Assembly: GCA_019348115.1 (NCBI GenBank)
Contig: JAHWKB010000004.1
Location: forward strand, 1-38,794
Length of the DNA: 38,794 bases
Source of the DNA: Actinomycetota bacterium
Lineage (GTDB): Bacteria > Actinomycetota > Nitriliruptoria > Nitriliruptorales > Nitriliruptoraceae
Direction: 5' to 3'
The notes beneath the pieces were generated by a model. The model saw nothing but the letters and a program-made list of their open reading frames with translations. It did not search any database and had not been told where the DNA came from. How positions within the stretch are numbered: the stretch's first letter is position 1; each line of letters starts with the position of its first letter. Position numbers and translations under genes: made by a program. Shown here piece by piece: positions 1-38,794 of the stretch.

Positions 1-607
1 GCGTCGCACCGACCTCGTCGGCGATGGACCGGAACGCCTCGAAGTCGAGCTGGCGCGGGTACGCGGACCAGCCGGCGATGATCAGCTTCGGCCGGTGCTC
101 GAGCGCGGCCTCCCGGACCTGGTCCATGTCGATGGTCTCGGTGTCCTCGCGCACGCCGTAGCTCGCGACGTCGAACCACTTGCCCGAGAAGTTGACCTTC
201 ATGCCGTGGGTGAGGTGGCCCCCGTGGGGCAGCGACATCGCCAGGACCTTGTCCCCCGGCATCACGGCGGCGTAGTACGCGGCGATGTTGGCGGACGCGC
301 CCGAGTGGGGCTGGACGTTGGCGTGGTCGGCGCCGAAGAGCTCCTTGGCGCGGTCGATCGCGAGCTGCTCGAGCGGGTCGATCGCCTCCTCGCAGCCGCC
401 GTAGTAGCGCTTGCCCGGGTAGCCCTCGGCGTACTTGTTGGTGAGGACCGAACCCTGGGCCGCCATGACCGCGGGCGAGGCGAAGTTCTCGCTGGCGATG
501 AGCTGCAGCTTGCTCTTCTGGCGCTCGAGCTCGGTGAGCAGTCCCTCGGCCACCTCCGGATCGGTGTCGCGGAGCTCGTCGAAGTCGGGACCCCAGAAGG
601 TGGACAT
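1..607 (-). CDS. glyA: Serine hydroxymethyltransferase, N-terminal part (runs off the left edge)
   Basis: Minus-strand translation from ATG at 607: [73 protein letters not shown]..., typical GlyA N-terminus. This frame is absent from the ORF list because it is open at the edge. Confidence 0.95.
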
Positions 608-662
608 GGGCGGCGGGCTCCTGGTGGGGAGGCGGGAGGAGGACGGATGGCGCCGTCCGAGC

Positions 663-1574
663 CTACCCCTCCGGCCCAGCCGTGACCCGGGACCCGGATG
701 CGTCGTCTTGTCCGTCGCGCTCGTCCCCCGCGTCGTTCGCCACGTCGTTCATGTAGCCGCCGATGAGCAGGCCCCACGAGATCGCGAGGAGCCACAGGCC
801 GCCGCCCACGAACGCGCCCAGGGCCCCGTAGGCCCGTCCGATGTCGGTCAGGCTGACGTAGAGACCGAGCGCCCCGGACGCCACCACGAACACGGCCGAG
901 GAGACGATCGTGCCGGGCAGGACCGGATGGGGGTCGTCGGGGTCGCGGTTCGGGGCGTAGCGGTACGCCAGCGCGGACGCGGCCGCCTGCGCGAGGACGA
1001 CGAGCGGCCAGAACAGCAGCCGGGAGGCGGTCTTCCACCAGCTGCCGGCGTTGGCCGCGCCGGTGTCGACCAGCGCCAGGCCCATGACCGCGAGGATGAT
1101 CGCCGCGACGGCCACGGCGACGGCGATGCCGCGCCGGCGGGCGCCCCGCCGGTCGTCGTCGACGCGGTAGGCGATGTTGAGCGACGACATCACCGCCCGG
1201 GACGCCTTCGACGACGCCCAGAAGGTCGCGAGGATGCTCACGAGGAGGCTCACCCCGACCCGCCCCCCCGTCAGGCCGGCGATCTCCAGGAGCTGCCCGG
1301 CGACGAGCCGCTGCACCTCGTCGGGGAACGACGTCGTCCAGGACTCGATGCGCCGGAACAGGTCGGCCGGGCCGCGCACGAGGGAGTAGACGGCGACCGT
1401 GGCCACGACGGCCGGGATGAGCGACAGGAGGACGTAGAAGGCGAGTCCGGCCGCGACGATCGCGACACGATCGTCCTCGGCGCGTCCACGCACGTCGCGC
1501 GCCTGCTCGGCGAGTCGGCCGACGCGCCCACCTCGGCGCGCGAGCCAGTCCTCGAGCCGTGCCAGGAGCCGCAT
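663..1574 (-). CDS. YihY/virulence factor BrkB family membrane protein
   Basis: [14 protein letters not shown]...[32 protein letters not shown]..., multi-TM BrkB/YihY pattern. ATG at 1574 overlaps the upstream stop (TGATG). Confidence 0.88.
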
Positions 1575-2221
1575 CAGCGCGCCTCCCCGGGACGCCACCC
1601 GAACAGCTGCGGGGCGATGGCGTCGACGAGGGTGGCCAGCTCGTCGGCGGTCTCGACGTAGCCCTCGCGCGGCCCCCCGTAGGGGTCGGCGACGTCCTCG
1701 CTGCCGGGCGGGCGCGCGACGTAGGCGCGGGCGCCGTGGGCGAGGCGGGTGACGAACCGCACGCGCTCCCGGACGGCGAGATCGCCCTCGACGGGCTTCA
1801 GCGCGGCGGTGAGGCGGGCGAACTCCTTGATGGTGAAGGTCGAACGCGCCGCGGGCGGGTGGAGGCGGACGATGCGGCCGCGGTGCCGCTCGGTCATCGT
1901 GAGGACGAGGTCGGCGCGGGCCACGCCCTCCGCGTCCGTGACCCGCGCGACGTGGCGCGACAGGTCGAGCCCGCGCTCGACGGCCTCGTCCGCCGACAGC
2001 GGGGCGGCCGGCTCGCCGGCCAGACCGTGGATGCCGGAGCTCGAGAGGTGGACCGGGGCGTCGCGACCGATGCGCTCGGTCGCCGCCCGGCGCAGCATCG
2101 CCTCGGCGATCGGCGAGCGGCAGATGTTGGCCGTGCACACGACGACGATCTCGGCCACGGGGTCGCGGGGCCGTGGGTCCGCCGTGCCCTCGTCCGACCA
2201 GATGTCGCCCACGTCGCTCAC
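1574..2221 (-). CDS. Low molecular weight protein phosphatase (Tyr/Arg phosphatase family)
   Basis: P-loop VVCTANICRSPIAEAML (CX5R) and C-terminal SEDVADPYGG (DP motif). GTG start at 2221 overlaps the upstream stop (GTGA). Confidence 0.9.
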   Translation of the reverse strand: MSDVGDIWSDEGTADPRPRDPVAEIVVVCTANICRSPIAEAMLRRAATERIGRDAPVHLSSSGIHGLAGEPAAPLSADEAVERGLDLSRHVARVTDAEGVARADLVLTMTERHRGRIVRLHPPAARSTFTIKEFARLTAALKPVEGDLAVRERVRFVTRLAHGARAYVARPPGSEDVADPYGGPREGYVETADELATLVDAIAPQLFGWRPGEAR

Positions 2222-2916
2222 GCCTCCAGGTCGTCCGGCGGCGACACCGGGGTGGTGCCGCCGAGGTCGACCTCGATGGGGTCGAGCTCGCCGCGGGCGA
2301 CGGCGAGGGCCTGCTCGCCGTCGACGGCCCCCTCGCGCAGGACGTGCGGCTCGGGCCGGGTGAGGTCGACGATGGTCGACGGCTGGCTCGTCCGCCGGCC
2401 GCCCGCCTCGAGGTAGACGGCGACCCCGTCCCCGAGCTGCATCTGCGCGGTGGCGGCGTCCCCCGCCGGGGTCTGCCCCGACAGGTTGGCGGTGGACACG
2501 GCGAGGGGCCCGACCGCGCGGATGACGTCGAGCGTGACCTCCTCGAGGGGCATGCGGACCGCCACCGTGCCCTCGTTGTCCCCGAGGTCCCACATGAGGT
2601 TCGGATCGTTGGCGACGACGATCGTCAGGGGACCGGGCCAGTAGGCCGCCATGAGTCGCTCGGCGGCGGGTGGCACGGCCGTGACGAGGCCGTTCAGCTG
2701 CTTCGGCGAGCGGACGAGGACCGACAGCGGGAACCGCCGCGAGCGTCGCTTGACCTCGAACAGCCGGCGCGTCCCGCTCTTCGAGAACGCATCCGCCGCG
2801 ACCCCGTAGAGGGTGTCGGTCGGGAGCACCACGAGCTCCCCGCGACGCAGCGCCGCGGCCGCCCGCTCGACGACCTCGGCGCGATCGTCCTCCGGGACCG
2901 CGAGGAACTCGCTCAC
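2218..2916 (-). CDS. L-threonylcarbamoyladenylate synthase (Sua5/YrdC/YwlC family)
   Basis: RRGELVVLPTDTLYGVAADAFSKSGTRRLFEVKRRSRRFPLSVLV...YWPGPLTIVV...VAVRMP...STANLSGQTPA. GTG start at 2916 overlaps the prmC stop. Confidence 0.93.
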   Translation of the reverse strand: MSEFLAVPEDDRAEVVERAAAALRRGELVVLPTDTLYGVAADAFSKSGTRRLFEVKRRSRRFPLSVLVRSPKQLNGLVTAVPPAAERLMAAYWPGPLTIVVANDPNLMWDLGDNEGTVAVRMPLEEVTLDVIRAVGPLAVSTANLSGQTPAGDAATAQMQLGDGVAVYLEAGGRRTSQPSTIVDLTRPEPHVLREGAVDGEQALAVARGELDPIEVDLGGTTPVSPPDDLEA

Positions 2917-3826
2917 GCCGACCCTCCCGGCACACGGGCCCGGACGGCACGGTCGGCGCCGGTCAGGTCGGGGACGAGGGTCACGTCGACGAGCCCGGCG
3001 GCCACGGCGGCCCGAGCGGCGTCGGGGCCACGCCGGTCGTCGATCTCGAGCACGACGACGCCGCCGGGCCGGAGCCACCCGCGCGCCGCGGCCAGGAGCG
3101 CGTCGACCACCTCGTGCCCGTCCGGCCCTCCGACGAGGGCGCCGTCGGGGTCGTGGCCGAGCTCGGGCTCCCACGTCGCCCGGTCGCCGGCGGGGAGGTA
3201 CGGCGGGTTGGAGACGAGCACGTCGACCGATCCCCGGAGGTCCGTGGGGAAGCCGGCGAGGAGGTCGGAGCGGACGACGGTGCAGCTGGCGCCCCGCGCC
3301 AGGCCGGGCACGTCCGCCTCGCCGACGAGGACCGCCGCGAGGTTGTCCCGGGTGAGCGCGACGGCGTCCTCGGAGACGTCGCCGGCGTGCACGTCCGCCT
3401 CGGCGACCTCGGTGGCGACGGCGAGCGCGATGGCCCCGCTGCCGGTGCAGGGCTCGACGACGACCGGGGCGGGACCGGCGGCCCGGGCCGCCTCGATGGC
3501 GACGCCGGCGACGATCTCGGTCTCGGGCCGGGGGATGAACACGCCCGGACGGCAGATGAGGCGGAGGTGGCGGAACCACGTGGCGCCGAGGAGGTGCTGG
3601 AGCGGCACGCGCCGGGCCCGCTCGGCGACGAGACGCGCGAGCTCGTCCACGCGCGGATCGTCGGTCATCACCCCACTGCTGGTGCGACCACCCGCGTCAC
3701 CGAGCACGGCACGGACGAGCAGGCGCGCGTCCACGGCCGGGGTCGGGACGCCGGCGTCGGCGAGCGTCGCCGCGTGCCGTGCGACGAGCGCGTCGACCGC
3801 CATCGTGGACGACGTCGCCCGGACGG

Positions 3827-3830
<4 letters not shown>
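2913..3830 (-). CDS. prmC: Peptide chain release factor N5-glutamine methyltransferase
   Basis: VVEPCTGSGAIALAVA and VLVSNPPYLPAGD (NPPY) motifs; directly downstream of prfA with GTGA overlap. Confidence 0.94.
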
Positions 3831-4903
<1,073 letters not shown>

Positions 4904-4955
4904 GGTGGTCCTGGCGGGAGGAGCGGGCGGCGGGGATGCGGTGCGGGCCGCGCCG

Positions 4956-5999
4956 CTAGGCGCCGTCGAGCGGGTCCGTCGCCTGTGCCGCGTCGGGGCC
5001 GACGAGCACGCTCGGGAGGTCGCTGGGGAGCCGGCCGACGCGGTGCTCCTCGGGCACGACGGCCTCGAATGCGCGGATGGCGACCTCGATCTGGTCGCGG
5101 GTCGGCTGCCGGGTCGTGATGAGCTGGAGCCACAGCCCCGGCTTCATGATCGCCCGCACGAGGACGTTGTCGCCGTGCGCGGCGCCGAGCCGGAGGGACT
5201 CGTAGGCGAGCCCGGCGACGACCGGGAGGAGGACCACGCGCAGGGCCACGTGGTAGAGGAGCTTCACGAGGAAGCCCCCCGCCGGCGCGGGGACGAGCAC
5301 GCCGGCGACCGTGTAGACCACGAGCGCCAGCAGCATCACCATGATGAGGAAGTTGGTGCCGCAGCGGACGTGCAGCGTCGAGTAGCGGTCGACCACCTCG
5401 GGGTCGAGCACCTCGCCGTGCTCCCAGGCCGCGATCGTCTTGTGCTCCGCACCGTGGTACTGGAACACGCGCCGGATGTCGGCGATGAGGGAGATGAGCG
5501 AGAGGTAGCCGAGGAAGACCACGATCCGCACCACGCTCTCGACGAGGTGGAAGACCGCCCCGTCGCCGAGCTGGCCAGGGGTGACGGCGTCGACGCCCTT
5601 CACGGCCGCGGACGGGAGCAGGATGAAGATGCCGACGAACACCAGCAGCGCGAGCAGCATGGATGCGCCCATCGCGACGCTCGGGAGCTCCTCCTCGTCC
5701 TCCTCGGACAGCGCCTGCTCCGCGGAGATGCCGAGGGCCTTCATGCCGATCGACATCGCGTCGCCGAGCGCGTAGACGCCCCGGACGAGCGGCTTCTTGA
5801 AGATCGGGTAGCGGTCCGGGAAGTCCGAGACCGGGTGCCGCTCGATGTGGATCTGCCCCGTCGGCCGGCGGACGGCGACCGCCCAGATGTCGGCTCCACG
5901 CATCATCACGCCCTCGATGACGGCCTGCCCCCCGTAGTAGTGGGGCGCCATCTCGAGCGGCTGGACCTTGTGGTCGCGGCCGTCGCGCGATGAGGTCAC
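4956..5999 (-). CDS. DUF1385 domain-containing membrane protein
   Basis: PHYYGGQAVIEGVMMRGADIWAVAVRRP..., ...RRVFQYHGAEHKTIAAWE...RCGTNFLIMV. Start could be GTG 5999 or ATG 5951. Confidence 0.9.
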   Translation of the reverse strand: MTSSRDGRDHKVQPLEMAPHYYGGQAVIEGVMMRGADIWAVAVRRPTGQIHIERHPVSDFPDRYPIFKKPLVRGVYALGDAMSIGMKALGISAEQALSEEDEEELPSVAMGASMLLALLVFVGIFILLPSAAVKGVDAVTPGQLGDGAVFHLVESVVRIVVFLGYLSLISLIADIRRVFQYHGAEHKTIAAWEHGEVLDPEVVDRYSTLHVRCGTNFLIMVMLLALVVYTVAGVLVPAPAGGFLVKLLYHVALRVVLLPVVAGLAYESLRLGAAHGDNVLVRAIMKPGLWLQLITTRQPTRDQIEVAIRAFEAVVPEEHRVGRLPSDLPSVLVGPDAAQATDPLDGA

Positions 6000-6150
6000 G
6001 GCGTGCCTTTCGGAGGTCGGTGCGCTGCCGCTACGGGACCGGCGGGCGGACGAGACGGTACCGGCGCGTGGGTGCGGTCACCGACCGCGATGCTCCCGCC
6101 CCTCGCCGTCATCGCAAGCGGCTGACGCAGCCCGGTCCGCCTCGGGAACG

Positions 6151-6182
6151 CGTCGACCCCGGCGCGGACGCCGGGGTCGACG
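6151..6182. terminator. Hairpin terminator downstream of the acidic-protein gene
   Basis: Perfect 14-bp stem with 4-nt loop: CGTCGACCCCGGCG-CGGA-CGCCGGGGTCGACG. Confidence 0.65.
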
Positions 6183-6205
6183 GGTGGATCAGCTGCGGGA
6201 GGTGC

Positions 6206-6877
6206 TCAGCCCTCGGAGTCCGGGGCGCCAGCGCCCTCGGGGCGGTACTGGGCGTCCTGACGCCCGCCGTCGGCGTCGTCCGCCTCAGCGCCGTCCTCGT
6301 CCTCGTCCTCGAGGTCGTCGTCACCCTCGGCGGTGTCGGCCCTGCCCTGGCCCGTGGCCGCCTCATCGGCGGCGTCGGCCCGGCGCTCGGCCGGGTCGGT
6401 CTCGGCCTCGGCGTCGTCGTCAGCACCGTCGGCGTTGGCGCGGCCGGCCTCGGCGCGGGTCGCGGCCTCGGCGCGGCGCTCCTCGGCCTGGCCCGCGTCG
6501 GCGGAGCCGTTGGCCTCACGCACGGCCGTCGAGATCGCCTCGCCGCGCTCGCGGCCCTCGAGGCCCTCGCCGGCGGTGGTCGCGGCCTCGGAGACCTCGT
6601 TGCCCCCATCGGCGTCCGCGTCCGCGTCGGCCTCGGCGTCGGCGTCGTTCTCGATCTCGTTGTCAGCCTCGTTCTCGACGAGCTCGGTCTCGAGGGTGTC
6701 ACCGGACTCGTCGTCGCGCTCGGCGCCGATCAGCTCGTCGACCTGGGTCTGGATGTCGGCCGGGAGGTTCCCGGTCACGGCGGCGGTGCCGACACCCGTG
6801 ACGGTGAGGACGGCACCCGCGGCAGCGACGCCGGCCTTGGAGGCGGCGGCGGTGAGGAGGGATGCGAGGAAAGCCAT
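6206..6877 (-). CDS. Hypothetical Asp/Glu/Ala-rich acidic protein with hydrophobic N-terminal segment
   Basis: MAFLASLLTAAASKAGVAAAGAVLTVTGVGTAAVTGNLPADIQTQVDEL... then long acidic low-complexity tail (NDADAEADADADADGG, DDDLEDEDEDGAEADDADGG). Followed by a strong hairpin. Confidence 0.65.
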   Translation of the reverse strand: MAFLASLLTAAASKAGVAAAGAVLTVTGVGTAAVTGNLPADIQTQVDELIGAERDDESGDTLETELVENEADNEIENDADAEADADADADGGNEVSEAATTAGEGLEGRERGEAISTAVREANGSADAGQAEERRAEAATRAEAGRANADGADDDAEAETDPAERRADAADEAATGQGRADTAEGDDDLEDEDEDGAEADDADGGRQDAQYRPEGAGAPDSEG

Positions 6878-7120
6878 GTCGGTGCTCCTGCGTGGCGAGT
6901 GGGAGATGCGGCCACGTTCCGTCGGGCCAGCGACACATGGTCACCATGGGTTACGCAGTGGTGAACACCGCGCGCGGACCGCTCCCTCACGTGCGCTCTG
7001 CAGGTGACGTTCTGTCCGGTCCGACCGTTCCGCAGGCGGCGCCGTTCCCGACGGCGAAGGCCCCGGCCGGATCCCTTCCCGGGTGGCGACGCGGCCGCCC
7101 CGTCCCGTAGGAGCACCCAC

Positions 7121-8668
7121 GTGCGACCCGACCACTGGCGCTCCTGCGCCCTCGCCGCCGCCTCCCTGGCGACCGCGGTCCTGACCGCTGCGGCCCCGGT
7201 CCCCGCGGCCCCGGCCGACGGCCCCGCCCACGACGGCGAGCACGTCCTCGTCGGCTTCGCGCCGACGACGACCGGCGCCGAGCGGGCGACGGCGCACGCC
7301 GCCGAGGGCGCCCGGGTCGTCAACCGGTTCGAGCGGTTCTCCCTCGACGTCGTGGAGCTCCCCGACGGCGCCGACCCGGTCGTCTGGAGCGCCCGCTACG
7401 AGCGCCGGGCCGGCGTCGCCTACGCCCACCCGAACTGGGAGATGGCGCTCCTCGCGACCCCCAACGACGCGCAGTTCTCCGACCTCTGGGGCCTCCACAA
7501 CACCGGACAGCCCGTCACGGGCTCGTTCGTCAGGGGTGTGGCGGACGTCGACATCGACGCCCCGGAGGCCTGGGACGTCGCCTACGGCACCACGTTCCCC
7601 TCGGGCGGCGGGACCCGCGTCGGCATCCTCGACACGGGCATCGATCCCACCCACCTCGACCTGCAGGGCAAGACCAAGGCCTGCGCCAGCGCCCTCTCCG
7701 CCACCGGCGTCGTCGTGACCGGCTCGTGCACGGACGACAACCTCCACGGCACCCACGTGGCCGGCACCGTCGCGGCGATCGCCGACAACGGCGTCGGCGT
7801 GGCCGGGGTGGCCCCCGACGCCGAGCTCGCGATCTTCAAGGCGCTCAACTCGGCGGGGGTCGGCTTCTACGCCGACATCGTGGCCGGGGTGGAATGGCTG
7901 TCCACGACCGGCAACGCGCCGATCATCAGCATGAGCATCGGCGGCCCCGAGGACAAGGCGCTCAACCGGGCGCTCACCGACGCCGCCAGCCGCGGCACGC
8001 TCCTCATCGCTGCCGCTGGCAACGACGGCGACGAGACCCCGAACTGGCCCGCCGCCCACGCCGACGTCATGTCGGTGAGCGCGGTCGACGCCGCCGGGAA
8101 GCGTGCGAGCTTCAGCACCTGCAACGAGGACGTGGAGATCGCGGCGCCCGGCGTCGACATCTGGTCCACCGCCCCGGGCAACACCTACGTCGCGATCGAC
8201 GGCACGTCCATGGCCACGCCGCATGTGTCCGGCGCCGCTGCCCTGCTCATGAGCGAGAAGGGCACGGACGCGTCCCAGACCCGCTCCGCGCTGCGCAACT
8301 CGACCGAGCGCTCGGGCAACTGCAACGGTGTCGGCCTGCTGAACCTCGCGCTCGCGCTCGGCGGATCCAGCAGCGGGGGCGGTGGCGACGACGGCAGCAC
8401 CGACCCCGTGACCTCGGACCCGGGCGCCATCACCGGGACCGTCACCGTGCACCGCAGCGGTGCGGCCATCCCCGGCGCGACCGTCGACTGCGGCAGCGCA
8501 GGATCGGCGACGACCGCCGGCGACGGTGGCTACACGATCTCCGACGTCACGGCCGGCAGCTACTCGTGCACCGCAAGTGCCACCGGGTACCGCAGCCGGT
8601 CGTCCTCGGTGACGGTGTCCTCCGGTCAGACCACGACCGCGAACTTCGTGCTCCGCCCGAAGCGGTGA
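7121..8668 (+). CDS. Secreted S8 (subtilisin-like) serine protease with C-terminal carboxypeptidase-regulatory-like domain
   Basis: Signal peptide, pro-region, triad motifs VGILDTGID / LHGTHVAGTVAAIADN / DGTSMATPHVSGAAAL, then GAITGTVTVHRSGAAIPGATVDCGSAGSATTAGDGGYTISDV. GTG 7121 preceded by taggag. Confidence 0.92.
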   Translation: MRPDHWRSCALAAASLATAVLTAAAPVPAAPADGPAHDGEHVLVGFAPTTTGAERATAHAAEGARVVNRFERFSLDVVELPDGADPVVWSARYERRAGVAYAHPNWEMALLATPNDAQFSDLWGLHNTGQPVTGSFVRGVADVDIDAPEAWDVAYGTTFPSGGGTRVGILDTGIDPTHLDLQGKTKACASALSATGVVVTGSCTDDNLHGTHVAGTVAAIADNGVGVAGVAPDAELAIFKALNSAGVGFYADIVAGVEWLSTTGNAPIISMSIGGPEDKALNRALTDAASRGTLLIAAAGNDGDETPNWPAAHADVMSVSAVDAAGKRASFSTCNEDVEIAAPGVDIWSTAPGNTYVAIDGTSMATPHVSGAAALLMSEKGTDASQTRSALRNSTERSGNCNGVGLLNLALALGGSSSGGGGDDGSTDPVTSDPGAITGTVTVHRSGAAIPGATVDCGSAGSATTAGDGGYTISDVTAGSYSCTASATGYRSRSSSVTVSSGQTTTANFVLRPKR

Positions 8669-8712
8669 GCTCCTGACCGCCGACGGGACGGCTTCCAGGT
8701 GCGGGAACAGCG

Positions 8713-8738
8713 ACGCCGCCGGCAGATGCCGGCGGCGT
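8713..8738. terminator. Hairpin between convergent protease and rpmE genes
   Basis: ACGCCGCCGGC-AGAT-GCCGGCGGCGT, perfect 11-bp stem. Confidence 0.6.
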
Positions 8739-8762
8739 GGCGGATGCAGAGCTGGGCTGGGC

Positions 8763-8966
8763 TCAGCCCTTCTTCTCGAGGCGCCGCTTGAAGCGGTCGA
8801 CCCGGCCACCGGTGTCGACGAGCTTCTGCTTGCCCGTGTAGAACGGGTGGCACTCGGAGCAGAGCTCGACGGAGATCTTCTCCGCCGTGCCGCCGGTCTC
8901 GAACGTGTTCCCGCAGGAACAGGTGACCTTGGTGGTCGTGTACTCGGGGTGGATGCCCTGCTTCAT
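8763..8966 (-). CDS. rpmE: 50S ribosomal protein L31, zinc-binding (Cys-containing) type
   Basis: [62 protein letters not shown]. Confidence 0.96.
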
Positions 8967-9176
8967 GGAGGTCCCTTCCGGGGCGGTCCGATGCCGACCG
9001 GACCGCGTTGTTCTGGGATGTCGCGCGACGGACGGGCCCGCCGGCGGGTGGACGTGGACGGCGGGGGATCGTGCTCGAGCGCCGGCCCACAGATGTGCCG
9101 CCGGTCGCCCGGCGGCTCGTTGCCAGCGTACCGGACCCTCTGCGACGCGGCGACCGGCGGGGGTCGTCCCCGGACG

Positions 9177-9962
9177 CTACGGCGTGAGCCCGCATGCGGG
9201 GAGGACGATCGCGGCGAGCGCGCCGTCCCCCTCCACGTCGAGGGCGGTCGCCCGCGGGGCGTCGGCGCGTCCCGCACCGATCGCGACGAACTGCTCGACG
9301 GTGACCGGGATGCGGACGGTCGGGTCGCCCTCGGCATCCGCTCCGTCGAGGGCCACCTGGAACGACCGGGCCGGGTCGTCGGTGAGCTCGAAGCGGACGA
9401 CGCCGGGTCGGCCGAGCTTCGTCGGGAGGACCGCAGCGAGGCCCTTCGCGAACCGTTCGACGACGATGGCCGGAGCGGGCCCGCTCGTGTGCCCGGACCT
9501 GCCGACGGCCCGGCGCACGTCCTGCTCGTGCGCGTAGAGGTCGACCACCCGGATGGGGAGGGAGCGGTAGAGCGGCTCCGTCCCTCCTCTGAAGCTCGGC
9601 CCGTCCTCGGCGACATCGGTGTGCGCGGCGAGCTGGGACCTGCGGCGGGCGACGGCGCCTTCGAGCTCCGCGACGACCTCCTCGCGCGATCGCCCGCGTC
9701 GGACGTCGACGAGCACCTCCATGAACCGACCGACGTCGTCGCGGACGTGCGCGGTGTCGCCGGCCAGCGCGTGATCGTCCGGGTACGGGTCGCCGGCGAG
9801 GAGCGCCTCGAGGCTGGCGACGTGGGCGACCTGGTCGGCCACGTCCCAGCCGGGGCAGCCGGTCGGACGGTGCCAGTCGGCGTCGTCGAGGTCGCGGACG
9901 AGCTCCGTGAACGACCGGTAGATGTCCTCGTGCGCCCGGACGAGGGTGGCGAGGTCCTGCAC
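9177..9962 (-). CDS. Maleylpyruvate isomerase/DinB-like (MDMPI) family protein
   Basis: MQDLATLVRAHEDIYRSFTELVRDLDDADWHRPTGCPGWDVADQVAHVASLEALLAGD...PIRVVDLYAHEQDVRRAVGR, MDMPI N-terminal pattern. GTG start. Confidence 0.8.
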   Translation of the reverse strand: MQDLATLVRAHEDIYRSFTELVRDLDDADWHRPTGCPGWDVADQVAHVASLEALLAGDPYPDDHALAGDTAHVRDDVGRFMEVLVDVRRGRSREEVVAELEGAVARRRSQLAAHTDVAEDGPSFRGGTEPLYRSLPIRVVDLYAHEQDVRRAVGRSGHTSGPAPAIVVERFAKGLAAVLPTKLGRPGVVRFELTDDPARSFQVALDGADAEGDPTVRIPVTVEQFVAIGAGRADAPRATALDVEGDGALAAIVLPACGLTP

Positions 9963-10078
9963 GCGGGTCCCCTTCCTGTCCTCGGCGTGGCGGCCGGGGC
10001 GACCGGCCGTCCGTCGGCGGTCGGGCCCGGCGTCCGGGTCCGCGACGCGGCACCGTAGCCGTGACCCCGGAGGACGCC

Positions 10079-10516
10079 ATGGCGCAGAACACGGTCCACA
10101 TCGATGCTCCCCCCGAGGAGGTGTTCGCGGCGCTGCTCGTCCCCGAGCACTACGCGGACTGGGTCGTCGGCACGAAGGAGGTCCGCGGCGCGGACGACGA
10201 TTGGCCTGCCGTGGGCTCGCGGCTCCACCACACCGTCGGCGTGGGACCGATCACCGTCCGCGACCACACCCTGGTCCAGACCATCGAGCCGCCGCGGCGA
10301 CTCGTCCTCCTGGCGAAGGCCGGCAAACTCGGTGACGCACGGGTCGAGATCGTCCTCGCGGCGGACGGCGACGGCACCGAACTGACCATGGACGAGGTGG
10401 CTGTCAGCGGCCCCGGCGAGACGGTCCCGGACGCGCTCACCGAGCCGGCGATCTTCAGCCGCAACGGCGAGTCGCTCCGCCGGCTCAAGCGCCTGGTCGA
10501 GGAGGGGCCCCTCTAG
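10079..10516 (+). CDS. SRPBCC (START/Bet v1-like) family protein
   Basis: MAQNTVHIDAPPEEVFAALLVPEHYADWVVGTKEVRGADDDWPAVGSRLHHTVGVGP..., SRPBCC opening motif. Confidence 0.82.
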   Translation: MAQNTVHIDAPPEEVFAALLVPEHYADWVVGTKEVRGADDDWPAVGSRLHHTVGVGPITVRDHTLVQTIEPPRRLVLLAKAGKLGDARVEIVLAADGDGTELTMDEVAVSGPGETVPDALTEPAIFSRNGESLRRLKRLVEEGPL

Positions 10517-10530
10517 CCCGACCGGGAAGG

Positions 10531-10551
10531 GCCGACCGCCGGACGGTCGGC
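10531..10551. terminator. Hairpin after the SRPBCC gene
   Basis: GCCGACCG-CCGGA-CGGTCGGC, 8-bp perfect stem. Confidence 0.45.
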
Positions 10552-10585
10552 GTGGCAGGCTCGCCTCCCGACGTTCGGAGCGCGC

Positions 10586-11224
10586 GTGCACATCGTCATC
10601 CCGGTCTTCGAGGCCCTCACGGCCCTGGACGCGGTCGGACCGTACGAGGTGCTCCAGCGGCTCCCCGGTGCCACCGTGACGTTCGCCGGGCACGAGGCCG
10701 GGCCGGTCCGGACCGAGAACGGCTTCCTCGGGGTGCTGGCCGACACGACGTTCGAGGATGCGGGGCAGCCGGACGTGGTCGTCGTCCCGGGCGGGATCGG
10801 CACCCGTGCGCTGCTCGAGGACGAGCGCCTCCTCGGGTGGCTCCGCGACGTCCACGCCGGCAGCCGGTTCACCACGTCCGTCTGCACCGGCTCGCTCCTG
10901 CTGGCCGCCGCTGGGCTCCTCGACGGACTGACCGCGACGACGCATTGGGGCGCCCGCGACGTGCTGCGCCGGCTCGGCGCCGAGCCGGTCGCGGAGCGCG
11001 TCGTCGAGCACCTCGACCGACGGATCATCACGGCCGCGGGCGTGTCGTCCGGGATCGACATGGCGCTGCGGCTCTCGGAGCTGCTCGTCGACCGGACGGC
11101 CGCCGAGGCGATGCAGCTCATGATCGAGTACGACCCGCAGCCGCCGACGTCGGTCGGTCGGATCGAGCTCGCCGGCGAGGACGTCCTCGCGCGGGTGGCG
11201 GCCTACTCGGAGGACAAGCGCTGA
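10586..11224 (+). CDS. DJ-1/PfpI (GATase1-like) family protein
   Basis: MHIVIPVFEALTALDAVGPYEVLQRLPGATVTFAGHEAGPVRTENG...VVVVPGGIGT...TSVCTGSLLLAAAGLLDG (nucleophile Cys). GTG start. Confidence 0.87.
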   Translation: MHIVIPVFEALTALDAVGPYEVLQRLPGATVTFAGHEAGPVRTENGFLGVLADTTFEDAGQPDVVVVPGGIGTRALLEDERLLGWLRDVHAGSRFTTSVCTGSLLLAAAGLLDGLTATTHWGARDVLRRLGAEPVAERVVEHLDRRIITAAGVSSGIDMALRLSELLVDRTAAEAMQLMIEYDPQPPTSVGRIELAGEDVLARVAAYSEDKR

Positions 11225-12459
11225 CGCCGCGTCGCCCACCACACGGTGGACCCGGCGGTGAGGAGCGCCGCACCTCCGACGACCGCGACGCCCGGGAGGG
11301 TCACGGCGAGGAGAGCGCACAGCAGGACGCCGAGCCCCGCGAGCCAGCGCGGCCACCGGCGGTCGGCATCCGGCAGCGTCCACGCGGAGGCGTTCGCGAG
11401 GCCGTAGTAGGTGAGCACCGCGAACGAGCTGAAGCCGATGGCACCGCGCAGATCAGCCAGCAGCACGGCCAGGCACACCACGACCGCGACGGTGACCTCG
11501 GCCCGGTACGGGGTGCGGTGGACCGGATGGACCGCCGCCAGCGGTGAGGGGAGCTCGCGGCGACGCGCCATCGACAGCGTGGTGCGGCTGACGCCGGCGA
11601 GGAGCGACAGGAGGACGCTGGCGGCGGCCACCGCGGCGCCGACCCGGACGACGGGCGCGAGCGCGCGCGCCCTGCCCGCCTCGACGGCGGCCGCGAGCGG
11701 CGCGGGCGACGACGCGAGCACGGCAGGCCCCACCGCGAGGAGCGTGCTCGCGAGCACGATCGCGTAGGTGGTGACGACGATGCCGAGCGCCAGCGGGATC
11801 GCCCGCGGGATCGTCGTCCGGGGGTCGCGCACCTCCTCCCCCAGGGTGGCGATGCGCGCGTAGCCGGCGAAGGCGAAGAACAGCAGGCCGCCGGACCGGA
11901 GGATCCCCCGCGGCCCGGTGGGGAGGTCGCCGACGAGGTTGTCGACCGTCGCCGCCCCGCCGAGGAGCGCGGCCGCGACCACGACGACGAGCACGGCGAC
12001 CACGAGACCGACGAGGACGCGGGTGAGGCGCGCGGTCCGCTGCACGCCGCGGTAGTTCACGACCGTCAGCGCGACGACCGCGGCGAGGCCGAGCGGACGG
12101 GCGAGGTCGGGCGAGACGTAGGCGCCGAAGGTGAGCGCCATCGCGGCCAGGCTGGCCGTCTTGCCGACGACGAAGCTCCAGCCGGCCAGGAAGCCCCAGT
12201 AGCCGCCGAGGCGCTCGCGGGCGTAGACGTAGGTGCCACCGGACTCGGGGTAGCGCGCCGCGAGCTGGGCCGACGAGGTCGCGTTGGCGTACGCCACGAC
12301 CGCGGCGAGCGCCAGGCCGGCGAGGAGCCACGTCCCGGCAGCCTCCGCGGCCGGCCCCGGAGCGGCGAAGACGCCGGCGCCGATCATGGCCCCGAGCCCG
12401 ATCATCACCGCATCGGCGGTCCCGAGGCGGCGCGCGAGCCGGGCGTGATCGTCGGCCAC
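11203..12459 (-). CDS. APC family amino acid permease
   Basis: GTADAVMIGLGAMIGAGVFAAPGPAAEAAGTWLLAGLALAAVVAYANATSSAQLAARYPESGGTYVYARERLG, APC signature. GTG start 4 nt after the rho stop. Confidence 0.9.
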   Translation of the reverse strand: MADDHARLARRLGTADAVMIGLGAMIGAGVFAAPGPAAEAAGTWLLAGLALAAVVAYANATSSAQLAARYPESGGTYVYARERLGGYWGFLAGWSFVVGKTASLAAMALTFGAYVSPDLARPLGLAAVVALTVVNYRGVQRTARLTRVLVGLVVAVLVVVVAAALLGGAATVDNLVGDLPTGPRGILRSGGLLFFAFAGYARIATLGEEVRDPRTTIPRAIPLALGIVVTTYAIVLASTLLAVGPAVLASSPAPLAAAVEAGRARALAPVVRVGAAVAAASVLLSLLAGVSRTTLSMARRRELPSPLAAVHPVHRTPYRAEVTVAVVVCLAVLLADLRGAIGFSSFAVLTYYGLANASAWTLPDADRRWPRWLAGLGVLLCALLAVTLPGVAVVGGAALLTAGSTVWWATRRQRLSSE

Positions 12460-12463
12460 CGGC

Positions 12464-13855
12464 TCAGTGCCCGAGGTTGGACTTGGCGATCATCTGGAGG
12501 AACTGGCTGTTCGATCGCGTCGCCTTGAGCTTGTCGATCAGGAGCTCCAACGACGCGCCGGCGTCCATCGACGCGAGGAGCCGTCGCAGCTTCCACACGG
12601 TCTCGAGCTCGTCCTCCCCGAGGAGGAGCTCCTCGCGCCGCGTGCCCGAGGCCTGGATGTCGATGGCCGGGAAGATGCGCTTCTGCTCCATCTTGCGGTC
12701 GAGCCGGAGCTCCATGTTCCCGGTGCCCTTGAACTCCTCGAAGATCACCTCGTCCATCTTCGAGCCGGTGTCGATCAGCGCGGTCGCGATGATGGTGAGC
12801 GACCCACCCTCCTCGATGTTCCGTGCCGCGCCGAAGAACCGCTTCGGCGGGTAGAGCGCGGCGGAGTCGATGCCGCCGGAGAGGATGCGTCCCGACGCCG
12901 GCGCGGCGAGGTTGTAGGCGCGACCGAGACGGGTGATCGAGTCGAGCAGGATCACGACGTCGCGGCCGCGCTCGACGAGGCGCTTGGCCCGCTCGAGGCA
13001 GAGCTCGGCGACCTGGGTGTGGTCGTCGGCGGGCCGGTCGAAGGTCGACGAGATGACCTCCCCGGCGGTCGAGCGCTGGAAGTCGGTGACCTCCTCGGGG
13101 CGCTCGTCGACGAGCAGCACCATGAGGTGCACGTCCGGGTCGTTGGTCTCGATGGCGTGCGCGAGCTGCTTCAGCACGGTCGTCTTGCCGGCCTTCGGCG
13201 GAGACACGACGAGCCCGCGCTGGCCCTTCCCGATCGGCGACATCATGTCGACGATGCGCATCGAGATCGGGGCGCGCTCCTCGGTCTCGAGGCGCAGCCG
13301 CTCGGTCGGGAACAGCGGCGTGAGCTTCGTGAAGTCGACGCGGTCGTCGTGCTCGCGCGGCCGCTCGCCCTCGATCGTGTCGATGCGGGCCAACGCCGGG
13401 AACTTGTCGCTGTTCTTGTTGCGCCGGATGGGGCCGGAGACGAGATCGCCGCGACGGAGGTTGAACCGGCGCACGTACGACTGGCTCACGTAGACGTCGA
13501 GGTCGCCGGCGAGGTAGCCGGTCGTCCGCAGGAACCCGTAGCCCTCGGGCAGGAGGTCGAGCACGCCCTCGCGGACCTCGGCGTCGGCGAGGTCCGGCTG
13601 CTCGCGCTGCTGGCGCTCCTCGCCACCCTGCGAGCGTCGGCGGCGGTCGCGCTCACGCGGACGCTCGGCGTCGTCGCCGGCGTGGCGACCGTTGCCGTTG
13701 CCGTTCGCAGCGCCGCCGTTCGGGCCGCCGCCGGCGCCGACGATGAGGTCGACGAGCTCGGCCTTCTTGAGCCCGTGGAAGCCCTCGAGCTGGAGGGTCG
13801 CGGCGATCTCGCGCAGCTCGGCGAGGGGCTTCCGCTCGATGACGATGCGGTCCAT
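12464..13855 (-). CDS. rho: Transcription termination factor Rho
   Basis: Rho N-domain, actinobacterial Asn/Gly/Arg-rich insert, [57 protein letters not shown] (Walker A), [15 protein letters not shown], ...[11 protein letters not shown]. Confidence 0.97.
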
Positions 13856-13895
13856 GGAGGGAGGTCTTTCGGGAGGGCGGAGGGGCAGGCAGGCG

Positions 13896-14555
13896 TTACG
13901 AGGAGCGCATCGCGTCCTGGTAGGACTGCCAGTCGGCGGTGAAGTCCTCGAGGCCCTTGTCCGTCAGGGGGTGCTTCACCATCTGGCGGAACACCTTCGC
14001 CGGCATGGTCGCGATGTCCGCGCCCGCGATCGCCGCGTGTGCGACGTGTTGGGGGTGGCGGAGGGAGGCGGCGAGCACCTCGGTGGCGTAGCCCTGGATG
14101 CGGAAGATCTCGCAGATCTCGGACAAGAGCGCGATGCCGTCCGAGGCGATGTCGTCGAGGCGCCCCAGGAACGGGGAGACGTAGGTGGCGCCGGCGCGGG
14201 CGGCGAGGATGGCCTGGGTCGGCGAGAAGCAGAGCGTCACGTTGGTCCGGATGCCCTCGCGGGAGAGCTTCGCGACCGCGCCGAGTCCGGCCGGGATCAG
14301 CGGCACCTTGACCACGACGTTGTCGGCGATCGCGGCGAGCTTGCGGCCCTCGTCGACCATGGCGTCGGTCTCCATCGAGACGACCTCGGCGGAGACGTCG
14401 CCCTGCACCTCGGCGCAGATCTCCTTGATCATCGACGCGAAGTCCTTGCCCTCGCGGGCGGCGAGCGTCGGGTTCGTGGTGACGCCGTCGAGGATCCCCC
14501 ACCGGTTGATCTCGGCGATCTCGTCGATGTTGGCGGTGTCGAGGAACAGCTTCAC
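13896..14555 (-). CDS. Transaldolase / fructose-6-phosphate aldolase family protein (about 219 aa)
   Basis: [39 protein letters not shown]...[58 protein letters not shown] start. Confidence 0.93.
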
Positions 14556-14704
14556 GCGATCGGCTCCTGTCGCGCTCGCTGCGGGCTCGGATCCGTCGTC
14601 GGTACCGGGGCACGACGAGGAAGGAGTGGAGCGGCGAGAGCGCTCGATGGGTGGGGATCCGTCCGGAGATCCGCGGGGTTGGGCCGCGGCGATGGACGGC
14701 CCGA

Positions 14705-15667
14705 TCATACCTCCCGGGGAGGGCGGTGGGAGCAGTCCCGACCGCCGCTGACGGCGCATCCGTCGACGGGGCAGGCCACCGTCCCGGAGAGGTCCCAGTC
14801 GAGCGGGAGCGTCTCGAACCCGTGCGCAGACGCGACGTCCCGACAGGTCTCGAGCTGTCCTCCGTCCGCGGCCGGGACGGCCGCTGCCGCCGTCGGTCCG
14901 GCGCCGGACAGCCACGCGTGGACCCCGCGGGAGCGGAGCGCCCGCACGACCTCGCCGGTCGGTCCCATCACCTCGAGCCGGGCGGGCTCGTGGAGGACGT
15001 CCCCCGTCGCGGCCGGGTCGACGGACCATGCCCCGACCATGGCGCCGACCACGTGGCCGGCGCGGGCACCCTGGACCGCCATGTCCCGCCGGTCGAAGAC
15101 GTCCGGCAGCACGTCCCGTGCCTCGGTGGTCAGCTGCCGTGCCGTCGGCACGAGCGCGACGGGCCGCAGCCGCGGGGTCGGCTGCGCACGACGGACCAGC
15201 AGGCGGCCGTCCGCGTCCGGGGTGCACGCGACGAACCCGCCGAGGATCGCCGGCGCGACGTTGTCGGGGTGGCCCTCGATGGCGTCGGCGAGCTCGACCA
15301 GCTCGAGGTCGCCGACCGGGGCGTCCGTGATCGCGCGGGCGAGCGCGAGCCCCGCGACGATCGCGGCGGAGCTCGACCCCAGCCCCCGCTCGAGCGGCAC
15401 CTCGTTGTGCACGCGCAGCGCGATGTCGGGGACCGCGGCGTCGTGCTCCTCGCAGAACCGGACCACGCAGCGCCACACGAGGTTGTCGTCGCCCGTCGCG
15501 ACCTCGCCGGCACCCTCCCCCGTCGTCGTGACGCGGTCCACGCCGTCGACGCGGTCGGTGCTCTCGACGTAGAGATGCCGGGACACCGCCGCCCCGAACG
15601 CGTCGAAGCCGGGCCCGACGTTGGCGGTCGTCGCGGGCACGCGGACGGTGTGGTGGCGGACGGTCAC
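14705..15667 (-). CDS. thrB: Homoserine kinase (GHMP family)
   Basis: [29 protein letters not shown]..., [37 protein letters not shown]. Confidence 0.93.
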
Positions 15668-15722
15668 GACGATCCTCGACGCGGGTGGGCGGTGCGCCGA
15701 CGTTAGCCCTCGCGGCTGCGCC

Positions 15723-17096
15723 TCAGCTCTCCACGCTCGCCGCCGCATCTCCTCGGGGGGTGCGCACGACCGGGTCGACCTCCGCGCGCCAGAGGTCCCG
15801 GGTCCAGGTCAGCCAACCGGAGCCGTACAGGAACGCGAACACCGCGAGCGTCCAGATGGCGACGTCGAGCCCGGCGACCTCGGCGATGACGCCGGCGAGG
15901 ATCGCGGACAGTCCCATCGCGAGCGTGGCGAGGCCGAAGTCGAGGCTCATCACGCGTCCGCGCACCGCGTCGGGCGTCGTCAGCTGGAGTCCGTAGGTCG
16001 ACGAGATCCACTGGTTCCCGCCGCCGGCGTGCGCGAACACGATCAGCGCGGCCGCGACCCACAGGCCGGTCACGAGCGGGAGGAACAGGTACGCGACGGC
16101 GTAGGCGACGATGGAGGCGCCGCACCAGAACACCAGGCGGCGGCCGTCGTCCCCGTAGAGGCGACGTCCGATGTACGGACCGACGAGCGCACCGAGCCCG
16201 CGACCGGCGAGGAGGATGCCGACGCCGGCGTCGCCGGCCCCGTAGCGGTCGATCGCGAGCACCGGGAGGAGGCCGACGATGCCGTTGCCGACCCCGACCC
16301 CGGACTTGGTGACCATGAACGCGCGCGTGACCTTGCGCGGCCGGACGAAGTCCCACACCTCCGTGACGTGCGACAGCACGCTCGCCGGCGCCGCCACCGT
16401 GCCGAGGTTGAACGGCCGGCGGATCCGGAGCAGCAGCGCCGCGGTCACGACGAACGTCGCGGCGTTGATCAGGAACGACGCCTCACGGCCGAACGCCGCC
16501 GCGGCGGCACCGCCCAGCGCCGCACCCACGAACAGCATCGTCCCCCACACCGAGCCGAAGGCGGTCATGGCGAGCGAGAGGTCCTCCTCCTCGACCACGT
16601 TCGGGAGCACGGCCGAGGCGATGGGCTCGTAGAACGCGGCGAGGGCGGAGATCGACGCGACGCAGACGTACGCGAGCCACGCCTGGCCGAGCTGCGACGC
16701 CGCCACGAGGCCGAGGGCGGGGACGACCCGGAGGACGGCCGAGGCGATCATCAGCCGCTTGCGGTCCATGCGGTCGGCGAGCACGCCGGCGACGGGCGAC
16801 AGGAAGAAGATCGGCAGGACCTCGGCTGCGAACACCCACGCCGTGGCGCCCTCCCGGCCGGTCAGCTCCTTCACGAGACCGGCGACCGCGACGAGCGCGA
16901 ACCAGTCCCCGAGGAAGGACACGATCGAGCCGAGGAACAGCCGCCGGAAGTCGGCGTTCCGACGGATGAGGTCCACCAGCTCGAGGAACTGGTTCCGTCG
17001 CGCAGCACCGGAAACGATCCCGCTCCCGGACGGCTCGACGGCGGGGGTGTCGTCCGGGTCCTCAGGGATGGGCCCGGGACCCCGTTCGGTCGTCAC
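15723..17096 (-). CDS. MFS transporter
   Basis: Multi-TM MFS pattern: NADFRRLFLGSIVSFLGDWFALVAVAGLV..., VAGVLADRMDRKRLMIASAVLR. Confidence 0.88.
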   Translation of the reverse strand: MTTERGPGPIPEDPDDTPAVEPSGSGIVSGAARRNQFLELVDLIRRNADFRRLFLGSIVSFLGDWFALVAVAGLVKELTGREGATAWVFAAEVLPIFFLSPVAGVLADRMDRKRLMIASAVLRVVPALGLVAASQLGQAWLAYVCVASISALAAFYEPIASAVLPNVVEEEDLSLAMTAFGSVWGTMLFVGAALGGAAAAAFGREASFLINAATFVVTAALLLRIRRPFNLGTVAAPASVLSHVTEVWDFVRPRKVTRAFMVTKSGVGVGNGIVGLLPVLAIDRYGAGDAGVGILLAGRGLGALVGPYIGRRLYGDDGRRLVFWCGASIVAYAVAYLFLPLVTGLWVAAALIVFAHAGGGNQWISSTYGLQLTTPDAVRGRVMSLDFGLATLAMGLSAILAGVIAEVAGLDVAIWTLAVFAFLYGSGWLTWTRDLWRAEVDPVVRTPRGDAAASVES

Positions 17097-17106
17097 GAGG
17101 CCGGGA

Positions 17107-18162
17107 TCACAGGAGGCCGAGGACCTCGGCCGCCGCGTCGACGTCCGCAGGGATGGTCGGCGGCTGCGCCGCGCCGGAGATGGCCCAGTCCGGGTCCTTC
17201 AGGCCGTGACCGGTGAGGATGCACACGACCGTGCCGCCCTGCGGGAGCTCGCCGGCCGCGTGCAGCTCGAGCAGGCCCGCCACGGACGCGGCCGACGCCA
17301 GCTCGACGAACACGCCCTGGCGGGCGAGCTTCCGGTAGGCGTCGAGGATCTGGCGGTCGGTGACGGCGCGGATGGAGCCGCCGGACTGCGCGGCCGCCTC
17401 GACGGCGGTGTCCCACGAGGCCGGGTTCCCGATGCGGATCGCGGTCGCGATCGTCTCGGGCTTCTCGATGGGATGGCCGTGCACGATCGGGGCGGCGCCT
17501 GCGGCCTGCCAGCCGCGCATCACCGGGAGGCGGTCGATGAGTCCGTCCGCCTCGTACTCGCGGTAGCCGCGCCAGTAGGCCGTGATGTTGCCGGCGTTAC
17601 CGACCGGCATGACGTGCACATCGGGGGCACGACCGAGCTGGTCGCAGACCTCCCAGGCGCCGGAGCGCTGGCCGTCGATGCGGTACGGGTTGGTCGAGTT
17701 CACGATCTGGACCGGGTACTTCTCGTCGAGCGTCCGGCACATGTCGAGGGCCTGGTCGAAGTTGCCCTCGATCTGGATGACGGTCGCGCCGTGGACGAGC
17801 GCCTGCGCGAGCTTGCCCAGCGCGATCTTGCCGGCGGGGACGAGCACGCCACAGGTGAGCCCGGCCTTGCCGGCGTAGGCGGCTGCGGACGCGGAGGTGT
17901 TGCCGGTGGAGGCGCACACGACCGCCTTCGCGCCGGCCTCGACGGCCTTCGTGATGGCCATCGTCATCCCGCGGTCCTTGAAGGAGCCGGTGGGGTTCGC
18001 GCCGTCGAACTTGAGGTGGACCTCGCAGCCGGTGAGCTCGGACAGCGCCTCGCTGTGGATCAGCGGGGTGCCGCCCTCCCGGAGGGTCACGATCGGGGTG
18101 TCGTCGGAGACCGGCATGCGCTCCCGGTACTCCTCGATGATCCCGCGCCAGACGTGCGGCAT
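17107..18162 (-). CDS. thrC: Threonine synthase
   Basis: [75 protein letters not shown] (PLP Lys). ATG overlaps the hom stop by 1 nt (TGATG). Confidence 0.96.
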
Positions 18163-19454
18163 CAGCTGAAGACCTCCGCCTCGACCCGCATCACGCTCGC
18201 GACGTTGCGGACCCCCTCGGTCCCCTGCAGGTCGCGCACGCAGCTGCGGAGCGCCCCCTCCAGCGCCCGGTGGGTGATGAGGACGAGCTGGGCGCGGTCG
18301 CCCTGCCCCTCCTGCCAGACCTGCGCGATCGACACGTCGTTCTTGCCGAACGTCGTGGCGACGGCGGCGAGCACGCCGGCCGTGTCGTCGACGTCGAGGA
18401 GCACGTAGTACTGGGTCTGCAGCTCCTGGATGGGGCGGATGCTGCGACCGCGGTGCACCGACTCGACCGGCCCGCGCGTGGTCTGCTGGACGTTCCGCGC
18501 GGCGTCGATGAGGTCGCCGACGACGGCCGAGCCCGTGGGCAGCGCGCCGGCGCCGCGGCCGTAGAACATCAGCTCGCCGGCCGCGTCGGCCTCGACGTAG
18601 ATGGCGTTGAACGACTCCCGGACGGCGGCCAGGGGGTGGGCCTTGGGGAGGAAGGTCGGATGCACGCGGACGGCGACCTGGTCGTCGACCTCGCTCGCGA
18701 TGCCGAGGAGCTTGATGACGTAGCCCAGCCGGTCGGCGACGGAGATGTCGGTCGCGGTGACGTTCTCGATGCCCTCGCGGAACACGTCGTCTGCGTGGAC
18801 CTTGGAGTCGAACGCGAGGCTCGCCAGGATCGCGGTCTTCGACGCGGCGTCGTGGCCCCCGACGTCGGCGGTCGGATCGGCCTCGGCGTACCCGAGCCGT
18901 TGCGCCTCGGAGAGCACCGCGTCGTAGCTCGCCCCCTCCTCGGTCATCTTCGTGAGGATGTAGTTCGTGGTGCCGTTGAGGATCCCGACCACGCGACGGA
19001 CGCGGTCGCCGGCGAGCGACTGCTTGAGGGGGCGGATGATCGGGATGGCGCCGGCGACGGCCGCCTCGTACATGAGGTCGACACCGGACGACTCGGCGAG
19101 CTCGTAGAGCTCGGGACCCTCGTGGGCGACGAGCTCCTTGTTGGCGGTGACGACGGGCTTGCCGAGCTCGAGGGCGCGCCGGATGAGCCCTCCGGCGGGA
19201 TCGCGCCCGCCCATGACCTCGACGATCACGTCGACGTCGTCGGCCTCGACGACGGACAGCAGGTCGTCGGTGAACGCGTCGGCGGGGAGCGGGAGCTGGC
19301 GGTCCTTGGCGAGGTCGCGGACGCCCACGCGGGTCACGAGCAGCTGGCCTCCGACCCGGACCGCGATGTCGCGCGCCTCCCGGTCGAGGATCCGGACCAC
19401 GCCACCACCGACGGTGCCGCAGCCGAGCAGTCCGACGCGGATCACCTTCGCCAT
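18162..19454 (-). CDS. hom: Homoserine dehydrogenase with C-terminal ACT domain
   Basis: [23 protein letters not shown]..., [43 protein letters not shown]-like [31 protein letters not shown]. Confidence 0.96.
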
Positions 19455-19514
19455 GGAGCCTCCCGGTTCCTCGGGGACGTCGCCGCCCACCGCTCGGCGG
19501 ACGGATGGCCGAGC

Positions 19515-20354
19515 CTACCGGCGGCCCGGCGGGGCCGAACCGGCGGCGGTCGCGCCCCAGACGGTCCCCACCGCGACGAACCGGAGCCGCGCGTAGAGCC
19601 GCTCGGCGTCGGATCCGTGGTCGACGAGGAGGAGGAGCCGGTCGTCCGGGTAGGCCTCCCGGTGGGCACCCGACGCGACCGCGACCAGATGGCTGGCGAT
19701 GCCGAGCCGGCGGTGGACGGCATGGGTCACGACGTCGTCCACCGCGGCCGTGCCCGCGCCGTCGCGCCACACGCCGGCGGACCCGACCGGGACGCCGTAG
19801 CGGTACGCGAGCCAGGCGCCGCCACGGCCGTGCGTCGCGAGCTCGCGGAGCTGGTCCGTGCGCCACGTCCAGAACCCGCCGTCGCCGCCGGCGTCGGAGA
19901 TCCGCAGTGCCCGGACGCCCCACCAGTGCTCGTCGCGGCCGGCCCGGACGACCTCGACGCCGGCGGTCAGCGGCACGACGGGGCGCGGCTCGTCGTCGAG
20001 CGCCATCACGGTCCACCGCTCGATCGTGAGGTCGAGCTCGTGCGCCGCGGTCGCGAGTCGCTGCGCGTAGGTACCCGCGTCGGCGAACGAGGCGTCGGTC
20101 TCCCAGCGGACCTCGACGTGGTCGATGCCGCCGAGGTGGCCCAGCCGCTCGGCGAAGGCCTGCCTCCAACGTGCCAGCTCCTGCGGCTGGACGGCCCCGT
20201 CCACGTGGAGGGCGTTGCCGCGGCGGAAGTCCTGGCGGGATGCCGTCTGCAGGACGACGTGTCCCGGCCCGGGGGCGACCAGCGTGAGCGGCGTGAGCGA
20301 GGCACGGACCGCCCGCAGCCCCGGCGTGTCCGCGAGTCGGGCGACGGAGGTCAC
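19515..20354 (-). CDS. GNAT family N-acetyltransferase
   Basis: C-terminal GNAT-like [48 protein letters not shown]...[20 protein letters not shown] start overlaps the lysA stop (GTGA). Confidence 0.78.
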
Positions 20355-21691
20355 AGGATGGCGTCGCGGGCGACGACGTCCTCGTAGGTCTCGCGGCGCT
20401 GGAGGGTGCGCACCTCGCCGGCGCGCACGAGCACCGCGGCGGGACGCGGCAGACGGTTGTAGTTCGACGCCATCGAGGCGGTGTAGGCCCCGGTCGCCGC
20501 GACGGCGAGGAGGTCGCCCGGCGCGAGGTCGGCGGGGAGCGGCACGCGGTCGCGCACGAGGTCACCCGACTCGCAGTGCTTGCCCACGACGGTGCAGACC
20601 TCGAGCTCCCCGGCGACGGAGCGGTTCACGAGGGCGACGTCGTGCTCGGCCTGGTAGAGCGCCGGCCGGATGTTGTCGCTCATCCCGCCGTCCACCGAGA
20701 CGTAGGTGGTCATGCCTTCGAGCCGCTTGACCGTGCCGATCTCGTAGAGCGTGACGACCGCCGGCGCGATGATCGCGCGGCCCGGCTCGACCGCGAGCTG
20801 CGGGCGCGGGTAGCCGTGCTCCTCGCAGGCGCGGTCCACCGCGGCCAGCACGGCCTCGCCGTAGCGGCCGATCGGGACCGGGTCGTCGGCGGAGGTGTAG
20901 CGGACGCCCATGCCGCCGCCGAGGTTGCACTCCGCGAGCGTCACACCGAGCTCGTCGCGCCAGCGGGCGAGGAGCGCGATCAGGACCTCCGCGTTGGCGA
21001 CGAACGGGTCGGTGCCGAAGATCTGCGAGCCGATGTGGGCGTGGATGCCCACCACGTCGACGTGGCGCAGCTCGGCGGTCCGGCGCATGGCCGTGTCGGC
21101 GAGACCGAGCGAGAGCGTGAAGCCGAACTTGGAGTCGTCGTGGCCCGTGCGGGTGTACTCGTGGGTGTGCGCGTCGATGCCGGGGGTGATCCGGAGCCAC
21201 GTCGCGAAGGTGTGGTCGAGCTCGTCGCCAACGTTCTCGAGGCGCTCGAGCTCCTCGAAGCTGTCCGCGACGACGCGACCGACCCCGAGCTGGGCCGCCA
21301 TGCGGAGCTCGGCGAGCGACTTGTTGCTGCCGTGGAAGACGACCCGGTCCATCGGGACGCCGGCGACCTTCGCCGTGTGGAGCTCGCCGCCGGAGACGAC
21401 GTCGACCCACAGTCCCTCCTCCGCGACGATCTGGAGGATCCCGACGGCGCACCACGCCTTCGAGGCGTAGGCGACCCAGACGTCCGGGAAGGCGTCGACG
21501 TACGCCCGGCAGCGCGTGCGGAGGTCCTCCTCGTCGACGACCCACAGCGGTGTCCCGTGCGACGCCGCCAGATCCGCGACGTCGACGCCGCCGATGCGCA
21601 GCCGGCCGGCGTCGTCGCGGGCGGAGGTGAGGGGCCACGGCGAGTCGGTGAGCGGCTCCCTCGCCAGCTCGGAGGGCACGTCCGTGGTCAC
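20351..21691 (-). CDS. lysA: Diaminopimelate decarboxylase
   Basis: [33 protein letters not shown] (PLP Lys), [57 protein letters not shown] start overlaps the argS stop. Confidence 0.97.
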
Positions 21692-23487
21692 ATCCGCTCC
21701 GGCGCGGACACCCGCAGGATCGCCAGGACGTTGCCGAGGACCTGCTTCGCGGCGACCGCGAGCCAGTAGCGCGCACGGCCGAGCTCCTCGGCGGCGGCGC
21801 GCTCGTCGTCGGCGAGGTCGTCCGAGGGGAGGATGCGGCACTCGGTGTAGAAGCGGTGGAACGACGAGGCGAGCTCCTCGGCGTAGCGGGTGAGCCGCTG
21901 GGTGGCGCGGAGCTCGGCGGCGTCGGCGATGACCCCGGGGAGCTCGGCGAGCTTGCGCACGAGCTCCTGCTCCGCCGGGGCGGTGAGCAGGCCGAGGTCG
22001 GCGTCGGCCAGCTCCCCGTGCGCGAAGCCGCGCTCGTCGGCGAGACGGATCAGCGAGTTGATGCGCGCGAAGGCGTACTGCACGTAGTAGACGGGGTTCT
22101 CCATCGACTGCTTCACGACCTCGTCGAGGTCGAAGTCGACGGTCGTGTCGAGGCTCTGGCGCAGGAAGTGGTAGCGGGTGACGTCGCTCCCGACCTCCTC
22201 GACCACCTCGTCGAGGGTGATGAGCTCGCCGGCGCGCTTGGACATCCTGACGGGCTCGCCGCCGCGGAGGAGGTTCACGAGCTGGCCGATGCGGATCTCG
22301 AGCCGGTCCTGGGGGATGCCGAGCGACCGCGCCGCGGCCTTCAGCCGGCCGACGTAGCCGTGGTGGTCCGCGCCGAGGAGGTAGATGAGGCGGGTGTGGT
22401 CGCGGTTCCACTTGTCGCGGAAGTAGGCGCAGTCGGCCGCGAAGTAGGTCGGCCGGCCGTCGGAGCGGACGAGCACGCGGTCCTTGTCGTCGCCGTAGGT
22501 GGTGGTGCGCAGGAAGAGGGCGCCGTCCTCCTCGTAGGTCTCGCCCTTGGCGCGGAGGTCCTCGATGGTCTGCTCGACGGCGCCCTGGTCGTGCATGACG
22601 CGCTCGCTGAACCACACGTCGAACTCGACGCCCATCGCGCGGAGCACGTCGGCGATGTGGTCGCGCATCTTGCGGACGCCGATCTCGCCGATCTTCGCCG
22701 CGAGCGACGGCTCGACGCGCTCCTCGGCGGCAGCGTCGTGCGGCCCGTCGGCGGCGCGCTCGCGCACGCGCCTGATCGACAGCTCCCCGGTGATCGGCTG
22801 GTCCTCGGGGAAGTGGATGCCGTCGCCGACGGTGAAGAAGTCCTCGCCGAACTCGAGGCGGATCTCGCGGGCGAGGTCGTGGATGTACTCGCCCCGGTAG
22901 TGGTCGTCGTCGAGCTCCTCGCCGCGGGCGACGAGCACGATGGACTCTCCGAAGCGACGGACCTGCTCGCCCGCGTCGTTGACGTAGTACTCACGCACGA
23001 CGCCGTGGCCGTCGGCCGCGAGCAGCTCCGCGAGCGCATCGCCGGTGGCCGCCCACCGGCCGGCGCCCACGTGGAGCGGACCGGTCGGGTTCGCCGAGAC
23101 GAACTCGATGTTGATCATCTCGCGCTGGCCGGCGTCGCGCTGGCGTCGGCCGTAGGCGTCGCCCTTGGCGACGACGGTCCGCACGACCTCCTCGAAGTAG
23201 GCGTGCGAGAGCCGGAAGTTCACGAAGCCGGGGCCGGCGAGGTCGACGGACTCGACGGCCTCGGGCAGCTCGATGTGGTCGATGATCGCCTGCGCGATGT
23301 CGCGGGGCGGGCGCCGCGCCGGCTTGGCCAAGCGCAACGCGACCGTCGTGGCCCAGTCGCCGTGCTCGGGCTGGCGCGGCCGCTCGAACTCCGGGTCCGC
23401 CGCCGGCAGGCCGGCCGCCTCGAGGGCCTTCGTGACGCGGGTGGCGAGCTCGGCCAGCACCGGGTCGAGGTCTTCGGGACGGGCCAT
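21688..23487 (-). CDS. argS: Arginyl-tRNA synthetase
   Basis: EFVSANPTGPLHVGAGRWAATGDALAELL (HIGH-type HVGAGR), YYVNDAGEQVRRFGES, VRMSKRAGELITLDE (KMSKS-type), C-terminal DALR-like region. Confidence 0.97.
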   Translation of the reverse strand: MARPEDLDPVLAELATRVTKALEAAGLPAADPEFERPRQPEHGDWATTVALRLAKPARRPPRDIAQAIIDHIELPEAVESVDLAGPGFVNFRLSHAYFEEVVRTVVAKGDAYGRRQRDAGQREMINIEFVSANPTGPLHVGAGRWAATGDALAELLAADGHGVVREYYVNDAGEQVRRFGESIVLVARGEELDDDHYRGEYIHDLAREIRLEFGEDFFTVGDGIHFPEDQPITGELSIRRVRERAADGPHDAAAEERVEPSLAAKIGEIGVRKMRDHIADVLRAMGVEFDVWFSERVMHDQGAVEQTIEDLRAKGETYEEDGALFLRTTTYGDDKDRVLVRSDGRPTYFAADCAYFRDKWNRDHTRLIYLLGADHHGYVGRLKAAARSLGIPQDRLEIRIGQLVNLLRGGEPVRMSKRAGELITLDEVVEEVGSDVTRYHFLRQSLDTTVDFDLDEVVKQSMENPVYYVQYAFARINSLIRLADERGFAHGELADADLGLLTAPAEQELVRKLAELPGVIADAAELRATQRLTRYAEELASSFHRFYTECRILPSDDLADDERAAAEELGRARYWLAVAAKQVLGNVLAILRVSAPERM

Positions 23488-23607
23488 CGAGGGTCCCCTC
23501 GGGGATCGCGGGTCGCTGGAGGCGCGCCGGAGGCGGCGCCTCGCGTTCGCTCCCGAGCGTACGGGGACGCCCGGGACCACCGGAACTCGGCCCGGTGGGT
23601 GCCAGCG

Positions 23608-23976
23608 TCAGCGCTTGGTGAGCTCCGCGACGAGGTCGAGCAGATCGATGGGGTCGAACGGCTTCGTGATGTAGGCCTCGGCGCCGAGCTCGGTGCCGCG
23701 CTGGAGGTCGTCGTCCTGGGCGCGGGCCGACAGGAAGACCACGGGGACGTGCTTGAGGTCCTCGTCCTCCTTGAGCTCGGCGAGGACCTGCCAGCCGTTC
23801 TTCCTCGGCATCATGATGTCGAGGAGGACGAGGTCGGGACGGAAGGCCCGGGCCTGCTCGAGAGCCTCGACCCCGTCGCCGGCGAGCGCGACCTCGTAGC
23901 CCTCCATCTCGAGGTTGACCTGCAGCAGCCGCTGGATGACGGGGTCGTCGTCGACCGCCAGCACCTTCGCCGCCAC
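23608..23976 (-). CDS. Single-domain response regulator (receiver only)
   Basis: VAAKVLAVDDDPVIQRLLQVNLEMEGYEVALAGDGVEALEQARAFRPDLVLLDIMMPRKNGWQVL...VVFLSAR...EAYITKPFDPIDLL. GTG 23976 preceded by AGGAGG. Confidence 0.92.
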   Translation of the reverse strand: MAAKVLAVDDDPVIQRLLQVNLEMEGYEVALAGDGVEALEQARAFRPDLVLLDIMMPRKNGWQVLAELKEDEDLKHVPVVFLSARAQDDDLQRGTELGAEAYITKPFDPIDLLDLVAELTKR

Positions 23977-24137
23977 GTGTCGCCTCCTGAAGGGATCCCG
24001 CCGCACGTCCGAGCCTCCGCGCGGGCGAGCGCACGGTAGCCCCTCGGGATGCCGGCGTCGCAGCGCCCCACCACCCCTGGAGCACGCCTGCGGGGCCGTG
24101 GCCCCATGGGGCCCGTGGTACCGTCCTGCCCCGACGC

Positions 24138-24209
24138 GCCCCCGTAGCTCAGTGGATAGAGCACCGGCCTCCGGAGCCGGAAGCGTAGGTTCGATTCCTA
24201 CCGGGGGTA
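24138..24209 (+). tRNA. tRNA-Arg (anticodon CCG)
   Basis: GCCCCCG-TA-GCTC-AGTGGATA-GAGC-A-CCGGC-CTCCGGA-GCCGG-AAGC-GTAGG-TTCGATT-CCTAC-CGGGGGT-A folds as a cloverleaf (72 nt). CCA not encoded. Confidence 0.95.
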
Positions 24210-24213
24210 CTCA

Positions 24214-24238
24214 GCCGGCCAGCACGGGGATGGCCGGC
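24214..24238 (+). terminator. Hairpin directly downstream of tRNA-Arg
   Basis: GCCGGCCA-GCACGGGGA-TGGCCGGC, 8-bp perfect stem 4 nt after the tRNA. Confidence 0.5.
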
Positions 24239-24307
24239 CGCCGGACCGTCGTCCTGTGCGGCTCCGACCGGGCATGATGTCGACGGCCCCGCGGGATGGG
24301 AGGGTCC

Positions 24308-25126
24308 GTGGCCGGTGAGGTGGCGTCATGCACCCCGGCGGACGCCGCCCTGTCATCACTCGTGGACGACGTCACGGCGCTCTCCCGTGATGCGCCACTC
24401 GACGCGCGGGTCCCGGGCCTGGAATGGAACGTGGGCGACGTCCTCGCCCACCTCGCCGTGCAGGTCGAACGCTTCCGGGACTTCGTGACCGGTGACCGTT
24501 CTCCAGACGACGACGTCGCCGTTGTGCCGGACGGGCCCGTCCCGGTCGTCGTCGCCGAGGTCAACCGCCGGCTCATCGCCAGCGTCGACCACCGGGACGC
24601 GGCCGTGCTCAACGACCGCCTGCGCGCAGCGGTGGCCGACTACCTCTCCGTCACGGCCACGGTGCCTCGGTCGACGCCGTTCCGGTCGTGGGAGTGCGGG
24701 ACCGACGTGGGTGGCGCCACGGCCATCCTCGTCGCGGAGATGCTTGTGCACGGACTCGATCTCGCGCGTGGCCTCGGCACGGCTTGGAGGATCGTCCCTT
24801 CGCACGCCTCACTGGCTCTGCCGACCGTCTGGGCTCTCCTCCCGGCCTACCTCGATCCCGTCGCCACCCGCCATGTCCGTGCGAGCCTCGCGTTCGCGCC
24901 CCGCGGGATGCCTGGCGTGCGCGTGTCGGTCGATGGCGGCGTAGCCGAGGTGGTTCCCGACGTGGGTCCCGTCGACTGCCGGATCCACGCGCGACCGGAC
25001 GACCTCCTGCTCCTGTCCTTCGGTCGAGTCGCTCTGGGAGGCCTCGTGAAGCGAGGCCGGCTCTGGGTTTCCGGCCGACGCCCGTGGATGGGTCTCCCGG
25101 CGCCGTCGTGGTTCCTTCCACCGTGA
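24308..25126 (+). CDS. MDMPI/DinB-like N-terminal domain protein with possible SCP2-like C-terminal region
   Basis: LDARVPGLEWNVGDVLAHLAVQVERFRDFVTGD..., AEMLVHGLDLARGLGTAWRI, C-terminal CRIHARPDDLLLLSFGRVALGGLVKRGRLWVSGRRPWMGL. Start GTG 24308 or ATG 24296. Confidence 0.75.
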   Translation: MAGEVASCTPADAALSSLVDDVTALSRDAPLDARVPGLEWNVGDVLAHLAVQVERFRDFVTGDRSPDDDVAVVPDGPVPVVVAEVNRRLIASVDHRDAAVLNDRLRAAVADYLSVTATVPRSTPFRSWECGTDVGGATAILVAEMLVHGLDLARGLGTAWRIVPSHASLALPTVWALLPAYLDPVATRHVRASLAFAPRGMPGVRVSVDGGVAEVVPDVGPVDCRIHARPDDLLLLSFGRVALGGLVKRGRLWVSGRRPWMGLPAPSWFLPP

Positions 25127-26472
25127 TCCGGTACGCGCGCAACGGCCGAGCGCACATCGCCTACGACGTCCGCGAGCAACTCGCTGGGGAACCGCGGGAC
25201 CTACTGATGGTCTCGGAGGGCTTCGTGCCGTTCGAGACCATGGACGATCTCCCTTCCCTCGCCCGGGTGCTGCGTCGCCTGACCACGTTCAGCCGGGTCA
25301 TCCTGTTCGACCGTCGCGGCATCGGCCTCTCGGACCCGTTCCATGCGACGGAGTCCCCTTCGCTCGAGGACTGGGTCCAGGACGCGGTCACCGTCCTGGA
25401 CGCCGTGGGCTCCGCCCAGGTCTCCGTCCTCGGGTCGGTCGAGACCTCCACCATCGCCACCCTCTTGGCGGCGACGCGACCGGATCGCGTGCGCAGTCTC
25501 GTCCTGATCAACTCGGCTGCCCGGGCCACGCCGACCGACGGGTACGAGCACGGCCATCCCCCCGAAGTGGTCGACGCGCTGATCGATTTCACGACCTCGA
25601 TCGAAGGCGGCGACGGAGAACCCGCCGGCCTGGTGGCACCGAGCGCCGTCGGCGACCCGGTGTTCCACCGCTGGTGGGAGCGGGCCGGCCGGCTCGGTGC
25701 GAGCCCCGCGACCGCGCGGGCCTTGCTCCGCATGGCAGTCCTCGCCGACCTGCGGCCCGTCCTGCCGACGATCGGCTGCCCCGTGCTCGTCCTGCGGAGG
25801 CGCGAGGACCCGCTCGTATCGTCGGGTATGGCGCGCTACGTCGCCGACCACGTCCGTGAGGGCCGCTTCGTGGAGGTCCCCGGTGCGGACAACCTATGGT
25901 TCGTCGGGGACACCGACCCGCTCCTCGACGAGATCGAGCGGTTCCTGACCGGACGTCTCAGCGCGGTCGACGCCGATCGCACGTTCGCGACGATCGTGTT
26001 CACCGACATCGTGGGATCTACCGCCCTGGTGAACCACCTCGGCGAGCAACGGTGGCGCTCCCGACTCGACGCGCACGACGACATGGTGCGTCGACAGCTC
26101 GACCGCGCCGGCGGCCGCGAGATCAAATCCACGGGTGACGGGTTCCTCGCCACCTTCACGGGCCCGGCGCAGGCACTCGAGTGCGCGCAGGCGATGCGCG
26201 CCGGAGCCGCACAGCTGGGCCTGCGATTGCGCATCGGGATGCACGCCGGGGAGTTCGACCTTCGCGGCGGGGACATCAGCGGGGCGAACGTCCACGTCGC
26301 CGCGCGGGTCGCCGCCCTTGCCGGCCCGGATGAGATCCTCGTCACGGGGACCATCCAGGGCGTGCTTTCCGGTCACGCCGTCGCCTTCGAGCCCCACGGG
26401 ACGCACGAGCTGCGCGGCTTCCCGGAGCCGTGGCCGCTCTACCGCGCGCTCCCGCCCGTCGCCACCCGATGA
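25123..26472 (+). CDS. Alpha/beta-hydrolase - class III adenylate/guanylate cyclase fusion
   Basis: N-terminal alpha/beta-hydrolase fold (RVILFDRRGIGLSDPF...) and C-terminal cyclase: FATIVFTDIVGSTALVNHLGEQRW, GREIKSTGDGFLATF, RIGMHAGEFDLRGGDISGANVHVAARVAALAGPDEILVTGT. GTG 25123 overlaps the upstream stop (GTGA). Confidence 0.9.
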   Translation: MIRYARNGRAHIAYDVREQLAGEPRDLLMVSEGFVPFETMDDLPSLARVLRRLTTFSRVILFDRRGIGLSDPFHATESPSLEDWVQDAVTVLDAVGSAQVSVLGSVETSTIATLLAATRPDRVRSLVLINSAARATPTDGYEHGHPPEVVDALIDFTTSIEGGDGEPAGLVAPSAVGDPVFHRWWERAGRLGASPATARALLRMAVLADLRPVLPTIGCPVLVLRRREDPLVSSGMARYVADHVREGRFVEVPGADNLWFVGDTDPLLDEIERFLTGRLSAVDADRTFATIVFTDIVGSTALVNHLGEQRWRSRLDAHDDMVRRQLDRAGGREIKSTGDGFLATFTGPAQALECAQAMRAGAAQLGLRLRIGMHAGEFDLRGGDISGANVHVAARVAALAGPDEILVTGTIQGVLSGHAVAFEPHGTHELRGFPEPWPLYRALPPVATR

Positions 26473-26552
26473 CCGACCGATGGCGCCAACGGGTGCCCCG
26501 GCGCGGCCTCCGGTAGCCGACGAGCGGCACGCATCGGACGTGACCGAGCCGG

Positions 26553-27305
26553 TCAGGCGTTGATGGGCCTGAGCGACTGGATGTGCGGCGCGATGCGCTC
26601 GCCGGGGCAGCTCTTGGCTGCGTGGTCGCGGTGACCGGAGATCTCGAGGTCGGGCTCGATGTGGCCGAGCGCGACCCCGTCCTCGATCAGGTCCTTCGCG
26701 GCAGCCCAGGCCTCCGGGGTCGGGACGTGCTTGTCGCCGTCGATGGCGAAGGCGATGCCGATCGAGCGGTCGTTCATGCCGACGGTGTGGGCGCCCTCAC
26801 GGCCCCAGCCACGGCCCTCGTAGACGCGACCGGACTGGAAGACGACGAAGCTGTAGCCGAAGCCGCTCCACTGGTTGTCCTCGACGTGGGTCTTCTCGAC
26901 GGCGCGCATGAGCGCGGCCTCGCGCTCTGGAGCGACGACCGACGGGAGGTTCGGGCGCCAGAAGTGGTGGATGATCACGTCGTCGACCGAGCCGATGAAG
27001 GTGCCGCGGCCCGCGGTCGCGCCCCAGTCGCCCCGCTCGATGACGTCGACCTGCGGCTCGACGGGGGCTGCGACGGGCTCCACCGGCGCGACGCGCGGCG
27101 GTGCGGTGAACCCGACCGTGGCCAGGACCGCGGTCATGAAGACGGCGGTTCCGGCGGAGAACGAGAGGGGGCTGAGCTTCAAGGACGTCTCCGAGACAGG
27201 TCGCGGGCGTTCGGTGTGTCCTCTGGACAACCAGCCACTGGCCGGGTTTGTTCCGGACAAGCCGGACATCTCCCCGATCGGGCGATGCAGCTTCCTCCGA
27301 CCCAC
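26553..27305 (-). CDS. Secreted/anchored N-acetylmuramoyl-L-alanine amidase, PGRP/Amidase_2 type
   Basis: Hydrophobic segment FSAGTAVFMTAVLATVGFTAPP, then RGDWGATAG...VDDVIIHHFW, YSFVVFQSGRVYEGRGWGREGAHTVGMNDRSIGIAFAIDGD, ISGHRDHAAKSCPG. Start uncertain (GTG 27305 or ATG 27269). Confidence 0.88.
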   Translation of the reverse strand: MGRRKLHRPIGEMSGLSGTNPASGWLSRGHTERPRPVSETSLKLSPLSFSAGTAVFMTAVLATVGFTAPPRVAPVEPVAAPVEPQVDVIERGDWGATAGRGTFIGSVDDVIIHHFWRPNLPSVVAPEREAALMRAVEKTHVEDNQWSGFGYSFVVFQSGRVYEGRGWGREGAHTVGMNDRSIGIAFAIDGDKHVPTPEAWAAAKDLIEDGVALGHIEPDLEISGHRDHAAKSCPGERIAPHIQSLRPINA

Positions 27306-27322
27306 CGGAGCGACCAGGCCGC

Positions 27323-28549
27323 TCAGCTCGCCACGGCCCTCGGGAGGAGCACGGTCAGCGTCGAGCCGGGCCCGTGGGTGTTGCGTCGGGCGGTCACCTC
27401 GCCGCTCACGGCGTGCACGAGGGACTGGACGACGTGGAGGCCGAGCCCCGAGCCGGGGATGACGTCCCGGTCCACCCCGCGCGTGAACGGGGCGAAGATG
27501 TCGACCCCCGATGGGAGCCCGATGCCGGCATCGCAGACGGCGATACGGACCCGGCCGGCGTCGCTGCGCCCGACGTCGATCCGGACGTCGCCTCCGTCCG
27601 GGGAGTACTTCACGGCGTTCTCGATGAGGTGCTCGAGCACGATCCGGACGACCTCAGCGTCGGAGTGGGCGCGCGGGGCCTCCGGGTCGACCACGACCTC
27701 GAGGTGGTGGGCGGCGGAGAGGGCGCCGAGGTCCTTGGCGCACCGTCGGGCGATCTCCCCGACGTCGACGGGCCCGACGGAGACATCGAGGGCGAGGGCC
27801 GCCGCCTCCGACTCCGACAGCATGGACCTGACCTCCGCAGTCGCGTGGCTCGCGGCCCGGGCGATCGCGTGCATGGCGGTCTGCCGGTCCTCCTCCTCCA
27901 TCGTGCCGTCGTCCTCGACGAGCAGCGACGCCCAACCGAGGATCACGGTGAGCGGCGTCTTCAGCCGGTGCTGGGCAGCCGCCACGAACTGCGACCGCGC
28001 CCGCAGGAGCCGGTCGGCCTCGCCGGCCCGCTCGTTCGCCTCGTCCAGCTGCTGCCCCCGCACCACGGCGTCGGCGATGATCCGGCCGAACACGGCCAGC
28101 AGCGACTCGGTCTCGGCGTCGACGTGCACGCGTGACGAGCTGGCACCGCAGATGGTCCCGAAGACGGCGCCGTCGGGCAGGACCACCGGGACGCTCACGT
28201 AGGTCTGGATACCGAGATCGCGCGCCGCGCTGCTGTCCCCCCACGTCCCGGGGACGTCCTCGGTGACGTGCTGTCCCGACTCGAGGGCCCGCCGGCACAG
28301 CGTGTCCGACCACGGCACCTCGAGGCCCTCCTCGATCGCGAGGGTGCCGGCGTTCTCCGCGATCTCGATCCGCTGGACCTGTCGGTCCCAGTCGACGGCG
28401 GTGAGGTAGGCCGACTCGAGCCCGGTCACGGCCCGCACCGCGTCGAGCAGCGGACGCGTGACGGAGGCGAGGTCGCCACCGCCGGCGCCGACCTGGACGA
28501 GCGCGCGCCGGATCGCCTCATCCGTCGGTGCGCCCGCCTGGTCCTTCAC
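27323..28549 (-). CDS. GAF-domain sensor histidine kinase (no TM segment)
   Basis: N-terminal GAF-like region, H-box region FVAAAQHRLKTPLTVILGW, N-box LEHLIENAVKYSPDGG, G1 VCDAGIGLPSG, F/G2 IFAPFTRGVDRDVIPGSGLGLHVVQSL. Confidence 0.9.
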   Translation of the reverse strand: MKDQAGAPTDEAIRRALVQVGAGGGDLASVTRPLLDAVRAVTGLESAYLTAVDWDRQVQRIEIAENAGTLAIEEGLEVPWSDTLCRRALESGQHVTEDVPGTWGDSSAARDLGIQTYVSVPVVLPDGAVFGTICGASSSRVHVDAETESLLAVFGRIIADAVVRGQQLDEANERAGEADRLLRARSQFVAAAQHRLKTPLTVILGWASLLVEDDGTMEEEDRQTAMHAIARAASHATAEVRSMLSESEAAALALDVSVGPVDVGEIARRCAKDLGALSAAHHLEVVVDPEAPRAHSDAEVVRIVLEHLIENAVKYSPDGGDVRIDVGRSDAGRVRIAVCDAGIGLPSGVDIFAPFTRGVDRDVIPGSGLGLHVVQSLVHAVSGEVTARRNTHGPGSTLTVLLPRAVAS

Positions 28550-28579
28550 CGTGGCTCCCGTGCCTGGGTCGAGCGAACG

Positions 28580-29620
28580 CTAGTCCCCGGCAACGGCCGT
28601 TACGTGTTCCCGCCCCGCACCTTCGTCTGGCTCGTCCTCGTCCTCCCGCCGCCGCTTCGCGACGAGCCACAACATGGCGAGGCAGATGAGGAGAAGGAGG
28701 ACGGCAAGCCCATGGAGGGGTGTGATCCCTCCATCCGCACCGCCGAAGAAGGCCCCGCCAAGAGCGCCACCCCGCAACTCGTTCTCAGCCGCATCCGCCG
28801 CGCCCTCGGGCACATCGACAGGCTCGCCGGGCACGACCGTCCCGTCGCTCAACTCCACACCGATGACGACCTCGCCAGGCAAACCGGCTGGGAGACGCCA
28901 GTCCGCGGTTAGGGTCCGGGCGTAGCCCGGGATGATGTTCTCTGCCACCATCGGAACGCGGGCCACAGGTTCGCCTGTCGGCAGCGAGATGACGAAATCA
29001 CCCGAGGGGCGGACGTGCGCATCGCCGACATTCTCCAGAGCCACCTGCAGCACGACATCGCTGTCGGTGGCAGTGGCCGACATGGCAACGCCGCGGCCGC
29101 GTAACGACTGGTTCCATGGTCGTGGACCGCGGAGTAGGAAGATTGCCGCGAGCTGCGTCTCGACGTCGATTGCCGCCGCACCGTCCTCGTTCACGAGACG
29201 AGCTACGACGGCCTTATAGACAGCGACGTCGTTCGGAAACCGGAACTTGACCTCGATGGAGCGCGACTCCCCTGGAGCCAGAGCGATACGCCCCTCTGTT
29301 TCCAGCTGCATCGTTTCGCCGTCACCCTGCTCGAAGACAGGAGTGCCCTCCAGTGTGTGCCCGAGGTCAGCTCCGACGATCTCCAGGTCCTGAGTAGCCT
29401 CAGTGCCGTTCGAGATGATGACGTCGAGGGAATGCTCTCTCTCAGCCAGGTCTAGCTCGCCGCGCGTAGGCGTGATCGTGATGCCGTCAGGAGGCGCGAT
29501 GGCCGCCGGCCCGGCCGCAACGAGCGTCGACGTGCCGATCAAGAAGGCCAGTCCGCTCACCATACGGCGGACGGCCGGCGTGGACGCCGGCCGTCGCCGA
29601 GGATTCCTACGGCGAGGCAA
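28580..29620 (-). CDS. DUF916/WxL-interacting-like extracellular protein with signal peptide and C-terminal TM anchor
   Basis: ITITPTRGELDLAEREHSLDVIISNGTEATQDLEIVG...IALAPGESRSIEVKFRFPNDVAVYKAVVARLVNE...ETQLAAIFLLRG, C-terminal LHGLAVLLLLICLAMLWLVAKRRR. TTG start immediately after the upstream stop; alternative ATG 29563. Confidence 0.68.
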   Translation of the reverse strand: MPRRRNPRRRPASTPAVRRMVSGLAFLIGTSTLVAAGPAAIAPPDGITITPTRGELDLAEREHSLDVIISNGTEATQDLEIVGADLGHTLEGTPVFEQGDGETMQLETEGRIALAPGESRSIEVKFRFPNDVAVYKAVVARLVNEDGAAAIDVETQLAAIFLLRGPRPWNQSLRGRGVAMSATATDSDVVLQVALENVGDAHVRPSGDFVISLPTGEPVARVPMVAENIIPGYARTLTADWRLPAGLPGEVVIGVELSDGTVVPGEPVDVPEGAADAAENELRGGALGGAFFGGADGGITPLHGLAVLLLLICLAMLWLVAKRRREDEDEPDEGAGREHVTAVAGD

Positions 29621-30145
29621 TCAGACTCCGGAACTCACGGTGTAGGTCAACTCGTGACGGTAGGTCCCCGCCGGGTCCAACGCCGTCGCCGGCTGCGTGA
29701 CCGTCAAATCATACGTGTCACTCGTCGTCAGAATGCCAGTAAGCGGGTTCGTAGCCAGCGCGACGGCCGTCGTCCCGACCGGAACCGCGAGGTTGCCGAC
29801 GCCGGTGCTGGTACCCGCATTCACCGCAGACATCGTCATGCCAGACGACAGCACGTTCGTGCCATACACCGAATTGATGGAATCCCATTCCTTCATCGTC
29901 GCGTTCAACGACTTCACCGAAAGGGTGTACGCCGTGTTGGCATCCACGGTGATCGAACCGATCGCCGCGGCCGTAACCGGCAGTTGGGCGAGCGTCGCAT
30001 CAGCGGGAGCGGACGAAATCGTGATCGTCCCAGCCAAAGTCCCTGTGACGTTCTGGGTCTCGGCGCCAGCGCCGGCGACACCGAAGGCGGTGGCGAGAAG
30101 GGTGCTGGCGAGGGCGGTGGCGGCGATCTTCCGCGAGATCCGCAT
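29621..30145 (-). CDS. Secreted, cysteine-free, Thr/Ser/Ala-rich beta-strand protein (WxL-like strand pattern)
   Basis: Signal peptide MRISRKIAATALASTLLATAFGVAGAGAET; mature chain without Cys; C-terminal DPAGTYRHELTYTVSSGV. AAAGGA upstream of the ATG. Confidence 0.72.
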   Translation of the reverse strand: MRISRKIAATALASTLLATAFGVAGAGAETQNVTGTLAGTITISSAPADATLAQLPVTAAAIGSITVDANTAYTLSVKSLNATMKEWDSINSVYGTNVLSSGMTMSAVNAGTSTGVGNLAVPVGTTAVALATNPLTGILTTSDTYDLTVTQPATALDPAGTYRHELTYTVSSGV

Positions 30146-30676
30146 CCGGGAATCCTTTGATCCGGGGCCGGATTGGAGGGCGGCCCGCTGTCACTCAGAG
30201 CATCGCCGCGGTTACTGGATGACTACATAGGGCAGGTTGCCCATCCTCACCTTCCGTGACGCGAAGAAGAGGACATACCCGGCACGGTCAGTGACCGTGC
30301 GGACAGGCCCGACAGCGCGAGCCCGGCCGCGTTCCCGCTCGTTCTGGGTGCGATCCGCGTCGAATCCGAACCCCGAGGTGCGGAATCGCGTGCCCGAGCA
30401 CGGGGCCGCGGGACGACCGCGTCACGGTGCGTGGTCGGGCCGAGCGCGGGGCGCGGCCCGCTGTCATCGTCCGCTCGGCCGGCGTTCGCTCGGCGTGGAC
30501 GGCGAGCAGGCACGGGACCGTGAGCAGCTGGGCCCGGGATACGGGGAGGGGCTGCTCGCGGTCGCGGTGGACCCCACGGTCCAGGCGGGACCGCGCGGCG
30601 GCGCGCTGCCACCGGGCACGGGAGCCGGGCAGGACTACGCTCGCCGGCCCGCCCCGACCGCACCCGCGAGGAACGC

Positions 30677-32158
30677 ATGCGCGAGATCGACGTCACCGAC
30701 CGCTCGATCTACACCCGCACGATCGGCATCGAGCACGACCCGGAGGCGGGACCGCGGCGGAACATCGACGCGAAGGGGCGTGAGATCGCGCCGGACCTGC
30801 TCGCGCTCATGGGCGACACGCCGCTCGTGGCGATGGAGCGGATCTCGAAGGACGTCCCGCCGACGCTCATCGCCAAGCTCGAGATGCTGAACCCGGGTGG
30901 GTCGGTGAAGGACCGCATCGGCATCGCGATGATCGAGGCGGCAGAGGCGGCCGGCGTGCTGAAGCCGGGTGGGACCATCGTCGAGCCGACCTCCGGCAAC
31001 ACCGGGGTCGGGCTCGCGATCGCCGCGGCGCGGAAGGGCTACCGCTGCCAGTTCGTTGTCCCGGACAAGGTGAGCCAGGACAAGATCTCGCTGATGCGCG
31101 CCTACGGGGCCGAGGTCGTGGTCTGCCCGACGGCGGTGGATCCGGAGGACCCGCGCTCCTACTACTCGGTGTCCGATCGACTCGCGGCCGAGCCGAACGC
31201 GTTCAAGCCCAACCAGTACTTCAATCAGGCCAACCCGCAGACGCACATGATGTCGACCGGGCCGGAGCTGTGGCGCCAGACCAACGGCCTCATCGACGCG
31301 TTCGTCTGCGGCGTCGGGACCGGCGGGACCGCGACCGGCATCGGTCGCTACCTCAAGGGACGGAAGCCCGACGTCCAGATCATCGGCGCGGACCCGGAGG
31401 GCTCCCTCTACTCCGGGGACGAGATCCACCCGTACCTCGTCGAGGGCATCGGCGAGGACTTCTGGCCCGAGACCTTCGACCCGGCCATCGTCGACCACTG
31501 GTACCGCGTCTCCGACCGCGACTCCTTCACGACGGCCCGGCGCATCACCCGCGAGGAGGGGATCCTCGTCGGCGGCTCGGGCGGCACGGCCGTCTGGGCC
31601 GCGCTCGAGTACGCCAGGACGCAGCCGGAGGACGCCACCATCGTCGTGCTCCTCCCCGACTCGGGGCGCGGGTACCTGTCGAAGTTCCTCGACGACAAGT
31701 GGATGGCCGAGCACGGCATGCTCGAGCGCACCGGCGGCCGCAAGCACGTCACCGACGTCCTCGGCTCCAAGCCCGAGGAGCTTCCCGCCCTCGTCCACGT
31801 CCACCCCAACGAGACCGTGGCCCAGGCGATCGCGCTGCTGCAGGAGTTCGGCGTCTCGCAGATGCCGGTCTTCCGCGACGGCGTGCACGAGGACGCGATG
31901 ATCGGCGACGTCCTCGGCTCCATCCGCGAGAACGCGCTCCTCGATGCGGCGCTCAAGGACGCGGACGTCATGCAGAAGCCGATCGGTGAGGTCATGCAAC
32001 CGCCGCTGCCCGTCGCCGGCGTCAACGAGCCGCTCGACGACGTCTTCGCCGGCCTCGCGGCCGGCTCGCCTGCGGTCGTCATCGTCGACGACGAGCGCCC
32101 CGTCGGCGTCGTGACCCGCGCCGACCTCCTCACCTTCCTCGCGAGCCAGCAGGGCTGA
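30677..32158 (+). CDS. cbs: Cystathionine beta-synthase with C-terminal CBS domain pair
   Basis: LLALMGDTPLVAMERISKDVPPTLIAKLEMLNPGGSVKDRIGIAMIEAAE (PLP Lys), EPTSGNTGVGLAIAA, C-terminal CBS motifs (FGVSQMPVFRDG...VIVDDERPVGVVTRADLL). Confidence 0.95.
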   Translation: MREIDVTDRSIYTRTIGIEHDPEAGPRRNIDAKGREIAPDLLALMGDTPLVAMERISKDVPPTLIAKLEMLNPGGSVKDRIGIAMIEAAEAAGVLKPGGTIVEPTSGNTGVGLAIAAARKGYRCQFVVPDKVSQDKISLMRAYGAEVVVCPTAVDPEDPRSYYSVSDRLAAEPNAFKPNQYFNQANPQTHMMSTGPELWRQTNGLIDAFVCGVGTGGTATGIGRYLKGRKPDVQIIGADPEGSLYSGDEIHPYLVEGIGEDFWPETFDPAIVDHWYRVSDRDSFTTARRITREEGILVGGSGGTAVWAALEYARTQPEDATIVVLLPDSGRGYLSKFLDDKWMAEHGMLERTGGRKHVTDVLGSKPEELPALVHVHPNETVAQAIALLQEFGVSQMPVFRDGVHEDAMIGDVLGSIRENALLDAALKDADVMQKPIGEVMQPPLPVAGVNEPLDDVFAGLAAGSPAVVIVDDERPVGVVTRADLLTFLASQQG

Positions 32159-32174
32159 CACGACCGGAGCGACG

Positions 32175-33302
32175 ATGCACTTCAACACCCGCGCGATCCA
32201 CGCCGGCCAGGACCCCGAGCCGACCACCGGCGCGGTGAACGTCCCGGTCTTCCAGACCTCCACGTTCGCCCAGCCGGCCGTCGGCGAGCACCTCGGCTAC
32301 GAGTACGCGCGGACCGGCAACCCCACCCGGACCGCGCTGCAGGAGTGCCTCGCCGCGCTCGAGAACGCCGACGCGTGCGTCGCGTTCGCGTCGGGCCTGG
32401 CCGCGGAGGACGCGATCTTCCGCATGCTCTCCCCCGGCGACCACGTGCTGATGGCGAACGACGTCTACGGCGGGACGTGGCGCCAGATCTCGAAGGTCCA
32501 CAGCCGCTTCGGCATCGAGGTCAGCGCCGTCGACCTCTCCGACCTCGACGCCACGAAGGCCGCGATGCGCGAGAACACGCGCTACGTCTGGGCCGAGACG
32601 CCCAGCAACCCGCTCCTGAAGATCCTCGACATCGCGGCGCTGGCGCAGATCGCGAACGAGGGCTTCGCCGAGCTGGTCGTCGACAACACCTTCGCGACGC
32701 CCTACCTCCAGCAGCCGCTGGAGCTGGGCGCCGACATCGTCGTCCACTCGACCACCAAGTACATCGGCGGCCACTCCGACGTCGTGGGCGGCGCGGTCTG
32801 CACCGACGAGGAGAACGCCGAGGAGCTGCGCTACCTCCAGAACGCCGTCGGCGCCGTCCCCGGCCCGTGGGACTGCTACCTCACGCTCCGCGGCGCCAAG
32901 ACGCTCGCCGTCCGCATGGACCGGCACTGCGAGAACGCCCAGCGGATCGCCGAGTGGCTGACCGAGCACGAGGCGGTCGAGCAGGTCCTCTATCCGGGCC
33001 TCGCCGACCACCCCGGCCACGACGTCGCCGCGTCGCAGATGCTCGCCTTCGGCGGCATGATCAGCTTCCGCCTCCGCGGCGGCGAGGCGGCCGCGCGGCG
33101 GGTCGCCGAGCACACCGAGCTGTTCTTCCTCGCCGAGTCCCTCGGCGGCGTCGAGAGCCTCATCGAGCACCCCGGCGTCATGACCCACGCGTCCGTCGCA
33201 GGCACCGACCTGCAGGTGCCCGACGACCTCCTCCGGTTGTCGGTCGGCATCGAGCACGTCGACGACCTCATCGCCGACCTCGACCAGGCCCTCGCCGACT
33301 AG
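32175..33302 (+). CDS. Cystathionine gamma-synthase/lyase (Cys/Met PLP enzyme)
   Basis: FNTRAIHAGQDPEPTTGAVNVPVFQTSTFAQPAVGEHLGYEYARTGNPTRTALQECLAALE..., HSTTKYIGGHSDVVGGAV (PLP Lys). Confidence 0.94.
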   Translation: MHFNTRAIHAGQDPEPTTGAVNVPVFQTSTFAQPAVGEHLGYEYARTGNPTRTALQECLAALENADACVAFASGLAAEDAIFRMLSPGDHVLMANDVYGGTWRQISKVHSRFGIEVSAVDLSDLDATKAAMRENTRYVWAETPSNPLLKILDIAALAQIANEGFAELVVDNTFATPYLQQPLELGADIVVHSTTKYIGGHSDVVGGAVCTDEENAEELRYLQNAVGAVPGPWDCYLTLRGAKTLAVRMDRHCENAQRIAEWLTEHEAVEQVLYPGLADHPGHDVAASQMLAFGGMISFRLRGGEAAARRVAEHTELFFLAESLGGVESLIEHPGVMTHASVAGTDLQVPDDLLRLSVGIEHVDDLIADLDQALAD

Positions 33303-33366
33303 GACCGAGCCCGCCGAGCGCCCCGGCCAGCCCGGTCCGTCCGAACCGCTCGGATACCGTCGCGGA

Positions 33367-35610
33367 GTGACCCGCCCCCTCCGCGCTCCGGCGCTGCTGC
33401 TCCTCCTGGCGCTCCTCGCGAGCGCCTGCGGCAGCATCGTCGAGCTGGAGCTGCCCGAGCTCGATGCGGTCCCCCGCGACCCCCCGGAGCAGTCGATCGT
33501 CTACGACGCCGACGGCAACCAGCTCGCCGTCCTGCGTCGCGAGTTCCGGGAGCGCATCGACATCGAGGAGCTGCCACAGCACCTCATCGACGCCGTCGTC
33601 GCGGCCGAGGACCAGCGCTTCTGGATCCACGGTGGGGTCGATGCCCGTGCCATCGTCCGTGCCGCGGCGGCCAACCTCGCGGCCGGTGGAGTCGAGCAGG
33701 GCGGATCCACGATCAGCCAGCAGCTCGTGAAGATGCTGTACATGCCGAACGACCCGCGGACGCCGTCGACGAAGGTCCGGGAGGCGCTCCTCGCCCGGCA
33801 GATCGAGGACGAGCGCAGCAAGGAGGACATCCTCGGCGAGTACCTCAACACCGTCTACTTCGGCAACGGTGCCTACGGCATCGAGGCGGCCGCCGAGACG
33901 TACTTCCGCAAGGCGGCGACGGACCTCGACCTCGCGGAATCGGCGCTCTTGACCGCCATCATCCGCGCCCCCGAGTCGCTGAACCCGACCCGGGAGCCGG
34001 ACGGGGCGAGGCTGCGGCGCGACCTCGTGCTCGATGCCATGGTCGAGCTCGGGTCGATCGACGCCGAGGCCGCGGAGGCCGCCAAGGCGGCGTCCGTGGA
34101 CGTCGCGCCCCGACCGCCCTCGCCTCCGACGAGCGAGCCCCACTGGGTCGACTTCGTCATCCGCACCCTCCTCGACGACCCGACGTTCGGCGACGACGAG
34201 GCGGAGCGGGCGCAGCGCGTCTTCGGCGGAGGGCTCCGGATCCACACGACCCTGCGGCCCCAGCTCCAGGCGCTCGCACGGGACGCGGTCGCGACCCACC
34301 TGCCGGACGCGAGCGACCCGGAGGTGGGGCTCGTGCACGTCGACCCGGGGACCGGGCACATCCTGGCGGCGGTCGGTGGACGCGACTACGACCGGCAGCA
34401 GTTCGACCTCGCCACGCAGGCCCGCCGACAGCCCGGCTCCGCCTTCAAGACCTTCGTCCTCGCTGCAGCGGTGACGAGCGGGTACGGACCGGGCCACCTC
34501 ATCGACGGCGGCCCGGCGACCTTCGACACGGTGAACGGGCCGTGGAAGGTGCGCAACTACCTCGGGTCCCGCCCCGGCCTCGTCACCCTCGAGGAGGCGA
34601 CGTGGGCGTCGGTGAACGGCGCCTTCGCCCGGCTCATCCTCGAGCTGGGGACCGGGCGGGTGGCGGCCCTGGCGCGGGCGATGGGGGTGCAGTCGCCCAT
34701 CAACGAGGACGCCCCGATCGCCCTCGGCGGCGTCGACCCCGGCGTGAGCCCGCTCGACATGGCCGCCGCCTACGCGACCCTCGCGAACGGTGGAGAGCGC
34801 GTCCCGGCGACGCCGATCGACCGCATCGAGGACGCCGACGGCGCCGTGGTGCACCGCCCCGACGACCGCGGCCGGCGCGTGCTCGATCCGTCGGCCGCCT
34901 TCGTCACGACCAAGATCCTGCAGGGCGTGGTCGAGAACGGCACCGGCGTCCGTGCCCGCATCCCCGGCTGGGAGGTCGCGGGCAAGACCGGCACCACGCA
35001 GAGCTACGCCGACGCCTGGTTCGTGGGCTACACCCCGACGCTCGCCGCGAGCGTCTGGGTCGGACGGCCCGAGGGTCGCGTGCCGATGCACGACATCCGT
35101 GGGGTCCGCAACGTCACCGGCGGCAGCTTCCCCGCGCGCATCTGGCGGAGCTACGCGACGGCCGCGCTCGTCGACGAGCAGCCGGTCGACTTCTCCCTCC
35201 CGGAGGAGTACTACGAGATCGTCGAGCTCGACCCCGAGACCGGGCTCCGTGCGGCCCCGTGGTGCGCCGGCGAGCCCACCGCCGTGCCGCGGGCCATCGT
35301 CCCCCGCGAGACCTGTCCGTCACCGACGGCGGTGCCGACACGGACGGCGACCCCGGTCCTCGTGTGCCCCGAGACGCCGTCCCCCGACGAGGAGCCGGTG
35401 GCGCTCTGCGAGGAGCGGACGCGCACCCCGGCGCCGGCGCAGACGACCGAGCCCTCCCCCGACGGGACGGCCGAGCCGGACCCGCAGCCAGGGGATCCTC
35501 CGGAGGAGCAGCCGACGGACGACGAGCGGCCACCCCCGCCGCCGCCGAGCCCGTCGCCGACCGGGGGCGAGGTCCGACCGACACCGGGGGGCGGCGGAGC
35601 GACGGAGTAG
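33367..35610 (+). CDS. Class A penicillin-binding protein (transglycosylase/transpeptidase) with lipobox-like N-terminus
   Basis: TG motifs VVAAEDQRFWIHGGVD, QGGSTISQQLVKMLY, YLNTVYFGNGAYGI; TP motifs RQPGSAFKTFV (SxxK), SVN, VAGKTGTTQSYADAWFVGYTP (KTG); N-terminus LLLLALLASACGS; Pro-rich C-terminal tail. Confidence 0.95.
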   Translation: MTRPLRAPALLLLLALLASACGSIVELELPELDAVPRDPPEQSIVYDADGNQLAVLRREFRERIDIEELPQHLIDAVVAAEDQRFWIHGGVDARAIVRAAAANLAAGGVEQGGSTISQQLVKMLYMPNDPRTPSTKVREALLARQIEDERSKEDILGEYLNTVYFGNGAYGIEAAAETYFRKAATDLDLAESALLTAIIRAPESLNPTREPDGARLRRDLVLDAMVELGSIDAEAAEAAKAASVDVAPRPPSPPTSEPHWVDFVIRTLLDDPTFGDDEAERAQRVFGGGLRIHTTLRPQLQALARDAVATHLPDASDPEVGLVHVDPGTGHILAAVGGRDYDRQQFDLATQARRQPGSAFKTFVLAAAVTSGYGPGHLIDGGPATFDTVNGPWKVRNYLGSRPGLVTLEEATWASVNGAFARLILELGTGRVAALARAMGVQSPINEDAPIALGGVDPGVSPLDMAAAYATLANGGERVPATPIDRIEDADGAVVHRPDDRGRRVLDPSAAFVTTKILQGVVENGTGVRARIPGWEVAGKTGTTQSYADAWFVGYTPTLAASVWVGRPEGRVPMHDIRGVRNVTGGSFPARIWRSYATAALVDEQPVDFSLPEEYYEIVELDPETGLRAAPWCAGEPTAVPRAIVPRETCPSPTAVPTRTATPVLVCPETPSPDEEPVALCEERTRTPAPAQTTEPSPDGTAEPDPQPGDPPEEQPTDDERPPPPPPSPSPTGGEVRPTPGGGGATE

Positions 35611-35638
35611 CCTCCGCGTCCTCCCGAGGAGGTCCCTG

Positions 35639-36589
35639 CTGCGCGCCCTGCTGGTGTTCAACCCGAACGCGACGACGACCGACGACCGCGTCCGGGACGT
35701 GATCTCCTCCGCGCTCGCGTCCGAGGTCGAGCTCGAGGTCCACGCCACCAAGCAGCGGGGGCACGCCACGCACATCGTCGCGGGTGCCGTCCACGAGGGC
35801 GTCGACGTCGTCTTCGCGCTCGGCGGTGACGGCACGGCGAACGAGGTCATCCAGGCGCTCGCGGGCACCGATGTCATCCTGGGGGTCATCCCCGGCGGCG
35901 GGGCGAACGTGCTCGCCCGCTCGCTCGGGCTCCCGAACGAGTCGGTCGCGGCGACGGGGATGCTCCTCGACCACCTCCGGCACCGGCGGACCCGCCGGGT
36001 CTCGCTGGGGCGTGCCGCTGGCCGCTACTTCGGCTTCAACGCCGGCCTCGGCTTCGACGCGGCGATCGTGCGCGCGACCGAGCAGAACGTCCGGATGAAG
36101 CGGCTCCTGCGACAGGGCGCGTTCGTCTCGCTCGGTTTCCGCGAGTGGTTCGGCGGCCCGGACCGCCGCGACCCCGTGGTCTTCGTCCAGCTCCCCGGCG
36201 GCGAGCCGCGCGGCCCGTACGGGGTCACGATGATCGGCAACACCGATCCGTACACCTACCTGGGGGCTCGCGCCTTCCGATCGACGCCCGACGCGTCCTT
36301 CGAGCGCGGGCTCGACCTCCTCGGGGTCCGCCCGGTCGGGACGGCGGCACTGCTGCGGATCATCGCCGGCGCGTTCGCCGAGGGCCGCCACGTCAAGAGT
36401 CGCCACTGCGACTACTGGCGCGACCTGCCCGAGTTCACCTTGACGGCCACCCGCCCGCAGCCGCTCATGGTCGACGGGGACTACGCCGGTGAGCACACGT
36501 CCGTGACCTTCCAGAGCGTGCCGCAAGCACTCACCGTGCTGGCCGCGCCACCCTCCGAGGCGGTGCGATCGGACCCTCCGAGGCCGTAG
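35639..36589 (+). CDS. Diacylglycerol kinase family lipid kinase (apparent CTG start)
   Basis: (L/M)RALLVFNPNATTTDDRVRDVISSALASEVELEVHATKQRGHA...DVVFALGGDGTANEVIQALAGTDVILGVIPGGGANVLARSLGLP. GAGGAGG at 35626-35632 with a 6-nt spacer to CTG 35639. Confidence 0.9.
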   Translation: MRALLVFNPNATTTDDRVRDVISSALASEVELEVHATKQRGHATHIVAGAVHEGVDVVFALGGDGTANEVIQALAGTDVILGVIPGGGANVLARSLGLPNESVAATGMLLDHLRHRRTRRVSLGRAAGRYFGFNAGLGFDAAIVRATEQNVRMKRLLRQGAFVSLGFREWFGGPDRRDPVVFVQLPGGEPRGPYGVTMIGNTDPYTYLGARAFRSTPDASFERGLDLLGVRPVGTAALLRIIAGAFAEGRHVKSRHCDYWRDLPEFTLTATRPQPLMVDGDYAGEHTSVTFQSVPQALTVLAAPPSEAVRSDPPRP

Positions 36590-36602
36590 CGCCCGTCGTG
36601 GA

Positions 36603-36625
36603 CCGGGGCGGACGTTCGGCCCCGG
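36603..36625 (+). terminator. Hairpin after the lipid-kinase gene
   Basis: CCGGGGC-GGACGTTCG-GCCCCGG, 7-bp stem 13 nt after the stop. Confidence 0.45.
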
Positions 36626-36679
36626 CCGTTCGTCGACCGCGCACCCGGGGCCACTTGCGAGATTCCGCAAGCGAAACCC

Positions 36680-36708
36680 TTGTGCCGGGCCGGAACCCTG
36701 GTTACAGT
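36680..36708 (+). promoter_or_regulatory. Candidate sigma70-type promoter of whiB1-like gene
   Basis: TTGTGC (36680-36685) - 17 bp - TACAGT (36703-36708), flanked by two perfect dyads. Confidence 0.55.
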
Positions 36709-36844
36709 CTCGAATCAAGTTCGAGAAAACGTTCACAAGCCCGCCCAGCTCCTGGCGGGCACTCCTCGGACACCTCTCCGACCCACGTCTTCCTGCGCAC
36801 GCCCGTCCCCTCCGGCGGCCGTGCCGACCCCCCTGGAGGCCCCC

Positions 36845-37096
36845 ATGGACTGGCGCAGCCGTTCCGCATGCATCGACGAGGACCCCGAGCTCTTCTTCCC
36901 GATCGGCACGACCGGCCCGGCCGTCGAGCAGGCCGACGCCGCCAAGCGCGTCTGCGCCCGCTGTGACGTCCGCGAGGAGTGCCTCGAGTACGCCCTCGCG
37001 TCGAACCAGGACGCGGGCGTCTGGGGCGGCCTGACCGAGGACGAGCGCCGCACCCTCAAGCGCGCCCGTCAGCGTCGCCGGCGCATCGCCAGCTGA
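36845..37096 (+). CDS. whiB1: WhiB-family [4Fe-4S] transcriptional regulator, WhiB1-like
   Basis: MDWRSRSACIDEDPELFFPIGTTGPAVEQADAAKRVCARCDVREECLEYALASNQDAGVWGGLTEDERRTLKRARQRRRR: four Cys, GVWGG turn, basic tail. GGAGG 5 nt upstream. Adjacent to a convergent PdtaS-like gene. Confidence 0.92.
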   Translation: MDWRSRSACIDEDPELFFPIGTTGPAVEQADAAKRVCARCDVREECLEYALASNQDAGVWGGLTEDERRTLKRARQRRRRIAS

Positions 37097-37112
37097 CGGT
37101 CCCGCGACACCC

Positions 37113-37144
37113 GGACGGGCCCACCCTGCGGGGTGGGCCCGTCC
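37113..37144 (+). terminator. Strong hairpin terminator downstream of whiB1-like gene
   Basis: GGACGGGCCCACCC-TGCG-GGGTGGGCCCGTCC, perfect 14-bp stem, 16 nt after the stop. Confidence 0.75.
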
Positions 37145-37178
37145 GTGTCCGGGGCCCTGCAGCACTACGCTGCAGCCG

Positions 37179-37526
37179 ATGCGCACCCGGACCCGTCTCA
37201 CCACCCCGCCCGGCGAGGAACCCGTCGCCGAGGACGGCGTCCGCACGCGCGATCCCGAGCGCTACTCCCCTGCGCTCCGGATCCCGAGCGAGCCGGACGT
37301 CCCGGGGCGCTACCGCAACGCCGCGATCGTCGCGCTCGTGCTGCTCGCCGTCGCCGGCCTCGCCTACCTCGGGTTCCAGCTCGCCAACGCGGGTCAGTTC
37401 CAGGACCCGTCGCTCGACGAGGACCCGGGGATCGAGCAACCGGCGCAGCCCACCGCGCCGGCAGCCGACGCGACCACCGCACCGCCGGGTGAGCCGACGC
37501 CGGCGGAGACCACGCCGGCGGGCTGA
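37179..37526 (+). CDS. Hypothetical single-TM protein with Thr/Pro/Ala-rich C-terminus
   Basis: YRNAAIVALVLLAVAGLAYLGFQLANAG TM segment followed by QPTAPAADATTAPPGEPTPAETTPAG. Confidence 0.65.
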   Translation: MRTRTRLTTPPGEEPVAEDGVRTRDPERYSPALRIPSEPDVPGRYRNAAIVALVLLAVAGLAYLGFQLANAGQFQDPSLDEDPGIEQPAQPTAPAADATTAPPGEPTPAETTPAG

Positions 37527-37529
37527 GGC

Positions 37530-38794
37530 CTACCGCGGCAGGGGCAGCAGCGACTCGCAGATCGTGCCGGCGCCGTCCTCGGCGGGTCGAACATCGAGCG
37601 TGCCACCCAGCTCGGACTCGACGAGGGTGGACGCGATGCGGAGGCCGAGGTTCGCATCACCCTCGAGCGTCCAGCCGTCGGGGACGCCCACGCCGTCGTC
37701 GCGCACCTCGAGGTGGAGGCTCGCCGGCCGGCGCTGCAGCGTGATGGTGATGCGCCCGCCGCGTGCCGGGAAGGCGTGCTCGACGGAGTTCTGGACCAGC
37801 TCGGAGAGGACCAGCGCGAGCGGGGTCGCCACCTCTGCGGGGAGCTCGCCGGCGGTGCCGTCGAGCGCCATGTGGACCGGATGATCGGGGTTGGTGAGGC
37901 CGGTCCCGAGCATGTCGACGAGCCGCTGGGCGACCTTGTCGAACGACACCCGCTGACGCGAGTCCTGCGACAGGGTCTCGTGGACGAGGGCGATGGACGA
38001 GATGCGCCGCACGGACTCGCCGAGGGCCTGTCGGGCCTCCTCCGACTGGAGCCGCCGGGACTGCAGCCGGAGGAGCGAGGCCACCGTCTGGAGGTTGTTC
38101 TTCACGCGGTGGTGGATCTCGCGGATCGTCGCGTCCTTGTAGAGCAGCAACCGCTCGTGCCGGCGGAGCTCCGTGACCTCGCGGATGAGCATCAGCCCCC
38201 CGAGGACGTCGTGGTCGCGGGTCAGCGGCAGGAGGCGACGGAGCACGACCGCCCCGCGCGCCTCGACCTCGGACTCGAGCGGATCGCCGTCGACGAGCGC
38301 CTCGAGGACGGCGACGTCGTCGAGATCGAAGTCGCTGAGGTTGCGTCCGACGATGTTGTCCACCACCCCGAGCCGCCGGTAGGCCGAGATCGCGTTCGGC
38401 GACGCGTACTGGACGACGCCCTTCGGGTCGATGCGCATGAGGCCGTCGCCGACGCGGGGCGCGAGCTCGCGCTCCGGGTCCTCGCCGGGATAGGGGAAGG
38501 TGCCGGCGGCGAGCATCGACGACAGCTCGTTCGCGGTCTGGAGGTAGGTGAGCTCGAGCTGCGACGGCGCGCGGACCATCGACAGGTTGGCCTCGCGCGT
38601 GACGACGGCGATGACCTCGCCGTCGAACAGGACCGGGATGGCCTCCTCGCGCACCGGCACGCCGGTGGACCAGTCGGGGTCGCCGTCCCGCACGATCTGG
38701 CCATCGCGGAACGCGCGTCCGACCGCCGGTCGCTCCTCACGCTGGTAGCGCTGCCCGACGAGGTCCTCGTAGTAGATGGTCTGCGCCGTGTACG
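37530..38794 (-). CDS. pdtaS: PdtaS-like sensor histidine kinase (GAF/PAS + HisKA_2), N-terminus beyond the right edge
   Basis: IREIHHRVKNNLQTVASLLRLQSRRLQSEEARQAL (HisKA_2), LVLSELVQNSVEHAFPARGG. The frame stays open upstream of the listed start to the edge: YTAQTIYYEDLVGQRYQREERPAVGRAFRDGQI. Confidence 0.9.
   Translation of the reverse strand, partial: YTAQTIYYEDLVGQRYQREERPAVGRAFRDGQIVRDGDPDWSTGVPVREEAIPVLFDGEVIAVVTREANLSMVRAPSQLELTYLQTANELSSMLAAGTFPYPGEDPERELAPRVGDGLMRIDPKGVVQYASPNAISAYRRLGVVDNIVGRNLSDFDLDDVAVLEALVDGDPLESEVEARGAVVLRRLLPLTRDHDVLGGLMLIREVTELRRHERLLLYKDATIREIHHRVKNNLQTVASLLRLQSRRLQSEEARQALGESVRRISSIALVHETLSQDSRQRVSFDKVAQRLVDMLGTGLTNPDHPVHMALDGTAGELPAEVATPLALVLSELVQNSVEHAFPARGGRITITLQRRPASLHLEVRDDGVGVPDGWTLEGDANLGLRIASTLVESELGGTLDVRPAEDGAGTICESLLPLPR

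Follow-up and report, generated by a model that had tools for sequence, protein, structure and literature searches.

A probable two-gene DUF916-type surface module in a Nitriliruptoria genome

The WxL domain is defined by two W-x-L motifs, the first of which is preceded by D-x-R-G (PMC1534035). In Enterococcus, Lactobacillus and Listeria, WxLIP proteins (DUF916-DUF3324-TMH, PF06030/PF11797; CscA) begin with a signal sequence, followed by two Ig-like domains in tandem and, at the C-terminus, a membrane helix, and the small, secreted, beta-rich WxL proteins (PF13731; CscB) are encoded with them. Insertion of a WxLIP strand into WxL has been predicted, and NQIDKxxxYFDLK has been reported as a WxLIP signature (PMC10599100). 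The csc/WxL clusters (Siezen 2006, PMC1534035; Hassan 2023, PMC10599100) consist of adjacent surface genes whose products form a proposed complex, typically a single DUF916 protein with two or more WxL proteins.

Here, a locus within a window of 38,794 nucleotides (the whole stretch of DNA analysed) is compared with these systems. Its genome belongs to the Nitriliruptoria; it is not one of the Acidimicrobiia, among whose like an earlier, first-pass annotation had suggested comparing neighbourhoods. We consider it likely that two of its genes, P1 and P2, constitute a minimal DUF916 (WxLIP)-type surface module whose exposed parts are replaced jointly, and that the kinase and amidase beside them are mere neighbours. 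The pair resembles the csc/WxL clusters in the adjacency of its genes and differs in having one small partner only.

Locus layout and the conserved pair

The features of the locus, all on the minus strand, are:

29621..30145, minus strand: P1, 174 aa, small secreted all-beta protein, partner of P2
28580..29620, minus strand: P2, 346 aa, divergent DUF916/WxLIP-type protein
27323..28549, minus strand: sensor kinase P0003, GAF-HisKA-HATPase_c, a neighbour only, outside the conserved unit
26553..27182, minus strand: secreted amidase P0004, Amidase_2 (PGRP-type), probable start TTG at 27182
27200..27270, minus strand: amidase leader, conserved, with palindromes; candidate promoter/operator
30069..30211, minus strand: leader and signal-peptide coding region, common to the congener, 81% over 144 nt
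28631..28669, minus strand: P2 membrane-anchor tail coding region, common to the congener, 87% over 39 nt
28670..30060, minus strand: putative swapped block, mature P1 and P2 ectodomain, GC about 0.62-0.66

The four co-directional open reading frames described previously (29621-30145, 28580-29620, 27323-28549 and 26553-27305) are all taken as genes because each has homologues elsewhere. The spacing assigned to them (0, about 30 and about 17-53 bp) stands for the 30 bp between P2 and the kinase; the other two values depend on the choice of start. P1 and P2 abut (gap 0) only if P2 starts at the TTG that directly follows the TGA of P1 in the same frame; the gap becomes 57 bp if P2 starts at the ATG of codon 20. 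The kinase-amidase gap of 17 bp requires an upstream GTG start, and the TTG at 27182 yields 140 bp. GC drops from 0.72 to about 0.64 across mature P1 and P2, with no drop across the kinase or amidase, and the four genes thus lack a single compositional unity. A simple scan of 26300-30700 for sigma-70 promoters and terminators returned no match and is uninformative at such GC.

Homologues of P1 and P2 lie adjacent in two distant genomes, G045 (34%/36% identity) and G102 (35%/30%), P1 directly upstream of P2 in each and in unrelated surroundings. Neither a kinase nor an amidase was found beside these two pairs, so that neighbourhood conservation there holds for the pair and fails for its two companions. 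The conserved unit is the first two genes, not all four. More broadly, many further Actinomycetota loci and one Elusimicrobia locus have a DUF916-like gene immediately preceded by one for a small secreted protein. Actinobacterial WxL/DUF916 pairs (G219 L044, G229 L041, G236 L042, G327 L016 and G016 L005) resemble the window pair in that the DUF916-like gene is immediately preceded by genes for one or two small secreted proteins; several of them pass the WxL and/or DUF916 cut-offs, whereas the window pair does not. The window's genome has no match to PF13731 or PF06030.

The kinase and amidase are themselves correctly described as a GAF histidine kinase (GAF_2-HisKA-HATPase_c, above Pfam cut-offs) and a secreted Amidase_2/PGRP-type amidase (PF01510, 70.1 bits against a cut-off of 26). 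In the amidase sequence, VIIHHF and SGHRDHAAKSCPG read as an H...H...C pattern resembling zinc ligands. Its TTG start opens a good signal peptide (MKLSPLSFSAGT...), and the equivalent TTG is the first start of the amidase frame in congener G014 (L022:5618-6250). The 140-bp gap upstream contains a 72-nt leader, 85% identical to that of the congener, with the palindrome TGTCC-AGA-GGACA and the near-palindrome TTGTCCGGAACAA. This leader is a candidate promoter/operator. A riboswitch was considered here and dropped, as the leader has no Rfam match, and TGTCCnnnGGACA was rejected as a regulon signal because the longer exact pattern is present once in the genome. Given its own conserved leader and the TTG start, the amidase is probably transcribed separately.

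The proposed holder and its small partner

P2 on its own has no Pfam or NCBIfam match and lies below every Pfam threshold; at the PF06030 gathering score, P2, P7 and P9 all go unmatched. In profile-profile comparison, the P2 family matches actinobacterial DUF916 proteins that pass Pfam, across both domains, at 97.1% (P 6.6e-11, strict set) and 99.0% (P 6.8e-18, extended set), with controls at most 1.2%. BLAST connects P2 (3e-5) to a protein in G327 that passes PF06030 and adjoins a Pfam-passing WxL protein. The layout of P2 fits that of WxLIP: a signal sequence leads into a tandem of two Ig-like domains, followed by a membrane helix at about residues 301-328 and a cytoplasmic tail, KRRREDEDE. 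Its 346 aa fall within the range of 337-365 aa (about 350 residues). In an AlphaFold model of the P1-TGA-P2 read-through product, P2 forms two beta-sandwiches and a terminal helix (pLDDT mostly 60-88), which match the solved Enterococcus WxLIP entries 9i1y and 9i25; the fold is a general tandem-Ig one, and the same search also returns PapD-like chaperones and axoneme proteins. P2 differs from WxLIP in lying under the Pfam thresholds, in lacking NQIDKxxxYFDLK near the N-terminus of the first domain, where it reads ITITPTRGELDLAEREHSLDV, and in having a partner that is not recognisably WxL. On these profiles and this model, P2 is a divergent two-Ig-domain DUF916 (WxLIP) protein with a predicted membrane anchor, and its earlier label of DUF916-like is borne out.

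The read-through model contains no confident P1-P2 interface, with just three sequences per family. Sequence searches of the PDB, run with P1 and P2 and with the profiles of both, returned nothing; a bona fide WxL/DUF916 pair likewise returned nothing, making these searches uninformative. No relatives of P2 were found in viral contigs.

P1 is small, secreted and cysteine-free, as first described, with a signal peptide at about residues 1-28 and zero Cys in 174 aa. Like the small WxL proteins, it is beta-rich and encoded with a DUF916 protein, and its closing strand is alike in style. It differs in sequence: P1 has no match in Pfam or NCBIfam, including PF13731, the W-x-L motif is absent from all three members of its family, and no D-x-R-G precedes the first motif position. 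The sole Trp sits in KEWDS, and NTAYTLSV stands where the first motif would be. Profile comparison of the P1 family with WxL reaches 13% at best, over the last 35 columns, which is not significant. The AlphaFold model of mature P1 is of low confidence (pLDDT 54), and a fold search with it gave nothing at E <= 0.001; matches to Pgp3 and to viral-capsid jelly-roll folds (E >= 0.009) were discarded as artefacts of this model. P1 is therefore a partner by position and not a proven WxL protein. Of the first-pass proposal of a WxL/WxIP analogue with its own signalling and wall-remodelling enzymes, the DUF916-type half survives; the link of P1 to WxL and the two dedicated enzymes are unsupported.

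Comparison with the congener slot

In congener G014, another pair, P6 and P5, occupies the slot between the amidase and cystathionine beta-synthase. P6 is weakly WxL-like (E 0.009) and P5 weakly DUF916-like/WxLIP_PGBD (E 0.006); the closest relative of this pair is in G219, whose WxL passes the cut-off. The locus and that of the congener share 83-84% identity in the flanking DNA and 93% in the neighbouring enzyme. The upstream DNA and signal peptide are common to both, which puts the upstream end of the putative swapped block at about 30060; its downstream limit is the 39-nt anchor-tail stretch. This tail alignment scores 53, against a maximum of 33 among 2000 codon shuffles (0/2000 reach 53) and 23 for the tails of P7 and P9, a likeness that may be owed in part to the acidic/basic protein sequence and GC-rich codon use. 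Between these retained ends (28670..30060), no DNA similarity to the congener can be aligned.

The phylogeny places P2 with its homologues in G045 and G102 and P5 with that of G219, each clade at 100/100, and a tree test rejects P2 and P5 as sisters (delta lnL 101.5, p-AU 5e-37). Mature P1 and P2 have lowered GC and GC3 and look foreign. Because sisterhood is rejected and the ends are common while the middle is unalignable, the ectodomains of both partners have probably been exchanged as one block, as judged from one comparison of two genomes of the genus. The csc/WxL clusters are reported as excised or inserted as a unit (PMC1534035); in the window pair, it is the exposed parts that appear to be replaced between retained ends.

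Rival readings and the proposed mechanism

The shared position, upstream DNA, signal peptide and tail of the two congeners could be the remains of a single ancestral pair, very rapidly diverged in its exposed parts and constrained at both ends, without exchange. This is improbable. Proteins from a different family and a different class lie closer to P2 than P5 does, and P5 in turn lies closer to a protein from a different class than to P2; the rejected P2+P5 clade, the foreign-looking GC3 of P2 and mature P1, and the high identity of the flanks and neighbouring enzyme point the same way. Equally hard to credit is a four-gene operon in which the pair, a dedicated sensor kinase and a wall amidase form one envelope-sensing and remodelling system. 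Its genes share a strand with gaps of 0, 30 and 17-140 bp, and the amidase stays beside the slot in both congeners, although in these only. The kinase, however, is missing at the congener locus and from the G045 and G102 pairs, its domain composition is generic, and its GC3 is 0.95 against 0.76-0.80 for the pair; its nearest relative, 51% identical, is in G011, with no P1/P2-type pair near it. On these observations, the kinase was rejected as partner of the pair, and the signalling role first assigned to it is unsupported. The amidase lies behind its own conserved leader and is missing beside the other pairs; the claim of a dedicated wall-remodelling enzyme is likewise unsupported.

Two further readings concern the nature of the partners. 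P1 may be a true but extremely diverged WxL protein (W-x-L to Y-T-L/V) in an ordinary WxL/WxLIP cluster: NTAYTLSV occupies the place of G-W-x-L-T-V, the closing strand GTYRHELTYTV lines up in register with the final strand of WxL proteins from actinobacteria, and P1 sits upstream of a DUF916 gene, where WxL proteins sit. Set against the profile probability, under any usual cut-off, the missing DxRG and the lack of W-x-L in 3/3 family members, this is rather unlikely, though still plausible. Alternatively, P2 could be a PapD-like assembly chaperone and P1 a polymerising, pilin-like subunit. CfaA, CsuC, Caf1M and FimC rank alongside WxLIP in the fold matches of P2, CfaA, CsuC and Caf1M likewise combine a two-Ig fold with a beta-sandwich partner, and P1 is a small secreted beta-protein with a conserved aromatic C-terminal strand. 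Such chaperones are soluble, periplasmic and usher-dependent, whereas P2 is membrane-anchored and related in sequence to DUF916, the subunit gene is single, and no usher-like gene was seen among the window genes examined; we give this reading little weight.

In the two-gene surface module that we favour, P1 would be exported and its beta-sandwich bound by P2, probably with a strand of the first Ig domain completing it, in the way predicted for WxLIP and WxL. P2 would hold P1 at the membrane or wall, displaying it at the cell surface. Recombination between the common ends would then replace the exposed parts of both partners together. Secretion and anchoring would be kept while the presented surface changes, for example towards phages, predators or substrate.

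More tentatively, and with slightly less than even confidence, P1 is proposed to represent a non-WxL family of DUF916-held surface proteins, and the slot a two-protein surface-variation cassette in Actinomycetota, in which the signal peptide and anchor tail are retained and the exposed parts between them are exchanged together. WxL/DUF916 modules have so far been described mainly from low-GC Gram-positive bacteria; here, they extend across Actinomycetota and to one Elusimicrobia genome. As the partner family lacks the defining WxL motif, the DUF916 holder may stay constant while the protein it holds varies. The locus comparison suggests that both exposed halves were replaced in a single step, so that native variants could serve to test whether holder and cargo are co-specific.

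The P1/P2 pair

The first-pass annotation proposed four minus-strand reading frames, all of which are present in the window:

29621-30145, minus strand: P1, 174 aa, secreted, cysteine-free
28580-29620, minus strand: P2, 346 aa
27323-28549, minus strand: GAF-HisKA-HATPase_c kinase
26553-27305 as first stated, start corrected to TTG 27182, minus strand: Amidase_2 amidase

The sequence agrees with P1 being secreted and lacking cysteine, and the kinase and amidase calls hold, with scores well over Pfam cut-offs. The proposed 0-bp P1/P2 gap holds with the TTG start of P2, which comes directly after the P1 TGA and in frame with P1; an ATG at codon 20 is a possible alternative. The TTG at 27182 gives the amidase a good signal peptide and is also the first start of the amidase ORF in G014, a congener. 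Because of this correction, the kinase-amidase gap becomes 140 bp instead of 17-53 bp.

The window genome belongs to the Nitriliruptoria. P2 homologues are rare, occurring at E <= 0.001 in 3/66 genomes of the class (including the window itself and one weak match) and, with a two-row profile, in 15/397 genomes of the phylum. Two are clear and full-length (G045, same class, 36%; G102, 30%), and in both a P1 homologue (34-35%) sits directly upstream. The other neighbours, which we take from their sequences to be ruvC and yebC in G045 and a PKD-repeat protein and HAD-type phosphatase in G102, differ between the two genomes, making the pair the conserved unit. The layout of a membrane-anchored DUF916-like gene with a small secreted protein gene just upstream recurs among weaker matches from across the Actinomycetota and from a single Elusimicrobia genome, some of which score over the Pfam thresholds for WxL and DUF916. 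P1, which is secreted, and P2, the membrane-anchored DUF916 protein, are inherited together.

Family assignment of P2 and P1

P2 alone has no Pfam match. A profile built from three family members was compared with one built from four Pfam-passing actinobacterial DUF916 proteins: the probability is 97.1% (P 6.6e-11) across 188 columns that take in both domains. With an extended set it is 99.0% (6.8e-18), and controls (PKD protein, amidase, kinase) reach <=1.2%. Pairwise BLAST, with the database size fixed at 1e6, links P2 at 3e-5 to a protein of G327 that passes PF06030 and adjoins a Pfam-passing WxL. The AlphaFold model comprises two beta-sandwiches and a terminal helix. Its Foldseek matches include the solved Enterococcus faecium structures 9i1y and 9i25 of WxLIP, the DUF916-type partner of WxL proteins (E 1e-7 to 3e-7; query-normalised TM 0.27, highest among the matches listed), and also PapD-like chaperones. 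The predicted fold is generic; family identity rests on the sequence-profile result, which places P2 as a divergent member of DUF916 (WxLIP).

The proposal that P1 is a WxL counterpart is unsupported: both W-x-L motifs and D-x-R-G are absent, P1 matches no Pfam family, and profile comparison with WxL yields no more than 13%, confined to the closing strand. The P1 model is all-beta at low confidence. The first-motif position reads N-T-A-Y-T-L-S-V, and along the closing strand P1 and WxL proteins align in register; these features are no more than a lead.

Two other loci have one more small beta-protein gene (L011 3352-3726; L012 3106-3534), which is convergent to the DUF916-like gene. Its products carry SNAPWTLTV and SNTMWGLKV at the place of P1 ANTAYTLSV, and could be intermediates between P1 and WxL. 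In G016, a genome of the same family as the window (L005/L056), genes for a large WxL-like protein and for a DUF916 protein over the Pfam cut-off lie in a row with a sortase-like gene downstream. Loci L009, L010, L013 and L014 encode DUF916-like proteins that lack a small partner and are flanked by lgt-like and uvrA-like genes; these proteins have an extra C-terminal domain of ~70 aa with an end like DDQIGLARAYIDGGDVAAARHELKEAR...EIGLIDDIL.

The kinase, the amidase and the G014 locus

G014 contigs C113 and C204 overlap at their ends by 55 identical bases within the amidase leader and extend the window synteny in either direction, at 82.6% and 83.9% identity. The joined order, which depends on this overlap, is tRNA-Arg, amidase, DUF916-like gene, WxL-like gene, cystathionine beta-synthase. 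Strain variation may be what the break between the contigs marks. The joined locus has no kinase and also lacks the genes of window 24213-26550. With the conserved unit being the P1/P2 pair only, the proposed four-gene envelope system is unsupported. At and directly behind tRNA-Arg, the window carries:

24138-24210: tRNA-Arg
24296-25126: MDMPI_N protein
~25183-26472: alpha/beta-hydrolase-adenylate cyclase fusion

Since both protein genes are absent from G014, the stretch next to tRNA-Arg (24138-26550) looks variable.

The amidase is kept in G014 (60%) behind a conserved 72-nt leader, and so probably has its own transcription. The leader, which has no Rfam match, includes a perfect palindrome that reads TGTCC-AGA-GGACA in the window. 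The nearest kinase relative in the order (G011, 51% identical) has no P1/P2 pair nearby. In L055 2667-5324 it lies near a gene resembling an MDMPI/DinB-type protein, and the window MDMPI gene is ~2.2 kb from the window kinase; co-transfer of the two is possible. A single-domain response regulator (23608-24006, minus strand), for which no partner was identified, falls within a stretch kept in G014, where the kinase is not. A PdtaS-like HisKA_2 sensor kinase lies at 37530-38693.

Probable exchange of the exposed parts

The pair in G014 is a different one, although its ends are those found in the window. Its small protein weakly matches WxL (E 0.009) and its larger protein WxLIP_PGBD (E 0.006); the closest relative is the G219 pair (48% and 35%), whose WxL is over cut-off. 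Upstream DNA and signal-peptide codons are 81% alike between window and G014 across 144 nt, and the anchor-tail coding stretch 87% across 39 nt (alignment score 53 versus a maximum of 33 in 2000 codon shuffles). Between these ends, mature P1 and the P2 ectodomain have no DNA similarity to G014 beyond shuffles. In a tree of 17 ectodomains, P2 groups with G045 and G102 (100/100) and the larger G014 protein with G219 (100/100); a single clade of the two is rejected (delta lnL 101.5, p-AU 5e-37). GC3 is 0.78 in mature P1 and 0.755 in P2, versus 0.95-0.99 in the kinase and downstream metabolic genes.

The simplest reading of these comparisons is that both exposed halves were replaced as one block, with secretion and anchoring kept. 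The block can be delimited with less certainty downstream than upstream, because the matching tail is short and owes part of its identity to constraints of protein sequence and codon bias. The pair is a variant of the WxL/DUF916 kind, with an apparently exchangeable ectodomain block.

P2 would bind P1 and stabilise it at the surface; the probable means is strand complementation of the kind predicted between WxLIP and WxL (PMC10599100). Exchange of the block would alter surface presentation, with phage, predator or substrate as candidate selective agents.
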